Positions 1-64,000 of a stretch of DNA of 64,000 nucleotides are shown piece after piece. The stretch lies in the NCBI RefSeq assembly GCF_030531065.1, contig NZ_JAUNOQ010000001.1:62001-126000 (forward strand), given 5' to 3'. Numbering within the stretch: the first letter of the stretch is position 1; each line of letters opens with the position of its first letter. The notes beneath the pieces were generated by a model, which did no database searches, had not been told where the DNA came from, and was given only the letters and a program-made list of their open reading frames with translations. The stretch comes from Phascolarctobacterium sp. (lineage in GTDB: Bacteria > Bacillota > Negativicutes > Acidaminococcales > Acidaminococcaceae). The position numbers were made by a program, and so were the translations under genes.

Positions 1-1412
1 ACGAAATTGCCAACGTGGCCGGGGCCGAGGGCATTCGCTATATGCTGCGCGCTGGCAGGCAGATGCCGCTCAATTATTATGTGGAGCTGCCAAGCTGCGT
101 GCCTGCCACGCCTTGGGAGCATGCTGGCTGCGTTATGGAAGCTGCGGCTATTGCCGAGCTGCTGGAGGAGCCGGGAGTTTTAGGCCTGGGCGAGATGATG
201 AATGTGCCGGGCGTACTGCACAACGACGCGGAGGTTTTGGCGAAGCTGCGGCTATTCCTGAAAGCGGGGCGCATCGTCGACGGGCACGCGCCTTTGCTGA
301 CGGGGCGGGAGCTGCAGGCCTACGCTGCCAGCGGCATCTCTACGGACCACGAGGTCGTAAGCTGGGAGGAAGCAAAAGAAAAGCTGCGCGCCGGTCTGGC
401 CGTTTTAGTGCGAGAGGGCAGTGCTTCGAAAAATTTGCGGGCCATTTTGCAGGGCGCTGTCAGCGAGGGCATTGCTACCCGTAATTTTGCTTTCTGTACC
501 GATGATAAGCATTTGGCGGATATTCGCCGCGAGGGCACGATTCGCCATTGTGTGCGTCAGGCGGTGGCCTTGGGATTGCCGCCCGCCAAGGCTTTGGCTA
601 TCGCCAGCATTAACGCTGCGCAGATTTATGGTTTGCGACGTTTGGGCGCTATTGCTCCCGGCTGGCAGGCGGATATCGTAGTTTTTAAGAATTTGCAGGA
701 TTTTGAACCGCTGCGGGTTTTCCATCAGGGCAGGGACGCTTGGGCGGTATGCGCGGAAATTAAGCCGGTAACGCCGCCAGCGGTCTTGCGCGGCAGCGTG
801 CGGCCAGCCCCCTTCAGCGCCGCCGATTTTTCTTTAAGTAAATTTTTGCCTGATAAGGAATATCCCGTGATCAAAATGCTGCCGGATAATATCTGCACCG
901 AACGGGGTAGCATTCAAGGCTGCGAAATTGCTTCGGCCTTGGCGGCAGGGAAGTTGCACTTGATAGCTGTGCTGGAACGGCATCACGGTACCGGACATTT
1001 AGGTTTGGGGCTGTTGCAGGGCTACGGCCTGAGCGACGGCGCTGCCGCTACGACGGTGGCCCACGATTCCCATAATTTAATCGTTGCCGGCACCGACCCT
1101 GACGCTATGGCAATAGCGGCACAGGAGCTGGTGCGGGTGCAGGGCGGCTATACGCTTGTGCAGAACGGCAAAGTCGCAGGTACGGTGCCTCTCAATATCT
1201 GCGGCCTGATGAGCAGCGCGGATACGGAGAACTTAATAAAAAGCTTGGAAAATATCGCAGCGCTGGCTCATGCCCAGGGCGTGCCGAAGAACATCGACCC
1301 CTTTGTTTCCTTGAGCTTTATGGCGCTGCCGGTAATTCCCCGCCTGCGCATTACCGATATGGGACTTTTTGACGTGGATAAATTTCAATTTGTAGAAGGA
1401 ATGGGAGCGTAA
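1..1412 (+). CDS. ade: Adenine deaminase, 5' end missing
   Basis: C-terminal part of adenine deaminase (adenine to hypoxanthine plus ammonia, purine salvage, cytoplasm). The frame is open to the window edge: the codons before the GTG at 15 read E-I-A-N, matching the HPHEIANV region of the family, so the GTG is internal and roughly 110 N-terminal residues lie outside. Visible blocks are [25 protein letters not shown] and FCTDDKH of the metal-dependent amidohydrolase barrel, then the adenine-deaminase C-terminal domain ([42 protein letters not shown]). The next gene starts 1 base after the stop, suggesting co-transcription. Confidence 0.93.
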
Positions 1413-1413
1413 T

Positions 1414-2727
1414 ATGCATAAGCTTGTAGCGCAACTTATAGTTTACCGTAATCTGCCGCCGGACAATTTATTGCAGCCCCTGGCGGCTGTCTGCGAGGAA
1501 TTCAGCAGCGGCGTCTATCAGCGGGAGCAGCTGGTGGCCCGCATCTACGACCAGGTGCATAAGCTGCTGGACGTGGCGACGGTTTACGGCTTCGATAAAA
1601 ATTTATGGCATAATTATCTTACTTATTTATTGGTGAGCTGCGAGAATCCTTTCGCCATTACCTGTGAAAAGGAAGGCGCCTGCGACGGCAGCGTCAACCG
1701 GTTTGCGAAAAATGATTTTGCCGTGTTCAAGCAGCTTTTCGATTATGATTTCAGCGAGCTGGAGCAAAAGCTGCATATCAGCTGCTTTTCCATAATCAGT
1801 AATTACCGGGCAGTGGTGAAAAAGGAACGCCGCTATAATAAAAATATCAGCGAAAAGGTGCAGGCTTTAAGCGCCGCCATCGAGCAGGCCGCCGACGCCG
1901 AGGAAATTTTTAAGCTGGTAACGGATTTTTATAAAGCCTACGGTGTGGGCAAGCTGGGCTTGAACAAAGCCTTTCGTCTGGCGCATGAGGAGGCGGGCGT
2001 AGAGCTTGTTCCAATATCCAATACGGAAAGCATTACCTTCGACGATCTTATCGGCTATGAGCGGCAGAAGCAGCGCCTGATTGAAAATACAGAAGCCTTC
2101 GTCGCTGGCCGTCCGGCCAATAACGTGCTGCTGTTCGGCGACAGCGGTACGGGCAAGTCCAGCAGTATTAAGGCCGTCATCAATAAATATTACGACCAGG
2201 GGCTGCGGCTGATAGAAATTTATAAACATCAGTTCCGCGATTTGTCCGCCGTGATTGCCGGTATCAAAAACCGTAATTACCGTTTTATTATTTATATGGA
2301 CGATCTTTCCTTTGAGGATTTTGAAATCGAGTATAAATATCTCAAGGCTATTATCGAAGGCGGGCTGGAGGTGCGTCCCGATAATATTTTGATTTACGCT
2401 ACCAGCAACCGCCGTCATTTGATTAACGAAACCTGGAAGGACCGTAATGATTTGACGGAGGAGGACGGTATCTATAAATCGGATACCATGCAGGAAAAGC
2501 TGTCCCTGGTTAATCGCTTCGGCTGTACGATTTATTACGGACAGCCGGACCAAAAGGAATATTTCAATATTGTTTGCCAGCTGGCGCGGCGGCAGGGCAT
2601 TACGCTTGACGAAACGACGCTGTGCGCCGAGGCTAAAAAATGGGAGCTGAATCACGGCGGCGTTTCCGGACGCACGGCGCAGCAGTTTATCAATTATTTG
2701 CTGGGCGTAAGAGAGCCTGCCGAATAA
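1414..2727 (+). CDS. DUF815-family AAA ATPase
   Basis: 437-residue ATP-binding protein of the DUF815 family, whose members are AAA-type ATPases of unknown cellular role. The Walker A motif is [11 protein letters not shown] (about residue 244) and a Walker B-like segment [11 protein letters not shown] follows near residue 292; the N-terminal 200 residues are helical and specific to the family. The ATG is 1 base after the ade stop, so the two are probably translated from one mRNA. No feature links it to purine metabolism; the pairing may be only an operon association. Confidence 0.8.
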
Positions 2728-2745
2728 TTTCAGCGGGAGGCAAGC

Positions 2746-3330
2746 ATGACAAATTTTACTAACATGATTTTTTGGTACTGGCTGTATAACCAATTATTCT
2801 TTTTGATTGGCGCCCTGGGCTTTCTGCTGGTGCTGTTCGTAGTCGGGCTTTTGGGCCTTGGCGGTATGGATACTGCCGTCAGCTTTGTTTTGGACGTGCT
2901 GCTGCTCAGCCTGCTGTACAAATGGTTCGGCCGCTTTTACTGGCGAGGACGGCTGGCGCAGTATGCGCAGGCGGGCAAAACGCTGGCGACGGCTGCCGTG
3001 CTGCCCGTAATTGCCGGCAGCGTGGTGCTGACCGTTTGCTTTGCGCTGGCAGGCGGCAATCATAAAGAAACGATGATTGGCATGCCCTTTTTGGCTGTGG
3101 TTAATCTTAGCTTTGCCTATCTGCCCTTAGCTAACAGCGTTTGGACTATGCTGGTGCTGGCAGTGGGCTTTAATTTGTTGTCGCTGGGCTGCTTTGTGCG
3201 TTATTGTCGGCAGTATGCGGCGCTGACGCTGCCTTGGCGTACTTTGGTTAAGTATTTGGCCGTTTGCTTTGCAATTTGTACGGGCGTAATTTATTATTTC
3301 ACGCTGGCCTTCGTCGCCGCCGTTAGATAA
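2746..3330 (+). CDS. Hydrophobic membrane protein, unknown function
   Basis: 194-residue integral membrane protein that I do not recognise. About five hydrophobic segments are visible (roughly residues 17-37, 46-62, 83-103, 120-150 and 172-191), separated by short Arg/Lys-containing loops. It begins 18 bases after the DUF815 gene with a GGGAGG ribosome site 6 bases upstream, and ends at a strong bidirectional terminator, so it is probably the last gene of the ade transcript. No conserved catalytic motif is evident. Confidence 0.6.
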   Translation: MTNFTNMIFWYWLYNQLFFLIGALGFLLVLFVVGLLGLGGMDTAVSFVLDVLLLSLLYKWFGRFYWRGRLAQYAQAGKTLATAAVLPVIAGSVVLTVCFALAGGNHKETMIGMPFLAVVNLSFAYLPLANSVWTMLVLAVGFNLLSLGCFVRYCRQYAALTLPWRTLVKYLAVCFAICTGVIYYFTLAFVAAVR

Positions 3331-3352
3331 GCATAAGTGAAAATGAAAAAAT

Positions 3353-3401
3353 GAACTGCCGCCTCAGGCTCAAAGGTCTGCGCGGCAGTTCGTTTTTTAT
3401 T
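3353..3401. terminator. Bidirectional intrinsic terminator
   Basis: The arms GAACTGCCGC (3353-3362) and GCGGCAGTTC (3382-3391) form a perfect 10-bp stem. A T-run follows on the plus strand (3393-3398) and an A-rich run precedes it (about 3340-3351), so it can end both the plus-strand operon and the minus-strand cupin gene. Confidence 0.85.
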
Positions 3402-3748
3402 CAGCATTTAATTATCAAAGCCTGCAAAAGCAAATCTTCGGCGGCGTCCTTGGCGTTGCCGATGGAATGGCTTTCGCCGCTGGGGCAGTGTACGGTGTCG
3501 CCGGGATGCAAAAGCATCGGCGTGCCGTTGTCGTTATATTCGGCCGTGCCCCGGAGTACGACGATGGTTTCGTTGTTGCCAGTGTGCTGGTGGTAGCCCA
3601 AATTGCAGCCGGGCTTGAGCGTTAACTTAGCGTACATTACTACGCTATCGTTTAGCAGGCTCTCGTCCAGATAATGTTCGATAATAATGTCGCCGTCGCC
3701 GCCGAAGCGGTTGGCGCAGATATCTGTTTTACTATTTTTAATCAACAT
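3401..3748 (-). CDS. Cupin-domain protein
   Basis: Small single-domain cupin of about 115 residues. The conserved barrel motifs are present: GYHQHTGNNETIVVLRG (motif 1, with the His/Glu metal ligands) and HPGDTVHCPSGESHSI (motif 2, second His). I place the start at the ATG at 3748 because GGGAGG lies 7-12 bases upstream; the in-frame extension to 3811 has no ribosome site. Substrate cannot be read from sequence; such stand-alone cupins include sugar-phosphate isomerases and small-molecule sensors. Confidence 0.8.
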   Translation of the reverse strand: MLIKNSKTDICANRFGGDGDIIIEHYLDESLLNDSVVMYAKLTLKPGCNLGYHQHTGNNETIVVLRGTAEYNDNGTPMLLHPGDTVHCPSGESHSIGNAKDAAEDLLLQALIIKC

Positions 3749-3830
3749 ACGCTTTGCCTCCCGTAAAGCTTTATTATATTCTATTATACTGCAAGCGGGG
3801 GAAAAAACCAAAAATTTTTCACGTTAGTGC

Positions 3831-3859
3831 TTTACAAATTTAATATACTAAAGTATAAT
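3831..3859 (+). promoter_or_regulatory. Promoter with embedded palindrome upstream of amino-acid binding protein
   Basis: TTTACA (3831-3836), a 17-bp spacer and TATAAT (3854-3859). The spacer and -10 overlap the palindrome TATACT-AA-AGTATA (3844-3857). Read on the opposite strand this contains ATACTTTAGTA, an 11-mer that recurs inside the permease promoter at 4762, which suggests a shared repressor site. Confidence 0.75.
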
Positions 3860-3925
3860 ATGTTTGTACTCACTAAGAAGTGCTTGCCTAGCAAGCGAAA
3901 ATTTTGCGAGAGGTGTAAAGGTGAA

Positions 3926-4702
3926 ATGAAAAAATTATTAGCTTTAGTTATGGGCCTGATGATGATGTTAATGATGGTTGCCGGCTGCGGCAGCGACGGC
4001 CCGAAAAAAATGGTTATCGGCCTGGACGATAATTTTGCGCCCATGGGCTATCGTAACGAAAAGAATGAAATCGTCGGCATGGATATTGATTTGGCTCGCG
4101 AGGCCTGCAAACGCGCCGGGATGGAGGTTGAATTCAAGCCTATTGATTGGGGCGCTAAGGAAGCCGAGCTGAAATCCAAACGCATCGACGCTATCTGGAA
4201 TTGCTTTACTGTTAATCCGGAGCGCGAAAAAGTTTACGGCCTGTCCAAGCCTTATATGGTTAACGCCCAGCTGGTAGTAGTACCTAAAGATTCTTCCATC
4301 CAAAAAATTGCCGACCTCAAGGGTAAGGTAGTTGCCGTGCAGGACGACAGCACCGGTTCTTATCTGCTGGAGCTGCCCGAAAACAAGGAATTAAAAGACT
4401 CCTTGAAGGATTACCGCAAATACCCGGACTTTGCCGCTATTTACATGGAGCTGGATAATAAGCGCGTGGACGCCGCTATTGTCGACGCCGTTCTGGCCCG
4501 CGGTTATTACGACAAACTGAAACCGGGACAATACAGAATTTTGGATGAAAACATGGGCGACGAGGTTGTAGCTATCGCTTTCCGCAAGGACGATAAGGAA
4601 TTTCTGCAGCGCATCGACAAGGCTATGGATGAAATGAAGAAAGACGGCACCTGCAAAAAGATTTCCGAAAAATGGATGGGCGCCGATATTACCAAATATT
4701 AA
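3926..4702 (+). CDS. Polar amino-acid ABC transporter, substrate-binding lipoprotein
   Basis: Family-3 solute-binding protein that delivers a polar amino acid to the permease and ATPase encoded downstream. The mature start ATG at 3926 gives an MKK signal peptide with the lipobox MVAGC, so the protein is a lipoprotein tethered outside the inner membrane. Family signatures include MDIDLAREACKRAG, the substrate-site segment NCFTVNPEREKVY and the domain-crossing stretch VAVQDDSTGSYLL. Separate promoters precede this gene and the permease, with a terminator between, so binding-protein excess can be set independently. The ribosome site overlaps GAGAGGTGTA at 3908-3917, which is complementary to the candidate sRNA at 6354. 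Confidence 0.9.
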   Translation: MKKLLALVMGLMMMLMMVAGCGSDGPKKMVIGLDDNFAPMGYRNEKNEIVGMDIDLAREACKRAGMEVEFKPIDWGAKEAELKSKRIDAIWNCFTVNPEREKVYGLSKPYMVNAQLVVVPKDSSIQKIADLKGKVVAVQDDSTGSYLLELPENKELKDSLKDYRKYPDFAAIYMELDNKRVDAAIVDAVLARGYYDKLKPGQYRILDENMGDEVVAIAFRKDDKEFLQRIDKAMDEMKKDGTCKKISEKWMGADITKY

Positions 4703-4718
4703 TGCAGTAAAATTTGCG

Positions 4719-4746
4719 AGGGCCGAAGCAGTTCGGCCCTTTCTTT
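4719..4746 (+). terminator. Intrinsic terminator after binding-protein gene
   Basis: AGGGCCGAA and TTCGGCCCT form a 9-bp perfect stem around a GCAG loop, followed by TTTCTTT. It separates the binding-protein gene from the permease promoter. Confidence 0.85.
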
Positions 4747-4755
4747 GTCCTTCCC

Positions 4756-4784
4756 TTGTAAATACTTTAGTAAAGTGCTACAAT
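4756..4784 (+). promoter_or_regulatory. Promoter of permease/ATPase operon with palindrome
   Basis: TTGTAA (4756-4761), 17-bp spacer, TACAAT (4779-4784). The spacer holds the 13-bp palindrome ACTTTA-G-TAAAGT, which includes ATACTTTAGTA as in the binding-protein promoter. An operator in the spacer would normally give repression. Confidence 0.75.
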
Positions 4785-4835
4785 AAAGCATGACTGACAT
4801 TACTGCGGTTGAAATTTTATTTGATGGAGAAAATT

Positions 4836-5480
4836 ATGGATTACGTTTTGAGAATCATCCCCCAGATGATGGAGGGCTGTGTAGTTTCCTTTCAGGTTTT
4901 TCTGATTACCATTGTGTTAAGCATTCCTTTGGGAATTTTGCTTAGCCTGGGCCGTGTGTCCGGCATTAAGCCCTTGCAGAAGCTGATTGGTTTTTATGTG
5001 TGGGTGCTGCGCGGTTCGCCGCTGATGCTGCAAATCTTTTTCGTTTACTTTGTGCTGCCGTCCGTAGGCGTGCGCCTGCCCGATTTTGAATCGGCCATCG
5101 TGGCTTTTGTTTTGAATTATGCAGCGTACTTCTGCGAAATTTTCCGCGCCGGTATTCAGGCTATTCCCCAGGGGCAATACGAGGCCGCGCATACCCTGGG
5201 CATGAATTATGTGCAGACCATGCGCCGCATTATCCTGCCCCAGGTAATCCGTATCATTCTGCCGCCTATCAGCAACGAAACTATTACGCTGGTTAAGGAT
5301 ACGTCCCTGGTTTATGTTTTGGCGATGAACGATTTAATGCGCACAGCGCGTAATCTGGTGCAGCGCGATTTCAGCATTACTCCTTTTATCGTAGCGGCAG
5401 TTTTCTATCTGGCGGCTACGCTGGTGCTGACCGTGCTGTTTGAGCGTCTGGAAAAGCACTTCTCCAGATACGACCAATAG
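4836..5480 (+). CDS. Polar amino-acid ABC transporter, permease
   Basis: Membrane subunit of the HisM/GlnP type (about 214 residues, five predicted membrane segments). The conserved coupling-helix EAA loop is visible as YEAAHTLGMNYVQTMRRII..PQ, and the N-terminal block WVLRGSPLMLQIFFVYF is typical. I choose the ATG at 4836, which has ATGGAGA 7 bases upstream; an in-frame TTG at 4809 and ATG at 4824 are alternatives. It lies 12 bases upstream of the ATPase gene and forms its membrane partner. Confidence 0.9.
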   Translation: MDYVLRIIPQMMEGCVVSFQVFLITIVLSIPLGILLSLGRVSGIKPLQKLIGFYVWVLRGSPLMLQIFFVYFVLPSVGVRLPDFESAIVAFVLNYAAYFCEIFRAGIQAIPQGQYEAAHTLGMNYVQTMRRIILPQVIRIILPPISNETITLVKDTSLVYVLAMNDLMRTARNLVQRDFSITPFIVAAVFYLAATLVLTVLFERLEKHFSRYDQ

Positions 5481-5492
5481 GAGGAGCCATAG

Positions 5493-6251
5493 ATGAATAA
5501 AATCAAAGCGCAAAATATCTGGAAAAATTTTAATAAGCTGGAGGTGCTCAAGGGCATCGACCTGGAGGTCAACGAGGGCGAGGTAGTAGCTGTTATCGGT
5601 CCGTCCGGCGGCGGTAAAAGCACGCTGCTGCGCTGCCTGAATAAGCTGGAAACTGTCGACCGCGGCAGTATCACCATCGACGGCGAGGTTCTGTGCCGCG
5701 AAACCGGTTCCGGTGCGGAATATGTAAACAAGAACGATGTGCGCCGCGTGGCCTGTAAAATGGGCATGGTGTTCCAGCAGTTCAATTTGTTTCCTCATAT
5801 GACGGTGCTGCAGAATCTTATCGAAGCGCCCGTAAACGTACAGAAGCGCGATAAAGCTCAGGCTATTAAGGAAGCGGAGGCGCTGCTGGCCAAGGTTGGC
5901 TTGTCCGATAAGCGGGACGAGTACCCCCGCAAGCTGAGCGGCGGCCAGCAGCAGCGCGTAGCCATCGCCCGCGCTTTAGCTATGAAGCCGTCCATTATGC
6001 TGTTTGACGAGCCTACCTCTTCGCTGGATCCGGAGCTGACGGGCGAGGTTTTGAAAACCATGCGCGAGCTGGCCGAAGAAAAAATGACTATGGTGGTAGT
6101 AACGCACGAGATGGCCTTTGCCCGCGAAGTGGCGACGAAGGTTGTGTTTATGGCTGACGGTCATGTGCAGGCGCAGGGCACGCCGTCAGAGATTTTCGAT
6201 AATCCGCAGAACGAGCGCTTGAAGGCTTTCTTAAACGTAATTCTCAAATGA
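5493..6251 (+). CDS. Polar amino-acid ABC transporter, ATPase
   Basis: 252-residue GlnQ/HisP-type ATPase. Walker A is GPSGGGKST (about residue 35), the Q-loop sits in [11 protein letters not shown], the signature is [15 protein letters not shown] and Walker B is [14 protein letters not shown], followed by the switch His in VTHEM. An AGGAGGAG ribosome site lies just upstream. Together with the genes at 3926 and 4836 it makes a complete importer for an amino acid (glutamine, glutamate, arginine or similar; specificity cannot be read from the sequence). Confidence 0.93.
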
Positions 6252-6258
6252 ATATTTC

Positions 6259-6295
6259 ACAGCCGTTGGGTTTGCCGCCCGGCGGCTGTTTTTTC
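6259..6295 (+). terminator. Intrinsic terminator of amino-acid transporter operon
   Basis: ACAGCCG and CGGCTGT arms (6259-6265 and 6283-6289) with a T-run directly after. Confidence 0.85.
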
Positions 6296-6353
6296 ACAAA
6301 CATGTTACTAGCTGGACTAACTTTGGTCATATCCATTTGCTACAATAGTAATC

Positions 6354-6482
6354 GGAGAAAGGAAGAACCCCTTGAGCGAAGCAAGCGCTTCTTTCTAACG
6401 ACTCCACTAAACATATCTTTTCATCATACACCTCTCCTTAAATTACGCCGTACAGCACGCTAACGTACGGCGTAATTTTTTT
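6354..6482 (+). ncRNA. Candidate trans-acting small RNA with anti-Shine-Dalgarno region
   Basis: An extended -10 element TGC-TACAAT (6338-6346) predicts a start near 6354; the -35 is poor. The transcript would have three parts. First is a long 5' hairpin (GGAG.AAA.GAAG pairing with CTTC.TTT.CT and CTCC, about 6354-6413). Next is an unpaired pyrimidine-rich stretch ending ACACCTCTCCTT (6428-6439), complementary to AAGGAGAGGTGT-type ribosome sites. Last is a perfect 12-bp terminator stem (AATTACGCCGTA 6441-6452 with TACGGCGTAATT 6466-6477) running into seven Ts. No plausible protein is encoded. The segment 6427-6436 pairs over 10 bases with the ribosome site of the binding-protein gene (3908-3917) and over 8 bases with that of the Na/Pi symporter (9285-9292). 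Existence as an RNA is inferred from architecture only. Confidence 0.55.
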
Positions 6483-6504
6483 GCGCGTTGAAGGGAAATT
6501 AAAA

Positions 6505-6640
6505 ATTAGAAATTAGTCTCCCCTGCAAGGGAAGGAGAGCCGCCGTTAGGCGGCGGAGAAGTTGCGCGCAAGCACGCGCTAAATTGGGTAGAACCCTGGC
6601 AAGAGCGGCCGCGGAAGCGGCCGAATTAAGACGGGCGTGG
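6505..6640. repeat. Chain of short hairpins, REP/MITE-like
   Basis: At least three palindromes follow each other: an opening TCTCCCC..AAGGAGA pair, GCCGCC-gtta-GGCGGC, a GCGCGC/GCGTGC-rich pair and GCGGCC-gcggaa-GCGGCC. Composition and opening (TCTCCCC) resemble the elements at 46512 and 59912, suggesting a dispersed non-coding repeat family. Confidence 0.45.
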
Positions 6641-6701
6641 GTTTAGAACGAACCTTACATAAATTTTGCTAATTTTTGCGATAAGTCTAACTAATTTACT
6701 C

Positions 6702-6729
6702 TTGCCGGGGGGGACAAGTGTGGTATAAT
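6702..6729 (+). promoter_or_regulatory. Promoter with G-tract spacer
   Basis: TTGCCG (6702-6707), 16-bp spacer containing seven Gs, and extended -10 TGG-TATAAT (6721-6729). The spacer closely resembles that of the promoter at 63973-63999 (both have a G-tract then GACRAGT). It would start the structured RNA at about 6737. Confidence 0.65.
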
Positions 6730-6736
6730 GTATCCA

Positions 6737-6862
6737 AAGCAAGGTGCGGACGTGAGAGATTGCTCTGTCAGGGGTGGCAGAGAGTTAAAAAAGTCCGCTG
6801 CGAGTTATACTCTTTCCTTGCTGGCTGTTTGAGCTAGTGGGGCTGGGTGCCTACCAGTCCTA
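6737..6862 (+). ncRNA. Candidate structured RNA of unknown family (or long porin leader)
   Basis: Starting 7-8 bases after a good -10 box, the sequence can fold into an outer stem AGCAAGG (6738-6744) with CCTTGCT (6816-6822) and an inner stem GCGGAC (6746-6751) with GTCCGC (6793-6798). This encloses the hairpin CTCTG/CAGAG; a small GAGT/ACTC hairpin sits between the closing strands. Further 3' are CTGGCT/AGCTAG and GGGCTGG/CCAGTCC hairpins. There is no open frame of note and no clear terminator, so it may be a stand-alone RNA or the start of a 420-nt leader of porin 1. It is not a 4.5S, tmRNA or RNase P sequence I can recognise; a 6S-like RNA is possible but unproven. Confidence 0.45.
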
Positions 6863-6884
6863 CAAGCCTGCTTATAGAGCATCA

Positions 6885-6960
6885 TCTGCTTTGTTGCGGC
6901 TCCTAGACGTACTCCTAGTACGCCGTCGTCGCCCTTCCTCGCATCTAGCACTTTCTAATC
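6885..6960. repeat. Dispersed repeat with CGTACT-cct-AGTACG hairpin
   Basis: The stretch from the TTTGTTGCGGC block to the CGCATCTAGCACTT block carries a perfect 6-bp hairpin (CGTACT/AGTACG). It shares layout with 59680-59765 (GTTGTCGGC..ATACT-ttt-AGTAT..CTTGCC), suggesting diverged copies of one intergenic repeat. Confidence 0.4.
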
Positions 6961-7066
6961 AATCATTGCTTTACTAATCGCTGAATCGTTTGGCAATAAA
7001 TTTTACCACCCCGACTTCACCCAGTTTATAAATTGTCCGAGAGGAAAAACCTGAACCGCGAAGCGT

Positions 7067-7084
7067 GAGGAAACAAGGCAACTC
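7067..7084 (+). promoter_or_regulatory. Conserved porin-leader stem-loop, copy 1
   Basis: GAGGAAACAAGGCAACTC, 72 bases before the porin 1 start. GAG/CTC (extended to TGAG/CTCA here) closes a 12-nt loop GAAACAAGGCAA that is identical in front of all four porin genes. Confidence 0.7.
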
Positions 7085-7156
7085 ATAAGGAGCGGCGAGG
7101 CGAAGCTTTAAGGACATTTTATAAAAATAAAATAATCCTTAGAGGAGGAAAACAAA

Positions 7157-8335
7157 ATGAAAAAATCCTTAGTACTCGCAATGGCTATGGCATTGGGCGT
7201 AACCGCATCCGCTTACGCAGCCAATCCGTTCTCCGACGTTCCGGCCGGCCACTGGGCATATGACAGCGTAAACAAGCTGGCAGCAGCAGGCATTGTTGAC
7301 GGTTACGGCGACGCTACCTTCGGCGGCGACAAGCTGATGACCCGTTATGAAATGGCTCAAATCGTTGCTAAAGCAATGGCTAAAGGCGCTAACGTAGACA
7401 AACTGGCCGCTGAATTTGCTGACGAGCTGGATACTCTGGGCGTGCGCGTTGCTAACTTGGAAAAGAAAGCTGACGCTGTAAAGATTACCGGTGAAGTTCG
7501 TTATCACTACACTGATACGGATAGAGATTATGGTGCTGGTTATGCAACTAAGCTGCGTTCCCGTATTTGGTTCAACGGTCAAATTAACGATGACTGGACT
7601 TACACTGGCATGTTACAAAACGAGCAAGATCTTAAAGATGACGATGGCGAAGAAACTACAGATTTCCAACGCGCTTATGTAAACGGCAAATTGGGTGGCG
7701 TAGCAGTTCAAGGTGGTCGTTATAATTTGAAAGTTGCTGAAGGCAACGTATATGATAACCGCTTTGATGGCATTCAAGCTTCTTATGGCAAAGACGTTAA
7801 ACTGACCGCTGGTTATGGTAAAGCTGCTCAAAAAACTACTGATGTTGCTGATGAAGTTATCTATGCTGAACTGACTGGTAAAGTAGCTGGCTTGGGCTTA
7901 GCTGCTGGTTACTATAGCTTCAATGATATTGAAGGCATTGATGACTTAGATAACGATATTTGGGCACTGAGCGCAAACTACGCATTTGATAAGAATGTTA
8001 AATTAGGCGCTATGTATCTTAAAGGCGATGATTATGATATTAACGTTGATGATGATGGTTATGTAGTAACCGCATCCTACAAAGGCGCTAAAGCTTCCCA
8101 ACCCGGTTCTTGGGGCTTGGTAGCTAAATACTATGACCAGGGCTTAGGCACTTACATGGATCACACTATGAATGGTGCAGCAGATGACTTGTTTGGCTTC
8201 AAAGGCTACAGCGTATTTGCTAACTATGCTTTGGCTAAGAATATTGTAGCTCAAGTTGAATGGTATGACTTGGAAGATAAAGAAAATGGTGAAGACGCAG
8301 AAACCATTTGGACTCAGGTAGTATTCACTTTCTAA
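7157..8335 (+). CDS. OmpM-type SLH-domain porin, copy 1
   Basis: 392-residue outer-membrane porin of the Negativicutes type. The order is: signal peptide (MKKSLVLAMAMALGVTASAYA), SLH domain (FSDVPAGHWAYDSVNKLAAAGIVDGYGD, to about residue 75) that binds modified peptidoglycan, a coiled-coil stretch (DELDTLGVRVANLEKK), and a beta-barrel of alternating aromatic strands ending in VVFTF, whose last Phe is the assembly signal. It therefore tethers the outer membrane and forms a diffusion channel. The start has an AGAGGAGG ribosome site. The first 110 residues are nearly identical to porins 2-4 while the barrel loops differ; porin 2 is the closest copy. Confidence 0.93.
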   Translation: MKKSLVLAMAMALGVTASAYAANPFSDVPAGHWAYDSVNKLAAAGIVDGYGDATFGGDKLMTRYEMAQIVAKAMAKGANVDKLAAEFADELDTLGVRVANLEKKADAVKITGEVRYHYTDTDRDYGAGYATKLRSRIWFNGQINDDWTYTGMLQNEQDLKDDDGEETTDFQRAYVNGKLGGVAVQGGRYNLKVAEGNVYDNRFDGIQASYGKDVKLTAGYGKAAQKTTDVADEVIYAELTGKVAGLGLAAGYYSFNDIEGIDDLDNDIWALSANYAFDKNVKLGAMYLKGDDYDINVDDDGYVVTASYKGAKASQPGSWGLVAKYYDQGLGTYMDHTMNGAADDLFGFKGYSVFANYALAKNIVAQVEWYDLEDKENGEDAETIWTQVVFTF

Positions 8336-8367
8336 TCCAAGCGCAAGTTAATATTTCTCAAAAATTT

Positions 8368-8394
8368 AGGGACGGCTGCGGCCGTCCCTTTTTG
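8368..8394 (+). terminator. Terminator of porin 1
   Basis: AGGGACGGC-tgcg-GCCGTCCCT followed by Ts. The same hairpin, base for base, follows porin 2 (43268), consistent with recent duplication or gene conversion. Confidence 0.9.
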
Positions 8395-8485
8395 TCGATT
8401 TAGGCGCGCAAAGACCGCCGTACTTTCGCAGGTACGGCAGCCTTTGTTATGAGTAAAAATATTTTCATATAATTGCGCTAAACGC

Positions 8486-8514
8486 TTCGCAAGCGTGCGA
8501 ATGTGTGTTATAAT
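8486..8514 (+). promoter_or_regulatory. Promoter of type I toxin mRNA
   Basis: TTCGCA, 17-bp spacer and extended -10 TGT-TATAAT (8506-8514). The predicted transcript starts with GAGATAGTCTGA at 8521, the same 12 bases that begin the antisense RNA at 8748. Confidence 0.65.
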
Positions 8515-8570
8515 ATTTGCGAGATAGTCTGATTGTCGGTTTTCTTCCCGTTGTGGGGAGGTGGTAAGCA

Positions 8571-8648
8571 GTGAGAGTATATGAAGCGTTATCGTTGATG
8601 ATAGCTTTCGGTATCCTCGTAGCCACCATTATTTCGGCTTGTAAGTAA
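8571..8648 (+). CDS. Type I toxin, holin-like (Hol_Tox) peptide
   Basis: 25-residue membrane peptide starting at a GTG: M(V)RVYEALSLMIAFGILVATI, ending ISACK. The N-terminal pattern YEALSLMIAFG matches the putative holin-like/BsrG-TxpA group of type I toxins, which damage the membrane when translated. A strong GGGGAGGTGG ribosome site lies just upstream and is folded into a hairpin by CTTCCC (CTTCCC-gttgt-GGGGAG), a usual feature of these mRNAs. The convergent RNA at 8658-8748 overlaps the 3' end of the transcript. At 25 residues it is shorter than most relatives (30-40), so reduced activity is possible. Confidence 0.75.
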   Translation: MRVYEALSLMIAFGILVATIISACK

Positions 8649-8657
8649 TTTCGCTTA

Positions 8658-8748
8658 CAAAATGAAATAGAGCCGCTTAAGGCGAGCAGCTCTTCTTTCA
8701 CATAATTCGGTTTTGAAGAAAGCTGACCAGCCAAAGTCAGACTATCTC
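8658..8748 (-). ncRNA. Antitoxin RNA of the type I locus
   Basis: The minus strand carries a consensus promoter: TTGACT (8784-8779), 17-bp spacer, TATAAT (8761-8756). The RNA would start GAGATAGTCTGA at 8748, form a CTGAC/GTCAG hairpin and end at the hairpin 8669-8693 followed by ATTTCATTTT. It converges on the toxin mRNA and overlaps its 3' end, as for RatA/txpA and SR4/bsrG. Confidence 0.7.
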
Positions 8749-8791
8749 TTTAGTTATTATAAGCGGAAAATTAGAAATAGTCAATAGTATG

Positions 8792-8875
8792 AAAAAAACC
8801 GCTTAACGGTAAGCGGCTCTTTTCCAAATATTAAACATTTTGAGGAGAGGCCGACTTACCACAACCGGCTATCTC
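8792..8875 (-). ncRNA. Second, paralogous antitoxin-type RNA
   Basis: A second consensus promoter (TTGACT 8911-8906, 17-bp spacer, TATAAT 8888-8883) precedes an RNA that also begins GAGATAG. It aligns with the RNA at 8748 throughout: a 5' hairpin with changed but still paired stem (GCCG/CGGC against CTGAC/GTCAG), a CTCCTCAAAA-type linker (CTTCTTCAAAA in the other) and a terminator hairpin (CCGCTTA/TAAGCGG) with seven Ts. No toxin lies opposite it, so it is an orphan copy or an extra regulator. Confidence 0.6.
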
Positions 8876-8965
8876 TTTACCTATTATAAGACTAAAAATA
8901 TGAATAGTCAATATTTGCCGTCGTGCTTTCGCAGGTACGGCGGTTTTTGCTGCGCCGATTAAATT

Positions 8966-9217
8966 TTAAGCGCGCGGCAACCATTGGTCGAAGATATGTA
9001 CATGATTGTCGTAAAGTTGCACCCAGCGGTCGACTAAAAGCGCGGCGACGATCGTACCGACGCCGACGCCCTGCATACGGCCAAATTCTGTGAAAGAAAT
9101 TATCAGGCTGATGGCGACGAGCGAAAGGTCGAAGTAGTTTTTGATAACGCTGAACTTAGCTTTGCTGACAAAGGCAATGACCAGCACTATGCCTTCGCCG
9201 GCGGAGGCCGCTCCGTT
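8966..9217 (-). pseudogene. C-terminal remnant of YczE/YitT-like membrane protein
   Basis: About 83 residues resemble the C-terminal half of YczE/YitT-type integral membrane proteins (GEGIVLVIAFVSKAKFSV, two hydrophobic segments, GVGVGTIVAALLVDR). The N-terminal membrane segments are missing: upstream is only the promoter region of the Na/Pi symporter, and the in-frame extension to 9295 is not family-like. It is best read as a decayed gene. Confidence 0.55.
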
Positions 9218-9302
9218 GCTTTTCAACCGTAAAAAAATTTTACGCAGATTTGATTTTTTAGTATAATAGAAGCACCAATAATATGAGAGGTGCAATTAAC
9301 TT

Positions 9303-10910
9303 ATGCTCGTATATTTTTTAGGCTTTTTAGGCGGCATCGCCTTGTTTATGTATGGTATGCAGCTGATGGGCGACGGTTTGCAGAAGGCGGCCGGAGCTAA
9401 GCTGCAAAAAATATTGGAGGCCATGACCGGCGTGCTGGCCATGGGCGTGCTGCTGGGCGCCGTCGTTACGGCCGTGCTGCAGGCCAGCGGCGCGACGACG
9501 GTTATGACCGTAGGTCTGGTGAACGCCGGACTGCTGACCCTCAAGCAGGGCTTTGGCATCATCATGGGCGCTAATATCGGTACGACTATGACGGCGCAGC
9601 TCATTGCCTTTAAGCTGTCTGATTATATTACGGTGCTGCTCTTCGCGGGCTTCTTGACGCAGCTATTGGCTAAGCGCCGCCGCGGCAAATATTTAGGCCA
9701 GGTTGTGCTGGGCTTTGGCATTTTGATGCTGGGCATGGATATGATGGGCAAGGCTGTGATGCCCTTGCGGGATTATCCCGGCTTCGTCGATTTTATCAGC
9801 CATTTTTCCAGTAATCCACTGCTGGGTATCTGCGTCGGCACGATTATGACGGTACTGATTCAGTCCAGCAGCGCTACGATAGGTATTCTTATCGCTATGG
9901 CGGGGCAGGGGCTGATTCCTTTGGAGGGCGCTATTCCCGTGCTGCTGGGCGATAATATCGGCACCTGTGTGACGGCGGTACTGGCGTCGCTGCGGGCCAA
10001 TATTACGGCTAAGCGGGTGGCTGTGGCTCACGTAATGTTCAATGTAATCGGCAGCCTTATCTTCGTAACCTTTATGCACTGGTTCGTGCAGATAGTTATG
10101 TATGTGTCGCCGCCTCAGGATATTGCCCGTCAGATAGCCAACGCGCATTCGGCCTTCAACATTATCAATACGCTGCTGTTTATGCCCTTTGTCAATCCTT
10201 TTATTAAGCTGGTGGAACGCCTTGTGCCCGGTAAGGACGACAGCGTTTCCCTGCGGCCCGTTTACTTGGATAAGGCTATGCTGAGCACGCCTTCCATTGC
10301 CATGAGCCTGGCGGTGAAGGAGGTAGTGCGCATGGGCAATCTGGCGCGTAAGGACGTGCGCCTGGGCATGGAAGCCATTCATGCCTACGATGCGGAAAAA
10401 ATAAAATATGTGCTGGAGCACGAGCCGGTAGTGGACACGCTGGAGCGGGATATTACCGATTACCTGACGGAGATGAGCTCTACGGAAATGAGCGAGGCTT
10501 TGTCCGCCCGTCATACCGGTCTGCTGCACGCCTGCAACGATATCGAGCGTATCGGCGACCATGGCGAAACGCTGGCGAAAAAGGCGCGGATGATTTTTGA
10601 GGACGAGGTGCGCTTTTCTGAGGAAGCGCGGCAGGAGCTGCTACAGCTGAGCGAAATGGTGCTGCGCGCCAGCGGCAGAGCGTTGGAGGCGCTGGAGAAA
10701 AACGATAAGGAAATCGCCGCTGACGCGGTGCGTTTGTGCCGCGAGGTGAAGCATTATCAAAAGGAAATCCGCAAGAATCATATTGTACGTTTGAACGAAC
10801 ACCGCTGCGACCCTGTGGCCGGCTTCGTGATGCTGGAGCTGCTGATAAATATGAAGCGCGTATCCGACCATTCTAAAAATATCGGTCAGCTGGTGCAGGG
10901 AACGTTTTAG
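9303..10910 (+). CDS. Na/Pi symporter family protein with PhoU-like C-terminus
   Basis: 535-residue sodium-phosphate cotransporter homologue of the NptA/YjbB group. The two inverted transport repeats carry the signature blocks QASGATTVMTVGLVNAG..GANIGTT (about residues 60-100) and QSSSATIGILIAMAGQG..GDNIGTC (about 180-225). After the membrane domain, residues 340-535 form a helical PhoU-like domain (two ACNDIERIGDH/KRVSDHSKN-type motifs). The ribosome site GAGAGGTG (9285-9292) is 10 bases from the ATG and a TATAAT lies at 9262. It stands alone; phosphate uptake or efflux is the likely role. Confidence 0.92.
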   Translation: MLVYFLGFLGGIALFMYGMQLMGDGLQKAAGAKLQKILEAMTGVLAMGVLLGAVVTAVLQASGATTVMTVGLVNAGLLTLKQGFGIIMGANIGTTMTAQLIAFKLSDYITVLLFAGFLTQLLAKRRRGKYLGQVVLGFGILMLGMDMMGKAVMPLRDYPGFVDFISHFSSNPLLGICVGTIMTVLIQSSSATIGILIAMAGQGLIPLEGAIPVLLGDNIGTCVTAVLASLRANITAKRVAVAHVMFNVIGSLIFVTFMHWFVQIVMYVSPPQDIARQIANAHSAFNIINTLLFMPFVNPFIKLVERLVPGKDDSVSLRPVYLDKAMLSTPSIAMSLAVKEVVRMGNLARKDVRLGMEAIHAYDAEKIKYVLEHEPVVDTLERDITDYLTEMSSTEMSEALSARHTGLLHACNDIERIGDHGETLAKKARMIFEDEVRFSEEARQELLQLSEMVLRASGRALEALEKNDKEIAADAVRLCREVKHYQKEIRKNHIVRLNEHRCDPVAGFVMLELLINMKRVSDHSKNIGQLVQGTF

Positions 10911-10944
10911 CAGTAAAAAAGAGCAGCGGAATATTTTCTTTTTC

Positions 10945-11018
10945 TTGCAATTTGCTGCGGCCTTTGCTATACTAAGCTTAGCAAGACTGTATTCTGGTAC
11001 AGCTAGAATGCAGTCTTT
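10945..11018 (+). promoter_or_regulatory. Promoter followed at once by a hairpin, upstream of exporter operon
   Basis: TTGCAA (10945-10950), 17-bp spacer, TATACT (10968-10973). The start point is followed immediately by a long stem (AAGACTG.ATTCT with AGAAT.CAGTCTT, 10983-11017) and TTCTTTT. The hairpin can act as terminator for the symporter gene and, for transcripts from this promoter, as a 5' stabiliser or attenuator. Confidence 0.55.
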
Positions 11019-11071
11019 CTTTTACTGATAATTTCAAATTCAAATTTTAATTATAATACGAGGTGATGGAA

Positions 11072-12058
11072 ATGATTTTTACCCGCAGGCATAAGCAGGC
11101 TGTAGCGGCGGCGCTTGTAGTAGCGTTGGGCGTGGGCGGCTTTTTCTATTGCCGCGCCAACCGGGACGACGGTAAACTGACGCTGTACGGCAACGTGGAC
11201 GTGCGGCAGGTTTCTCTGGCTTTTAACGCCAGCGAGCGCATTGACAGTATGCTGGCCGAGGAGGGCGAGGCTGTGAAAAAAGGCCAGCTTTTGGCGACTC
11301 TGCGCACGGACACGCTCAAGCTGAACATTGCGCAAAGCAAAGCGCAGATTAAAACGCAGGAGGCGGTAGTGGAACGCCTGCATAACGGTTCGCGTCCGGA
11401 GGAGATTGTGCAGGCCGAAGCGCGTCAGCGCGAAGCGGCGGCCGACCACGAGTACGCTCTGCTGTATAAACGGCGGATGCGGAATTTGTACGCGCAGTCC
11501 GCCATCAGCAAGCAGCAGCTGGACGACGCCAACGCGCGTTATAAAGCCGCCGCAGGAGCGTTGGACGACGCGCGCGCGGCGCAGCGTTTAGCGGAAATCG
11601 GCCCGCGCGCCGAAGATATCAAAGAAGCGGAGGCGCAGCTGGCGTCGCTGAAGGCCAACCTTAAAATTAAGGAATACAATTTAGAGCAATCGCAATTAAT
11701 CGCGCCGTTGGACGGCGTTATCCGTTCGCGTTTGCAGGAGCCGGGCAATATGGTGTCGCCGCAGAACCCGGTATATTTAATCAGCGTTAATGAGAAAAAA
11801 TGGGTGCGCGCTTACGTTTCCGAAATGCAGCTGGGCAAAGTGAAACCGGGGCAGCGGGCGCAGGTGATTATCGACAGCTATCCCGACAAGCCTTTGCGCG
11901 GCAGCATAGGCTACATTTCGGATACGGCGGAATTTACGCCTAAGAACGTGCAGACGCCGGAGCTGCGCAGCGACCTTTTGTACGAAGTGCGCGTTTACGT
12001 GGACGATACGGACAATGTGTTGCGTCTGGGGATGCCCGCTACCGTAACGCTTGAGTAG
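11072..12058 (+). CDS. YbhG-like periplasmic adaptor (HlyD family)
   Basis: Membrane-fusion protein linking an inner-membrane ABC exporter to the outer membrane. An N-terminal signal anchor (AVAAALVVALGVGGFFY) is followed by the half-lipoyl motif LTLYGNVDVRQVSLAF, a long alpha-helical hairpin (residues 90-195, EAQARQ/ADHEYALLYK pattern), the second lipoyl half (LIAPLDGVIRSR..GNMV) and the beta-barrel block GYISDTAEFTPKNVQT, all close to E. coli YbhG. I choose the ATG at 11072, 6 bases after GAGGTG; GTG 11063 and ATG 11066 are alternatives. First gene of a four-gene exporter operon followed by its regulator. Confidence 0.88.
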   Translation: MIFTRRHKQAVAAALVVALGVGGFFYCRANRDDGKLTLYGNVDVRQVSLAFNASERIDSMLAEEGEAVKKGQLLATLRTDTLKLNIAQSKAQIKTQEAVVERLHNGSRPEEIVQAEARQREAAADHEYALLYKRRMRNLYAQSAISKQQLDDANARYKAAAGALDDARAAQRLAEIGPRAEDIKEAEAQLASLKANLKIKEYNLEQSQLIAPLDGVIRSRLQEPGNMVSPQNPVYLISVNEKKWVRAYVSEMQLGKVKPGQRAQVIIDSYPDKPLRGSIGYISDTAEFTPKNVQTPELRSDLLYEVRVYVDDTDNVLRLGMPATVTLE

Positions 12059-12071
12059 AAGGTGCGTTGTT

Positions 12072-13835
12072 ATGGAAAAAGATTTTGCCGTTGTTGCGGA
12101 AGGATTGACGCGAACCTTTAACGACGCGGCGGCGCATAAAAAAATATACGCCTTGCGCGATGTGTCGCTGAAGATAGCGCAGGGACGCATGACAGCTTTA
12201 ATCGGGCCGGACGGCGCGGGCAAGACGACGTTTTTGCGTATGTGCTGCGGGCTGTTGCGTCCCGACGCAGGCTCGCTGCTTGTTTTGGGACGGGACGTCG
12301 TGCGCTGCGCGCAGGAAATCCAGTCGCGCATCAGCTATATGCCGCAGAAGTTCGGCTTGTACGAAGATTTAAGCGTGCAGGAAAACATGAACCTGTACGC
12401 CGATTTGCACGGCATCGCTGCGGACGTGCGGCAGAAGCGTTTCGCGCGGCTTTTGCGGATGACGGGTCTTGCGCCCTTTACCGACAGGCTGGCGGGCAAG
12501 CTTTCGGGCGGCATGAAGCAAAAGCTGGGGCTGGCCTGCACCTTGGTGCGTTCGCCGGAGCTATTGCTATTGGACGAGCCGACGGTGGGCGTCGACCCTT
12601 TATCACGCCGCGAGCTGTGGGAGATTTTGCAGGAGCTCGTTAAGAGCGAAGGGCTTACAGTCGTTGTGAGCACGGCCTATATGGACGAAGCGGAGCTGTG
12701 CGACAGCGTTATCGTCGTCCACGAGGGCGCGGTGCTGACGCAAAGCGCGCCGCAGGCGCTGCGCAATTTGGCGGCGGGGCGCTGCTTCCGCCTGCAACCG
12801 CCGACGGGCGTGCCGACGCGCATTTTGCAGGCCTGCCTGCTGGACGACAAGCAGCGCGTACTGGACGCCGTGCCCGAAGGCGGCGTTGTGCGCTTTATTG
12901 CCAGCGACGAGAGCGAATTGCGCGACCTTGACGTGTATAAATATTTCGCCGGGCTTATCCTTACGCGGGTAGAGCCTCGCCTGGAGGATGCGTTCATGCT
13001 GCTTTTGCGCGAGCGCAGCGGCGATAAATTCAATAACGAAAGCTTCCCCATCGACTATCGGAGCGGCTTTAGCGTGGGAACGGACGTTGATATAGAAGTG
13101 CGCGACCTAGTGAAGCGCTTCGGCGATTTTACGGCTGTGGATAATACTTCCTTCAACGTGCGGCGCGGGGAAATTTTCGGCTTGCTGGGGCCCAACGGCG
13201 CGGGCAAGACGACGACCTTCAGAATGCTGTGCGGACTTTTGCCGGCGACCAGCGGCAGTTTGTCGGTGGCGGGAATGGATTTGCGGCGGGCGCGTAATCA
13301 GGCGCGGGCCAACGTCGGTTATGTGGCGCAAAAATTTTCCTTGTACGGCAATTTGACGGTGGACGAAAACCTGCACTTTTACGGCGGCGTGTACGGCTTG
13401 GACGACGCGCGGCTGGACGAGCGTATGCGCATGGTTAAAGAGCAGTTTGATTTGGCGGGCGTGGGCGAAACGCCGACGGAGCAGCTGCCCGGCGGCTATA
13501 AGCAGCGGCTTTCCATGGCGGCGGCGCTGCTGCACGAGCCGAAAATTTTATTTTTGGACGAGCCGACCAGCGGCATCGACCCCTTGGCGCGGCGCACGTT
13601 CTGGCGGCAGATTACGGCTTTGGCCGCGAGCGGCACTACGATTATCATTACTACGCATTTTATGGAGGAAGCGGAATACTGCGACAGGATTATGATTCAG
13701 GACCAGGGCAGGATGCTGGCGCTGGATACTCCGGCGGCTATCCGCTGTCAGGATGGGCGGCACCTGCCTAATATGAACGAAGCCTTTATCGCCATCGTCG
13801 AGCGGGCGCGCGCTGCCGAAAAAGGGAAATTATGA
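12072..13835 (+). CDS. YbhF-like ABC exporter, double ATPase
   Basis: Fused tandem ATPase of about 587 residues. Domain 1 has GPDGAGKTTF, LSGGMKQKLGLA and LLLLDEPTVGVDP; domain 2 has GPNGAGKTTTF, a diverged signature LPGGYKQRLSMA and ILFLDEPTSGIDP. The two sites are joined by a linker around residues 300-340. E. coli YbhF has the same fused arrangement and energises YbhS/YbhR. The ATG at 12072 follows GAAGGTG; the frame opens earlier inside the adaptor gene, but that segment has no start of quality. Its end overlaps the next gene by four bases (ATGA). Confidence 0.9.
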   Translation: MEKDFAVVAEGLTRTFNDAAAHKKIYALRDVSLKIAQGRMTALIGPDGAGKTTFLRMCCGLLRPDAGSLLVLGRDVVRCAQEIQSRISYMPQKFGLYEDLSVQENMNLYADLHGIAADVRQKRFARLLRMTGLAPFTDRLAGKLSGGMKQKLGLACTLVRSPELLLLDEPTVGVDPLSRRELWEILQELVKSEGLTVVVSTAYMDEAELCDSVIVVHEGAVLTQSAPQALRNLAAGRCFRLQPPTGVPTRILQACLLDDKQRVLDAVPEGGVVRFIASDESELRDLDVYKYFAGLILTRVEPRLEDAFMLLLRERSGDKFNNESFPIDYRSGFSVGTDVDIEVRDLVKRFGDFTAVDNTSFNVRRGEIFGLLGPNGAGKTTTFRMLCGLLPATSGSLSVAGMDLRRARNQARANVGYVAQKFSLYGNLTVDENLHFYGGVYGLDDARLDERMRMVKEQFDLAGVGETPTEQLPGGYKQRLSMAAALLHEPKILFLDEPTSGIDPLARRTFWRQITALAASGTTIIITTHFMEEAEYCDRIMIQDQGRMLALDTPAAIRCQDGRHLPNMNEAFIAIVERARAAEKGKL

Positions 13836-14950
13836 TGAACGGATTTTTTACGCGCTTAGGCGCTTTAGTAAAAAAAGAATTTACGCAGCTCTTGCGCGAC
13901 CGCAGCAGCTTACTCATCGGCGTCGTTCTGCCTATCATGCTGATTTTTATTATCGGCTACGGCATCTCCCTGGACGTAAAAAAGGTGCCGACGGCAGTGG
14001 TTTTGCAGGATACGTCGCCGACGGCGCAGGATATGGTGAGCTTTATGAACGGCTCGGACTATTTTGAGCCGCGCTACGTAACCTCCATGCGCGAAGCGGT
14101 GCGCCTGATGGACGCGCGGCAGGCGGACGCGATTGTGGTCGTGCCGCCGCGGTTTACGCAGCAGCTTTACCAGCAGCGCGGGCAGGTTCAGCTCATCCTT
14201 TACGGAGTGGACTCGGTGACGGCGACGATGATTAAGGGCTATGTGGAAAGCGGCCTTATGCAATGGCAGCAGTGGATGTCGCTCTTGGCTGCGGCGGATA
14301 TGGGGTCGGTGACAGTCGTCAGCCGCATTTGGTTTAACGAAGCCAACACCAGCACCTGGTACTTTATCCCAGGCATTATCGTGCTGATCATGTCCCTCGT
14401 CGGCATTTTTTTAACGTCGCTGGTCATGGCGCGCGAATGGGAGCGCGGCACGCTGGAGGCAATCTTCGTTACGCCGGTGCGCGTTCTGGAACTGGCGCTT
14501 GCCAAGGTAGCGCCTTACTTTTGCGTCGCCATGCTGGGCTTCGGCCTGTGCCTGGCGTCCGCGTATTATATTTTCGGCGTGCCGGTACGCGGCTCGCTCT
14601 GGATTATCATTTTATCGTCCATGCTTTATCTTTTAGTGGCGCTAAGTATTGGCCTGACAATTTCGGCGCTGACGAAGAACCAGTTTCTTGCTTGTCAGGT
14701 ATCCATTATCGTCAGCATTATGCCGGTGATGATGCTGACGGGACTGCTCTTCGATTTGCGCAGCGTGCCCGAATGGATAAGCGCCATCGGTTACGTGCTG
14801 CCGCCTACGTACTATATGCAGCTTTTAAAAACGCTGTTTTTGGCGGGCGATAATTGGGGATTGATTGTTAAAAATAATCTTATCCTGTTGGGGTACGCAA
14901 TTCTGTTTATGGCGCTTGCCTTTAAGGTGACGCGCAAAAGGCTGGATTGA
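13832..14950 (+). CDS. YbhS-like ABC-2 permease
   Basis: 372-residue ABC-2 type membrane subunit. One N-terminal membrane helix (LIGVVLPIMLIFIIGYGI) is followed by a large extracytoplasmic domain (residues 45-170) and five C-terminal helices. The family block VMAREWERGTLEAIFVTPV precedes the fourth helix, and the C-terminal PPTYYMQLLKTLFLAG region is typical. Start and stop overlap both neighbours, indicating translational coupling. It pairs with the next permease. Confidence 0.9.
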   Translation: MMNGFFTRLGALVKKEFTQLLRDRSSLLIGVVLPIMLIFIIGYGISLDVKKVPTAVVLQDTSPTAQDMVSFMNGSDYFEPRYVTSMREAVRLMDARQADAIVVVPPRFTQQLYQQRGQVQLILYGVDSVTATMIKGYVESGLMQWQQWMSLLAAADMGSVTVVSRIWFNEANTSTWYFIPGIIVLIMSLVGIFLTSLVMAREWERGTLEAIFVTPVRVLELALAKVAPYFCVAMLGFGLCLASAYYIFGVPVRGSLWIIILSSMLYLLVALSIGLTISALTKNQFLACQVSIIVSIMPVMMLTGLLFDLRSVPEWISAIGYVLPPTYYMQLLKTLFLAGDNWGLIVKNNLILLGYAILFMALAFKVTRKRLD

Positions 14951-16083
14951 TGCGAGGGGGAATGAAAGTGCAAGAGTTAAAAATATTTTTACGCCGACTC
15001 AAATTTATTATCGTGAAGGAAATTCTCGCTACGATTAAAGACCCGCGGGTGCGCATAATTTTAGTAATTCCCGTTATTGTGCAAAGCATTGTTTTCGGTT
15101 ATGCGTCGACGTATAATTTGGATAATGTGCCCTATGCGCTGCTGGACCACAGCCGCAGCGCGTTGTCCGCTGAATTTGCGGCGCGGCTGGACGGGACGGG
15201 GATTTTCCACCGCGCCGCTACCTTGCAAAGCAGCGCGCAGATAGCGGACTGTATCGACTCTGACGCCGCTTTGCTGGTCGTCGTCATTCCGCAGGATTTT
15301 GCCGACCGCCTGCACGCGGGCGTACAGGCGCCGCTGCAAATTATTACGGACGGACGCAATACTACGACTGCCGGCATCGTGGCTGGGTATGTGGGCAGCG
15401 TCGTCGCCGGGTTTAACGCCGCGCTGCACGACGGCCGCCAGCTTCTGCAAATTGAAACGATAAGCTGGTACAATCCTAATTTGATTACGCGCTGGATGTT
15501 TTTGCCGGCTATGTTGGGGCTGCTGACTTTTATTCAGGTGATGATTCTGGCGGGGCTTTCCGTAGCCAAGGAACGCGAGCAGGGAACATTCGACCAGCTT
15601 TTGGTAACGCCGCTGACGCCGGGCGAAATTTTGCTGGGCAAGGCCGTGCCGCCGATTCTCATCGGTATGCTGCAGGGGACGCTGGTGCTGTTGGTGGCGC
15701 GTTATTGGTTTGCGATTCCTTTCGGCGGTTCGCTGTTGACGCTGTACCTGACGCTGTTCATTTTCCTCGCCAGCAGCGTGGGCATCGGGCTGTCGGTTTC
15801 GGCGATTTCCAACAATATGCAGCAGGTTATGGTGTACAGCTTCGTTTTGCTGCTGCCCATGGTGCTGCTGTCGGGCATGGCTACGCCGGTGCGCAATATG
15901 CCGGAAGCGCTGCAATACGCTACTTACGCCAACCCTTTGCGTTTTGCCATCGAAGCGTTCCGCCGCATTTATCTGGAGGGTTGTACGCTGGGCGATATCG
16001 CCTTTAATTTTATTCCCATGCTGGCGGTGGCGTCGGTGACGATGCCGACGGCGGGCTGGCTCTTCCGCAATAAATTATCCTGA
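14950..16083 (+). CDS. YbhR-like ABC-2 permease
   Basis: Second membrane subunit of the exporter (about 377 residues), same layout as its neighbour: a first helix (IILVIPVIVQSIVFGY), a periplasmic domain, then SVAKEREQGTFDQLLVTPLTPGEI and five helices, with the ABC-2 C-terminal block YANPLRFAIEAFRRIYLEG. The ATG at 14950 overlaps the previous stop (TGATG); another ATG at 14962 sits behind a GAGGGGG and could be used instead. The YbhGFSR system in E. coli is linked to drug (e.g. cefoperazone) and cation tolerance. Confidence 0.88.
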   Translation: MRGGMKVQELKIFLRRLKFIIVKEILATIKDPRVRIILVIPVIVQSIVFGYASTYNLDNVPYALLDHSRSALSAEFAARLDGTGIFHRAATLQSSAQIADCIDSDAALLVVVIPQDFADRLHAGVQAPLQIITDGRNTTTAGIVAGYVGSVVAGFNAALHDGRQLLQIETISWYNPNLITRWMFLPAMLGLLTFIQVMILAGLSVAKEREQGTFDQLLVTPLTPGEILLGKAVPPILIGMLQGTLVLLVARYWFAIPFGGSLLTLYLTLFIFLASSVGIGLSVSAISNNMQQVMVYSFVLLLPMVLLSGMATPVRNMPEALQYATYANPLRFAIEAFRRIYLEGCTLGDIAFNFIPMLAVASVTMPTAGWLFRNKLS

Positions 16084-16138
16084 GCCGGATTTTTAAATTT
16101 GCGTTTTTGACAATGGACTATACGAGGAGTTAGATATA

Positions 16139-16807
16139 ATGAAACAACCAGCTTACGCGCATCTTGCTTCGCGCAGCGACGGCTTGGAAACGCGCGCTCA
16201 TATCATCGAATGCGCCGGACGGCTTATTGCCGAGCGCGGCTTTGCGCAGACCACCAGCAAAAGCATTTGCCAGGCGGCGCAGGTTAATATGGCCGCCGTC
16301 AATTATCATTTTGGCAGCCGTGAAGGCTTGTATATAGCGGTTTTGCAGGAGGTACACGACCATTTGATGAGCTTGGAAGAGCTTGACGCTTTGCTTGGCA
16401 GCCCGCAATCTTCCGAAGAAAAGATAACGGCGTTTTTGCGTTTGTATATCGTTAATGTTTTGCAGCAGACGAATTGGTATGTTGAAGTGTGGACGCGCGA
16501 ATTGCTTACGCCGTCGCCGCAATTCATGGAAATCTTCAATAGCAATTTGCCTAAATTTACTATTGTTGTGCAGCTATTCGCGCAATATCTGGAGCTGCCG
16601 CGCTCCGATATGCGCCTGTACGCTTGCATCTTCGGGACGATGGCTCCGTTCATGCTGATTTATTTGCAGCACCGCAGCCCGATTATGCAGCATTTGCCGG
16701 ATTATTTTGATCGCGACGATTTTTTGGGCAAGCTGGAAAGCTATGTTTTGGAAAATTTGGCGCGTTATAAAAAGGCGTTGCCTAAAAATGAATTAAAGAT
16801 GAATTAA
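16139..16807 (+). CDS. TetR-family regulator of the exporter (CecR-like)
   Basis: 222-residue repressor. The N-terminal helix-turn-helix is clear (IIECAGRLIAERGFAQTTSKSI, AAVNYHFGSREGLYIAVLQ) and the ligand domain has the form seen in CecR/YbiH (DUF1956 type), which controls the ybh exporter genes in E. coli. It lies 55 bases after the exporter operon with a GAGGAG ribosome site 9 bases from the ATG, so it is probably read through from the operon promoter and represses it. Ligand unknown. Confidence 0.85.
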   Translation: MKQPAYAHLASRSDGLETRAHIIECAGRLIAERGFAQTTSKSICQAAQVNMAAVNYHFGSREGLYIAVLQEVHDHLMSLEELDALLGSPQSSEEKITAFLRLYIVNVLQQTNWYVEVWTRELLTPSPQFMEIFNSNLPKFTIVVQLFAQYLELPRSDMRLYACIFGTMAPFMLIYLQHRSPIMQHLPDYFDRDDFLGKLESYVLENLARYKKALPKNELKMN

Positions 16808-16851
16808 TTGTGAAGTTTGCGTTTTTTTTAGTTGTTTATTCGCATAACCCT

Positions 16852-16880
16852 TTTACTAATTTGCAGTTAAGCGGTAAAAT
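16852..16880 (+). promoter_or_regulatory. Promoter of dehydratase-activase operon
   Basis: TTTACT (16852-16857), 17-bp spacer, TAAAAT (16875-16880), 50 bases before the start codon. Confidence 0.55.
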
Positions 16881-16929
16881 ATAAAGTGAAAATTTATGGG
16901 CAGATGAATCAAGGCTAACGGAGGTTACT

Positions 16930-19863
16930 ATGCGGATTGGATTGGACGTTGGCAGCACCACTATCAAAATAGCGGCGCTCGATGACGCGGGCAATTTGCT
17001 GTATTGCAAATACCAGCGGCATTACAGCCAGATCGCCAAAAGAATACTGGAATTGCACGACGAACTTTTACAAAAATTTCCCGGCCTGCGCACGGCGCAT
17101 TTGGCTATCAGCGGCAGCGCGGGCATCGGCGTTGCCGAAGGCTGCGGCCTGCAGTTTGTGCAGGAGGTCTTTGCCGAAAAGGTTTGCACGGAACGGCTGC
17201 ACCCGGAAACGGACGCGGTTATTGAGCTGGGCGGCGAGGACGCGAAAATATTATTCCTGGGCCGTCACTTTGACGCGCGCATGAACGACAGCTGCGCGGG
17301 CGGCACCGGCGCGTTTATCGACCAGATGGCCTCGCTTTTGAACGTAGAAACTGCGGACATGAACGATTTGGCGCGGCAGGCTACGACTACCTACACCATC
17401 GCCAGCCGCTGCGGCGTCTTTGCCAAAAGCGATATCCAGCCGCTGCTCAACCAGGGCGCTGCTAAAAGCGATTTGGCGGCCAGCATTTTCCACGCCGTTG
17501 CCAGCCAGACGGTTACAGGGTTGGCGAAGGGCCGCCCCATTGAGGGCGACGTCCTGTACCTTGGCGGGCCGTTGACTTTTATCAGCTGCTTACGCGAAAG
17601 CTTCGATAATATTTTGCATATCAAAGGCGTGTGCCCGGAGAACAGCTTGTACTACGTGGCGATGGGCGCGGCCTTCTGCGCTGAGCGCGAGGTGGATTTG
17701 GACGCGCTGCCGGCAAAATTAGAAGCGGCGATTAAGACGCATACCTTTGAGCATTTGCCGCCGCTGTTTAAAAACGAGGAAGAATATGCGGAGTTCGCGC
17801 GCAGGCATCAGCGCGAGTCCGTCGCTATCGGTTCGCCGGAGGACGCAGAGCAGGCGTTTATCGGCATAGATTCCGGCAGCACGACGATTAAAATCGCCGT
17901 CATCAGCCCGCAGGGCGAACTGTTGGATTCTTTTTACCAGAGTAATAAGGGCAATCCCGTTGTGGCGGTGCGCGATTATTTAACGGGCTTTTATCAAAAA
18001 TATCCCGGCTGCCGCCTGCTTGGCGGTGCCGTTACCGGCTACGGCGAGGATTTAATCCGTCACGGCTTCGGTATCGATTACGGCATTGTCGAAACCATGG
18101 CGCACTTTTACGCCGCGCAGCATTTGGAGCCGCAGGTGGATTTTATTCTGGACATCGGCGGGCAGGATATGAAGTGCCTGAAAATCCACAATGGCGCGAT
18201 TGACAATATCTTTTTGAACGAAGCCTGCTCCAGCGGCTGCGGCAGCTTTTTGCAGACCTTCGCCGAAATCTTAGGCTACACGGCGGAAGAATTTGCTAAA
18301 ATCGGCTTGCTGGCCGATAAACCCGTGGATTTGGGTAGCCGCTGCACCGTATTCATGAATAGCAGCGTTAAGCAGGCGCAGAAGGACGGCGCTTCCGTCG
18401 CCAATATCAGCGCGGGTCTGTCCATCAGCATTGTGAAAAACGCTTTATATAAAGTTATCCGCCCCGGCAGTAAGGAAGCCATCGGCAAGCACATCGTCGT
18501 ACAGGGCGGCACGTTCCTGAACGATTGCGTGCTGCGCGCTTTCGAGCAGGAGATGGGCCTGCAGGTAGTGCGCCCCAATATCGCGGGCTTGATGGGCGCT
18601 TACGGCGCGGCGTTGTACGCGCAAAGACGATACGTAGAAGAGCCGCGACCGACAACGATTTTGAATTTACAGCAGCTGCGCGATTTTACGCACACCGTTA
18701 AGGGCGTGACCTGCGGTTTGTGCAGCAACCATTGCCATCTGACGGTCAATACCTTCGCCAGCGGTAAGCGCTTTATCAGCGGCAACCGCTGCGAACGCCC
18801 CATTACGCATATGGCTCCCAAGGATGATTTGAATCTGTACCGGCAAAAGCTGGAGCTGCTCAAGCAGCTGCCCAACAACGACCGCCAGACACGTGGCACT
18901 ATGGGCGTGCCCATGGGGCTTAATATGTACGAGCTGCTGCCGTTCTGGCAGGCGCTGCTCAACGCTTTGGGCTTTAAAGTCGTTACCAGCCCTATTGAAG
19001 ATAAAACCATTTACCGCCTGGGGCAGAACACGATACCCAGCGATACCGTCTGCTATCCGGCGAAGCTGATGCACGGGCATATTAAATGGCTCCTGGATAA
19101 GGGCGTGCAAAATATTTTTTATCCCTGCATGACGTATAATATCGACGAACACAGCGCGGAAAACTGTTATAACTGCCCCGTAGTGGCTTATTACCCCGAA
19201 GCGCTGCACGCCAATATGCGCGAATTGGGGAAAGTAAATTTCTTTTTTGATTATCTGGGGCTGCTGCATAAAAAGGTTTTGGTGAAAAAGCTTTACGAAA
19301 TGTTTAGCAAGGATTACCCGGATATGACTAAGGCGCAAATAAAAAACGCCGTCGACGCAGCGTTTAAGGCGTACTATGCGTTTGAAGCGCAGGTGCGCGA
19401 GCGCGGCGAAAAAATTATCGCGCAGGCGCGCGCGTTGGGCACACCCATCGTAGTGCTGGCCGGGCGGCCGTATCATATCGACCCCAAGGTCAACCACAGC
19501 ATTGACCGGCTGATTACGACCATGGGCGCGGCGCTGGTCAGCGAGGACGCCGTGAGCGTTTATGTAAAGCCGCAGGAGTTGGACGCCGATTTGCAGGTGC
19601 TCAATCAATGGACGTACCACAGCAGGTTGTACGCCGCCGCTAAATACGTCGCCGAAAATCCGGATATGCATATGATCCAGCTGGTAAGCTTCGGCTGCGG
19701 CTGCGACGCCATTACTGCGGACGAATGCCGCCGCATTCTGGAGGAGTGCGGGCGTATTTATACGCAGATTAAAATAGACGATATAGATAACCTGGGCGCT
19801 GCCAAGATCCGCATTCGCAGCTTGTTCTCGGCGGCCAATCTGTTCGATCTGGATAATAATTAA
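16930..19863 (+). CDS. Acyl-CoA dehydratase activase-type protein (two ASKHA domains plus DUF2229)
   Basis: 977-residue protein of the BadF/BadG/HgdC family. Two ATPase domains occur in tandem (IGLDVGSTTIKIAALDDAGN at residue 3 and FIGIDSGSTTIKIAVISPQG near 313), each with a cluster-binding Cys motif (NDSCAGGTGAFIDQ; NEACSSGCGSFLQ). They are followed by a DUF2229 region (CGLCSNHCHL, SDTVCYPAKLMHGH, NCYNCPVVAYYPEA, FGCGCDAI). Relatives use ATP to push an electron onto a [4Fe-4S] cluster. Most homologues continue into an HgdB-like domain to about 1400 residues; here that part is a separate gene 13 bases downstream. Substrate unknown. Confidence 0.85.
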   Translation: MRIGLDVGSTTIKIAALDDAGNLLYCKYQRHYSQIAKRILELHDELLQKFPGLRTAHLAISGSAGIGVAEGCGLQFVQEVFAEKVCTERLHPETDAVIELGGEDAKILFLGRHFDARMNDSCAGGTGAFIDQMASLLNVETADMNDLARQATTTYTIASRCGVFAKSDIQPLLNQGAAKSDLAASIFHAVASQTVTGLAKGRPIEGDVLYLGGPLTFISCLRESFDNILHIKGVCPENSLYYVAMGAAFCAEREVDLDALPAKLEAAIKTHTFEHLPPLFKNEEEYAEFARRHQRESVAIGSPEDAEQAFIGIDSGSTTIKIAVISPQGELLDSFYQSNKGNPVVAVRDYLTGFYQKYPGCRLLGGAVTGYGEDLIRHGFGIDYGIVETMAHFYAAQHLEPQVDFILDIGGQDMKCLKIHNGAIDNIFLNEACSSGCGSFLQTFAEILGYTAEEFAKIGLLADKPVDLGSRCTVFMNSSVKQAQKDGASVANISAGLSISIVKNALYKVIRPGSKEAIGKHIVVQGGTFLNDCVLRAFEQEMGLQVVRPNIAGLMGAYGAALYAQRRYVEEPRPTTILNLQQLRDFTHTVKGVTCGLCSNHCHLTVNTFASGKRFISGNRCERPITHMAPKDDLNLYRQKLELLKQLPNNDRQTRGTMGVPMGLNMYELLPFWQALLNALGFKVVTSPIEDKTIYRLGQNTIPSDTVCYPAKLMHGHIKWLLDKGVQNIFYPCMTYNIDEHSAENCYNCPVVAYYPEALHANMRELGKVNFFFDYLGLLHKKVLVKKLYEMFSKDYPDMTKAQIKNAVDAAFKAYYAFEAQVRERGEKIIAQARALGTPIVVLAGRPYHIDPKVNHSIDRLITTMGAALVSEDAVSVYVKPQELDADLQVLNQWTYHSRLYAAAKYVAENPDMHMIQLVSFGCGCDAITADECRRILEECGRIYTQIKIDDIDNLGAAKIRIRSLFSAANLFDLDNN

Positions 19864-19876
19864 AGGAGGGCTTTGG

Positions 19877-21121
19877 ATGGCGGAAACTACAAATTCCGGT
19901 TTCGTCCCCTTTACTGAGGCAATGAAAAAGACCCATACCATTCTGATTCCCGGTATGCTGCCGTTGCATTTTTCGCTCTTGCAGGCCGCGCTGAAAAGCT
20001 GCGGCTATAAAGCGGAAATTTTGCAGAACACCAGCCGCGAGGTAGTGGAAACGGGCCTTAAATATGTAAATAACGATATTTGCTATCCCGCGCTTTTGGT
20101 AATCGGGCAGCTGCTCAACGCTTTGGAAAGCGGTAAGTACGATTTGCAGCGCGTGGCGCTGATTATCAGCCAGACGGGCGGGGGCTGCCGCGCTTCCAAT
20201 TATATTTATTTGCTGCGCAAAGCTTTGGAAAAAGCGGGGCTTAGCCATATACCCGTTATCAGCTTAAATGTCAGCGGTTTGGAAAAGCAGCCGGGCTTTC
20301 ATCTGGACGCTTCCATGCTGCGCAAATTTTTAGCGGCGGTGATTTACGGCGACGCCTTGATGTACCTGACGAATAAGATTCGTCCCTATGAGGTGGTGCA
20401 GGGCGCCAGCGACGCTTTGGCTAAAAAATGGCTGGACAAGCTGGACGCCGCTTTTCAAAACGGCAAGGCCCAGGCTTTGAGCAGCATTAAAAAGCTGACT
20501 AAGGCTATAGCCGAGGAATTTGCCGACGTGCCCATCGTCAGCACGCCGAAAACCAAAGTCGGCATCGTGGGCGAAATTTATATTAAATACGCCGCACTGG
20601 GCAATAATAATCTGGAAAAATTTTTGCAGCAGCAAAAATGCGAATATATGCTGCCCGGTCTGCTGAACTTTGTTATGTACTGCGTGGATACGTATTTAAC
20701 CGACTATAAGCTTTACGGCGGCAGCTTTTTGACCTACGGAGCGAATAAGGGCGCGATGTGGTACCTGAAGCATTTGGAAAGCATTCTGCACCAGGCGCTG
20801 AGCAAGGCGCCTTTCAGCCCTCCGGCTACTTATGAAGAAACGAAAGCCTTGGCGAAAGGCGTGATTGGTTACGGCAATAATATGGGCGAGGGCTGGCTGC
20901 TGACGGCGGAAATGCTGGAGCTGGTACACAGCGGCTATACTAATATTATCTGTGCCCAGCCCTTCGGTTGTCTGCCCAATCATATCGCCGGGCGCGGCAT
21001 GATCAATAAGATTAAGGAGATTGCCGAGGAGGCCAACATTCTGGCTATCGATTACGACGCCAGCGCCTCCCGCGTCAATCAGGAAAACCGCATCAAGCTG
21101 ATGCTGGCTACGGCAAAATAA
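19877..21121 (+). CDS. 2-hydroxyacyl-CoA dehydratase-like (HgdB-type) subunit
   Basis: 414-residue protein corresponding to the C-terminal part of the large activase/dehydratase fusion proteins. Candidate cluster ligands are NNDICYPALL, GGGCRASNY and QPFGCLPNHI, in the spacing of HgdB-type subunits. Its own AAAGGAGGG ribosome site 8 bases before the ATG shows that it is separately translated rather than the result of a frameshift. It probably forms one complex with the preceding activase. A strong terminator follows. Confidence 0.8.
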   Translation: MAETTNSGFVPFTEAMKKTHTILIPGMLPLHFSLLQAALKSCGYKAEILQNTSREVVETGLKYVNNDICYPALLVIGQLLNALESGKYDLQRVALIISQTGGGCRASNYIYLLRKALEKAGLSHIPVISLNVSGLEKQPGFHLDASMLRKFLAAVIYGDALMYLTNKIRPYEVVQGASDALAKKWLDKLDAAFQNGKAQALSSIKKLTKAIAEEFADVPIVSTPKTKVGIVGEIYIKYAALGNNNLEKFLQQQKCEYMLPGLLNFVMYCVDTYLTDYKLYGGSFLTYGANKGAMWYLKHLESILHQALSKAPFSPPATYEETKALAKGVIGYGNNMGEGWLLTAEMLELVHSGYTNIICAQPFGCLPNHIAGRGMINKIKEIAEEANILAIDYDASASRVNQENRIKLMLATAK

Positions 21122-21144
21122 GCAAAATAAATTGATAATGAAAA

Positions 21145-21189
21145 CAACGGCTTCGCTTACGGATTTTGGTAGGCGAAGCCGTTGCTTTT
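21145..21189 (+). terminator. Intrinsic terminator
   Basis: CAACGGCTTCGC (21145-21156) pairs with GCGAAGCCGTTG (21173-21184), followed by CTTTTTG. Confidence 0.85.
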
Positions 21190-21331
21190 TGTCTTGATTG
21201 CGCTGAGGATAACGATGGCTTTAATTCACACGGCTTGTGCTGACGAGACTAATCTGCCGCACACTTGTGCAATGTTTCTGCGCATTTCGATTCACACGCC
21301 CCTTGGGGAGCGACTGATAGGACGTATAATG

Positions 21332-21919
21332 TTACTCCTGCTTGGATTCAAATTCGGCGATGGCGGGGTTGATAAGCGTCATATAAAAGGAAGCGATCTG
21401 CTCCGGCGTCTGCCGCATATTATTTTTCAGCCACCAGCGCACCATGCCGATGAAGCTGCTGGCGATGTGGCTGATAAGAAAATCCTCCGGTACTTGAGCT
21501 ATCTTGAGCCTGTTGGGGCCTGCGACGATGATGCGCAGGTTTTCCTGCATATATTCGCGGAAGAAGCGCAGAAAGAGAGAGCCTTCGTCATAATTGATGA
21601 TGCCCAGATAGTATTGCCGCTTGTCGCGCAGATGATAAAGAATATGCGCAATACGATTTTCCGCCGTAGGCTGAACCTCGGAAAAATTATGGGTGCTGCA
21701 GGGCGGTATGGTATGACTGAAAATATGCTTGAAGAGCATCAGGCACATTTTGCGCGCCAATTCGTCCTTCGTTTCAAAATGGCTGTAAAAGGTGCTGCGG
21801 CCGATATCGGCAGCGTCGATGATGTCCTTGACGCTGATTTTTTCGTAGCTGTGCTTAGCAAGCAGGCGCACGAAAGCGTCGATAATAGCTTGTCTTGTTT
21901 TTGTTTGGCGTCTGTCCAT
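21332..21919 (-). CDS. TetR-family transcriptional regulator
   Basis: 195-residue regulator with an N-terminal helix-turn-helix (RQAIIDAFVRLLAKHSYEKI, IGRSTFYSHFETKDEL) and a TetR_C_8-like C-terminal domain (residues 80-190, YYLGIINYDEGSLFLRFFREYM), the type found in DhaS/YxaF relatives. A CAGGAGT ribosome site precedes the ATG. It is divergent from the P-type ATPase fragment at 22127, so it may control it and itself through the intervening region. Confidence 0.85.
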   Translation of the reverse strand: MDRRQTKTRQAIIDAFVRLLAKHSYEKISVKDIIDAADIGRSTFYSHFETKDELARKMCLMLFKHIFSHTIPPCSTHNFSEVQPTAENRIAHILYHLRDKRQYYLGIINYDEGSLFLRFFREYMQENLRIIVAGPNRLKIAQVPEDFLISHIASSFIGMVRWWLKNNMRQTPEQIASFYMTLINPAIAEFESKQE

Positions 21920-21966
21920 AGCGTTACTCCTGTCTGGATGGCATTGCTGAACGCAATCCTTATTAT

Positions 21967-22002
21967 GTTTATTTTAGTACACTTTAACTTATGTGTCCAA
22001 TA
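21967..22002 (-). promoter_or_regulatory. tetR promoter overlapping an ACAC/GTGT inverted repeat
   Basis: On the minus strand TTGGAC, an 18-bp spacer and TAAAAT precede the tetR gene. The spacer holds the imperfect repeat GTACAC..GTGTCC, a plausible autoregulatory operator. Confidence 0.4.
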
Positions 22003-22126
22003 ATAAACAGTAAAAAATTTTGTAGCTGTTCCTTTGCCCCGCTTTTTAATATTATATTGATGAAGAAACGCTGCCTGATAAAATGGCGGCTGAAAATATG
22101 AGCAATATGAAAGGAGCAGATGCAAA

Positions 22127-22549
22127 ATGCATACTTTGGAAGCTTTAACGGCGGCCAAGCCTGTTATCGGCCGCAGAGTAATAATTTGTAAAGGGCAGGA
22201 ACGCGAGTGGCTGACGCCGGTGGATCAGCTGGCCGTGGGCGACACGCTGCGAGTGCTGCCGGGCGAGCGCATTCCCTTAGACGGAGTTATTGTGCAGGGC
22301 GCGAGCTGCGTCAGCCGTCATGTGGTCAGCGAGGGTGCACATTTGTTGGAAACAAAGCGGCAGGGCGATAAGGTGTACTGCGGTACGCTTAACGCGGCGG
22401 CAGCTATTGAAATGCGCGTTACCGCCGATTGGCGTCACAGCGGTTTTGAGCAACGGCTGGAGCTGGCGCGGGAAGAACTGGATAAACAGTCCTGCTTGGT
22501 CAGGCTATGGCGGCGCGTAACCAGTCCCTGTCGTCCCAGCTATAATTAA
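22127..22549 (+). CDS. Isolated P-type ATPase actuator-domain fragment
   Basis: 140 residues that match only the actuator domain of P1B heavy-metal ATPases: VDQLAVGDTLRVLPGERIPL, DGVIVQGASCVSRHVVSEG, GDKVYCGTLNAAAAIEMRVT. The TGE loop that dephosphorylates the enzyme is replaced by SEG, and no membrane segments, phosphorylation DKTGT or ATP-binding domain follow before the stop. Yet the ribosome site (AAAGGAG) is intact, and a terminator follows. It is either a pseudogene from a deleted cation pump or a small independent protein; I favour a remnant that may still be expressed. Confidence 0.6.
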   Translation: MHTLEALTAAKPVIGRRVIICKGQEREWLTPVDQLAVGDTLRVLPGERIPLDGVIVQGASCVSRHVVSEGAHLLETKRQGDKVYCGTLNAAAAIEMRVTADWRHSGFEQRLELAREELDKQSCLVRLWRRVTSPCRPSYN

Positions 22550-22586
22550 AAATTTGACGGTTAAATTATGGATTTAATCTAAAATA

Positions 22587-22636
22587 AGCGAAGCTCCGCT
22601 TCTATCGTTGCTTAGAAAGCGGAGCTTCGTTTTTAT
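22587..22636. terminator. Bidirectional terminator
   Basis: CGAAGCTCCGCTT (22589-22601) pairs with AAGCGGAGCTTCG (22617-22629), with Ts after on the plus strand and an A-rich run before. It lies between the actuator fragment and the convergent Spy-like gene. Confidence 0.8.
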
Positions 22637-22672
22637 TTTATGAAGGAGATGTTATGTGTGGGCTGTAAAATT

Positions 22673-23293
22673 TTAATCGAAGGCCGGGCAGTCGGGTCGC
22701 GGGCCGCCGTGACGCGGGCCGGGGCCGCCCCAATGTCTGTCGTCGTGACGCCAGCCGCGATAGCGTTCGCCGTCGCGCCAATGTCTGTAGCCGCCGCGAT
22801 GGCCGCGCCATTCCTTATGGTGCAGCGGCAGGTTGGCGCGGACTGCTTCGCGCTGCTCCGGCGTCATGCCGTCTAATTTTGCGCGGCGCTCCTGGCGTTG
22901 AGCGATATCTTCTTTAATGAAGGCTTCTACCTCGGCTTTTTGTTCGTCGCTCAACTTGGCCATTGCCGCTTTAGCGTATTCTTCGTGGCGCTCTTGCCAT
23001 TCCTTTTGCCATTTTTCGCGGGCTTCGCGGCGTTGCTCTGGCGTCATCTTTTCCCACTCGGCGCGGCGCTGGGCCAGCTTCTCGCGTTGTTCCGGCGTCA
23101 GCTTCGGGCGGCGTTTTTCACCGCGCGGGGCGCGGTCGTTATCGGTTGTGCCGCCATCGCTCAGGATGGCGTTGACGCGCTCACGCATCGTCGGTTGGCT
23201 TGCGGAATTATCCGCCGGTTCGGCGGCAAAAACGCTGGCGCACAGTGCGGTTAAGACGGCGCCTGCCAGTAAGGTTCTTTTCAAGTTCAACAT
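22673..23293 (-). CDS. Spy/CpxP-like periplasmic LTXXQ protein
   Basis: 206-residue exported protein: signal peptide MLNLKRTLLAGAVLTALCASVFA, then a charged helical domain with repeated T-P-E-Q-R motifs (LTPEQREKL, MTPEQRREA, LSDEQKAEV, MTPEQREAV). Spy/CpxP/ZraP chaperones have the related LTXXQ motifs. The C-terminal 45 residues are rich in His, Gly, Arg and Trp (HWRDGERYRGWRHDDRHWGG) and could bind metal. It is divergent from a two-component system whose sensor has a His/Met-rich loop, which suggests regulation by that system in response to metal or envelope stress. Confidence 0.78.
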   Translation of the reverse strand: MLNLKRTLLAGAVLTALCASVFAAEPADNSASQPTMRERVNAILSDGGTTDNDRAPRGEKRRPKLTPEQREKLAQRRAEWEKMTPEQRREAREKWQKEWQERHEEYAKAAMAKLSDEQKAEVEAFIKEDIAQRQERRAKLDGMTPEQREAVRANLPLHHKEWRGHRGGYRHWRDGERYRGWRHDDRHWGGPGPRHGGPRPDCPAFD

Positions 23294-23562
23294 AAATAAT
23301 CACTCCTCGTCTGTAATTTTTTCCTGCTTTTATTTTTAGGATGCCGGGCGCTGGACGCGCCCTGATTTTTGTTTTACTTTTTGACTTGCTCCTTGGATTG
23401 TCTTTATTGTACAGGACGATTATGGCTTTTTTATGTTTTTTGGCGGCGTTTTAGAAAAAATTATTTTAGTCGGCGGTCATACTTTTAACACAATTTTGCG
23501 TTACGCTATTATATAATATAGAAGAAAGGAATAATCTGGCGGAAGCTGCGGAGGTGACGCAT

Positions 23563-24255
23563 ATGAAAAAAATTTTAATCGCCGACGATAATAAACAAAT
23601 TACGACCATTCTTTCCGGCTATGCCAAGAAGGAGGGCTTGGAGCCCGTTGTCGCTCTGGACGGAGCGGAAGCGTTGGATAAATACGCCCGCTATCAGGAG
23701 GAAATCGTTATGGTGCTGCTGGATGTGATGATGCCGCAGGTGGACGGCTTTGAAGTTTGCCGCCGTTTGCGGCGCGAATCCATGGTGCCAATTATTATGA
23801 TTACGGCTCGCGGCGAGGATTACGATAAAATTATGGGGCTGGACATTGGCGCGGACGATTACGTTATCAAGCCATTTTCCGCCAGCGAGGTGATGGCCAG
23901 GGTGCGGGCGGTGCTGCGGCGGATTCAGGTGCAGGAGCCTGCGGCGAAAAATGTTTTAACCTGCGCCAACCTTTTTATCAATCTGGATAAGTACGAGGTG
24001 CAGATTGACGGGCAGGAGGTGCCGCTGACCAAAAAGGAAATCGAACTTTTGTGGACGCTGGCGAAAAACAATACTAAGGTTTTCAGCCGCGATAATCTTT
24101 TGGACAGCATTTGGGGCTACGATTACTTCGGCGACAGCCGTACCGTCGATTCCCATATTAAACGGCTGCGCGCTAAGGTAGATAAATTGGAGCATCCGGG
24201 CTGGGAGATAAAAACAATTTGGGGCGTGGGCTACCGCTTTGAGGTAAAGGCATAG
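23563..24255 (+). CDS. OmpR-family response regulator
   Basis: 230-residue regulator: receiver domain with phosphorylatable Asp54 in VLLDVMMPQVDG, conserved Lys in DYVIKPFSASEV, and a winged-helix output domain (LTKKEIELLWTLAKN..VFSRDNLLDSIWGYDYFGDSRTV). I use the ATG at 23563 because GGAGGTG sits 7-13 bases upstream; a GTG at 23554 lies inside that site. It is followed by its kinase after 7 bases. Confidence 0.92.
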   Translation: MKKILIADDNKQITTILSGYAKKEGLEPVVALDGAEALDKYARYQEEIVMVLLDVMMPQVDGFEVCRRLRRESMVPIIMITARGEDYDKIMGLDIGADDYVIKPFSASEVMARVRAVLRRIQVQEPAAKNVLTCANLFINLDKYEVQIDGQEVPLTKKEIELLWTLAKNNTKVFSRDNLLDSIWGYDYFGDSRTVDSHIKRLRAKVDKLEHPGWEIKTIWGVGYRFEVKA

Positions 24256-24262
24256 GCAGGGC

Positions 24263-25816
24263 ATGATGAAAAATAAAATCGCTCTTAAACTGACGTTGTA
24301 TTTTACGGCGGTGCTGCTGGTGTTCGCGCTGATTATCGGCGGCGTGTTTTACGAATTTTTCCGCCAGCATACTATCGATTTAAAAAAGCGGGAGATGCGC
24401 GTGCAGGCGCAAAAAATCGCCGAGGTTATCAGCGATAATATGGGCTTTTTGGAGCAGCGCTACGGCGCGGGCATTTCGAGCAGCCGTTTTATTAACTACC
24501 TTGATAATATTACGCAGGAAATCGTCTGGGTGGTGGACAGCGAACGCGGGCTGAACATCAATAAAGAACGTATGGAGCGGCAGATGCAGGCCCGCAGGCA
24601 AAAGATGCACGGGCATGGGCGGCACGGCGGTATGCAGATGCCGGCGCCGCCGCAGAATCCCAAGGAAGCCTATGATAAGCTGCCGCCGCATATCCGTGAA
24701 AAAGTGGAGCAGGGCTTTGCCGGGCAGCGCTTTAACGTAGAGGAATATAACGATTGGCTGGACGGGATTATGCTGACGGTCGGCGAACCTGTTTACGATA
24801 AAACCGGCGCGGTCAAGGCCGTAGTGCTGCTGCATTCGCCGGTGCAGGGCCTGCACGACGCAATTTGGGCGGGCTTGCGCATTTTATTTTTGAGCGTGTT
24901 GGCGGCGCTGGCTTTGGGCGTAGTGCTGAGTGTTATTTTAAGCTGGCGCTTTACGCGGCCCATGAAGCTGATGCGCAACAATGCGGAGCGTTTGGCCGAA
25001 CGTGATTACGAAGTGCGCAACGATATCGTGCAGAAGGACGAGATAGGCGAGCTGGCGCGCACGCTGGATATTTTAGCGCAGCGCTTGCAGCTGGCCGACG
25101 AGGAAAGCCAGAAGCTGGAAAAGCTGCGCCGGGACTTTATCGCCAATATTTCCCACGAGCTGCGCACGCCGGTGACGGTTATTCGCGGCAGCCTTGAAGC
25201 TTTACGCGACGGCGTAGTGACGGACAAGGCGGAGGTGGAGGAGTTCCACGAGCAGATGTATAATGAAAGCATTTTCTTACAGCGCTTGATTAACGATCTG
25301 CTGGATTTGTCGCGTTTGCAGAATACGGATTTCCCGATTGAAAAAGCGCCGCTGAATTTATGCGACGTGATTCAGGATGCGGCGCGCGGCTCGCGGCAGC
25401 TGGGCAAGGAGAAAAATTTGCAGATTACCTCGCGGCTGGATACCGATTTATATATGCTCAACGGCGATTATGGACGCTTGCGCCAGATGCTGATGATTTT
25501 TCTGCATAACAGTATTAAATTTTCGCCGGAGGGCGGCGGCATCGAGCTGCGCCTGGCAGGCGGCAAGCTGCAAATAATCGACTACGGCTGCGGCATTAAG
25601 CCGGAGGACGTACCCCATGCCTTCGACCGTTTTTACAAGGCGCGTAACGAGCAGAATAAAAGCGGCAGCGGCCTGGGCCTGGCCATTGCCAAGCAGATTG
25701 CCCTGCGCCACGATATGCAGCTGGAGCTGAGTAGCGAGCTGGGAGCAGGCACTACGATTACGGTGCTTTTGCCGCCGCAGCTCAAGATGAAGGAGAATGA
25801 TAATGAAGAAGCTTAA
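24263..25816 (+). CDS. Sensor histidine kinase with His/Met-rich sensor loop
   Basis: 517 residues. A first membrane helix (about 8-30) and a second (about 200-222) flank an external sensor region that contains a His/Met-rich stretch (KMHGHGRHGGMQMP, near residue 115), a likely metal site. Then follow a HAMP domain (RFTRPMKLMRNNAERLAERD), the dimerisation/phosphoacceptor helix (FIANISHELRTPVTVIRG, His about 298) and the ATP-binding domain (GCGIKPEDVPHAFDRFY, KSGSGLGLAIAKQIA). It pairs with the regulator upstream and overlaps the SDR gene downstream. Confidence 0.92.
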   Translation: MMKNKIALKLTLYFTAVLLVFALIIGGVFYEFFRQHTIDLKKREMRVQAQKIAEVISDNMGFLEQRYGAGISSSRFINYLDNITQEIVWVVDSERGLNINKERMERQMQARRQKMHGHGRHGGMQMPAPPQNPKEAYDKLPPHIREKVEQGFAGQRFNVEEYNDWLDGIMLTVGEPVYDKTGAVKAVVLLHSPVQGLHDAIWAGLRILFLSVLAALALGVVLSVILSWRFTRPMKLMRNNAERLAERDYEVRNDIVQKDEIGELARTLDILAQRLQLADEESQKLEKLRRDFIANISHELRTPVTVIRGSLEALRDGVVTDKAEVEEFHEQMYNESIFLQRLINDLLDLSRLQNTDFPIEKAPLNLCDVIQDAARGSRQLGKEKNLQITSRLDTDLYMLNGDYGRLRQMLMIFLHNSIKFSPEGGGIELRLAGGKLQIIDYGCGIKPEDVPHAFDRFYKARNEQNKSGSGLGLAIAKQIALRHDMQLELSSELGAGTTITVLLPPQLKMKENDNEEA

Positions 25817-26582
25817 TTACGGCTGTCAGGGGTTGACGGCGTTAATCAGCGGCGGCACGTCGGGCATTGGGCTGGCGGTGGCCGCTAAGCTGCTGGCCGA
25901 CGGCGCGCGGGTGTATATTTTGGGACGCAGCCGCCAGCGGGGAGAGCGGGCGGTGGCTACGCTGCGGCAGCAAACGGGAGCGGAGGCTGTTTATCTTGCC
26001 TGCGACGTGCGCAGTGCCGCTGCCTGTCGTCAGGCGTTGGCGGAAATCGGCGTTTGCGAAGGGCACGCGGACTGGACGCTGGATATTTTGGTCAACAGTG
26101 CGGGCGTATACCGGGAGCAGCGCCTGGAACAAATGTCGGAGGCGGATTATGCGGAAATTATGGATTGCAATGTGAAGGGTACGCTGCTTTTGACGCAGGC
26201 GGCGCTGCCGCGGATGTATGGCGGCGGCAGCATCGTTAATATCGCTTCGGACGCAGGCGTCAGCGGCAATTACGGTTGCCCTGTGTATTGCGCCAGCAAG
26301 GGCGCGGTGGTGGCGCTGACGCGGGCGTTGGCGCTGGATTTGGCTCCGTCCGTCCGCGTGAACTGCGTGTGCCCGGCGGATGTGGATACGCCGCTTTTGG
26401 CGCGGCAGCTGGTGGACGCGGACGAGAGCTATACGCTGGCGGACATGGCGGCGGCTTATCCCTTGGGGCGCATAGGCCGCGCTGAGGAAATCGCTCATGC
26501 GGTGTGCAGCGTGGCGTCGCCCGCCAACAGCTTTATGACGGGCTCGGTTGTGACCGTCGACGGCGGCTTGACTGCGGGCTGA
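25803..26582 (+). CDS. Short-chain dehydrogenase/reductase
   Basis: About 259-residue SDR with the classical motifs: cofactor loop SGGTSGIGLAVA, NSAG in LVNSAGVY, catalytic Ser in NIASDAG and YCASK (Tyr, Lys), and a C-terminal MTGSVVTVDGG typical of 3-oxoacyl-ACP reductase (FabG) and glucose dehydrogenase relatives. The start at 25803 is 7 bases after AAGGAG and overlaps the end of the kinase gene by 14 bases, so it is co-translated with the two-component system, an unusual partner. Substrate unknown. Confidence 0.85.
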   Translation: MKKLNYGCQGLTALISGGTSGIGLAVAAKLLADGARVYILGRSRQRGERAVATLRQQTGAEAVYLACDVRSAAACRQALAEIGVCEGHADWTLDILVNSAGVYREQRLEQMSEADYAEIMDCNVKGTLLLTQAALPRMYGGGSIVNIASDAGVSGNYGCPVYCASKGAVVALTRALALDLAPSVRVNCVCPADVDTPLLARQLVDADESYTLADMAAAYPLGRIGRAEEIAHAVCSVASPANSFMTGSVVTVDGGLTAG

Positions 26583-26612
26583 TAAATAAATATATTGAAG
26601 AAAAATAACGAC

Positions 26613-26653
26613 GGCTCTGCCTGAAGCGCAAGGTTTCAGGCAGAGCCAAATTT
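26613..26653 (+). terminator. Intrinsic terminator
   Basis: GGCTCTGCCTGAA (26613-26625) pairs perfectly with TTCAGGCAGAGCC (26635-26647), followed by AAATTTTT. Confidence 0.88.
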
Positions 26654-26700
26654 TTATATTTGCGTTTTTCTTCGGATAAGTAGAAAGTTTCAGAAAAAAG

Positions 26701-26729
26701 TTTACAATTGTGCTGACAAATGTTAAAAT
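26701..26729 (+). promoter_or_regulatory. Promoter of dhaL-dhaK-lsrF operon
   Basis: TTTACA (26701-26706), 17-bp spacer, TAAAAT (26724-26729), just upstream of the dhaL ribosome site. Confidence 0.65.
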
Positions 26730-26756
26730 AAATACAGCGAAAGGAACGGTGATAAT

Positions 26757-27377
26757 ATGCTGACGTTAGAATTGCTGCAAAGCATGCTTTTAGCCGCCGC
26801 TATAGAGCTGAAAGATAAGAGCATGATGCTGTGCGAATTGGACGGCGTAGCCGGCGACGGCGACCACGGCCTGACCATCGGCAGAATGGCCGACGCTATC
26901 AAGGCTAAGGTGGAAGCCGGGGACAGCGCCGACATTAAAGAACTGCTGGACGATTTATCGATGGCTTTTATGGGCGTGAACGGCGGCAGCGCAGGCCCGC
27001 TGTGGGGTACTGTTTTCGGCGGCTTTGCCGAGGGCGTGGACGAGGGCGTTACTGCGCTCGATACTGCCGGTATGCACAAAATGCTGGCGCAGGGCAAGGA
27101 AGATTTTATGGATATTTCCAAAGCCAAAATTGGCGATAAAACCATGGTGGACGCTTTGTATCCTGCTTTGGACGCAGGCCTGGCCACTAATGGCTGCGCT
27201 AAAGAAATTTTTGCCGCTATGGCGGAGGCGGCCTGCAAGGGCGCGGACGCCACTGCCGGAATGGTAGCGCGTTTTGGCCGCGCTAAAAATGTGGGCGAGC
27301 GCAGCCTGGGAACCAAGGACCCGGGGGCAGTATCCATGTCCATTTTATTTTCTTCGATGGCGTCCGCCTGCCAATAG
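26757..27377 (+). CDS. dhaL: Dihydroxyacetone kinase L subunit (DhaL-like)
   Basis: 206-residue nucleotide-binding half of a two-subunit dihydroxyacetone-type kinase. The Mg-nucleotide loop with clustered acidic residues is seen in VAGDGDHGLTIGRM, and the family blocks NGGSAGPLWGTVF, KIGDKTMVDALYP and GRAKNVGERSLGTKDPGA are intact. It is encoded before DhaK, and no DhaM phosphotransfer subunit lies in this window, so the phosphoryl donor (ATP or a distant DhaM) is undetermined. It works with the following gene. Confidence 0.88.
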   Translation: MLTLELLQSMLLAAAIELKDKSMMLCELDGVAGDGDHGLTIGRMADAIKAKVEAGDSADIKELLDDLSMAFMGVNGGSAGPLWGTVFGGFAEGVDEGVTALDTAGMHKMLAQGKEDFMDISKAKIGDKTMVDALYPALDAGLATNGCAKEIFAAMAEAACKGADATAGMVARFGRAKNVGERSLGTKDPGAVSMSILFSSMASACQ

Positions 27378-27429
27378 GCCGCATATGCTTGACAGTCAAT
27401 CTAAATAATATATAAACGGAGGCGTAATT

Positions 27430-28422
27430 ATGCAGAAATTTATCAACAATCCTGAAAATCTTACCAGCGAATTATTGGAAGGCCTGGCTTTGTCCAATCC
27501 GGATATCATTTCCTTGGAGCAGGGCAATCTGGTGGTCAACAAAAAGCTGGCCGAGGCTGACCGCGTTACCATTGTTACCTTGGGCGGCACCGGCCACGAG
27601 CCTGCCATCAGCGGCTTTGTCGGCGAGGGCATGGTGGATATTTCCGTAGCCGGCAATATTTTTGCCGCACCGGGACCGCAGGCCTGCGTGGAAGCTATTA
27701 AAATGGCGGACAAGGGTCACGGCGTACTGTTTGTAGTTTTGAACCATGCGGGCGATATGCTGACCGGCAACCTGACTATGAAACAGGTGAAGAAGCTGGG
27801 ACTGAACGTCGTTAAGGTGGTTACTCAGGAGGATATCGCCAACGCTCCCCGCGAGAACGCCGACGACCGCCGCGGCCTTGTTGGCTGCGTGCCTTTGTAC
27901 AAGGTAGCAGGCGCCGCTGCGGCAGCAGGCAAATCCCTGGAGGAGGTTGCCGCTATTGCGCAGAAATTTGCCGATAATATGGCGACCATCGCTGTGGCTA
28001 CCAAGGGCGCTACTCATCCTGCTACCGGTATGACCATTGCGCAGATTGAGGACGGCGTTATGGAGGTCGGCATGGGTCAGCACGGCGAAGGCGGCGGCGG
28101 CAGCCAGCCCATGAAATCCGCCGATGAAACTGCGGCCATTATGATGAACGCTTTGCTGGCAGATTTGAACGTACAAAGCGGCGAAAAGCTGCTGGTAATC
28201 ATCAACGGCAGCGGCGCTACCACGCTGATGGAGCAGCTGATTGTGTTCCGCGCCTGTCACAAGCTGCTGGCTGCAAAGGGTATCGAAATTGTTGCCAGCA
28301 TCGTAGGCGAGGTGCTGACCGTACAGGAGACCGCAGGCTTCCAGATGTGCATTGCCCGCATGGACGAAGAAATGCTGGGTTACTGGAATGCGCCCTGCCG
28401 CACTCCTTATTACAAAAACTAA
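27430..28422 (+). CDS. dhaK: Dihydroxyacetone kinase K subunit (DhaK-like)
   Basis: 330-residue substrate-binding half. The conserved His that binds the keto substrate covalently is present in VGMGQHGEGGGG, and other family blocks are intact (TLGGTGHEPAISGFVGEGM, VLNHAGDMLTG, NGSGATTLMEQLI). The neighbourhood (LsrF-type thiolase/aldolase, VOC protein, SorC regulator) suggests that the true substrate may be a C4-C5 ketose or AI-2-like compound rather than dihydroxyacetone. An SD of GGAGG lies 7-11 bases before the ATG. Confidence 0.88.
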   Translation: MQKFINNPENLTSELLEGLALSNPDIISLEQGNLVVNKKLAEADRVTIVTLGGTGHEPAISGFVGEGMVDISVAGNIFAAPGPQACVEAIKMADKGHGVLFVVLNHAGDMLTGNLTMKQVKKLGLNVVKVVTQEDIANAPRENADDRRGLVGCVPLYKVAGAAAAAGKSLEEVAAIAQKFADNMATIAVATKGATHPATGMTIAQIEDGVMEVGMGQHGEGGGGSQPMKSADETAAIMMNALLADLNVQSGEKLLVIINGSGATTLMEQLIVFRACHKLLAAKGIEIVASIVGEVLTVQETAGFQMCIARMDEEMLGYWNAPCRTPYYKN

Positions 28423-28437
28423 GATTGAGCTTTGACG

Positions 28438-28476
28438 GGCGGAGCAGGCTGCGGCAGCAGCCGCCCTGCTGCCGCC
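28438..28476 (+). other. Intercistronic GC-rich hairpin
   Basis: GGCGGAGCAGG and CCTGCTGCCGCC pair with one bulge between dhaK and the lsrF-like gene, with no T-run. It could tune mRNA stability or partial read-through. Confidence 0.5.
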
Positions 28477-28493
28477 GTTTGGGAGGATTTTAG

Positions 28494-29375
28494 ATGGCTG
28501 ATAAAGATGGTAATGTTTTAGCTAAGGATTACGGTATCGGCATTGAGCCGCCGCAGCGCATTTTCTCCGTTAAGGGACATCAATGCGCCGGTTGGGGGAT
28601 GCAGGGCCGTTTGTCCCAGATTTTTGGCGACGATGGCCGTACTATTATGCTGGCCTTTGACCATGGCTATATTATGGGCTCTACCGCCGGGCTGGAGCGT
28701 TTGGATTTGGTTATTCCGCCGCTGCTGCCCTATGCGGATTGCCTGATGGCTACCCGCGGCGCGCTGCGTACCTGCATTCCCGGCAATCACCGCAAGGCTG
28801 TGGCGCTGCGCTGCACTGCCGATACCAGCGTACTCAAGGACGATATGAGCTTTGGCTCTGCCGGAGTGGATATCGAGGACGCTATCCGCATGAACGCTTC
28901 CTGCATGGCTGTGCAATGCTTTGTGGGCGCTGCCGGCGAGCTGGATTCTCTGAAAACGCTGTCCTATTATGTAAATCAGGGCGAAAAATACGGCGTGCCG
29001 GTGCTGGGCGTAGTGGCCGTAGGCAAGGAAATGGAGCGGACGACCCGTTATTTCTCCCTGGCTACCCGCTTGCTGGCGGAGCAAGGCGCGCATATCATTA
29101 AAACCTATTACTGCGATAATTTTGAGCAGATTACCGCCGCCTGCCCTGTGCCCATTGTGATTGCAGGCGGCAAGAAGATTCCTGAAAGCGAAGCTTTGGC
29201 AATGGCTTACCGCGCTGTCAACGAAGGCGCCGCCGGTGTGGATATGGGCCGCAACGTATTGCAGGCCGCCTGCCCCAGCGCTATGCTGCGCGCTATTCGC
29301 ATGGTAGTGCACGAAAACGCTAAGCCGGAAGAGGCATATCACGCTTATGAATTATGGCGGAAGGATGTGAAATAA
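28494..29375 (+). CDS. lsrF: LsrF-like aldolase/thiolase (DeoC/FbaB fold)
   Basis: 293 residues closely following E. coli LsrF over its whole length (KDYGIGIEPPQRIFSVKG, WGMQGRLSQIF, TIMLAFDHGYIMG, RYFSLATRLLAEQGAHIIKT, PVPIVIAGGKKIPE, GAAGVDMGRNVLQ). LsrF transfers an acetyl group from 3-hydroxy-2,4-pentadione-5-phosphate to CoA during AI-2 breakdown; the Schiff-base-position Lys in HIIKTYY is conserved. No lsrB/lsrK homologue is in the window; DhaKL may replace LsrK as the kinase (inference). Symbol given by similarity only. Confidence 0.8.
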   Translation: MADKDGNVLAKDYGIGIEPPQRIFSVKGHQCAGWGMQGRLSQIFGDDGRTIMLAFDHGYIMGSTAGLERLDLVIPPLLPYADCLMATRGALRTCIPGNHRKAVALRCTADTSVLKDDMSFGSAGVDIEDAIRMNASCMAVQCFVGAAGELDSLKTLSYYVNQGEKYGVPVLGVVAVGKEMERTTRYFSLATRLLAEQGAHIIKTYYCDNFEQITAACPVPIVIAGGKKIPESEALAMAYRAVNEGAAGVDMGRNVLQAACPSAMLRAIRMVVHENAKPEEAYHAYELWRKDVK

Positions 29376-29693
29376 ATGAAAGAATTTATGCATGTGGGCG
29401 TACCTACCGATATTGCCCGTGAAGGCGAAATTTATGCCGAGGGCATTAAAACCCATATTATTACTCCCGATACCAATGAATTCCATATCGAATATCTGCG
29501 CTTTGAGAAGGATACTCCCTTGCCGCAGGAATTGCAGACTTTGGTGCATGTAGCCTATAAGGTGGACGATTTGGACAAGCAGCTGGCAGAAAATACGGTA
29601 GTTGTGGAGCCGTGGATGGCGGACGAGCATACCCGCATTGCTTTTGTCATGAAGGACGGCATTTTGTTTGAATTGATGGAAGAAGTTAAATAA
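29376..29693 (+). CDS. Small VOC (glyoxalase-fold) protein
   Basis: 105-residue single-domain protein with the VOC pattern: FHIEYLRFEKDTPLP, LVHVAYKVDDLDKQLA and RIAFVMKDGILFELMEE, i.e. one beta-alpha-beta-beta-beta unit pair with candidate metal ligands His and Glu. It directly abuts the LsrF stop and overlaps the next gene by one base. An isomerase or lyase acting on the LsrF substrate or product is plausible, but the reaction is unknown. Confidence 0.65.
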   Translation: MKEFMHVGVPTDIAREGEIYAEGIKTHIITPDTNEFHIEYLRFEKDTPLPQELQTLVHVAYKVDDLDKQLAENTVVVEPWMADEHTRIAFVMKDGILFELMEEVK

Positions 29694-30595
29694 TGCTGCA
29701 GGCAGGAGAACGGGCACAGCTGATCGCTGCTGCCCGTTTGTATTACGAGGAGGAACTTACTCAGGCCCAGGTGGCTCAGCGTCTTGGCGTGTCGCGTCCT
29801 TCCGTCAGTAAGATGCTGACCCGTGCTAAAAAGCTTGGCATTGTCCGCATCGAGATTTTCGCCGGGGACGAGGGCGAAAGCAGCTTGCTGGAGCGCCTGC
29901 GCACTAGATATGGACTGGAGGGAGGCTGCGTGCTGCCCGCGGGCAGCAATCCCTGGCAGCAGACGGCGCGCTACCTGCTTTCGGAAACAGCTGCCGATAT
30001 GACTTTGGGTCTGGGCTGGGGCTACGCTTTGGGCGAAACCGTTTGCAGGCTGGAGCGGGGGCGTTGGTACCAGCAGATGGGCAAGGTGCTGCCCTTGATC
30101 GGCGAGGCGCATTTCCCTCATAAGGGCTACCATCCCGACGCCTTGGCGCTGCTGTGGGCAGAGGCTAGCGGCCGGACTGCCTATAGCCTGGGCTGCAGCG
30201 CCTTTCCCGCTTCGGAGGAGGAACGGGAGGAGCTGGAAGGTAAGAACGAGTTCCTGCAATTATCCGGTTTATGGCAGCAGCTGGACGCGGCCGTCGTCGC
30301 CGTCAGCGGCTATCCCGGCGTGCCGGACGAAGGCACGGCTACCCGCTTTGGCGATTCCTTGAGCAGGCAGCGTGCCGTAGGCAGCTTTTTATCTTATTAT
30401 TATAACGAGCGCGGGGAATTTATCAGCGGCAATAACGATTTTTGCCTGCATATTCCCATGTCGCAGCTGCGCCGCTGCCGCAAGCTGATAGGTATCGGGC
30501 TGAACGCTGGCAGCAGAGCCTTAAAGGGCGCGTTGGCGACGGGGCTGTTCACCCATTTGGTTATTGATGAGGAGCAAGCGCGCAGTTTGCTGTAG
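29693..30595 (+). CDS. SorC/LsrR-family sugar-responsive regulator
   Basis: 300 residues: N-terminal helix-turn-helix (LTQAQVAQRLGVSRPSVSKML) followed by the SorC sugar-phosphate-binding domain (TLGLGWGYALGETVCRL, VVAVSGYPGVPDEG, RKLIGIGLNAGSRALKGAL). LsrR, which senses phospho-AI-2, belongs to this family. The ATG overlaps the preceding stop (TAATG), so it is the last gene of the dhaL operon and probably regulates it. Confidence 0.85.
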   Translation: MLQAGERAQLIAAARLYYEEELTQAQVAQRLGVSRPSVSKMLTRAKKLGIVRIEIFAGDEGESSLLERLRTRYGLEGGCVLPAGSNPWQQTARYLLSETAADMTLGLGWGYALGETVCRLERGRWYQQMGKVLPLIGEAHFPHKGYHPDALALLWAEASGRTAYSLGCSAFPASEEEREELEGKNEFLQLSGLWQQLDAAVVAVSGYPGVPDEGTATRFGDSLSRQRAVGSFLSYYYNERGEFISGNNDFCLHIPMSQLRRCRKLIGIGLNAGSRALKGALATGLFTHLVIDEEQARSLL

Positions 30596-30605
30596 GCTGT
30601 TTCAG

Positions 30606-30650
30606 ACCGCAGGCGTGACGGAATTTTCGTCGCACCTGCGGTTTTCTCTT
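30606..30650 (+). terminator. Intrinsic terminator of the dhaL operon
   Basis: ACCGCAGGCGTGACG pairs with CGTCGCACCTGCGGT (two opposed mismatches), followed by TTTTCTCTT. Confidence 0.8.
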
Positions 30651-30728
30651 TCAGCAACGGCGATGTGTAAGCTTTGGAACATTATCGGCGGAGCCGAGAA
30701 TAAAATCTTTAAAATACTCCAGCGGATA

Positions 30729-30757
30729 TTTACATTCTACAAGAAATATTATACAAT
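30729..30757 (+). promoter_or_regulatory. Promoter of ABC_sub_bind transporter operon
   Basis: TTTACA (30729-30734), 17-bp spacer, TACAAT (30752-30757). Confidence 0.65.
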
Positions 30758-30807
30758 CAATACAACTACAGCATACACTAAAAATGTAGGATGGAAGGAT
30801 GGTAAAG

Positions 30808-31815
30808 ATGATTTCTTTGAAAAATTGCAAAATTAAGGCGTTGGCTGCCGGTTTGCTGCTGACCCTGACCCTGGGCGTAGCGGGCTGCGGCGGCGACAGC
30901 AAGGAGGCTCCCGAGAAAGCGGAGAAGGTCAACGTAGGCATTGTGCAGCTGGTGGAGCATGCCGCTCTGGACGCTGCCAATAAGGGTTTTGTAGAAGGTT
31001 TGGCTTCCAAGGGCTATAAGGAAGGCGAAAATATAGCCTTCGACCGGCAAAATGCCCAAGCGGACCAATCTAATCTGCAAAATATTGCGCACCGCTTTGT
31101 CAATAATAAGGTTAATCTGATCTGCGCTATTGCGACTCCGGCTGCGCAGACGGTGGCTAACGTAACCAGCGATATTCCTATTGTGGCTACAGCCGTAACC
31201 GACTATAAAACCGCCAAATTAGTTAAAGATAACGCTAAGCCGGGTACTAACGTAACCGGTACTACCGATATGAATCCTGTGGAGCAGCAGCTTGATTTGC
31301 TGCTGAAGATTGTGCCTAACGCTAAATCCATCGGCACGATTTACTGCTCCAGCGAGGTTAATTCCCAGCTGCAGGTAGATATTCTGAAAAAAGCTGCCGC
31401 CGCTAAGGGCGTTACCGTAAGCGAGGCTACCGTTTCCAATGTCAACGACATTCAGCAGGCAGCGCGCAGCCTTTTGGGTAAGGTGCAGGCTATTTATGTT
31501 CCGACCGATAACGTGCTGGCGTCTGCGATGCCGACGCTGACCACCGTTACCGAGGAGGCCAAGCTGCCCGTAATTTGCGGCGAGGGCGGCATGGTTAAAG
31601 CAGGCGGCCTGGCTACGCTGGGCGTGGATTATTACAAGCTGGGCTTCCAGGCAGGCGAAATGGCAGCGGATATTCTGAGCGGCAAATCCAAGCCCGCCGA
31701 TATGGCAATTCAGGCGCAAAAGGAATTCAAGGCTACCATCAATATGAAGGAAGCTGACAAGATCGGCCTGAAGCTGCCGGAGGACGTGCTGAAGAGCGCA
31801 GAAATTATTAAATAA
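30808..31815 (+). CDS. ABC transporter substrate-binding lipoprotein (ABC_sub_bind family)
   Basis: Lipoprotein with signal ALAAGLLLTLTLGVAGC (lipobox GVAGC) and the PF04392-type fold (VGIVQLVEHAALDAANKGF, CAIATPAAQTV, IPIVATAVTDYK, VNSQLQVDILKKAA, VPTDNVLASAMPTL). Streptococcal relatives (TrpX) bind tryptophan or tyrosine; many others are uncharacterised. The ATG at 30808 is 8 bases after AAGGA; an ATG at 30799 is the alternative. The permease and ATPase follow after a terminator-like hairpin, so the binding protein can be made in excess. Confidence 0.85.
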   Translation: MISLKNCKIKALAAGLLLTLTLGVAGCGGDSKEAPEKAEKVNVGIVQLVEHAALDAANKGFVEGLASKGYKEGENIAFDRQNAQADQSNLQNIAHRFVNNKVNLICAIATPAAQTVANVTSDIPIVATAVTDYKTAKLVKDNAKPGTNVTGTTDMNPVEQQLDLLLKIVPNAKSIGTIYCSSEVNSQLQVDILKKAAAAKGVTVSEATVSNVNDIQQAARSLLGKVQAIYVPTDNVLASAMPTLTTVTEEAKLPVICGEGGMVKAGGLATLGVDYYKLGFQAGEMAADILSGKSKPADMAIQAQKEFKATINMKEADKIGLKLPEDVLKSAEIIK

Positions 31816-31877
31816 GCCCGTGGGCAAAACGGCGGTCTGAGTTTGCAGTCCGTGCATAAGTTTAGGAAATGATGCGG

Positions 31878-31915
31878 AAGTCTGTCATAGATGCCTATGG
31901 CAGACTTTCCTTTAT
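31878..31915 (+). terminator. Attenuating terminator between binding protein and permease
   Basis: AAGTCTGTCATAG (31878-31890) pairs with CTATGGCAGACTT (31895-31907), followed by TCCTTTATTT. Partial read-through would express the permease and ATPase at a lower level. Confidence 0.75.
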
Positions 31916-32022
31916 TTATAAAGAAGTTTAACTATTTGCAGCATATTTTTCAGCATAATTTTGTTGCTTGTGCTATAATAATAGGAGCTGTAAGAGATTT
32001 TAACGACGGAAGGATGTTCCTG

Positions 32023-32907
32023 ATGATTGATTTGTTGATTCCCACAGTGGCGCAGGGCTTGCTTTGGGCGCTGATGGCTTTGGGCGTATATGTGACTTTC
32101 AGGGTGCTGGATATCGCCGATTTGACGGTAGAAGGCAGCTTTCCTTTGGGCGCGGCTACGGCTGCTTCCATGATGGTGGCCGGTTACGGCGTGATGCCGG
32201 CGCTGCTGGCCGCGTTTATAACGGGTACGCTGGCCGGCATTGTTACCGGCCTGCTGCATACGAAAATGAAGATTCCGGCGCTGCTGGCCGGGATTCTGAC
32301 GATGATCGCTTTATATTCCGTTAATCTGCGCATTATGGGCAAGGCTAATTTATCCTTGCTGGGCGTGGATACCTGCTTTAAAATTGCCCGCGAGGCTTTG
32401 GGCATGAATATGGCGCAGACCACGCTGCTGGTTGGTTTGGCCGCTACTGTTTTAGTGGGGCTGTTCCTGTACTGGTTCTTTGGCACGCAGATTGGCGCGG
32501 CTATTCGTGCGACCGGCTTCAACCAGCAAATGATCAGGGCGCAGGGCGTGGATACGGATGTGACCATTATTTTGGGCCTGCTGCTGAGCAACGGCCTGGT
32601 GGCTTTGTCCGGCGCGCTGGTGGCGCAGTCCAACGGTTTTTCCGACGTGGGTATGGGCACGGGCACTATCGTCATCGGTTTGGCCTCCGTTATTATCGGC
32701 GAGGTGCTGTTTGGTACGCGCAGCTTTAAAAATTGTTTGATTTCCGTAGTTTTGGGCTCCATAGTTTACCGTATTGTTATCGCTGCGGTTCTGGCTATGG
32801 GTATGCCGCCTAACGACCTCAAGCTGTTTACTTCCGTGTTGGTGGCTCTGGCTTTGTCCATGCCGCTGATTAAGGCTAAGATGAGCGGTAGAAAGGCGGT
32901 GCGGTAA
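32023..32907 (+). CDS. ABC transporter permease (LivH-like, TrpY-type)
   Basis: About 294 residues with eight or more hydrophobic segments and the BPD_transp_2 fold (TFRVLDIADLTVEGSFPLGA, KIPALLAGILTMIALYSVNL, GLLLSNGLVALSGALVAQSNGF, VIGLASVIIGEVLFG). These blocks are characteristic of the permease that partners ABC_sub_bind proteins. The ATG at 32023 is 9 bases from AAGGA; the open frame upstream runs through the terminator and is not coding. ATPase follows directly. Confidence 0.87.
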   Translation: MIDLLIPTVAQGLLWALMALGVYVTFRVLDIADLTVEGSFPLGAATAASMMVAGYGVMPALLAAFITGTLAGIVTGLLHTKMKIPALLAGILTMIALYSVNLRIMGKANLSLLGVDTCFKIAREALGMNMAQTTLLVGLAATVLVGLFLYWFFGTQIGAAIRATGFNQQMIRAQGVDTDVTIILGLLLSNGLVALSGALVAQSNGFSDVGMGTGTIVIGLASVIIGEVLFGTRSFKNCLISVVLGSIVYRIVIAAVLAMGMPPNDLKLFTSVLVALALSMPLIKAKMSGRKAVR

Positions 32908-33702
32908 ATGCTGCAGGTAGATAATATTTATAAAACCTTTTTCCCTGGGACGATTAACGAGAAGCGCGCGCTGCAGGGATTGACCTTGAATTTGCAGCCG
33001 GGCGATTTTGCGACGGTTATCGGCGGCAACGGCGCGGGCAAATCCACGACGCTGAACGCTATTGCCGGCGTCTTTCCGGTGGATTCCGGCAGAATTGTTA
33101 TCGACGGCGAGGATATTACGAAAAAGCCGGAGCATAAACGGGCTAAATATATTGGCCGCGTTTTTCAGGACCCGATGCTGGGGACGGCCGCCGGTATGAT
33201 GATTGAAGAAAATCTGGCTTTGGCCGCTCGCCGCGGTGAAACTCCCGGCCTGGGCTGGAGCCTGTCCAGCGACCAGCACGACCGCTTTTACGAGCTGCTG
33301 AAGGAGCTGGATTTGGGGTTGGAGGAACGCATGACCGCTAAGGTGGGCCTGCTTTCCGGCGGCCAGCGTCAGGCGCTGACGTTGCTGATGGCTACTTTGA
33401 AAAAGCCCAAGCTGCTGCTTTTGGACGAGCATACGGCCGCTTTGGATCCGAAAACTGCCGCTAAGGTGCTGGCTTTAACGGAAAGAATAGTTAACCGCGA
33501 CCGGCTGACCACGCTGATGATTACTCATAATATGCGCGACGCGCTGCGTTATGGCAACCGTTTGATAATGCTGCATAACGGACGCATCATTATCGATGTG
33601 CAGGGTGAGGAAAAACAACATTTGCAGATACCGGATCTGTTGGCTATGTTTGAAAAGGCCAGCGGTTCGGAGATGGCCAGCGATCGTTTGCTGTTGGGCT
33701 AA
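32908..33702 (+). CDS. ABC transporter ATPase (TrpZ-type)
   Basis: 264 residues: Walker A GGNGAGKSTT, Q-loop GRVFQDP, signature LLSGGQRQALTLLMATLKKP, and Walker B LLLLDEHTAALDPKT, where the usual DEPT is DEHT, as is common in this subfamily; switch His in MITHNMRDAL. It starts directly after the permease stop with AAGGCGGTG as ribosome site. Confidence 0.9.
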   Translation: MLQVDNIYKTFFPGTINEKRALQGLTLNLQPGDFATVIGGNGAGKSTTLNAIAGVFPVDSGRIVIDGEDITKKPEHKRAKYIGRVFQDPMLGTAAGMMIEENLALAARRGETPGLGWSLSSDQHDRFYELLKELDLGLEERMTAKVGLLSGGQRQALTLLMATLKKPKLLLLDEHTAALDPKTAAKVLALTERIVNRDRLTTLMITHNMRDALRYGNRLIMLHNGRIIIDVQGEEKQHLQIPDLLAMFEKASGSEMASDRLLLG

Positions 33703-33763
33703 GGTTGTCCGCCGATAAGTATTTCAATAAACATTTGTATATTTTAGCAATACGATAGTGCTA

Positions 33764-33790
33764 AAAAGCAGAGGTTTACCTGCTTTTGTT
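33764..33790 (+). terminator. Intrinsic terminator of the transporter operon
   Basis: AAAAGCAG and CTGCTTTT arms around AGGTTTAC, ending in TTTTGTTG. Confidence 0.7.
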
Positions 33791-33793
33791 GTG

Positions 33794-33819
33794 ATATATT
33801 ATCGATATCGATAATATAT
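33794..33819. promoter_or_regulatory. 26-bp perfect palindrome, candidate operator
   Basis: The half-site ATATATTATCGAT is followed directly by its exact reverse complement, with TATCGATATCGATA at the core. It lies about 60 bp upstream of the promoter of the XRE-type regulator, so it may be that regulator's own site. Confidence 0.5.
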
Positions 33820-33853
33820 AGAAGAAAATAAATAAATTTTAGAAGAAAAAGAC

Positions 33854-33881
33854 TTGATAATTTTGCGATTCGTGGTACACT
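33854..33881 (+). promoter_or_regulatory. Promoter of XRE regulator
   Basis: TTGATA (33854-33859), 16-bp spacer, TACACT (33876-33881). Confidence 0.55.
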
Positions 33882-33946
33882 TTAAATAAGTGCCTGATTA
33901 GTTTAAGAATGTTTATTGCAAATTAACCGAAAGGCGGTGCAGAACA

Positions 33947-34240
33947 ATGCAGGAAGAAATCAAGCTTATTGGTCGCAGAATAAGGTTGCTGCGGACGGCT
34001 AAGAATTTAACTCAAACTAAGTTGGCAAAGGCAATGGAAATTTCACAAACGCATTTATGTAATATTGAATGCGGTCGTGTGCCCGTTACCCTTCCGAATC
34101 TCTTAAAGCTTCATAACTTACTGGAATGTAATATGAGCAGCTTTTTTGTTGATTTGGATCAACAGCCTGATACGAAGGATCAGGATATCAGTTTGGATGA
34201 GGTGCTGCAGGTCGTTAAGCTGCTGAAGCAAAGAAAGTAA
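33947..34240 (+). CDS. XRE-family helix-turn-helix regulator
   Basis: 97-residue DNA-binding protein. A single HTH_3 domain fills residues 8-63 (IRLLRTAKNLTQTKLAKAME, ISQTHLCNIECGRVPVTL, LLKLHNLLECNMSSFFV); the remaining 30 residues are charged and helical, suitable for dimerisation. It is monocistronic between two terminators, downstream of a 26-bp palindrome. Targets are unknown; phage-like and stress regulators share this form. Confidence 0.85.
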   Translation: MQEEIKLIGRRIRLLRTAKNLTQTKLAKAMEISQTHLCNIECGRVPVTLPNLLKLHNLLECNMSSFFVDLDQQPDTKDQDISLDEVLQVVKLLKQRK

Positions 34241-34283
34241 ACAGAGAATTTATTTTGCTTTATGGCAAATTGCGGCAATATAA

Positions 34284-34320
34284 AAACTGGCGTAGGCTTT
34301 TGGGCTTACGCCAGTTTGCT
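34284..34320 (+). terminator. Terminator-like hairpin after XRE gene
   Basis: AAACTGGCGTA (34284-34294) pairs with TACGCCAGTTT (34307-34317); the T-run is weak. Confidence 0.6.
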
Positions 34321-34354
34321 TTACATCAGAGAGCTTGCAAATGATAATGCCTGC

Positions 34355-34383
34355 TTGCGGTGCGGCAGTGAATATACTATAAT
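34355..34383 (+). promoter_or_regulatory. Promoter of dnaX cluster
   Basis: TTGCGG (34355-34360), 17-bp spacer, TATAAT (34378-34383), 57 bases before the dnaX start. Confidence 0.7.
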
Positions 34384-34439
34384 ATTGATGTATGTAACGT
34401 GCGCCCGGAAGGGCGGCGCAAGCGAAGGGAGAGGGACGT

Positions 34440-36311
34440 ATGGCTTATGTTGCGCTGTACCGCAAATGGCGGCCGCAGAATTTTGATTCGCTGGTAGGGC
34501 AGCAGCCTGTGAAAACGGCGCTGACCAACGCCTTGACCAGCGGCAGAATAGCTCACGCTTATTTGTTCGCCGGGCCGCGGGGTACGGGCAAGACCAGTAC
34601 GGCGCGTATCTTAGCGAAGGCGCTGAACTGCGAGCAGGGGCCGACGCCTGCTCCCTGCGGCTGCTGCGATAATTGCGTGCGGATTGCCGCCGGAACCTCC
34701 ATGGATGTGTTCGAAATCGACGCGGCCTCCAACCGCGGCATCGACGAGATCAAGGCTCTGCGCGATCAGCTGGCCTTTACGCCGGTGGACTGCCGCTACA
34801 AGGTATATATTATTGACGAGGTGCATATGCTGACCACCGAGGCTTTCAACGCTTTGCTGAAAACCTTGGAGGAGCCGCCGCCGCACGTTATTTTTATTCT
34901 GGCGACGACGGACCCGCACCGGATTCCGGCGACGATTCATTCCCGCTGTCAGCGCTTTGATTTCCGTAGGGTGACGGTGGACGAAATTGCCGCGCATTTG
35001 GCTTTGGTAGCCGAGGGCAGCGGCATTACTGCGGACGCCGAGGCTTTGCGGCTGATTGCTATTCAGTCCGAGGGCGGTATGCGCGATGCGCTGAGCCTTT
35101 TGGACCAGTGCGGCGTGATGGCCAGGACGGTGACGGTGGACGTAGTGCGCGAGGTGTTGGGCATCGTGGGGCGCGAAGCTTTGCGGGAGCTGGTAGGAGC
35201 TATAGGACGGCAGGATCTGGCGGCCGCTTTAGGCAAGCTGAACCAGCTTTTGGAGCAGGGCAAGGACGTGGGGCAGGTGCTGACGGAGCTGGCGGAATAT
35301 CTGCGGGCCTTGCTGCTGTATCAGGCGGTGCCGGGCTATGACGAGGTTTATTTAACGGATACGCAGGAAGCCTTTCAGGCCCTGTCGCCGCTTTTTGCCC
35401 GCGACCGTCTGCTGGCGGCGGAGGAGCGGCTGCATGCCGCTGTGCTGGAACTCAAGGGTACGCTGCGTCCGAAGATTACGGCGGAGCTGTGCCTGCTGGA
35501 TTTGTGCCGTATCGAGGGCAGCACGCTGGCGGCGCTGACGGCCAGAGTGGAGCAGCTGGAGCGGCGGCTTGCCGGAGGCGCGGCTGTGCCGCCTGCGCCC
35601 CTTGCAGCCGGAGCTGGGGCCGCAAGGACGGAGGTGCAGGTGCAGCCTAAGGTTCAGCCTGCTTTTGTGCCGCCTGCCGGAGCTAAGCTGTATACCGGGC
35701 CGGAGGAGCCGCCGGAAGCGGAGCAGGACGACGGGCCTACGGCGGAGGAATTAGGGCAGCTGTCGTCTGCTCCGCCGATAAATAACCGTCCGCCAGTAGC
35801 TAAACCGGTTCCTGCCGCTAAAGCGGGCGCAGCGTCGCAGAAGGTTGCGTCGCAGGTTCCGGCGCAGTCTGTCGTCCGGCCGACGGCAGCAGGCGAGGAA
35901 TACGGCGGCGATTGGGCGGCTGGCGACGATTTCTGGAAGCAGACCTTGGAGCTGGTGCGTTCGGAAAAGAAGATGTCCATGTATTCCTGCGCCAAGGACG
36001 GGCGGGTCTACAGCTTTAGCAACGACGTACTGGTGGTGGCTTTTAAAGCGCCCTTTAAGAGCGAGCGCATGAATAAGGACGATTTCCGCAGCTATTTTGA
36101 GGAAATATTGCTGCGGCTGGCGCGTAGGCCGCTGCGGCTGCAGTGCGCGGCGGAAGCCAGCCTGCGGGCTTCAGGCGGGGCTGCTGCGGGAGCGAAGGCG
36201 CAGCCTGCTCCCCCCCAAAAAGAACAGGCGCCTGCGGCGGCTCCTCAGCAGCTGCCGGACAGCCTGCGCAAGGCTATGGACGCCTTCGGCGGTACGATAA
36301 CCGAGCTGTAA
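34440..36311 (+). CDS. dnaX: DNA polymerase III subunits gamma/tau
   Basis: 623-residue clamp-loader ATPase. Walker A GPRGTGKTSTARILAKALNC, four zinc ligands (CEQGPTPAPCGCCDNC), Walker B and SRC motif (VYIIDEVHMLTTEAFNALL, IHSRCQRFDFRR) are intact, followed by the domain III region and a long Pro/Ala-rich linker (residues 375-490) leading to a tau-type C-terminal domain. It opens the conserved dnaX-ybaB-recR order. The linker is unusually rich in Ala/Pro/Gly. I see no obvious slippery A-run for a programmed gamma frameshift. Confidence 0.95.
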   Translation: MAYVALYRKWRPQNFDSLVGQQPVKTALTNALTSGRIAHAYLFAGPRGTGKTSTARILAKALNCEQGPTPAPCGCCDNCVRIAAGTSMDVFEIDAASNRGIDEIKALRDQLAFTPVDCRYKVYIIDEVHMLTTEAFNALLKTLEEPPPHVIFILATTDPHRIPATIHSRCQRFDFRRVTVDEIAAHLALVAEGSGITADAEALRLIAIQSEGGMRDALSLLDQCGVMARTVTVDVVREVLGIVGREALRELVGAIGRQDLAAALGKLNQLLEQGKDVGQVLTELAEYLRALLLYQAVPGYDEVYLTDTQEAFQALSPLFARDRLLAAEERLHAAVLELKGTLRPKITAELCLLDLCRIEGSTLAALTARVEQLERRLAGGAAVPPAPLAAGAGAARTEVQVQPKVQPAFVPPAGAKLYTGPEEPPEAEQDDGPTAEELGQLSSAPPINNRPPVAKPVPAAKAGAASQKVASQVPAQSVVRPTAAGEEYGGDWAAGDDFWKQTLELVRSEKKMSMYSCAKDGRVYSFSNDVLVVAFKAPFKSERMNKDDFRSYFEEILLRLARRPLRLQCAAEASLRASGGAAAGAKAQPAPPQKEQAPAAAPQQLPDSLRKAMDAFGGTITEL

Positions 36312-36389
36312 TGCGATATGACGCTTTGTAATGCACAAGGCTCAATATAAATATTAAGCAATTAACGTATATTAAGGAGGAATTTGATT

Positions 36390-36716
36390 ATGTTTCCTGG
36401 TGGCATGGGTAATATGCAGGCAATGATGAAAAAGGTGCAGAAGATGCAGGCCGACATGGCAAAAATGCAGGAGGATTTGAAAAACCGTACTGTAGAGGCT
36501 TCTGTGGGCGGCGGCGCCGTAACCGTCGTAGTCAATGGCAAGAAGGAGCTGAAATCCATCAAAATAGCTCCGTCCGCTGTGGATCCGGAGGATGTGGAGA
36601 TGCTGGAGGACATGCTGCTGACTGCCGTTAACGACGCTATGAAGCAGATCGACGAAATGACGGAAAAGGAAATGGCTAAGGTTACAGGCGGCATGAAGCT
36701 GCCAGGCATGTTCTGA
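36390..36716 (+). CDS. YbaB/EbfC nucleoid-associated protein
   Basis: About 108-residue dimeric DNA-binding protein. Family blocks are present: a Met/Lys-rich N-terminal helix (NMQAMMKKVQKMQADMAKMQ), VEASVGGGAVTVVVNGKKEL and the C-terminal helix AVNDAMKQIDEMTEKEM. I take the ATG at 36390, which is 9 bases after AAGGAGG. It lies between dnaX and recR as in most Bacillota. Confidence 0.93.
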   Translation: MFPGGMGNMQAMMKKVQKMQADMAKMQEDLKNRTVEASVGGGAVTVVVNGKKELKSIKIAPSAVDPEDVEMLEDMLLTAVNDAMKQIDEMTEKEMAKVTGGMKLPGMF

Positions 36717-36717
36717 T

Positions 36718-37317
36718 ATGGCAAGAATGATCAGGCCGCTGGCTAATCTGTACGAGCAGCTGCGGCGGCTGCCGGGCGTAGGCTCCAAAACGGCCATGCG
36801 CCTGGCCTATCATATTATTGATATGCCTGCGGAGGAGGTGCGGCAGCTGGCGGAGGCCTTGAACGGCGCCAAGCAGCACATCCATTACTGCAGCCAGTGC
36901 TATAACCTGACGGACGGCGAGCTGTGCGAAATCTGCGGCGCACCCGACCGCGACCGGCATATTATCTGCGTAGTGGAGCAGCCCCAGGATATTGCCGCCA
37001 TGGAACGCAGCCGCGGCTATAACGGGCTGTACCATGTGCTGCATGGGGTACTGTCGCCCTTGGACGGCGTTGGTCCGGACAAGCTGCGCATCAGGGAGCT
37101 GTTCCAGCGGCTGCAAAGCGAAACAGTCAGCGAAATTATAATCGCTACCAATTCCGACGTGGAGGGCGAGGCCACGGCTACCTATCTGGCGCAACTTTTG
37201 AAGCCCTTGGGCATAACTGTCAGCCGCATTGCGCATGGCCTGCCCATGGGCGGCGATTTGGAATATGCGGATGAGGTTACTTTGTCCAAGGCTTTGGAAA
37301 ACCGACGGGCTATGTAA
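36718..37317 (+). CDS. recR: Recombination mediator RecR
   Basis: 199 residues, the normal length. Helix-hairpin-helix (LRRLPGVGSKTAMRLAYHI), the C4 zinc finger (CSQCYNLTDGELCEIC) and the Toprim domain (IICVVEQPQDIAAMERS, EIIIATNSDVEGEATATY) are all intact. With RecF and RecO it loads RecA at gaps. The ATG is 1 base after the YbaB stop. Confidence 0.96.
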   Translation: MARMIRPLANLYEQLRRLPGVGSKTAMRLAYHIIDMPAEEVRQLAEALNGAKQHIHYCSQCYNLTDGELCEICGAPDRDRHIICVVEQPQDIAAMERSRGYNGLYHVLHGVLSPLDGVGPDKLRIRELFQRLQSETVSEIIIATNSDVEGEATATYLAQLLKPLGITVSRIAHGLPMGGDLEYADEVTLSKALENRRAM

Positions 37318-37333
37318 AGAGGTGGACTTATAA

Positions 37334-37621
37334 ATGGAAATGTTGGAGGGGATTGCCGCCAGCGCAGGGCTGGGGCCTTTGGGCGCTTTAGGGCCGCTGC
37401 TGGTGGGCGTAGTGCTGCTGCTGCTCGTGGTCAAGCTGCTTTCCATGCCCTTTAAGCTGGTGTGGAACGGCATCTGCGGCGCGCTTTTGCTGTGGGTGGT
37501 CAATCTTTTGGGCTCCTTTGTGGGTTTTGGTTTGAAGATCACCGTCATTAAAGCGCTGATCGCCGGTTTCTTCGGCGTTCCCGGCGCAGCGGCAGTTATA
37601 TTATTTGAAATATTTGGCTAG
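37334..37621 (+). CDS. BofA-family membrane protein
   Basis: 95-residue protein with three hydrophobic segments and the BofA pattern (LVVKLLSMPFKLVWNGICGA, LLLWVVNLLG, TVIKALIAGFFGVPGAAAVI). In Bacillus BofA holds the SpoIVFB protease inactive during sporulation; its presence after recR is a lineage marker. Whether this organism sporulates cannot be judged here. AAAGAGGTGG precedes the ATG. Confidence 0.88.
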   Translation: MEMLEGIAASAGLGPLGALGPLLVGVVLLLLVVKLLSMPFKLVWNGICGALLLWVVNLLGSFVGFGLKITVIKALIAGFFGVPGAAAVILFEIFG

Positions 37622-37628
37622 TAAGCAG

Positions 37629-37667
37629 ATTCCCTGTGAGACGTAGCGCTTCGCAGGGATTTTTTGT
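37629..37667 (+). terminator. Intrinsic terminator of dnaX-recR-bofA cluster
   Basis: TCCCTG and CAGGGA arms with an inner GCG/CGC pair, followed by TTTTTT. Confidence 0.75.
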
Positions 37668-37695
37668 TACTATTGTAATCTTTGCGTAAATATTA

Positions 37696-37754
37696 TGTAT
37701 ACACGGGAATAATACTGTATACAATCAGACTTTTACGTTTTCCTCTGCTATAAT
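37696..37754 (+). promoter_or_regulatory. Extended -10 promoter with two TGTATACA operator boxes
   Basis: The 8-bp palindrome TGTATACA occurs at 37696-37703 and again at 37716-37723, exactly 20 bp apart (about two helical turns). The promoter has TGC-TATAAT (37746-37754) and no -35. The boxes centre near -61 and -41 from the predicted start, positions typical of activator sites. Confidence 0.6.
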
Positions 37755-37798
37755 TTAAAGCAGGAATAAGATTACATTTTTATTAGGGGGTTGTCAAA

Positions 37799-39010
37799 GT
37801 GAATTTATCTACAAAAATTTTAATTGGTCTGGCTCTCGGTATTATCGCCGGTTTAGAGCTGGGCGCTGAGGGCGCAGGCTTTGCCAAAGCCTGGATTGGA
37901 CCCTTAGGCACTATCTTTATGAACATGATCAAAATGGTCATTGTTCCGCTGGTATTTTCCAGTCTGGTTATCGGTGTGTGCAGCTTAGGCGATATTAAAA
38001 AGGTTGGCCGCATCGGTATTAAAACTCTCGCTTACTACCTGTCCACCACCGCTTTCGCTATCGTTATCGGTTTGGTAATCGGCACTGTTATGCAGCCCGG
38101 CGTAGGATTGTCCATGCCGGTAGAAACTGCTAAAGTTGCAGCTAAAGCCGCTCCTCCGATAATGAAGGTTATCGTGGATATTTTCCCGACCAATCCGATG
38201 GAGGCAATGCTGAAAGCTAATATGCTGCAGATCATCGTCTTCTCCCTGTTCATCGGCGTAGGCATTACCGCTGTGGGCGAAAAGGCTGATTACTTAAAGC
38301 ATACCATCGACGGACTGGCTGAGGTTTCCTATAAAATTGTCGGCATCATCATGTCCGTCGCTCCTATCGGCGTGTTCGGCTTGATTACTCCCGTTGTGGC
38401 AGCGAACGGCCCCGCCGTACTGCTGCCCTTGCTGAAGGTTGTTATCGCCGTATACTTGAGCTGCTTGCTGCACGCAATCTTTGTATATGGCGCAATGCTG
38501 AAATTTATTGGCAACACCGACGTTGTGAAATTTGCCAAGGGTATCGCTCCCGCTTCTCTGATGGCTTTCAGCTCCTGCTCCTCCGGCGGCACTTTGCCCC
38601 TGACCATGAGCTGTGCGCAAAAGCTGGGCGTTTCTAAAGAGGTTTCCAGCTTCGTTCTGCCCTTGGGCGCTACTATTAACATGGACGGCACCGCTGCCTA
38701 CCAGGGCGTATGCGCTCTGTTTATCGCTCAGCTGTACGGCATCGACCTGACCGGCGCGCAGTACTTCACCATCATCGTTACCGGTACCTTGGCTTCTATC
38801 GGTACCGCAGGCGTTCCCGGCGCGGGCTTCATCATGCTGACCATGATCCTGACCGCTTTGGGCTTGCCCTTGGAAGGTTCCGCTTTGATCGCAGGTATCG
38901 ACCGTATTCTGGATATGCCGCGTACCTCCGTGAATATCACCGGCGACGCAGCTGTTGCTTTCCTGGTTGACAAGAGCGAAAGAGCTAAGGCTAAAGAGCC
39001 TCTGTACTAA
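37799..39010 (+). CDS. Dicarboxylate/amino acid:cation symporter
   Basis: 403-residue DAACS-family transporter (GltP/DctA type), for glutamate, aspartate or C4-dicarboxylates with H+ or Na+. The Ser-rich re-entrant loop (SSCSSGGTLPLTMSC), the NMDGTA motif and the second hairpin (ASIGTAGVPGAGFIML) are intact. Start is a GTG with AGGGGG upstream. The promoter carries two TGTATACA boxes, suggesting control by a dimeric regulator; a fumarate/succinate or glutamate role would fit the fumarate-reductase genes at 60 kb. Confidence 0.92.
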   Translation: MNLSTKILIGLALGIIAGLELGAEGAGFAKAWIGPLGTIFMNMIKMVIVPLVFSSLVIGVCSLGDIKKVGRIGIKTLAYYLSTTAFAIVIGLVIGTVMQPGVGLSMPVETAKVAAKAAPPIMKVIVDIFPTNPMEAMLKANMLQIIVFSLFIGVGITAVGEKADYLKHTIDGLAEVSYKIVGIIMSVAPIGVFGLITPVVAANGPAVLLPLLKVVIAVYLSCLLHAIFVYGAMLKFIGNTDVVKFAKGIAPASLMAFSSCSSGGTLPLTMSCAQKLGVSKEVSSFVLPLGATINMDGTAAYQGVCALFIAQLYGIDLTGAQYFTIIVTGTLASIGTAGVPGAGFIMLTMILTALGLPLEGSALIAGIDRILDMPRTSVNITGDAAVAFLVDKSERAKAKEPLY

Positions 39011-39192
39011 TTTTCATATCGTCTTTCCCTGGCGTCGTTCGCTTCTGGCGGGCGGCGCCTTTCCTTATGTAAAATTGCTTACATTTGTCGGCTGCTTATG
39101 AGCAAATAAATAAATTTGCTGGCGGCATCTGGAAATTTGTACTATAATTTCTTATAAATCGCATATAAGTTTTCGAAAGGAAGGATTGTAGT

Positions 39193-39984
39193 ATGGTAAA
39201 TTTCAAAAAAATATGCGCAGGAACTTTATTGGCGGCAGCAATGCTGGGAATCGGCGGCCTTTTGCCGTCGGCTGAAGCTGGCAGGCTGCAGGATATTCAG
39301 GAACGCGGAACCCTTTTGGTAGGCAGTACCGGCGATTATAAGCCCATGTCCTATCTGAATAAGGAAACAGGAAAATATGAAGGCTTCGACTGCGAGGTGG
39401 CGGAGCTTTTAGCGAAGTCTCTGGGCGTAAAGGTGCAGTACGTGCCTACAACCTGGAAGACGCTTTCTGCCGACACTATGGCCGGTAAATTTGATATCGC
39501 TATCAGCGGCATCACCCGCACTTTTGCCCGCGCCAAAGATATGGATATGTCCCATGGCTATTTGCTGTTTGGCAAAACTATTTTGTGTCGTAAGGAGGAC
39601 GCTAAAAAATTCACCTGCGAAGCGGATTTGAATAAGAAAAATGTGCGCGTGATGGTAAATCCCGGCGGCACTAACGAAAAATTTGCTTTGTCCAATTTGC
39701 CGGACTGCACCTTGCTGGTGCATCCGCAGAATGCGGAAATTCCTTCGCTGATTGCCGAAGGCAAGGCTGACGTTATGATTACCGAAACCATGGAAGCCAG
39801 ACGTTATGTGCGCGACGACGCGCGCCTGGCTGCGCCGCTGATCGAAGATCCATTTACCAAGAACCAGTTCGGTATCCTGATGGCGAAGGGCGATCAGGAA
39901 TGGCTGAACTATGTCAACTTTTTCATGGAAGAAAAGGATATGGACGGCACGCTGGACAGGCTGGAAGAGGAATATATTAAATAA
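39193..39984 (+). CDS. Periplasmic PheC-like protein or amino-acid binding protein
   Basis: 263 residues with a cleavable signal (GTLLAAAMLGIGGLLPSAEA) and the family-3 solute-binding fold. Two blocks resemble periplasmic cyclohexadienyl dehydratase (PheC) more than ordinary binding proteins: VGSTGDYKPMSYLNKETGKY and VNPGGTNEKFALSNLP, plus TETMEAR near the C-terminus. PheC converts prephenate or arogenate to phenylpyruvate or phenylalanine. No permease or ATPase accompanies the gene, which supports an enzyme or orphan binding protein. Function is not certain. Confidence 0.65.
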   Translation: MVNFKKICAGTLLAAAMLGIGGLLPSAEAGRLQDIQERGTLLVGSTGDYKPMSYLNKETGKYEGFDCEVAELLAKSLGVKVQYVPTTWKTLSADTMAGKFDIAISGITRTFARAKDMDMSHGYLLFGKTILCRKEDAKKFTCEADLNKKNVRVMVNPGGTNEKFALSNLPDCTLLVHPQNAEIPSLIAEGKADVMITETMEARRYVRDDARLAAPLIEDPFTKNQFGILMAKGDQEWLNYVNFFMEEKDMDGTLDRLEEEYIK

Positions 39985-40055
39985 TTATTGCCTTTGTGCC
40001 GCAGGAAGCAAAAAATAACCGTAAGTAAAAACTTATAACCCCATATGAAGTTCAA

Positions 40056-40096
40056 AAGCAGTCGCGTTGACGTTCAAGCGTTTGGCGCGGCTGCTT
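40056..40096 (+). terminator. Terminator-like hairpin
   Basis: AAGCAG.CGCG (40056-40066) pairs with CGCG.CTGCTT (40086-40096); the following CTGCTTTGG is a weak T-run. Confidence 0.45.
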
Positions 40097-40135
40097 CTGC
40101 TTTGGGAAGCAAGACGCTTACCAAAGCAAAAACGC

Positions 40136-40164
40136 TTGATTTTCACCAGAAATTACAATATAAT
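40136..40164 (+). promoter_or_regulatory. Promoter of abiE locus
   Basis: TTGATT (40136-40141), 17-bp spacer, TATAAT (40159-40164), just upstream of AAGAGGTG and the ATG at 40184. Confidence 0.7.
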
Positions 40165-40183
40165 GATAATAAGAGGTGAAAAT

Positions 40184-40771
40184 ATGATAAAAACTCTTGC
40201 GATGCTTCTAGATGAATTAAAGGATTACGCTAATCCTTATAGCAAAATTTCGCGGATGGTAAAACAGGGCGAGTGTTTTCGCGTTGTCAAAAATTTGTAT
40301 GTGACCGAGCGTAATATACCTGGACATTTACTGGCTGGCAGCATATATGGGCCTTCATATATTTCTTTCGATTACGCCTTGAGCTATTATGGGATGATTC
40401 CCGAAGCAGTATATACTATAACTTGCGCGACGTTTGCAAAGAAAAAAAAGAAAAAATATGAGACACCGTTCGGCGTATTTACGTACAGGGATGTGCCGGA
40501 TGCCGCTTTTCCATTATGCTTACAAGTGCTTCAAGAGGGCGAATATTTTTATCGCATTGCTGAACCGGAAAAAGCGTTGTGCGATAAATTGTATACGCTT
40601 GTACCAATGGCGAATGCAAGAGCGCTGGCGGATTTATTGTTAGATGACCTTCGCATGGAAGAAGAAGCGTTAGCTGCTTTAAATCTAGATAAAATAAAGA
40701 TGTTGAGCGAACATTATCGTATTGGTAATATCCGAAAGCTTGTTACTTTGATAAGGAGAATGCAAAAATGA
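40184..40771 (+). CDS. abiEi: AbiEi-family antitoxin (type IV TA)
   Basis: 195-residue protein of the AbiEi antitoxin family: an N-terminal winged-helix-like region (SKISRMVKQGECFRVVKNLYV), the YISFDYALSYYGMIPEAVYTITCAT block and the EPEKALCDKLY motif of the C-terminal domain. AbiEi represses its own operon and counters the nucleotidyltransferase toxin without direct binding. The ATG at 40184 has AAGAGGTG upstream and the coding sequence is A+T-richer than its neighbours, pointing to transfer. Overlaps the toxin gene by 4 bases (ATGA). Confidence 0.85.
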   Translation: MIKTLAMLLDELKDYANPYSKISRMVKQGECFRVVKNLYVTERNIPGHLLAGSIYGPSYISFDYALSYYGMIPEAVYTITCATFAKKKKKKYETPFGVFTYRDVPDAAFPLCLQVLQEGEYFYRIAEPEKALCDKLYTLVPMANARALADLLLDDLRMEEEALAALNLDKIKMLSEHYRIGNIRKLVTLIRRMQK

Positions 40772-41640
40772 GCGCAGTTATCGAGCAAATGCTTGCTAAT
40801 TATAAAATAGAAAATTTTTATGACCAAAAGAACGCTATGAAAGAAATTATGCAAGAAATTGTGCTATGCGGTTTATCGCGCGCAGGTTTTTTTCAAAAGG
40901 CTGCTTTTTACGGAGGAACGGCTTTAAGAATTTTTTACGGTTTGGATCGTTTTTCTGAGGATTTGGATTTTTCGTTAGAAACTCCCGACTTCGAATTTGA
41001 TTTGGGTGGATATTTTCCTGTTTTACAAAAAGAGGTAAGGTCATTTGGCTTAAATGTAGAAATAAAAGAAAAGGCTAAGAGCAAGGATAGTAATATTCGT
41101 TCGGCGTTTCTTAAGGGCAATACCAAGGAGCATATGCTTTTATTTTACGCTGATTCTAAATTGGCAGAATCGGTCGCTAAAGGAGAAGTAGTAAAAATAA
41201 AATTTGAAATAGACGTTAATCCTCCGCCATATGCCACGTTTGAACATAAGTATCGTTTGCTGCCAACTCCTTACGCCGTAACAATGTATGATATGCCATC
41301 GCTCTTTGCCGGGAAAATTCATGCCGTTTTGTGTCGCGCTTGGCAGAATCGCATTAAAGGACGCGACCTTTACGATTACGTATTTTATCTGACGAGGAAT
41401 GCCGCGTGCAATCAAAAACATTTGCGGGCAAGGCTGTTGCAATCAAGTTATATTGACGAGCAAAAAGAATGTTCTTTGGCAGGAATTAAAGAAATGCTGA
41501 AAAATAAATTTGCTCAGATAGATTACAAACAGGCTAAACAAGACGTCGAACCTTTTATCAGGGACGCTAGGGTTTTAGATGTATGGAGCGCAGATTTTTT
41601 TCAGCAGATAACAGAGGGATTAAGGTTTGCTGGCGATTGA
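40768..41640 (+). CDS. abiEii: AbiEii nucleotidyltransferase toxin (type IV TA)
   Basis: 290-residue toxin of the AbiEii/AbiGii family. The nucleotidyltransferase core is visible: YGGTALR, RFSEDLDFS (metal-binding Asp pair) and, later, the Lys and Asp of AGKIHAVLCR and KGRDLYDY. These enzymes add nucleotides to tRNA 3' ends and stop growth, giving abortive phage resistance. Forms an operon with the antitoxin before it. A+T-rich codon use matches its partner and differs from the porins around. Confidence 0.88.
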   Translation: MSAVIEQMLANYKIENFYDQKNAMKEIMQEIVLCGLSRAGFFQKAAFYGGTALRIFYGLDRFSEDLDFSLETPDFEFDLGGYFPVLQKEVRSFGLNVEIKEKAKSKDSNIRSAFLKGNTKEHMLLFYADSKLAESVAKGEVVKIKFEIDVNPPPYATFEHKYRLLPTPYAVTMYDMPSLFAGKIHAVLCRAWQNRIKGRDLYDYVFYLTRNAACNQKHLRARLLQSSYIDEQKECSLAGIKEMLKNKFAQIDYKQAKQDVEPFIRDARVLDVWSADFFQQITEGLRFAGD

Positions 41641-41775
41641 GTCGAGAATATTTTTGGCGGATAGCGTAACGATTTCTTTCCCCCACCGCGTTGCAACGTG
41701 GCGGCGAAATTTTGCCGTAATATAAGAAATAGTGTAACAAATGATAAGTTTAACAGAAATTTTCAGAAAAGTATA
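41641..41775. other. Intergenic segment without recognised gene
   Basis: Contains the palindromic segment CCACCGC-gttgcaac-GTGGCGG (41683-41704 region). Without a T-run this is not a clear terminator. Nothing else stands out before the porin 2 promoter. Confidence 0.3.
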
Positions 41776-41804
41776 TTGACTATGCGGTCAAAATCGCATA
41801 TAAT
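41776..41804 (+). promoter_or_regulatory. Promoter of porin 2
   Basis: TTGACT (41776-41781), 17-bp spacer, TATAAT (41799-41804): close to consensus. It gives a leader of about 200 nt. Confidence 0.85.
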
Positions 41805-41910
41805 AGTCACAGTAGCTTAGCAAATGGTATACCCTAGGCAAGTATATCGCAAGCTGCTTCCACCCCACGTATTATAAAATTTCTGAGGCACGGGTAATGG
41901 CTGCCAGCTG

Positions 41911-41928
41911 GAGGAAACAAGGCAACTC
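41911..41928 (+). promoter_or_regulatory. Conserved porin-leader stem-loop, copy 2
   Basis: GAGGAAACAAGGCAACTC, 81 bases before the start codon. An outer GCCA/TGGC pairing extends the stem. A further hairpin GAGATTTT/AAAATCTC (about 41963-41990) lies just before the ribosome site, as for porin 1. Confidence 0.7.
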
Positions 41929-42009
41929 TTGGCGGACCGCAGTACATGAGCCTGCGCAAGGAGATTTTGTAATAAATAAAAATCTCTCATTAAAGAGGAG
42001 GAAAACAAA

Positions 42010-43230
42010 ATGAAAAAATCCTTAGTACTCGCAATGGCTATGGCATTGGGCGTAACTGCTTCCGCTTATGCTGCAAATCCGTTCTCTGACGTTCCGGCTG
42101 GCCACTGGGCATATGACAGCGTTAACAAGCTGGCTGCTGCTGGCGTAATCGACGGCTACGGCGACGCTACCTTCGGCGGCGACAAACTGATGACCCGTTA
42201 TGAAATGGCTCAAATCGTTGCTAAAGCAATGGCTAAAGGCGCTAACGTAGACAAGCTGGCCGCTGAATTTGCTGACGAGCTGGATACTTTGGGCGTTCGC
42301 GTAGCTAACTTGGAAAAGAAAGCTGACGCTGTAAAGATTACCGGCGAAGTTCGTTATCACTATGCTGATCATGATACCAAAATTAAAGGTAAAGACGGCA
42401 ATGAAAACAAATTGCGTTCCCGTATTTGGTTCAACGGCGCTATCAACGACGACTGGACCTATACCGGTATGATTCAAAACGAGCAAAACTTTGATAACGA
42501 CGACGGCGACGAAGACACCGATTTCCAACGCGCTTACATCAATGGTAAATTGGGCGGCGTAAAAGTTCAAGGTGGTCGTTACAACCTGAAGGTTGCAGAA
42601 GGCAACGTATACGATAACCGTTTCGACGGTATCCAAGCTGCTTATGGCAAAGATGTTAAACTGACCGTTGGTTATGGCGAAGCTGATCCTGGTAACCACA
42701 AAGGTAGCAAGGCTGACGAAGTTTGGTACGCTGAATTAGGCGGCAAGATTTCTTCCTTGAGCTTAGGCGCTGGTTACTATGACTTCAAAGATATCGGCAG
42801 AGGCGAGAACCTTACTGCTGCGGCTTCTGGCAAAGACCAAGAGATTTGGCAAGTAAATGCTACCTACGCATTTGATAAGAACTTCAAATTAGGCGCTATG
42901 TATCTGAACGGTGATAAAGATGGGTATACTGGTAGCGACGACGACGGCTATGTAGTAACCGCATCCTACAAAGGCGCTAAGGCTTCCCAACCCGGTTCTT
43001 GGGGCATCGTGGCTAAATACTACGACCAAGGCGGCGCTTCTTATGTTGACCACACCATGAACGGTTTGGCTGATAGCATGACTGGCAAAGGCTTTGAAGG
43101 CTACAGCATTTTCGCTAACTACGCATTCGCTAAGAACATTGTTGGTCAAGTTGAATGGTACGACTTGGACGGCAAAGATGACAGCGAAGACGCAGAAACT
43201 CTGTGGGCTCAACTGCTGTTCACTTTCTAA
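42010..43230 (+). CDS. OmpM-type SLH-domain porin, copy 2
   Basis: 406-residue porin, same architecture as copy 1 (signal peptide, SLH, coiled coil, beta-barrel ending LLFTF). Of the other three it is closest to copy 1: the barrel shares long blocks (NKLRSRIWFNGAINDDWTYT, GGRYNLKVAEGNVYDNRFDG, VTASYKGAKASQPGSWG) while surface-loop segments differ (e.g. HDTKIKGKDGNENK). Ribosome site and terminator are identical to copy 1. Strong promoter and leader suggest very high expression. Confidence 0.93.
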   Translation: MKKSLVLAMAMALGVTASAYAANPFSDVPAGHWAYDSVNKLAAAGVIDGYGDATFGGDKLMTRYEMAQIVAKAMAKGANVDKLAAEFADELDTLGVRVANLEKKADAVKITGEVRYHYADHDTKIKGKDGNENKLRSRIWFNGAINDDWTYTGMIQNEQNFDNDDGDEDTDFQRAYINGKLGGVKVQGGRYNLKVAEGNVYDNRFDGIQAAYGKDVKLTVGYGEADPGNHKGSKADEVWYAELGGKISSLSLGAGYYDFKDIGRGENLTAAASGKDQEIWQVNATYAFDKNFKLGAMYLNGDKDGYTGSDDDGYVVTASYKGAKASQPGSWGIVAKYYDQGGASYVDHTMNGLADSMTGKGFEGYSIFANYAFAKNIVGQVEWYDLDGKDDSEDAETLWAQLLFTF

Positions 43231-43267
43231 TCCAACTCTTAGACAAGTTAATACTTATCAACAATTT

Positions 43268-43294
43268 AGGGACGGCTGCGGCCGTCCCTTTTTT
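43268..43294 (+). terminator. Terminator of porin 2
   Basis: AGGGACGGC-tgcg-GCCGTCCCT with six Ts, identical to that of porin 1. Confidence 0.9.
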
Positions 43295-43330
43295 GATATG
43301 CGTTAAAGCGCATTAAAACTTATGGAACAA

Positions 43331-43410
43331 AGTAAAAACCCCGGAGCTGGCACTCCAGGGTTTCTTGTTTTGCGTGAAGCTAATGCTCACATAATTAACA
43401 CCTTTTGGTT
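43331..43410 (-). ncRNA. Candidate small RNA, antitoxin-like
   Basis: Minus-strand promoter TTGCAT (43445-43440), 17-bp spacer, TATACT (43422-43417). The RNA of about 80 nt ends at a terminator formed by AACCCTGGAG/GCTCCGGGGTT and a T-run. Its 5' region repeats with 43575-43615, where a second minus-strand promoter-like segment lies. The layout recalls the tandem antitoxin RNAs at 8.7 kb. Confidence 0.5.
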
Positions 43411-43500
43411 AAGTAAAGTATAGCATAGTATTTGATGCAATGCAAGATCGATAAAGCAAATAATGGTATGATTTTGTGAATGAATTGCACGTAAAAAATA

Positions 43501-43659
43501 TTGCATAATTCTGAATGCATATGATAGAATAAAAATGCTGTGACTTCTTCCAGCAGGAAGGAGGTGGGGCTAGTGTTGGAAATAATTAACACCTTTTGTT
43601 TACATAAAAGTATAATATATTGTTTGATGTTTGACTGTCAAGTCAGAAAAATTTTCTGA
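43501..43659 (+). pseudogene. Decayed type I toxin transcription unit
   Basis: TTGCAT, 18-bp spacer and extended TGA-TAGAAT (43523-43530) would give an mRNA whose ribosome site GGAAGGAGGTGGGG is partly sequestered by CTTCC-agca-GGAAG, as in the toxin mRNA at 8.5 kb. The GTG at 43573 opens only a 28-residue frame (MLEIINTFCLHKSII...) without the YEALxLM pattern, and its body is a direct repeat of the small-RNA promoter region at 43391-43445. The toxin coding part seems replaced or lost. Confidence 0.4.
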
Positions 43660-43740
43660 AATACTGTCTTTTGCTGCGGTTTTGTGCTACAATAAGTATG
43701 TATTTCAGCATTTGCTAATAATGCGTCTGGAGGAATTAAA

Positions 43741-44289
43741 ATGAAAAAATTGTATCGCTATTTGTTAATGGCTGTTATGGCTCTGTGCTTTAGCGTTCCC
43801 TGCTTTGGCGCGGCAGAAGCAGCAGGTATTGCGTTGATTCCCCTGATTAATAATGTTCAGGGCGACGAGCTGGCAAATCAAGTGTTTTATAAAAATGCTA
43901 TTGCCGCTATCAACGCTAAAAAAGGCTTCTACATGGTGGAAAACGACAAGCTGACCGCCGTTATCGACGCCGCCAAAATCGGTAATAAGGTACCGAACGC
44001 CGCAACCCTGGCAAAAATTGCTAAGGACGGCGACGTGGACATCGTTATCGCTATCCAGCTGGATAAGCTGCAAGACAATGTTATCGATTCCAGCGAAGAG
44101 CGCAAGCTGCAATTAGATTTGCAAGGCTATGCCGTTTCTTATAACAAGCTGACCGGCAAAGCCTACGAGCACCGTCTGTACAACGACAAGGTTATTCCCG
44201 AAGCCTTGACCAGCCGTTGGGATTGGGTGCATGAAGAATGGGGTCGCGTAGTGCGCGTTGAAATCGACCGCATGCTGCGCGACAAATAA
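43741..44289 (+). CDS. Secreted protein of unknown function, paralogue A
   Basis: 182-residue exported protein: signal peptide LLMAVMALCFSVPCFGAAEA, then an alpha/beta pattern (GIALIPLINNVQGDELANQV, GFYMVENDKLTAVIDAAKIG, LAKIAKDGDVDIVIAIQLDKL) and a C-terminal RWDWVHEEWGRVVRVEIDRM. The protein at 46726 is a full-length paralogue. The strand pattern (ALIPL..F/YY..V, late helix, DIVI beta strand) recalls CsgG/TolB-N type periplasmic domains, but this is only a guess. Both copies lie next to porins, suggesting an envelope role. Confidence 0.7.
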   Translation: MKKLYRYLLMAVMALCFSVPCFGAAEAAGIALIPLINNVQGDELANQVFYKNAIAAINAKKGFYMVENDKLTAVIDAAKIGNKVPNAATLAKIAKDGDVDIVIAIQLDKLQDNVIDSSEERKLQLDLQGYAVSYNKLTGKAYEHRLYNDKVIPEALTSRWDWVHEEWGRVVRVEIDRMLRDK

Positions 44290-44312
44290 AAAGCATAAAC
44301 GCATCATCTCCT

Positions 44313-44345
44313 TTTGGGGGCCGCTACGGCGGCTCTCTTTTTTTG
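44313..44345 (+). terminator. Intrinsic terminator
   Basis: GGCCGC-tacg-GCGGCT stem followed by CTCTTTTTTT. Confidence 0.7.
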
Positions 44346-44351
44346 TACGGC

Positions 44352-44380
44352 TTTACATACGTAATATTACGTGTTAAAAT
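44352..44380 (+). promoter_or_regulatory. hicB promoter with 14-bp palindrome in the spacer
   Basis: TTTACA (44352-44357), 17-bp spacer, TAAAAT (44375-44380). The spacer holds ACGTAAT-ATTACGT (44359-44372), a perfect palindrome, the expected place for a self-binding ribbon-helix-helix or HTH repressor such as HicB. Confidence 0.7.
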
Positions 44381-44398
44381 GGATACAAAGGAGGAAAG

Positions 44399-44794
44399 AT
44401 GATGGCCAAATATTTTTACCCCGTAGTGTTTGAACCGGAAGAAGTAGGCGTTTCTGTTTATGTGCCCGATATTCCCGGTTGTTTTACGCAGGGAGATTCG
44501 TTAGAAGACGCTCTCGACAATGTGCAGGAAGCTATAGGGCTGATGCTGGAAGGAAAAGCGCCGGAGGATTATCCGCAGGCGTCCAAGCCTAACGCATTGG
44601 CAATAGAAGGGCAGCAGTTTGTCATGATGGTCGCTTTTGACAAATTAGCTTACGATAGGAAATACAATTCTAAATCGGTTAAGAAAACTTTGTCCATTCC
44701 TGCGTGGTTGAATAATTTGGCGCAGGAGCGCAACGTTAATTTTTCTAATTTATTACAACGAGCGTTGCTCAACGAGCTGGGGCTTACGCGCTAG
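44399..44794 (+). CDS. HicB-family antitoxin, no HicA partner
   Basis: 131 residues: HicB partial RNase-H-like fold (YPVVFEPEEVGVSVYVPDIPG, CFTQGDSLEDALDNVQEAIGLML) and a C-terminal DNA-binding segment (SIPAWLNNLAQERNVNFSNLLQ, ribbon-helix-helix type). HicB normally neutralises the mRNA interferase HicA, a ~60-residue dsRNA-binding protein encoded next to it, but I find no such frame within several hundred bases on either side. It may be a solitary regulator. Start ATG 44399 or 44402 after AAAGGAGG. Confidence 0.82.
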   Translation: MMAKYFYPVVFEPEEVGVSVYVPDIPGCFTQGDSLEDALDNVQEAIGLMLEGKAPEDYPQASKPNALAIEGQQFVMMVAFDKLAYDRKYNSKSVKKTLSIPAWLNNLAQERNVNFSNLLQRALLNELGLTR

Positions 44795-44923
44795 TGTGCG
44801 TGTTTTGCGGACAGCAGGAGTACGCTCTGTGTTTTACAACGCGGACAAATTCCTAATTGTGCGTAATTTGCGCATAGAGGTACACTGTTAAGCGAAAATA
44901 AATTGTATACATTCGCTAAGGGC
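44795..44923. other. Intergenic segment without recognised gene
   Basis: Non-coding segment between hicB and the porin 3 promoter; no hicA-like frame, RNA gene or clear terminator is visible. Confidence 0.3.
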
Positions 44924-44952
44924 TTGCGCGTAATGCTAAAGTATGTTACAAT
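44924..44952 (+). promoter_or_regulatory. Promoter of porin 3
   Basis: TTGCGC (44924-44929), 17-bp spacer, TACAAT (44947-44952). The spacer contains TGCTAAAGTAT, one base different from the reverse complement of the ATACTTTAGTA motif in the amino-acid transporter promoters. Confidence 0.7.
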
Positions 44953-45020
44953 AGCTTCATAAAAATTTTACATTAGCTTTACTGATAGCAGGTTGAAAGC
45001 GTGTTAGCGGGAGTATGGTA

Positions 45021-45038
45021 GAGGAAACAAGGCAACTC
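45021..45038 (+). promoter_or_regulatory. Conserved porin-leader stem-loop, copy 3
   Basis: GAGGAAACAAGGCAACTC, 91 bases before the start codon; the stem extends to GTAGAG/CTCTTAC with one bulged T. Confidence 0.7.
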
Positions 45039-45129
45039 TTACGGGAAACGGCTGATTGACGTTGATGCAGGCGAAAGCTAAAGCGCAGGTAAGATTTTTA
45101 AATCACACCCTAAAATGGAGGAATTGACA

Positions 45130-46368
45130 ATGAAAAAATCTTTAGTTTTAGCAATGGCAATGGCTTTGGGCGTAACCGCTTCCGCTTACGCAGCCAACCC
45201 GTTCAGCGACGTGCCCGCAGGCCACTGGGCATACGACAGCGTTAACAAGCTGGCAGCAGCAGGCATTGTTGAGGGTTACGGCGACGCTACCTTCGGCGGC
45301 GACAAGCTGATGACTCGTTATGAAATGGCGCAAATCGTTGCGAAAGCAATGGCCAAAGGCGCTAACGTAGACAAGCTGGCCGCAGAATTTGCCGACGAGC
45401 TGGATACTCTGGGCGTGCGCGTAGCTAACTTGGAAAAGAAAGCCGACAATGTAAAAATTACCGGTCAAGCGCGTTTCCGTTATCAATCCCATGAAAATGG
45501 TCATGATAAAGGCGATCTGCGTACCCGTCTGTGGGTTGCAGGCCAGGTAAACGACGACTGGACCTACACCGCTATGTTGCAAAACCAGCAAGACTTTGAT
45601 GATAATGACGGCGAAGAAACTACTAGCTTGAAGCGTGCTTATGTAGACGGTCGTATCGGCGGTTTGCAAATTCATGCAGGCCGTTGGGACGAAGTTACCT
45701 ACACTGGCGCTATCCTCGATTCTTATGTAGACGGCATTAAAGTTTCTTATGGCGATAAAGTAAAAGTTTACGGTATCGCAGCTAAAGGCGCTGACAATGA
45801 CGCTATTGACGGTGGCTTGACTTATGATAGCGGAGATCGCATTTACGTTGCCGGCGTAGAAGCTAATGTTGGCGTTGTGAACGGTTACTTCAACTACTTT
45901 AAAGCTGATAACGCTGCAACCGATCCTGCATTTGATAAAAATGGCGCTCTTGATAAAGATAACTCTACTTTCGATACTAAGGAAATTTACAACGTAGGCG
46001 TTTCTTTGGACGTAGCTAAGGATTTGAATCTGGCTTACGAATATATGTGGAGCGACAAGAAATATAATAAAGACGTTTCTAAAGACGGCTTTGTTGCAAC
46101 CTTGGCTTATAAAGGCGCTGACGCCGAAGTAGCAAATACTTGGGGCGTACACGCTTCCTACTATGACCAACCGATCAACGCTATCCTGTCCCCGACCTAC
46201 GACGCTACCATGTTCTTGGATCAAGGCGGCTACAAGGGCTGGAGCGCAGGCGTGGATTACACCTTCGCTAAGAACATTCAACTGTGCGTAAACTACTACG
46301 ACACCGAAGCTAAGATTGGCAACGACGACGACCAAACTATCTTCACCGAATTGTTCTTCTTCTTCTGA
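45130..46368 (+). CDS. OmpM-type SLH-domain porin, copy 3
   Basis: 412-residue porin. Signal peptide, SLH domain and coiled coil match the other copies almost exactly; the barrel (from about residue 115, GQARFRYQSHENGHDKGDLR) is the most diverged of the four and ends FTELFFFF. The start at 45130 follows GGAGG by 8 bases; an in-frame ATG at 45115 overlaps the ribosome site. Divergence confined to the barrel suggests different pore properties or surface loops. Confidence 0.92.
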   Translation: MKKSLVLAMAMALGVTASAYAANPFSDVPAGHWAYDSVNKLAAAGIVEGYGDATFGGDKLMTRYEMAQIVAKAMAKGANVDKLAAEFADELDTLGVRVANLEKKADNVKITGQARFRYQSHENGHDKGDLRTRLWVAGQVNDDWTYTAMLQNQQDFDDNDGEETTSLKRAYVDGRIGGLQIHAGRWDEVTYTGAILDSYVDGIKVSYGDKVKVYGIAAKGADNDAIDGGLTYDSGDRIYVAGVEANVGVVNGYFNYFKADNAATDPAFDKNGALDKDNSTFDTKEIYNVGVSLDVAKDLNLAYEYMWSDKKYNKDVSKDGFVATLAYKGADAEVANTWGVHASYYDQPINAILSPTYDATMFLDQGGYKGWSAGVDYTFAKNIQLCVNYYDTEAKIGNDDDQTIFTELFFFF

Positions 46369-46390
46369 TAACTATTTGGAGCTTACTCAA

Positions 46391-46416
46391 AAGGACTGCT
46401 GCGGCAGTCCTTTTTT
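46391..46416 (+). terminator. Terminator of porin 3
   Basis: AAGGACTGC-tgcg-GCAGTCCTT with six Ts; same loop, different stem from porins 1 and 2. Confidence 0.88.
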
Positions 46417-46511
46417 GCACCCTGCCGCGCACGGTAGCGTTGTGAAATTTTCGCCGGGCTGTGGGCAGCGGGGCTGGTTTATGTTACAATAGAAGTGTAG
46501 AGAATTTTTAT

Positions 46512-46680
46512 CTCCCCCAGTCACCTTCGGTGACAGCCCCCTCTAAGAGGGGGCACTTAAAAGCTAGTCTTTTTGTTATGCTTTTGCTCCCTCTTTGAGG
46601 GACAAGGTGAATTGGCCGCAGGCCAAGAGAGGGCGGCCTGGGCCGGCTGGCATTTTGCTGTGCAAAATGACTGAGGGAGC
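46512..46680. mobile_element. MITE-like element with 13-bp terminal inverted repeats
   Basis: The left end CTCCCCCAGTCA and the right end TGACTGAGGGAG are inverted repeats with one mismatch, bounding about 169 bp. The interior has hairpins (TCACC-ttc-GGTGA, CCCCCTC/GAGGGGG, TTGGCC-gca-GGCCAA, GCATTTTG-ctgtg-CAAAATG) and no coding frame. This is the form of a non-autonomous transposable or REP-like element; no clear target-site duplication is visible. Confidence 0.6.
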
Positions 46681-46725
46681 TATTGTTTTACAAAAATTTA
46701 TAATTTACGCAAGGAGGCTTTATTT

Positions 46726-47274
46726 ATGAGAAAAGTATTGCGCTGCTTATTGCTGACACTGATGACGCTGTGCTTCAGCCTGCCCGCTTTGGGCGCCGCC
46801 GAAGCCGCTACGGTGGCGTTGCTGCCGTTAATTAACAATGTAGCGGGCGACGAGCTTGCGGGACAAATTTATTACAAGGAAGCCATTAACGCTTTAAAAA
46901 GCAAAAAAGGCTTCGTGCTGGTGGAAAACGACGCGCTGACCGCCGCTATCGAAGCCGCTAAAGTAGGCAATGCCGTGCCGACGCAGGCCGCTTTAGCCAA
47001 AATCGCTAAGGACGGCGATGTGGACATTGTTTTCGCTTTGCAGCTGGACGAATTGAGCAAACGCGAACGCCAGTTGCCGGGCGAGCGCATCGCTAAACTG
47101 AATTTGCAGGGTAAGGCCGTGGCGTACAACCGCCTGAACGGCGCTTTTTACGAGCATAAGCTGAAGAGCGATAAGGAAATCGACGTTAGCCTGACGGCGC
47201 GTTGGGACTGGAAGCACGAGGAGTTTGGCCGCGCGGTACGCCAGGAGATAGACCGGGCGCTGCGCGCTAAATAA
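46726..47274 (+). CDS. Secreted protein of unknown function, paralogue B
   Basis: 182 residues, same length and layout as the protein at 43741: signal LLLTLMTLCFSLPALGAAEA, VALLPLINNVAGDELAGQIY, FVLVENDALTAAIEAAKVGN, LAKIAKDGDVDIVFALQLDE and C-terminal RWDWKHEEFGRAVRQEIDRA. Codon use here is G+C-richer than in paralogue A, so they diverged some time ago. The shared DGDVDIV segment and final helix are the most conserved parts. Function unknown; likely periplasmic. Confidence 0.7.
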   Translation: MRKVLRCLLLTLMTLCFSLPALGAAEAATVALLPLINNVAGDELAGQIYYKEAINALKSKKGFVLVENDALTAAIEAAKVGNAVPTQAALAKIAKDGDVDIVFALQLDELSKRERQLPGERIAKLNLQGKAVAYNRLNGAFYEHKLKSDKEIDVSLTARWDWKHEEFGRAVRQEIDRALRAK

Positions 47275-47289
47275 AATGTAAAGTACGAG

Positions 47290-47314
47290 GCGGGGGCTGC
47301 GGCTCCCGCTTTTA
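47290..47314 (+). terminator. Intrinsic terminator
   Basis: GCGGGGGC-tgcg-GCTCCCGC followed by TTTT. Confidence 0.75.
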
Positions 47315-47315
47315 A

Positions 47316-47425
47316 CTTGTCAAAATTGACGCTTTTTGATAAGATAGGGTTAGCATCTTATCAAAATTGACGATTTTTGACAAGATGGCTTTGGCAACTT
47401 GTTAAAATTGACAAGTTTTGATGAG
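47316..47425. repeat. Three 28-bp palindromic repeats with exact 41-bp period upstream of fic
   Basis: Units begin at 47316, 47357 and 47398. Each has the form CTTRTYAAAATTGAC..TTTTGAYRAG and is itself an imperfect inverted repeat (CTTRTCAAAA facing TTTTGAYAAG). The last unit ends 5 bases before the fic ribosome site, so a protein bound here could block transcription or translation. Confidence 0.75.
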
Positions 47426-47444
47426 CAGGGAAGGAGGGAGCGAA

Positions 47445-48659
47445 ATGAGATATTCGTCGTTAAAAAAGATATTTTATACTAATGAACGCTTGTGGCAACA
47501 GGAATATGCCGGGCGATTTAACGCTCCCTTTGTTGAGCATTTTGATTTTTCTATAAAACAGTATAATTATGCTCAAGCATATCCGGCCTTTTTGAATTAT
47601 ACAAAGGAATTATTGACGTTGGTCGATAGTATACATAGGCTGAATTTCGAGCTGCAGGATGTGGAGCGCTTTTTGCCGCCGATAGCGATACGCCAGTATT
47701 TGCAGGCGTGTATGGTCGAAGAAATACAAGCTAGCAATGAAATTGAAGGCGTGCGTAGTTCGCGTAAAGAAATTCGCGAGGCTATCGAACATGTGCAGAG
47801 CAATAGCGCGGCGACAGGAGTACGCTTTCAAAGCGTTGTGTCTAAATATCAAAAGCTTTTATCTGCAGCAAAAATTGATTTTATCGTGAGCTCCGACGTG
47901 CGAAAATTTTACGACGAGTTTATTTACGATGAAGTAAAGCTGGAAAACCCATTTAATTTGCCCGATGGGAAAATATTCAGGGCGGGACAGGTAGAAATTA
48001 CGGCAGGCACGCAAAAAGTATTGCATATGGGCGCGTTTCCGGAAGAAGAGCTCATCAAAGGAATGGATAAGGCATTAGCCTTATTGAATGACAGAAGCTT
48101 TGCCGCAGTAATAAGATTGGCGATATTCCATTATTTATTTGGGTATTTACACCCGTTCTATGACGGTAATGGACGCACGGTAAGGTTTATAACGTCCTAT
48201 TGTTTAGCAAAAGAGCTGTCGCCTTTGATAGCGCTCAATATGTCGCTGGTTATTAAGCATGATAAAGTGCGGTATTATAGAATGTTTAATGAAACAAGCG
48301 CTTATGCCAACTGCGGCGATTTAGGGCCTTTTGTAGTGGGCTTTTTACAAATAATCGAGAATGCCGCCCAAGATACGTTGCGTTATCTTCGTCAACAATC
48401 GCAACGCTATCAGGAGTATTTGACAAGGATAAAGGGGTTATCTGTAAATGATAAGCTGACCGGCGAGCTATATAATTTGCTGTTGCAAACCGCGCTGTTT
48501 TCTCCTGCGGGGATTAGTATGCAAGAACTTTCCGGCGTTCTAAAAAAATCGCGAAATACCATTTCCGCCCGATTGGATGCTATACCGGCAGAATATTTGA
48601 TAGTCGATAAAGAGAGCAGGCAGCATCGTTTTAAATTGAATCTTGCAGGCTGGCAATAA
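47445..48659 (+). CDS. Fic-domain AMP-transferase with N-terminal inhibitory motif
   Basis: 404-residue Fic protein. The catalytic motif is complete (LHPFYDGNGRTVRF; His, Phe, Gly-Asn-Gly-Arg) and an N-terminal inhibitory helix motif S-x-x-x-E-G is present in SNEIEGVRSS, placing it in the self-inhibited class II. A C-terminal winged-helix (FSPAGISMQELSGVLKKSRN) suggests DNA binding, so it may act on the repeat array directly upstream. AAGGAGGG precedes the ATG at 47445. Target of AMPylation unknown; A+T-rich like the abiE genes. Confidence 0.88.
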   Translation: MRYSSLKKIFYTNERLWQQEYAGRFNAPFVEHFDFSIKQYNYAQAYPAFLNYTKELLTLVDSIHRLNFELQDVERFLPPIAIRQYLQACMVEEIQASNEIEGVRSSRKEIREAIEHVQSNSAATGVRFQSVVSKYQKLLSAAKIDFIVSSDVRKFYDEFIYDEVKLENPFNLPDGKIFRAGQVEITAGTQKVLHMGAFPEEELIKGMDKALALLNDRSFAAVIRLAIFHYLFGYLHPFYDGNGRTVRFITSYCLAKELSPLIALNMSLVIKHDKVRYYRMFNETSAYANCGDLGPFVVGFLQIIENAAQDTLRYLRQQSQRYQEYLTRIKGLSVNDKLTGELYNLLLQTALFSPAGISMQELSGVLKKSRNTISARLDAIPAEYLIVDKESRQHRFKLNLAGWQ

Positions 48660-48695
48660 TATGCCATGCGCCGCGTGTCGCGGCGCTTTTTCGCC

Positions 48696-48807
48696 TTGAC
48701 GCAAAACGATATATATACTATAATAAGACTGTATACTAGTAGGCGAATAAAGTAATTGATGTATGCGAGTATTAACGCTTGCATATTTTGTTTGCTTGTG
48801 CTATAGT
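48696..48807 (+). promoter_or_regulatory. Two tandem promoters of porin 4
   Basis: P1: TTGACG (48696-48701), 17-bp spacer, TATAAT (48719-48724). P2: TTGCAT (48779-48784), 17-bp spacer, TATAGT (48802-48807). Leaders would be about 240 and 154 nt. Confidence 0.75.
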
Positions 48808-48868
48808 ATATATGCAAATGCATAAGCTAACTGTAATCACCAATTAGCAAAGACTTTAAACGCGACGC

Positions 48869-48886
48869 AAGGAAACAAGGCAACTT
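48869..48886 (+). promoter_or_regulatory. Conserved porin-leader stem-loop, copy 4
   Basis: AAGGAAACAAGGCAACTT, 81 bases before the start codon. The 12-nt loop is unchanged while the stem is AAG/CTT instead of GAG/CTC: the outer pair changes from G-C to A-T with pairing kept. Confidence 0.7.
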
Positions 48887-48967
48887 ACGGGCAGCGGGTA
48901 AGGCCGCGGCTAAGCGGGATGGCAGGGCTAAAGCATTTAGTGTGTTTTCCGCAAGGAGGAATTGAAA

Positions 48968-50185
48968 ATGAAAAAATCTTTGGTACTGGCAATGGCTATG
49001 GCATTGGGCGTAACCGCTTCCGCTTACGCTGCCAATCCGTTTAGCGACGTGCCCGCAGGTCACTGGGCATACGACAGCGTGAACAAGCTGGCTGCAGCTG
49101 GCGTTATCGACGGCTATGGCGACGCTACCTTTGGCGGCGATAAACTGATGACCCGTTATGAAATGGCGCAAATCGTTGCGAAAGCAATGGCTAAAGGCGC
49201 TAACGTAGACAAGCTGGCCGCTGAATTTGCCGACGAGCTGGATACTTTGGGCGTGCGCGTTGCTAACCTGGAAAAGAAAGCCGACAACGTAAAAATTACC
49301 GGCGAAGTTCGTTACAAATACATGAGCAAGGAAGGCGACGCTAACGGCGGCGAATCTTATGAAAACGACCTGCGTTCCCGTATCTGGATCAACGGTCAGG
49401 TAAACGACGATTGGTCCTACACCGGTATGATTGAAAATACCCAAGACTTTGGTAACGACAACGGCGACGAAGACACCAGCTTCCAACGCGCTTACGTTGA
49501 AGGTAAATTGGGCGGCATTAACGTAACCGCAGGCCGTTACAACGCTTTCTTCGCTAACGGCAATATTTACGACGCCCGCGTGGATGGCGTGGAAGCTTCC
49601 TATGGCAATAATATTAAAGTAACCGGTTTCGCAGGCAAAGGCACAGATGCAGATGACGAATCCAACGGCAACTACGCTGGCGGCGAACTTTCCGCTTCCT
49701 TTGACGCTTTAAATGTGGCTGCAGGTTATGTAAACTTTAAAGATATGTACACTGGAGTTGGCGAGAAAGATAGCAATATTGATAATGCAATTTGGTATTT
49801 GGGCGCCGATTATACCTTTGACGAGACGGTAACACTATCCGCCATGTATTTAAAAGGCGATTTGAGTGATCACGATAAAGATGCCGATTACTTAGACGAC
49901 GACGGTTTCGTAATCGGTTTGTCCTACAAGGGTGCGGAAGCAGATACGCCGAACAGCTGGGGGATTTTCGCTAATTACTACGACCAGGGCGGTCAGACCT
50001 ATATCGCTCATACCACTGACGCCAACGTATTTGATGGCGCTGGCTTTAAAGGTTACGGCATTGGCGCTAACTACACCTTCGCTAAGAACATTGTCGGCAC
50101 CGTAGTTTACTACGATACTGAAGATAAGCTGGACAGCAAGATTGACGACCAACGCATTTGGGCCGATTTGACCTTCACTTTCTAA
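48968..50185 (+). CDS. OmpM-type SLH-domain porin, copy 4
   Basis: 405-residue porin with the shared signal peptide, SLH domain and coiled coil; barrel from about residue 115 (VRYKYMSKEGDANGGESYEN) ending DLTFTF. It shares the RSRIWINGQVNDDWSYTGMI block with copies 1-2 but has its own loops (e.g. TGVGEKDSNIDNA). AAGGAGG lies upstream of the ATG at 48968. It follows fic and precedes the MntA/HepT pair. Confidence 0.93.
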   Translation: MKKSLVLAMAMALGVTASAYAANPFSDVPAGHWAYDSVNKLAAAGVIDGYGDATFGGDKLMTRYEMAQIVAKAMAKGANVDKLAAEFADELDTLGVRVANLEKKADNVKITGEVRYKYMSKEGDANGGESYENDLRSRIWINGQVNDDWSYTGMIENTQDFGNDNGDEDTSFQRAYVEGKLGGINVTAGRYNAFFANGNIYDARVDGVEASYGNNIKVTGFAGKGTDADDESNGNYAGGELSASFDALNVAAGYVNFKDMYTGVGEKDSNIDNAIWYLGADYTFDETVTLSAMYLKGDLSDHDKDADYLDDDGFVIGLSYKGAEADTPNSWGIFANYYDQGGQTYIAHTTDANVFDGAGFKGYGIGANYTFAKNIVGTVVYYDTEDKLDSKIDDQRIWADLTFTF

Positions 50186-50207
50186 TTGACATTAGCATAA
50201 CGCATTT

Positions 50208-50236
50208 AAGAGCCGTTCCTGCGGGAGCGGCTCTTT
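50208..50236 (+). terminator. Terminator of porin 4
   Basis: AAGAGCCGTTCC pairs with GGAGCGGCTCTT with one mismatch; short T-run. Confidence 0.7.
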
Positions 50237-50323
50237 GGCATGGTGCAAAGATTTTTGGCTCAACGGTCGGCGCGTAAAAAATATGACAGCGCCGAGGTGA
50301 AAATGATATAATGTGAACACACA

Positions 50324-50412
50324 GCGATTGGCGAGCGAAAAGCGAAGACAGAGCTGATGTGGAACATATATCTGTCGCCCGGCGATTGGCGAGCGAAAAG
50401 CGAAGACAGAGC
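50324..50412. repeat. Two direct 31-bp repeats, 58-bp period
   Basis: GCGATTGGCGAGCGAAAAGC plus 11 further identical bases occurs at 50324-50354 and 50382-50412. Flanking ATGATATAATGT segments (50303 and 50424 regions) also recur, and a third decayed copy may follow at about 50440. With only two full copies and no cas genes it is a tandem duplication, not a CRISPR array. Confidence 0.65.
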
Positions 50413-50548
50413 CGCGGTAGACATGATATAATGTCTGTACGCAGGGATGCGTAAGGCGAAACAGTAATCTTAGCGAATTTGTTGGCGCGAATAAAAAGCG
50501 ATAAGTAGCTCGCAAAATTTTTGCGAGCGTTTGCTTGAGGAGAAGTTT

Positions 50549-50839
50549 ATGTACGGGTTAAGGCGGCAGCTGCTGCAGGCGTTGTTAGAAATGGCGCGAC
50601 AATATGGAATAGAGAAGCTCATTTTGTTTGGCTCCCGCGCGAGGGGCGACAATAAGGAGCGCAGCGATATTGATTTGGCCGTGAGCGGCGGCAATATCAG
50701 CGCTTTTGCGGCGGCGGTCGACGAGGAGTTGCCAACCTTACTATTGGTTGACGTCGTTAATTTGGACGCAGCCGTCGACGAGGACTTGCGGCAGTCCATC
50801 AAACGGGAGGGGATTGTGCTTTATGAAAAAATACGCTAA
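50549..50839 (+). CDS. mntA: MntA-type nucleotidyltransferase antitoxin
   Basis: 96-residue minimal nucleotidyltransferase. The motif GSRARGDNKERSDIDLAV contains the Gly-Ser and the two metal-binding Asp residues of the family. In MntA-HepT (type VII) systems this protein AMPylates a Tyr of the HEPN toxin and so disarms it. The ATG at 50549 follows GAGGAG. Its end overlaps the HepT start by 17 bases, typical of the pair. Confidence 0.87.
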   Translation: MYGLRRQLLQALLEMARQYGIEKLILFGSRARGDNKERSDIDLAVSGGNISAFAAAVDEELPTLLLVDVVNLDAAVDEDLRQSIKREGIVLYEKIR

Positions 50840-51212
50840 TTTTTGCCAAGCTTTAAAAAATTTGCACGAGCTGGAAAGCTTTACGGGCGAATACAACACA
50901 ATTAACCTTACCGGCATGGCGTCGTTATATGGTATTTGCTTCGAGCAGAGCTGGAAGGCGATGAAAGAAATTTTAGAGCAGCAAGGCTTCCTTGCGGAAA
51001 ATCTCGGTTCGCCGCGCATGGTGTTGAAGCGCGCCTATACGGCCGGGCTGATCGCCGACGAGCAGTTGTGGCTGGACGCGCTTGCGTCGCGCAATAACGT
51101 AGCGCATTCGTACAACGAGGCGGTCGCTAAAAATATAATCTTAGACGCCAAGGAAAAATATTTGCCGATGTTCGACGCTTTGCAAAAAGAAATTGAAAGC
51201 AAATGGCTCTAA
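50823..51212 (+). CDS. hepT: HepT-type HEPN ribonuclease toxin
   Basis: 129-residue all-helical HEPN protein (HI0074 family). The active-site motif RNNVAHSY fits R-x4-H-x-Y: Arg and His form the RNase centre and the Tyr is the residue AMPylated by MntA in studied systems. Start ATG at 50823 lies inside the end of mntA. The target is RNA, possibly tRNA. Followed by a strong terminator. Confidence 0.87.
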   Translation: MKKYANFCQALKNLHELESFTGEYNTINLTGMASLYGICFEQSWKAMKEILEQQGFLAENLGSPRMVLKRAYTAGLIADEQLWLDALASRNNVAHSYNEAVAKNIILDAKEKYLPMFDALQKEIESKWL

Positions 51213-51216
51213 CGTA

Positions 51217-51251
51217 GTCCCTCAATCCGGTTACGGGTTGGGGACTTTTTT
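51217..51251 (+). terminator. Intrinsic terminator of mntA-hepT
   Basis: GTCCCTCAATCCG pairs with CGGGTTGGGGAC (one bulge and a G-T), followed by TTTTTT. Confidence 0.8.
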
Positions 51252-51272
51252 GCGTTTGCTCACCGCTTAAAT

Positions 51273-51302
51273 TTGTCAACGCACGCCTTTATATGTTATA
51301 AT
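51273..51302 (+). promoter_or_regulatory. Promoter of Na+/alanine symporter
   Basis: TTGTCA (51273-51278), 18-bp spacer, TATAAT (51297-51302). Confidence 0.7.
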
Positions 51303-51342
51303 ATAAATAATTTAGGGAATTGAGGTTAGAGGAGGAGATTTT

Positions 51343-52752
51343 ATGTTTGCAGAAATTATTGGGGCTATCAGCGGCTTTATGTACAGCTATTTGCTGATTG
51401 TCATGCTTATCGGCGTGGGCTTGTACTACACCTTTCGCACGCGGCTGATACAGGCGCGCCTGTTGGGGGAAACTATCCGCGTCATTTTGGAAAAGCCTGT
51501 GGGCAAGGGCGAGCACGCCGTTTCGTCCTTTCAGGCTTTGATGGTATCCACCGCTTCGCGCGTAGGCACGGGCAATATTATCGGCATTTCTACGGCCATT
51601 TGCCTGGGCGGTTACGGCGCTGTGTTCTGGATGTGGGTTATCGCCGTTGTCGGCGGCGCGTCCGCTTTTATTGAAAGCACCTTGGCGCAGATTTACAAAA
51701 AACGCGGCGAGCACGGCAGCTACGGCGGCCCGGCTTATTATATTGAAGCCGCTTTGGGCAGCCGCGCGTTGGCGGTTATTTTCAGCATTTCCCTGATTGC
51801 TACTTATGGCGTCGGCTTTAATATGCTGTGCGCGTACAATCTGCAATCTACTTTTATCGCGTACAGCTTCTACGACCCGGCTACCACTCCCTGGATTATC
51901 GGCGCAGTGCTGGCTGTGCTGGTGGGCTGGTGTTTGTTGGGCGGCGGCAAGCGTGTGATTAAAGCCACCTCCACTTTAGTTCCCATTATGGGCGTTATTT
52001 ATATTTCCGTAGCCTTTGTGCTGACCATGATGCATATCGATTTACTGCCGGGAGTATTGGGCAATATCTTTAGCGAAGCCTTTGATTTTCAGGCGATTTT
52101 CTCCGGCTTGGCAGGCTCCTGCATGATGTACGGCATTAAGCGCGGCTTGTACAGCAACGAGGCCGGCGTAGGCTCCGCTCCTAACGCTGCCGCTGCCGCA
52201 GACGTGTCCCATCCCGTTAAGCAGGGCCTGGTGCAAATGCTGTCCGTATTTATCGATACGCTGCTGATTTGCACGGCTACCGCTTTTATGTGCCTGTCCT
52301 CCGGCGTCGCTCCTGTTCCGGAGCTGGCCGGAGCGCCCTATGTGCAGGAGGCTTTGGCTGCCAGCATGGGCGCTAACGCTAAAGCGTTCATCACTGTGTC
52401 CATGGTACTGTTTGCCTTTACTACGCTGCTGGGCAATCTGTATTATGTTGATAACTGCTTCGCTTATATTTTGCAGCGGTTGCCGGGCAAGACCTTCGTT
52501 TTGACGTACCGCGTTATTGCCTGCGTGGTTATTTTCATCGGCGCGGGTTCCAGCATGGGCCTGATGTGGGATTTGGCCGACGTATTGATGGGCTGCATGG
52601 CCATCATTAACCTGCCGGTTATCTGCATTCTGGGCGGGCCTGCTTTGCGCGCTTTGGACGATTACGTAGCGCAGCGCGACGCGGGCAAGAACCCTGTTTT
52701 TAAGGCTGCGTCCGTCGGCATTACGCAAAAGCTGGATTATTGGCAGAAGTAA
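51343..52752 (+). CDS. Sodium:alanine/glycine symporter (AGCS family)
   Basis: 469-residue transporter with about eleven membrane segments. Family blocks: SSFQALMVSTASRVGTGNI near residue 63, GGPAYYIEAALG, and RGLYSNEAGVGSAPNAAAAA near residue 266. Imports alanine or glycine with Na+. AGAGGAGG precedes the ATG. Monocistronic. Confidence 0.94.
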   Translation: MFAEIIGAISGFMYSYLLIVMLIGVGLYYTFRTRLIQARLLGETIRVILEKPVGKGEHAVSSFQALMVSTASRVGTGNIIGISTAICLGGYGAVFWMWVIAVVGGASAFIESTLAQIYKKRGEHGSYGGPAYYIEAALGSRALAVIFSISLIATYGVGFNMLCAYNLQSTFIAYSFYDPATTPWIIGAVLAVLVGWCLLGGGKRVIKATSTLVPIMGVIYISVAFVLTMMHIDLLPGVLGNIFSEAFDFQAIFSGLAGSCMMYGIKRGLYSNEAGVGSAPNAAAAADVSHPVKQGLVQMLSVFIDTLLICTATAFMCLSSGVAPVPELAGAPYVQEALAASMGANAKAFITVSMVLFAFTTLLGNLYYVDNCFAYILQRLPGKTFVLTYRVIACVVIFIGAGSSMGLMWDLADVLMGCMAIINLPVICILGGPALRALDDYVAQRDAGKNPVFKAASVGITQKLDYWQK

Positions 52753-52787
52753 GGACGTGGCGTTGGCAAAACGGCGTTTAAGTCTAT

Positions 52788-52910
52788 TTGACTTTTTCGT
52801 CGCCTGATGTTATAATATAAATACAAAAAGGTGCTACCGATAAGCGGTTGCCCCTCAAACTTTTAGTAAAAAATAACCGCGAGTTTGGTCGACTGGGCGG
52901 TTATTTTTTA
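52788..52910 (+). ncRNA. Antitoxin RNA convergent with small toxin gene
   Basis: Promoter TTGACT (52788-52793), 17-bp spacer, TATAAT (52811-52816); RNA from about 52823. It contains an ACCG-ataag-CGGT hairpin and ends at the hairpin AATAACCGC/GCGGTTATT (52871-52905 region) with a T-run. The hairpin serves both strands, as the toxin on the minus strand ends inside it. Converging 3' overlap is the usual type I arrangement. Confidence 0.65.
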
Positions 52911-52990
52911 TGCTTATCGCGAATAGAAAGACCAAGACTAATACTGGCAATTACTACCAAAAGCAATTCCAGCACAGCATGAATGTCCAT
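52901..52990 (-). CDS. Type I toxin, small hydrophobic peptide
   Basis: 29-residue peptide MDIHAVLELLLVVIASISLG, ending LSIRDKHKK: one hydrophobic helix and a basic tail, the form of the putative holin-like toxins. The stop codon lies in the shared terminator and the convergent RNA overlaps the 3' end. I see no convincing ribosome site before the ATG, so translation may depend on mRNA processing, or the start may be different. Assigned by pattern and context. Confidence 0.6.
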   Translation of the reverse strand: MDIHAVLELLLVVIASISLGLSIRDKHKK

Positions 52991-53203
52991 CGCATTGTAA
53001 TTTTATCTACCGGCAGAAAAGCCAAAAAATGTTTTATAAATATTGACGAAGTAACTGCGGCGAGCGAGGTAAAACCTGCCCGCCGTATTTTTGTAAATAT
53101 TTTTATGACGCAAGCAGTAAATTTACGGTTTGTGTAGAATAATAATAAAGAAAACAATTTGGTCAAGGTTGTTTCGCTATCCTCAAGCAAGGAGGGAAGA
53201 AGA

Positions 53204-54013
53204 ATGATTTATAATTATTATCCCGGCTGTACGCTTTCCACGAAAGCCAAAAAGCTGGACGTTGCGGCACGGCGCTGCGCCGAGGCTTTAGGCTTTCCGC
53301 TGGAGGAGCTGCCGGAATGGCAATGCTGCGGCGCGGTCTACCCCATGGCGGCGGACGCTGTGGCCGAGCGGCTGAGTGCAGTGCGAGCTCTGGCTGCGGC
53401 ACGGGAGCGCGGCGGCGTTTTGGTAACGCTGTGCAGCGCCTGCCATCATGTATTGAAGCGCGTTAATCATGATATGGCGGTTAACGCCGAACTGCGCCAA
53501 AAGGTCAACAGCTATTTGCAGCTGGCCGAGCCTTACGGCGGCGAAACGAAGGTGCTGCATTATCTGGAGGTGCTGCGCGACCATGTGGGCTGGGAGACGC
53601 TGGCGCAAAAGCTGGTTAAGCCCTTAAAGGGAAGAGCGGCAGGCGCTTATTACGGCTGTATGCTGCTCAGGCCGGGACAGGTTATGGCCATGGACGACCC
53701 TGAGCGTCCAACTATTTTGGAGCAATTTCTTAAAGCGCTGGGCGCTGCGCCAGTAACCTACGCTATGCGCAACGAATGCTGCGCCGGATATCTGGCGGTG
53801 ACCAACGAGGCTTTGTGCCGCCGCATGGTGGACAAAATTAAAGAAAACGCTGCCTCTAAGGGAGCGCAGGAGCTGATTACGGCTTGCCCCCTGTGCGCTT
53901 ATAATTTAGTGGCTAACGGCAAGCCCGGCAGTTTGCCCGTACTGTATTTTACAGAGCTGTTGGCAGAGGCCCTGGGCTTGGACGAAGGAGGTGCGGCAGA
54001 TGGAGCTGAATAG
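53204..54013 (+). CDS. hdrB: Heterodisulfide reductase subunit B-like (CCG domains)
   Basis: 269 residues with two cysteine-rich CCG domains: YYPGCTLSTKAKKLDVAARR, EWQCCGAVYPM, CSACHH and, in the second half, YYGCMLLRPG, NECCAGYLA, CPLCAYN. In methanogens these hold the two non-cubane [4Fe-4S] clusters that reduce the heterodisulfide. ATG at 53204 follows AAGGAGGG. First gene of a seven-gene operon hdrB-hdrC-hdrA-flxD-flxC-flxB-flxA. The substrate here is unknown. Confidence 0.9.
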   Translation: MIYNYYPGCTLSTKAKKLDVAARRCAEALGFPLEELPEWQCCGAVYPMAADAVAERLSAVRALAAARERGGVLVTLCSACHHVLKRVNHDMAVNAELRQKVNSYLQLAEPYGGETKVLHYLEVLRDHVGWETLAQKLVKPLKGRAAGAYYGCMLLRPGQVMAMDDPERPTILEQFLKALGAAPVTYAMRNECCAGYLAVTNEALCRRMVDKIKENAASKGAQELITACPLCAYNLVANGKPGSLPVLYFTELLAEALGLDEGGAADGAE

Positions 54014-54389
54014 CAAGGCCCTGGCTGAATATATTCTGACCTTGTCCGGCACCGATGTGCGGCGCTGTATGCAGTGCGGCCGCTGCAGCGCTGCCTGCCC
54101 CGCTGCCGAAGCGATGGATTTGCTGCCTCACCGTATGGTGTGGGAAGCGATTTGCGGTCATGGCGACGAGCTGCTGGCTGCCGCCGCGCCCTGGAGCTGC
54201 GTGTCCTGCATGGCCTGCGAACAGCGCTGTCCTCGCGGCGTCAGCCCGGCGGCAGTGATGGAGGCTGCGCGTTTAGCGGCTATTCGCCGACAGGGAGGAA
54301 ACAGGCTGGCTGCCGAACAGCTGGAGCGTTATCCGGCGGAAATGCCGCAGCAGGCATTGGTGGCGGCCTTCAGAAAATATAACAAGTAG
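54000..54389 (+). CDS. hdrC: Heterodisulfide reductase subunit C-like ferredoxin
   Basis: 129-residue iron-sulfur protein with two 4Fe-4S motifs (CMQCGRCSAACPAAE and CVSCMACEQRCPRG), carrying electrons from HdrA to HdrB. It overlaps the hdrB end by 14 bases; the ATG at 54000 has GGAGGTG 6 bases upstream. Confidence 0.9.
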   Translation: MELNSKALAEYILTLSGTDVRRCMQCGRCSAACPAAEAMDLLPHRMVWEAICGHGDELLAAAAPWSCVSCMACEQRCPRGVSPAAVMEAARLAAIRRQGGNRLAAEQLERYPAEMPQQALVAAFRKYNK

Positions 54390-54400
54390 GAGGTATCCTC

Positions 54401-56389
54401 GTGCAAAAAATAGGTGTCTTTGTATGTTGGTGCGGCAGCAATATCGCCGGCACGGTGGATGTTGCCCAAGTTGTGGAGGCTGTCAGGCAGATTCCTGACG
54501 TGGCCTATGCCGTTGATTATAAATATATGTGCTCCGAACAGGGGCAGGAGCTGATTCGTCAGGCAGTGCGGGAATACGGCCTGAACCGGCTGGTGGTTTG
54601 CTCCTGTTCGCCGCGGATGCACGAAGCCACCTTCCGCAAATGCGCGGAGGGTATAGGCATTAACCCCTATATGGTGGAGATAGCGAATATCCGCGAGCAG
54701 TGCTCCTGGGTTTTAAAGGATAAAGCCGAGGCCACGGCCAAGGCGATAAAGCTGGCCAAGGCGGCGGTGGCGAAGGCGCGCTTTAACGCGCCGCTGCAGG
54801 CGGGGAGCAGCAACGTGGTGAAGAGGGCGCTGGTAATCGGCGGCGGTATCGCCGGTATCCAGACGGCGCTGGACATCGCCGAAGCGGGTTATAAGGTGGA
54901 TATTGTGGAAAAGGAGCCGACTATTGGCGGGCGCATGGCGCAGCTGGATAAAACCTTTCCGACGCTGGATTGCAGCGCCTGCATCCTGACACCCAAAATG
55001 GTGGACGCGGCTCAGCACGAAAATATTACCCTGTATACCTATAGCGAGGTGGAAGGCGTGAGCGGCTACGTGGGTAATTTCACTGTGACCATCCGCCGCA
55101 AGGCGCGCAGCGTGAAGGAGGATATGTGCAGCGGCTGCGGCGTGTGTACGGAAAAATGCCCGTCCCGCAAAACTCCCAGCGAGTTTGATATGGGCTTGAA
55201 AAACCGCGGCGCAATTTATATTCCCTTTGCGCAGGCTATTCCCAAGGTGCCGGTTATCGACCGGGAGGCCTGCATTAAATTCAAAACCGGTAAGTGCGGC
55301 ATTTGCTCCAGGATTTGTCCCTGCGAGGCTATCGACTATACGCAGCAGGACGAGCTTATTAGCGAAAAGTACGGCGCTATTGTGCTGGCAACGGGCTTTG
55401 AGCAGATACCCCTGGATAAATTTGCCGATTTGGGCTGGGGCGAAAGCAAGGACGTTATCACTTCGCTGCAGCTGGAACGGCTGACGAACGCGGCGGGGCC
55501 GACGGAAGGGCATTTAGTATGCCCGTCCAGCGGCAAGGAGCCGGAGTCCGTCGTTATCGTTTCCTGCGTGGGCTCGCGCGATACTTCGGAGCGGGGCAAG
55601 AGCTACTGCAGCAAGATTTGCTGTATGTATAACGCTAAGCATGCCATGTATATCCGCGAAAAATATCCCAATATAGACGTAACCGTTTTTTATATAGACG
55701 TGCGCACTCCCGGCAAGGGCTTTGACGAATTTCAGCGCCGCGCCGTGGAGGAATACGGCGTGCATTATGTACGCGGACAGGTGGGCAAGGTCGTGACCGA
55801 CGGCGACGGTAGAATTACCTTGCAGGCCAGCGATTTGAACAGCGGCAGGCAGCTGACTCTGCATCCTGATCTGGTGGTGCTGGCGGCGGCGGTGCAGCCT
55901 GCTCCCGCAGCGCGTAAGCTGGCGACGATGCTGACGGCCAGCATTGACAACGACGATTTTTATGTGGAGGCTCATCCTAAGCTGCGTCCGGTAGAAAGCC
56001 CGACGGCAGGCATCTTTTTATCCGGTATGTGCCAGGGTCCCAAGGATATCCCGGAAACTGTTTCGCAGGCGGGGGCCGCTGCGGCTAAGGTTATTGGTCT
56101 TTTAGCCAAGGATCATTTGGCGACCAACCCCTGCATTGCCGAATGCCAGGAAAATATTTGCAGCGGCTGTCAGACTTGCGCCCGCGTATGTCCTTACGGC
56201 GCTATCAGCTACGAAGCCAAAACGGTGATCGCCTTGACCGGCGTGCGGGAGGAGCGCATGGTGGCCGTGGTAAACCCGGCGCTGTGCCAAGGCTGCGGCG
56301 CCTGCACGGTGGCCTGCCCCAGCGGCTCCATGGATCTCAAGGGCTTCACTAACCGGCAGATTTTAGCGGAGGTGGATGCGTTATGTTAG
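54401..56389 (+). CDS. hdrA: Heterodisulfide reductase subunit A-like flavoprotein
   Basis: 662-residue FAD protein and likely bifurcating core. The N-terminal domain (IGVFVCWCGSNIAGTVDV, VCSCSPRMHEATFRKC) is followed by the FAD motif VIGGGIAGIQTALDIAEAG, an internal ferredoxin insert (CSGCGVCTEKCPS; CGICSRICPCEA) and C-terminal clusters (CSGCQTCARVCPYGA; CQGCGACTVACPSGS). In methanogens HdrA splits electrons between ferredoxin and heterodisulfide. GTG start after AGGAGGT. The end overlaps flxD. Confidence 0.93.
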   Translation: MQKIGVFVCWCGSNIAGTVDVAQVVEAVRQIPDVAYAVDYKYMCSEQGQELIRQAVREYGLNRLVVCSCSPRMHEATFRKCAEGIGINPYMVEIANIREQCSWVLKDKAEATAKAIKLAKAAVAKARFNAPLQAGSSNVVKRALVIGGGIAGIQTALDIAEAGYKVDIVEKEPTIGGRMAQLDKTFPTLDCSACILTPKMVDAAQHENITLYTYSEVEGVSGYVGNFTVTIRRKARSVKEDMCSGCGVCTEKCPSRKTPSEFDMGLKNRGAIYIPFAQAIPKVPVIDREACIKFKTGKCGICSRICPCEAIDYTQQDELISEKYGAIVLATGFEQIPLDKFADLGWGESKDVITSLQLERLTNAAGPTEGHLVCPSSGKEPESVVIVSCVGSRDTSERGKSYCSKICCMYNAKHAMYIREKYPNIDVTVFYIDVRTPGKGFDEFQRRAVEEYGVHYVRGQVGKVVTDGDGRITLQASDLNSGRQLTLHPDLVVLAAAVQPAPAARKLATMLTASIDNDDFYVEAHPKLRPVESPTAGIFLSGMCQGPKDIPETVSQAGAAAAKVIGLLAKDHLATNPCIAECQENICSGCQTCARVCPYGAISYEAKTVIALTGVREERMVAVVNPALCQGCGACTVACPSGSMDLKGFTNRQILAEVDALC

Positions 56390-56823
56390 AAGCTAAGAGC
56401 ACCTGCGAACCGAAAATAGTAGCCTTTTGCTGCAACTGGTGCAGCTATGCCGGTGCGGACGGAGCAGGTACTGCCCGTAAGAGCTACCCGGCCAATATTA
56501 AGATTATCAAGGTGCCCTGCTCCTGCAGAGTCAATCCCTTGTTTATTCTGCGCGCTTTTGCCCGCGGCGCGGACGGCGTGATTTTGTGCGGCTGCCATCC
56601 GGGAGATTGTCATTATACGACGGGCAATTATTTTACCCGCCGCCGCATGACGCTGCTTTTAGGCATGCTTAATTATCTGGGCGTAGCCGGGGAGCGTTTC
56701 CGCGTGGAATGGGTCAGCGCCGCCGAGGGCGCGCGTTTTGCCCAGGTAATGAACGATTTTGCGCAGCATATTGCCGCGTTGGGAGAAAATGTAAAGTTGA
56801 GGGATTTGCGATGCGCGAAATAA
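56383..56823 (+). CDS. MvhD/FlxD-like iron-sulfur subunit
   Basis: 146 residues of the MvhD family that joins HdrA to its electron donor module: AFCCNWCSYAGADGAG, VPCSCRVNPLFILRAFARGA and ILCGCHPGDCHYTTGN provide the [2Fe-2S] ligands. No NiFe-hydrogenase genes are adjacent, so the partner is the FlxCBA proteins encoded next, as in Desulfovibrio FlxABCD-HdrABC. Overlaps both neighbours. Confidence 0.9.
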   Translation: MLEAKSTCEPKIVAFCCNWCSYAGADGAGTARKSYPANIKIIKVPCSCRVNPLFILRAFARGADGVILCGCHPGDCHYTTGNYFTRRRMTLLLGMLNYLGVAGERFRVEWVSAAEGARFAQVMNDFAQHIAALGENVKLRDLRCAK

Positions 56824-57800
56824 ATAAGCTGATGCGGGAAAAGGCCGCTAAGCTCTTGGGCGACGGCACGGTGGAGCGCGTGCTGGCCTGGCGCAGCGGC
56901 GAATTCTTTTATGATAATGCGCCGGCCTTTTTTGCCGACGCGGAAGCTTGTCAGGATATTGTGTACGATGAATTTTGTCCTGCCAATTTAAGTAAGTATT
57001 TGATGCAGACCAGCCGCAGGGGGCTAAGAACGGCAGTCTTTCTCAAGCCCTGCGATACTTATGGGTTAAATCAGCTCTTGAAGGACCACCGCGTCAAGCG
57101 GGAGCTGGTTTACGCAGTGGGCACGCCCTGCAGCGGCATGGTCGATATTAAGAAAATTAAAGCTGCCGGAGCTAAGGCTATCGTTAAGGTGGTCTGCGAC
57201 GGCGACGAGGTGCAGGTGACTACCGCTGCGGGCAATTTAACCCTGTCCAAGCGAGAGGTGCTGCTTGATAAGTGCAGAATGTGCAAGGGCAGCGCTTATA
57301 AAATTGCCGACGACGAGCTGGGACAGCCCTTGGAGACTCCTGCGTTTACCGGCGACAAATTTGCCGGAGTGAAGGCTGTGGAGGCTATGAGCGCGGAGGA
57401 ACGCTTTGCCTTTTGGCAGCAGGAGCTGAGCAAGTGCATCCGTTGCAATGCCTGCCGCGATATTTGTCCGGCGTGCAGTTGCGAGCAGTGCATCTTTGAT
57501 AAGCCGGATTCTCCGGTAGCAGGCAAGGCTTATGCCGACCCGGTGGAGGAGCAGCTCTTTCATATTATCCGCGCTTATCATGTGGCGGGACGCTGCGTGG
57601 GTTGCGGCGAATGCGCCCGCGTTTGTCCGCAGGGAGTTAAGCTGGGGCTTTTGAATATGAAATTTATTAAGGATATTAACAGCTTCTTTGGAGCCTATCA
57701 GGCGGGGGAGGACGCCGTCACGCCTGCTCCCTTGACGGATTACAGGCTGAACGACGCTGAAACGGAAATCGCGCTGAAGGGAGGCGAGCGCCATGTATAA
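56811..57800 (+). CDS. FlxC-like 4Fe-4S protein (FrhB-related)
   Basis: 329 residues. A central region resembles the coenzyme F420 hydrogenase beta-type fold (FLKPCDTYGLNQLLKDHRVK, YAVGTPCSGMVD, DKCRMCKG), followed by two 4Fe-4S motifs (CIRCNACRDICPACSC; CVGCGECARVCPQG). ATG 56811 follows GAGGGA inside the flxD end. It probably relays electrons between the NAD(H)-binding subunit and HdrA. Confidence 0.8.
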   Translation: MREINKLMREKAAKLLGDGTVERVLAWRSGEFFYDNAPAFFADAEACQDIVYDEFCPANLSKYLMQTSRRGLRTAVFLKPCDTYGLNQLLKDHRVKRELVYAVGTPCSGMVDIKKIKAAGAKAIVKVVCDGDEVQVTTAAGNLTLSKREVLLDKCRMCKGSAYKIADDELGQPLETPAFTGDKFAGVKAVEAMSAEERFAFWQQELSKCIRCNACRDICPACSCEQCIFDKPDSPVAGKAYADPVEEQLFHIIRAYHVAGRCVGCGECARVCPQGVKLGLLNMKFIKDINSFFGAYQAGEDAVTPAPLTDYRLNDAETEIALKGGERHV

Positions 57801-58830
57801 GCTGAGTCGGGCGGATTTGCCTGAGCTGTACGCCGCTTTGGCGCAGGAGGGCAGGCTGCTTTTGCCCTGCGCCGATAAAAACGGCAAGGTGGATTTTGCC
57901 GCTTACAGCGAGCAGGCGCAGGTAGCTTTGGACGCGCCTTTGACGGCGCGTTCGGCTAAGGATGCGTTCTTCCCGCAGGTAGAGCAGCTGCTGACCTTTA
58001 CGTCCAGCGGCAAGCGCCTGGCCATCGTGCAGCAGCGCCCCGATGAGGAGCAGGTTATTCTGCTGGGCGTGCGGGCCTGCGACGCGCGTAGCTTTGAGCT
58101 GCTGGATATGGTATTTTTGCAGGAACCGGTAGATACCTATTACCAAACGCGCCGGGCTAACACGCTGGTTATTGGTCTGGGCTGCAGCGAGCCGGAGGAA
58201 ACCTGCTTTTGCCATGCCTTTGGCATCGACGCGGCCAAGCCTGCCGCCGATGTGCAAATCTGGCTGACAGCGGACGCTTTGTATTGGCAGCCGGTAACGG
58301 AACGAGGCGTAGCGCTGACGGAAAAATTAGGCGGCCTTTTGACAGAAACGGATGATACCGACGCGGTGAAAGAGCAGCAGGAGCTGACGCATAAAATTTT
58401 AAGTTTGCTGCCGCTGCACGATTTTAAGGTGAACGATAAGCTGCCGCAGAACGAATTGAAGGTATTTAACAGCGGCGTGTGGGAGCGTTTGTCGCCGTCC
58501 TGCTTGTCCTGCTGTACCTGTACTTATATTTGCCCTACCTGTCATTGCTATGATATACGTGATTATCAGGCTACGGAAAGCAAAACCCAGCGCTTCCGCT
58601 GCTGGGACAGCTGCATGGCCAGCGATTTTACTAAAATGGCTCACGGCAATCCGCGCAAGACGCGCTTGGAACGCTTCCGCCAAAGATATATGCACAAGCT
58701 GGTTTATTTCCCGGAAAATAACGCGGGCGCATACGCCTGCGTAGGCTGCGGTCGCTGCCTGCAAAAATGTCCGGTGAACTTAAACATTGTGAAGGTAGCC
58801 AAGGCTTTGGAGGTGAGCGAGGATGTATAA
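57793..58830 (+). CDS. FlxB-like 4Fe-4S protein (AsrA-type)
   Basis: 345 residues like anaerobic sulfite reductase subunit A and FlxB: LLPCADKNGKVDF near the start, ILLGVRACDARSFELLDMVF, then CLSCCTCTYICPTCHCYDI and CVGCGRCLQKCPVN clusters. ATG overlaps the preceding stop; its end overlaps flxA. Electron relay within the Flx module. Confidence 0.85.
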   Translation: MYKLSRADLPELYAALAQEGRLLLPCADKNGKVDFAAYSEQAQVALDAPLTARSAKDAFFPQVEQLLTFTSSGKRLAIVQQRPDEEQVILLGVRACDARSFELLDMVFLQEPVDTYYQTRRANTLVIGLGCSEPEETCFCHAFGIDAAKPAADVQIWLTADALYWQPVTERGVALTEKLGGLLTETDDTDAVKEQQELTHKILSLLPLHDFKVNDKLPQNELKVFNSGVWERLSPSCLSCCTCTYICPTCHCYDIRDYQATESKTQRFRCWDSCMASDFTKMAHGNPRKTRLERFRQRYMHKLVYFPENNAGAYACVGCGRCLQKCPVNLNIVKVAKALEVSEDV

Positions 58831-59656
58831 AAACGATACGCTGATTCCGCAGGTGGGCGTGGTGACGGACGTGTACAGCGATACCGCCGACGTCAAAACC
58901 TTTCGCGTGGAAAAGCCGGGCGGCGGCAAGCTGTTTGAGCATTTGCCGGGACAATGCGCTATCCTGTCCGTGCCGGGCAAGGGCGAGGCGATATTTTCCA
59001 TCACTTCTTCGCCTACTAACGCAAAATATATGGAGTTCAGCATTAAGCGCTGCGGCTGCATAACGGATTTCCTGCATTTTGAGGTAGAGGCAGGACAGGA
59101 AATTGCAGTACGCGGGCCTTACGGCAACCATTTTCCCGTGGAAGATAAGCTGAGAGGCAAGGATTTGCTCTTTATCGCCGGCGGCATCGGCCTAGCGCCT
59201 CTGCGCAGCGTTATCAATTATATGCTGGATAAGCGCGGCGATTACGGCGCTATCGATATCGTCTACGGCGCGCGCAGTAAAGAAGATTTTGTGCGCTACG
59301 AGGAATTGACGCAGGTATGGCCGCAGCGGGAAAATACGCGTGTGCATCTGACCATCGACCGTGCGCAGGAGGGCTGGAACGGCAACGTGGGCTTTGTGCC
59401 GGACTTTCTGAAACAGCTGGACTTTACGCCGGATAAAACGGTGCTGCTGTGCGGGCCGCCGATTATGATTAAGCTGTGCCTTAAAGCGTTGACGGAAATG
59501 GGCTTTAAGAAAAGCCAGGTTTATACTACGCTGGAGCTGCGCATGAAGTGCGGCGTGGGCAAGTGCGGCCGCTGCAATATTGGTAGGAAGTATGTGTGCA
59601 AGGATGGGCCGGTGTTTACTTGCGATGAGTTGGACGTTATGCCTGACGAGTACTAG
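58823..59656 (+). CDS. FlxA-like FAD/NAD(P)-binding oxidoreductase (AsrB-type)
   Basis: 277 residues of the ferredoxin-NADP reductase superfamily. FAD domain (FSITSSPTNAKYMEFSIKRC), nucleotide-binding domain (LLFIAGGIGLAPLRSVINY, VLLCGPPIMIKLCL) and a C-terminal [2Fe-2S] motif (CGVGKCGRCNIGRKYVCKDG). It is the expected NADH entry or exit site of the Hdr-Flx complex. Last gene of the operon; 336 non-coding bases follow. Confidence 0.88.
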   Translation: MYKNDTLIPQVGVVTDVYSDTADVKTFRVEKPGGGKLFEHLPGQCAILSVPGKGEAIFSITSSPTNAKYMEFSIKRCGCITDFLHFEVEAGQEIAVRGPYGNHFPVEDKLRGKDLLFIAGGIGLAPLRSVINYMLDKRGDYGAIDIVYGARSKEDFVRYEELTQVWPQRENTRVHLTIDRAQEGWNGNVGFVPDFLKQLDFTPDKTVLLCGPPIMIKLCLKALTEMGFKKSQVYTTLELRMKCGVGKCGRCNIGRKYVCKDGPVFTCDELDVMPDEY

Positions 59657-59664
59657 CGGCACAT

Positions 59665-59830
59665 GCCATAATCGCTTTATGCTTCGTTGTCGGCAATTAG
59701 CTGCGCTCGATATACTTTTAGTATTATCTCGCTTGCTACTTGCCTGCCGCCTCGCCTAAAGACGATTCTAACATGTGCCGAGGTTATCAATAGGCTTATA
59801 TTACGTTGTCGGCAATTTGCCGCCTCGTCT
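59665..59830. repeat. Direct repeats in the gap after flxA
   Basis: GTTGTCGGCAATT occurs twice (59689 and 59797 regions) and GCCTCGYCTAAAGACGATTC twice (59750 and 59820 regions); ATAATCGCTTTAT recurs at 59670 and 59882. The first unit has an ATACT-ttt-AGTAT hairpin like the element at 6885. Confidence 0.55.
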
Positions 59831-59911
59831 AAAGACGATTCTGACGCTTGTTTAGGTTAGGCGTGAGCTGAAGTGCAAGTGCGATAATCGCTTTATACTG
59901 CTGTTTTACTT

Positions 59912-59965
59912 GTCCTTCCTCTTTGAGGGAGGTGCCTCGCGTAAGCGAGGCGGAGGGAGAAACAA
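59912..59965. repeat. REP-like palindromic element
   Basis: CCTC-ttt-GAGG and GCCTCGC-gtaa-GCGAGGC hairpins, ending GGAGGGAG. Sequence style matches the elements at 6505 and 46512. Confidence 0.45.
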
Positions 59966-59992
59966 CATCCTTAATTTTAGGAGGAAAAATAA

Positions 59993-60667
59993 ATGGAAGA
60001 TATGGTAACAGTATATCTGCTGGGCAAGAAGTATTCTGTGCCTGCCGCCCTGACCATTATGGACGCCATGGAATACGCCGGGTTTAAGCTGGTGCGGGGC
60101 TGCGGCTGCCGCAGCGGCTTTTGCGGGGCCTGCGCTGTTATTTACCGCATTAAGGGCAGCACGGAGCTGAAGGTGGTGCTTTCCTGCCAAACTAAGGTGG
60201 AAGAAGGTATGTGCGTGGGCAGGATAGATTACTTCCCCGTCAATAAGCGTACCTTCAATATAGAAGAAATTAAGGCGACGGACAATATTGTGGGGCAGTT
60301 GTACCCGGAAATTTACAGCTGCATTGGCTGTAACGCCTGCACTAAGGGCTGTCCGCAGGGACTGAATGTTATGCAGTACATCGCTTACGCCCAGCGCGGC
60401 GATTACGCCAAGGCCGCGCACGCTTCGTTCGACTGCGTGGGCTGCAATATCTGCGCGTCCCGCTGCCCGGCGCAAATCAGCCACAGCGCCGTCGGCCTGC
60501 TGTGCCGCCGCTTGACAGGCAAATATATTGCGCCCGAATGCAAGCATTTGGCGCAGCGCGTGGCGGAAATCGAAAACGGCGATTATGCGGCGCTGCTGGA
60601 TAAGCTGAAAAAGATGCCTCTTGACGAGATCAAGGAGCTGTATAATAAACGCGAGATTGAAAAGTAA
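59993..60667 (+). CDS. Fumarate reductase-type iron-sulfur subunit
   Basis: 224 residues: an N-terminal [2Fe-2S] domain (GCGCRSGFCGACAV plus a later Cys in LSCQTK) and two cysteine motifs (CIGCNACTKGCPQG; CVGCNICASRCPAQ), as in FrdB/SdhB and the N-terminal part of thiol:fumarate reductase TfrB. The TfrB CCG domain is absent; HdrB encoded upstream could supply it. TAGGAGG precedes the ATG. No membrane anchor gene follows, so the complex should be soluble. Pairs with the next gene. Confidence 0.82.
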   Translation: MEDMVTVYLLGKKYSVPAALTIMDAMEYAGFKLVRGCGCRSGFCGACAVIYRIKGSTELKVVLSCQTKVEEGMCVGRIDYFPVNKRTFNIEEIKATDNIVGQLYPEIYSCIGCNACTKGCPQGLNVMQYIAYAQRGDYAKAAHASFDCVGCNICASRCPAQISHSAVGLLCRRLTGKYIAPECKHLAQRVAEIENGDYAALLDKLKKMPLDEIKELYNKREIEK

Positions 60668-60679
60668 GGAGGCAGAAAG

Positions 60680-62287
60680 ATGAGCGCATTTACGGAAGAA
60701 ATGTTGAAATCCATGGCGAAGGTGGAGGCTACCCGCGCTTCCCGCCTGCATGCCTCCATTGAACGCTTCAGCGCCGAGGAAAAGGAAGCGCTGCTGCAGG
60801 AATTCCATCCCGATTACAGCGCCAAGGGCTTTAAGGTGCTGGAGGTAGGCCCCAATAAGGGACAGAAGGTGCCGGTGGAGCTGGCGCGTCTTTTAGAGGG
60901 CAAGAGCCGCTTAGAGGGCGTGGAGCTGGATTTGGAACGGCTGGATTACGATGTGGACGTTTTGGTTATCGGCGGCGGCGGCGCGGGAGCCAGCGCGGCG
61001 CTGGAGGCGGCTAATGGCGGCGCCAGCGTTTTAGTCGTTACCAAGCTGCGCATGGGCGACGCCAACACGATGATGGCCGAGGGCGGTATTCAGGCTGCCG
61101 ATAAGGCTAACGATTCGCCGGCGGTACATTATTTGGACGCCTTTGGCGGCGGTCATTATAAAAATATCCCGGAGCTGTTGGAAGAGCTGGTGACGAACGG
61201 GCCGCTGGCTATCGACTGGCTCAGCAGGTTAGGCGTGATGTTCGATAAGGAGCAGGACGGCAATATGGTGACGACCCATGGCGGCGGCACCAGCCGTAAG
61301 CGGATGCACGCTTGCGCCGATTACACCGGCGCGGAAATTATGCGCGTGCTGCGGGACGAGGTACAGAACCGCGGCATTCCCGCGCTGGAGTTCGCTCCGG
61401 CCGTCGAGCTTTTGCTGGACGGCGAGGGTAAAGCGGCGGGGGCTGTGCTGTGGGATTACGACAGCTGCGAGTACAAGGTGGTACGCGCCAAGACTGTGGT
61501 TATGGCGACGGGCGGCGCAGGCCGCCTGCATTATCAGGGCTTCCCCACCTCCAACCATTACGGGGCTACGGCCGACGGGCTGGTGATGGCTTATCGTGCG
61601 GGCGCGCCGCTGATTTACGCCGACGCCATTCAATACCATCCGACGGGCGTGGCTTATCCGGCGCAGATTTACGGCGCTTTGGTGACGGAAAAGGTGCGTT
61701 CCATCGGCGCGCAGCTGGTCAACAGCGAGGGCGAGATTTTCATGCACCCGTTGGAAACCCGCGACGTGGCGGCGGCTTCGATTATCCGCGAATGCACTGT
61801 GCGCGGCAAGGGCGTGAAGGCGCTGGACGGCGTGGCGCTGTGGCTGGATACGCCGCTGATTGAAATGCTGCACGGCGAGGGCACGATTGCCAAACGCATT
61901 CCCGGTATGCTGCGCATGTACGCTAAATTCGGTATCGATTTGCGCAAGGAGCCGATTCTGGTTTATCCCACGCTGCATTATCAGAACGGCGGTATTTTAA
62001 TCGATAAGGACGCGCAGACGAAAATACCGGGTTTGTTTGTAGCGGGCGAGGCTGTGGGCGGTATTCACGGCACTAACCGCTTGATGGGCAACAGTCTGCT
62101 GGATATTATCGTCTTTGGCCGCATTGCCGGCACTAAGGCCGCCGCTGTTGCCAAAACGGTTAAAGTGGGCAGGCTGAGCCTGGAGCATGTGGCCCGCTAT
62201 GCGGCGGAGGAACGTGAGGCCGGGGTGCAGGGCGAGCTGTCGCCGAAGCTGCTGCCGGTTTATACTCACGGCAGAAACGCCAGATAA
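60680..62287 (+). CDS. Fumarate reductase/succinate dehydrogenase-type flavoprotein
   Basis: 535 residues. About 90 N-terminal residues are an extra segment; then FAD motif VDVLVIGGGGAGASAALEAA, MMAEGGIQAA, the HYQNGG active-site block and GLFVAGEAVGGIHGTNRLMG typical of FrdA/SdhA and TfrA. The C-terminal helical domain is shorter than in SdhA. With the iron-sulfur subunit 12 bases upstream it should interconvert fumarate and succinate in the cytoplasm, possibly taking electrons from the Hdr-Flx complex. Another dicarboxylate or enoate substrate cannot be excluded. Confidence 0.82.
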   Translation: MSAFTEEMLKSMAKVEATRASRLHASIERFSAEEKEALLQEFHPDYSAKGFKVLEVGPNKGQKVPVELARLLEGKSRLEGVELDLERLDYDVDVLVIGGGGAGASAALEAANGGASVLVVTKLRMGDANTMMAEGGIQAADKANDSPAVHYLDAFGGGHYKNIPELLEELVTNGPLAIDWLSRLGVMFDKEQDGNMVTTHGGGTSRKRMHACADYTGAEIMRVLRDEVQNRGIPALEFAPAVELLLDGEGKAAGAVLWDYDSCEYKVVRAKTVVMATGGAGRLHYQGFPTSNHYGATADGLVMAYRAGAPLIYADAIQYHPTGVAYPAQIYGALVTEKVRSIGAQLVNSEGEIFMHPLETRDVAAASIIRECTVRGKGVKALDGVALWLDTPLIEMLHGEGTIAKRIPGMLRMYAKFGIDLRKEPILVYPTLHYQNGGILIDKDAQTKIPGLFVAGEAVGGIHGTNRLMGNSLLDIIVFGRIAGTKAAAVAKTVKVGRLSLEHVARYAAEEREAGVQGELSPKLLPVYTHGRNAR

Positions 62288-62345
62288 GCTGCTGGATAGC
62301 AAGTTCAGCTTTTCTTGAACTTTCTATAATTTGTTCACAGCAGGG

Positions 62346-62386
62346 TTAGGCAGTTTGTAATAAAAAGCAAGCTGCCTGACCTCTTT
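62346..62386 (+). terminator. Terminator-like hairpin after fumarate-reductase genes
   Basis: GGTTAGGCAG pairs with CTGCCTGACC (one G-T), followed by TCTTT. Confidence 0.55.
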
Positions 62387-62414
62387 GCGGCAGTAGTGTT
62401 GTCAAAGAAAATAG

Positions 62415-62443
62415 TTGACAGCCTCGTTTTATTGTGCTATCAT
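62415..62443 (+). promoter_or_regulatory. tRNA promoter
   Basis: TTGACA (62415-62420), 17-bp spacer, TATCAT (62438-62443). Confidence 0.8.
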
Positions 62444-62480
62444 ATCTATGTTGCTTATGAAAGCAGCATAGAATATAGAT

Positions 62481-62566
62481 GCGGTAGTGGCGGAACGGCA
62501 GACGCGCTAGCCTCAGGAGCTAGTGGGGGCAACCCCGTGGAGGTTCAAATCCTCTCTACCGCACCA
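62481..62566 (+). tRNA. tRNA-Leu (anticodon CAG)
   Basis: Acceptor stem GCGGTAG/CTACCGC, D-arm, anticodon stem CTAGC/GCTAG around the loop CTCAGGA (anticodon CAG), a long variable arm (TGGGGG-caa-CCCCG) as in class II tRNAs, T-arm with GTTCAAATC, and encoded CCA. It decodes CTG, a frequent Leu codon here. Confidence 0.97.
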
Positions 62567-62579
62567 TTTTTGTTTATCG

Positions 62580-62613
62580 AGACCTAGGAGTTTGCTCTTA
62601 GGTCTTTTTTGTA
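62580..62613 (+). terminator. tRNA terminator
   Basis: GACCTA and TAGGTC arms with an internal loop, followed by TTTTTT. Confidence 0.85.
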
Positions 62614-62646
62614 TCTTTTATTGCAGCTTAACTCCAGGGGCTTGAA

Positions 62647-62675
62647 TTGTAACGGCAATTATGTAAAAATATACT
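62647..62675 (+). promoter_or_regulatory. Promoter of SH3-like pair
   Basis: TTGTAA (62647-62652), 17-bp spacer, TATACT (62670-62675). Confidence 0.65.
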
Positions 62676-62726
62676 TGTAAGTATTTAGCTTTAGGCTTCT
62701 TATTTTTAACAGAGGAGTGCTGACGT

Positions 62727-63314
62727 ATGAAAAATAGACACGCCTTAAAGGCTCAGGCCTTTGTACTGACGGGCTTTTTTGTCATAGGGCTTGTGACCGG
62801 AGCCTGCTACGCCCTGCTGTTCGCGCAGGGAACAAGCGGGGAGAAGTATAATACGGCGCAGCTGACGGAAAATTTGCAGTATGCTGCGGTAGAAGCGGGT
62901 CGCCTGCAGTGCGTGGTGCTGCGGGATAAGGCGGAAATGTACAATATACCGTCAGGCCTGAAGGGAACAGTTATCGAGCGTATGTCCAGGGGTGTTAAGG
63001 TGGATTACCTTGATTTGGTGTCCAGTCAGGATAAGGACGACAGATATGCGGTAACTACGGTAGAGCTGCAATTTCAGCGCCTGTTCGGGCGCAGGCATAT
63101 TATTCCTGCCGGAAGCCAGGTTTTGGTGCTGCGGGCTGATAATGGCAGCGGCGAAACCAGAGGACGCGTGTTCGTGGACGGCAAGTATTATGAAAAGAAT
63201 TTTGACACTGCTTATCTGCGCTTTCCCTATATCGGTCAATGGAAAAAAGTCGAATTTAACGGCAGGCCGGGATACATGCAGTACGACGCTTTGTCCGATA
63301 GTGAATTGATGTGA
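62727..63314 (+). CDS. Membrane-anchored protein with SH3-like region
   Basis: 195 residues. One N-terminal membrane anchor (FVLTGFFVIGLVTGACYALLF), then an external part with an SH3b-like pattern (CVVLRDKAEMYNIPSGLKGTV followed by RGVKVDYLDLV) and a basic mid-section. No enzyme motif is visible. It probably sits outside the inner membrane. Forms an operon with the next gene (11-base gap), which has the same design; the two are likely partners of unknown function. Confidence 0.6.
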   Translation: MKNRHALKAQAFVLTGFFVIGLVTGACYALLFAQGTSGEKYNTAQLTENLQYAAVEAGRLQCVVLRDKAEMYNIPSGLKGTVIERMSRGVKVDYLDLVSSQDKDDRYAVTTVELQFQRLFGRRHIIPAGSQVLVLRADNGSGETRGRVFVDGKYYEKNFDTAYLRFPYIGQWKKVEFNGRPGYMQYDALSDSELM

Positions 63315-63324
63315 GGTGCCTGTG

Positions 63325-63816
63325 ATGAGTAAAAGAACGGTTTTGCTGCTTTTAGCGTTCCTTTGCGCTGCGGCAGGCTTTATTATGGCTGATAATATTT
63401 TAGGTACCCGGCTGCATACGGTTAGCGTCAGCGCGACGGATGAGTTCTATGCTGCGCCTTCGGTGACTGCGGCGCGTTGCAGTGCCTTCAGCACAGGCGA
63501 AGAACTGACCGTACTGGAACAGGTAGTTATGGAAGCTCCCACGGCGGTAATTATGCAGGATAATCTGCTGGCGGAGGATGAGTCTAAGACGAAGTATAAG
63601 CTGGTTAAGGGCGCGGTTTATAAGCTGGAGGATCCGCAGCTGCAAAAGGCTAACAGTCCTTGTCTTATCAAGGTGCAGACCACTGGAGGGGAACAGGCTG
63701 TTTTATCCGTGCCTAAGTCTGCGGCTAAGCCGGTGGACGAGGGTACGTGGCTGCGCGTGCGCTCGCTGCAAAGCGGAGAAGAGGGCTGGCTGCTTTCCAA
63801 AACGCAATGGTATTGA
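63325..63816 (+). CDS. Membrane-anchored SH3-like protein
   Basis: 163 residues with a signal anchor (LLLLAFLCAAAGFIMADNI) and an external domain whose start (HTVSVSATDEFYAAPSVTAA) and end (GTWLRVRSLQSGEEGWLLSK) fit a split SH3b fold as in cell-wall-targeting proteins. The ATG at 63325 lies 6 bases after GAGGTG. Followed by a strong terminator. Function unknown. Confidence 0.6.
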   Translation: MSKRTVLLLLAFLCAAAGFIMADNILGTRLHTVSVSATDEFYAAPSVTAARCSAFSTGEELTVLEQVVMEAPTAVIMQDNLLAEDESKTKYKLVKGAVYKLEDPQLQKANSPCLIKVQTTGGEQAVLSVPKSAAKPVDEGTWLRVRSLQSGEEGWLLSKTQWY

Positions 63817-63832
63817 AAAAGTAAACTCCAAA

Positions 63833-63876
63833 AAGTTCCGCAGGCCTGATGAATAGGGCTTGCGGAGCTTTTTTTA
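63833..63876 (+). terminator. Intrinsic terminator
   Basis: A long stem, AAGTTCCGCAGGCCT against AGGGCTTGCGGAGCTT with internal mismatches, then seven Ts. Confidence 0.8.
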
Positions 63877-63972
63877 TGATTGCTGCTGCGGTTGTTAAGT
63901 AGCTATGAGCCTGAGAAGAGAGGCATCTGGCACGTAAGTGCCGCAAGGCAAAAGCGCTCGATGCACTTTTGC

Positions 63973-63999
63973 TTGACTGGGGGGACGAGTCGTTATAAT
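63973..63999 (+). promoter_or_regulatory. G-tract promoter at window end
   Basis: TTGACT (63973-63978), a 15-bp spacer with six Gs, and TATAAT (63994-63999). The spacer resembles that at 6708-6723. The transcript lies beyond the window; about 80 bases upstream contain hairpin-forming sequence but no gene. Confidence 0.5.
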
Positions 64000-64000
64000 T

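Follow-up and report, generated by a model that had tools for sequence, protein, structure and literature searches.

We analyzed a 64,000-nucleotide stretch (the window; G000:C19:62001-126000) of a Phascolarctobacterium genome of 2.37 Mb and 49.6% GC, referred to as G000. An ABC transporter operon on the plus strand of the window encodes a solute-binding protein (3926-4702; Pfam SBP_bac_3, 7e-41), a permease (4836-5480), and an ATPase (5493-6251). The closest NCBIfam models are a cystine permease for the permease and cystine TcyN for the ATPase, but all of these closest named (cystine-type) models score below cut-off, so that cystine is no more than a possible substrate. The operon has a separate terminator (6259-6289), and between the operon and the porin 1 gene (7157-8335) lies, on the plus strand, a predicted small RNA (sRNA) gene, which is the subject of this report. 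The sequence on the porin side contains a ~75-bp stretch (6586-6660) with a 91% identical copy on the same contig (G000:C19:192158-192233). Additionally, porin 1 is preceded by a good extended −10 promoter (TTGCCG-16-TATAAT with TG, 6702-6729) located ~425 nt before its start codon, and by a long leader (6700-7156) without an Rfam match.

Downstream of the operon terminator, the predicted sRNA gene begins with a dedicated, conserved promoter region (6294-6346, plus strand) comprising an upstream box TTCACAAACATGTTAC (about 6294-6309), ACTTTGGTCA (6320-6329), and an extended −10 TTTGCTACAAT (TTTGC-TACAAT, 6336-6346). The extended −10 had been part of the original prediction, and its position proved to be conserved in ten genomes; about 60 bp of the promoter region (TTTCACAAAnnnGTTAC...TACTTTrGnCA...extended −10) could be aligned in all ten. 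A promoter weight matrix detected one good site in the whole G000 genome (74 bits; next best, 16.6), and the absence of a second good site meant that the upstream box did not point to a regulator. A sigma-54 promoter was rejected because the spacing was wrong and the motif was not kept in genus g11 of the ten-genome alignment. From a start placed 7 nt after the −10, we infer a transcript of ~130 nt (6353-6482, plus strand), the fold of which (−35.2 kcal/mol) had a z-score of −5.1 against dinucleotide shuffles. Its 5' domain (6354-6395, plus strand) is variable but structured: the 5' hairpin suggested by the original prediction is present, and MFE folds of the stand-alone homologues show that it is re-formed in relatives despite its variable sequence. 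The genome also carries an Hfq gene (C10:28598-28786; E = 1e-32).

The 3' part of the predicted transcript consists of a near-invariant seed, TTTTCATCATACACCTCTCCTT (6418-6439, plus strand), and an intrinsic terminator (6440-6482, plus strand). The seed is the reverse complement of a Shine–Dalgarno (SD) sequence, a spacer, ATGATG, and AAA. Among comparison genomes, which were mostly MAGs, a DNA search of relatives recovered the element in genus g1 (G001-G003) with weaker matches in other genera, and a pattern search found the 22-mer as a single copy in each of ten genomes, including G000, from genera g1, g11, and g17. Conservation of the seed and hairpins in relatives had been proposed as a check on the sRNA, and the outcome was favorable: the seed was identical at 22/22 positions in nine genomes and at 21/22 in the tenth (G001), each time with the terminator and promoter. 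In shuffled windows, 0 matches to the 22-mer are expected. When the first 21 nt of the seed were scanned against 84,980 species genomes, the matches were nine records of Phascolarctobacterium (Acidaminococcaceae) and a single gene start from Tissierellia (L209); no match occurred in the viral contigs scanned for this core. The Tissierellia match was discarded as an ordinary gene start matching by chance, and a match in genome G066 was discarded as the start of an alanine racemase gene.

In all ten genomes, the seed is followed by an intrinsic terminator that varies in sequence and length while its pairing is kept by two-sided changes; compensatory changes were seen at 9 of 11 consensus pairs in the ten genomes and, among the stand-alone members, at 8 of 14. 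In G000, where a perfect 12-bp stem had been described, the terminator itself was upheld, but the stem is 14 bp long (6440-6453/6465-6478) and is followed by a U-run. The claim that ACACCTCTCCTT is unpaired held only in part: the seed is unpaired in nine of the ten MFE folds, those of the relatives, but in G000 five of its bases are paired to GGAGA at the transcript's 5' end. A covariance model built from the seed and terminator scored the ten members at 74-85 bits, whereas nothing else in 59 family genomes exceeded 34 bits. Its weak matches G005:C7:2019-2077 and G006:C70:88561-88618, both in g1 genomes without the exact seed, contain a seed variant (TCATCATACATCTCCCCTT) and are either diverged members or the antisense of a gene start; the G006 match is probably a gene start, because its orientation relative to the binding-protein gene is opposite. 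No Rfam family scored above or near the cut-off at the sRNA locus. Taken together, the element is almost certainly a real, conserved RNA element.

Neighboring genes agree across genera, which supports the orthology of the element. A pyruvate:ferredoxin oxidoreductase gene lies upstream of it in g11 and g17, a Na/Pi symporter gene lies downstream in g1 and g11 (with porin 1 intervening in G000), and a PerR-like gene lies downstream in g17. In two g11 genomes (G016 and G028) and two g17 genomes (G032 and G070), a 79-codon ORF is located between the shared promoter and the seed, which starts 8-9 nt past the stop codon. Therefore, the seed in these genomes belongs to the 3' UTR of a thioredoxin-like mRNA, and seed and terminator form the 3' end of an mRNA, as in sRNAs of 3' UTR-derived origin. 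The ORF products (L052, L054, L061, and L062) are of the Thioredoxin_3/MTH895 type (Pfam, 7e-16; NCBIfam TIGR00412, 63.3 bits with a cut-off of 62); they lack CxxC, with MTKQA at that position, and are under purifying selection (dN/dS of about 0.09 and 0.02 within genera). Thioredoxin-like relatives without the seed occur across the family, and no seed-like match was found beside them where this was tested. The thioredoxin-like gene adjoins the pyruvate:ferredoxin oxidoreductase gene in some genomes and the PerR-like gene in g17.

The ORF is absent in G000 and four other genomes, leaving the ~130-nt predicted sRNA. A further genome, G071, has only the last codons: it carries the promoter and a short hairpin, and a final 26-nt remnant comprising the ORF end, stop codon, and UTR (TAGAGCAGCTGCAATAGAACAACATC), which is identical to that of G032. 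Because this 3' remnant persists between promoter and seed in the absence of the ORF, the ORF was lost at least in G071, and it is very likely that the element of this genome arose from the thioredoxin-like mRNA through loss of the ORF. In addition, G022 has kept the stop codon and UTR, and g1 has kept TAAACA before ATC. Judging from these remnants, the ORF was most likely also lost in G022 and in the g1 ancestor, with the promoter, seed, and terminator staying in place. The same origin is thus probable for the G000 lineage, although the loss itself is something that we infer there.

We considered three readings in which the element is not a trans-acting RNA. Since the reverse complement of the seed (AAGGAGAGGTGTATGATGAAAA) is an ideal SD and gene start, the conserved strand might be the minus strand, carrying the translation start (AAGGAGAGGTGT ATG ATG AAA AGA) of a short or leader peptide, and the ORF MMKRYV* is indeed common to four genomes. 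However, the minus-strand frames have their first four codons in common and differ wholly thereafter (MMKRYV* in g1; MMKRCC..., with varying lengths, in the others), range from 6 aa to about 100 aa, and run partly antisense to the thioredoxin-like ORF. The codons that they share show zero synonymous changes across the ten genomes, and the conservation is therefore one of nucleotides. Furthermore, both the promoter and the terminator U-run are oriented to the plus strand. For these reasons, we regard the plus strand as functional and a minus-strand start as very unlikely; with its reverse complement forming a gene start, the seed is then an anti-start sequence.

In g1, the element directly follows the ATPase gene, a position that would also suit a cis-acting 3' UTR or attenuator of the transporter operon, or a terminator shared with it. 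This seems extremely improbable, as the operon ends at its own terminator and, in other genera, the element follows either pyruvate:ferredoxin oxidoreductase or the thioredoxin-like ORF. Likewise, the ORF loss in G071 could have left a functionless promoter and terminator of the former thioredoxin-like gene, but the seed and promoter have hardly changed although the 5' part has diverged, and substitutions in the terminator are compensated. Relics do not show this combination, and we give such a reading next to no credence. Conversely, a base-pairing sRNA, as the original prediction had it, agrees with the conservation of seed, terminator, and own promoter in ten genomes. The locus combines an own promoter, an intrinsic terminator with a U-run, a conserved single-stranded seed (partly paired in the MFE fold of G000), and an Hfq gene in the genome, which are features of this sRNA class, and we think it quite likely that the element acts as a base-pairing, anti-start sRNA.

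Based on the seed, we investigated possible targets by scoring its pairing with 2,520 ORF starts of G000, which was read in stretches. Pairing energies were far better at gene starts than in gene interiors. The mean energy against starts was −12.18 kcal/mol (n = 300), better than that of 40/40 dinucleotide-shuffled seeds (mean −10.67, sd 0.40, best −11.65), in agreement with the anti-SD character claimed for it. The 10-base pairing of 6427-6436 with 3908-3917 at the binding-protein gene, also claimed previously, was exact (GAGAGGUGUA/UACACCUCUC). The predicted target site as a whole (3908-3930, plus strand) combines GAGAGGUGUA with GGUGAAA, which immediately precedes the start codon and extends into it, and its energy of −25.2 kcal/mol ranks 9th of 2,514 starts. 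In G001 and G002, the binding-protein start gave −20.7 and −20.0, respectively, energies reached by 2-3% of starts. In G028 (g11), the start has a different sequence (GAGAGGGGUUAUGAUGAUGAAGAU) and gave −25.0, rank 3 of 269 starts in a sample of ~15% of the genome that included the sRNA's own contig and was picked before its contents were examined; the top of this sample is the sRNA's own antisense, without which the binding-protein gene ranks second.

Among 176 ortholog pairs, the binding-protein gene had the best combined rank (permutation P = 0.023). A site motif derived from four genomes, AGAGGNGT(N0-9)ATGA, occurred at the binding-protein start in 6/6 further genomes versus 0.4% of G000 starts, although the six are not independent and the motif is SD-like. 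In g17, where 19 nt of the start are visible, the site has an SD-side match (AGAGGGGT) and the start, and its energies of −10.8 to −15.0, reached by 9-39% of starts, are unremarkable for such a short stretch. In nine of ten genomes, one contig carries both the binding-protein gene and the sRNA, in matching orientation and within 2-17 kb of each other; in G003, they fall on two separate short contigs. These results support the binding-protein gene as target in two genera (g1 and g11), short of proof, and the evidence leans on the SD, which is common to every mRNA. With this caveat, the complementarity inclines us to take the binding-protein mRNA as a true target.

The sRNA could still be anti-start in nature and act on other targets instead, such as folE in g11 or lysA, or weakly on many starts. 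Many starts pair well with the seed, among them the folE start CAGAGAGGTGTATGATGATTGATAAAG in G028 (C1:~2957-2975, L190; −29.8), with a very similar site in G016 (C11:55797-55811), and lysA (−26.8/−20.9), which was second in the two-species ranking. In addition, lipoprotein and binding-protein genes as a target class were not enriched beyond other MKK starts. The binding-protein gene nevertheless came first in the combined rank, despite a start region that has diverged between genera, and it shares a contig with the sRNA, within 2-17 kb, in nine of the ten genomes. We therefore consider exclusive action on other targets rather unlikely, while folE is a possible g11-specific target.

Overall, the region 6353-6482 is likely a gene for a trans-acting, probably Hfq-assisted sRNA that descended from a thioredoxin-fold mRNA and for which the binding-protein mRNA is the best-supported target. 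A signal acting at the conserved promoter would raise the sRNA, which would be transcribed from its own promoter and end at the intrinsic terminator. Hfq may then help the open seed to base-pair with the binding-protein mRNA at its SD and start region; such pairing would block ribosome binding, and uptake by the adjacent polar-amino-acid (possibly cystine-type) ABC transporter would presumably fall. We also slightly favor the view that living relatives preserve an mRNA-to-sRNA transition, as intact mRNA, internally deleted form, and ORF-less sRNAs, in which promoter, seed, and transporter target were kept. The sRNA may tie a redox-flavored locus (beside pyruvate:ferredoxin oxidoreductase and the PerR-like gene) to amino-acid, possibly cystine, uptake.

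RsaE/RoxS-type sRNAs of Firmicutes pair with the SD through C-rich segments; they resemble the predicted sRNA in this respect but differ in sequence and structure, and Rfam gave no match to them. LhrC acts on transporter mRNAs through a UCCC-type seed, whereas the seed of GcvB is G/U-rich. GcvB acts on amino-acid transport mRNAs (PMC9438474). Transporter mRNA targets are thus the likeness between these two and the predicted sRNA, which has a different seed and no Rfam match to either. In alpha-rhizobia, AbcR1/AbcR2 and NfeR1 use unpaired anti-SD motifs to repress the periplasmic binding proteins that serve ABC transporters, among them transporters of amino acids (PMC8844928). With an anti-SD motif directed at binding-protein mRNAs, they are the closest working parallel, by analogy only: their motifs are 8 nt long (CUCCUCCC and UUCCCCUC), whereas the Phascolarctobacterium seed is 22 nt long and spans the SD and start codons, and these sRNAs come from a different phylum, with no sequence homology found (Rfam; for AbcR (alpha-r15), no sequence or structure match above or near a cut-off). 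For the origin, the parallel lies with the 3' UTR-derived CpxQ, SdhX, and MalH/MicX, in which the seed and terminator at the mRNA 3' end are more conserved than the rest (PMC9438474), as they are here. However, those sRNAs arise by processing from, or begin next to, a gene that remains intact, whereas the Phascolarctobacterium sRNA stands alone after ORF loss in some lineages.

The open-licence literature searched and Rfam yielded no sRNA of Phascolarctobacterium, and nothing comparable came up for Veillonella or other Negativicutes; the sRNA is most likely previously uncatalogued. It brings a clear seed and a testable target. Its relatives form a natural series for how bacterial sRNAs arise, in which a protein gene disappears but the promoter and 3' UTR that flanked it persist, and a comparison of ORF-containing with ORF-less forms would tell whether the RNA function came first.

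Some strong pairings within G000 were not retained as targets. The pairing with the Na/Pi symporter start suggested by the original prediction exists, but at −14.4 it is ordinary, being reached by about a quarter of gene starts, and does not support a target role. feoB gave −30.2 in G000 but −16 to −17 in G001 and G003, and is not a conserved target. The best energy in G000 (−31.1) belonged to G000:C19:33468 (L123), yet this start paired weakly in G001 and G003. These two failures in relatives indicate that strong pairings arise easily and that top matches from a single genome are unreliable. In G000, the C19:33468 start pairs with the seed as 7+13 bp with a 4-nt bulge; its product has 237 aa and no Pfam match, and among 15 relatives it occurs only in the three sRNA-bearing g1 genomes.
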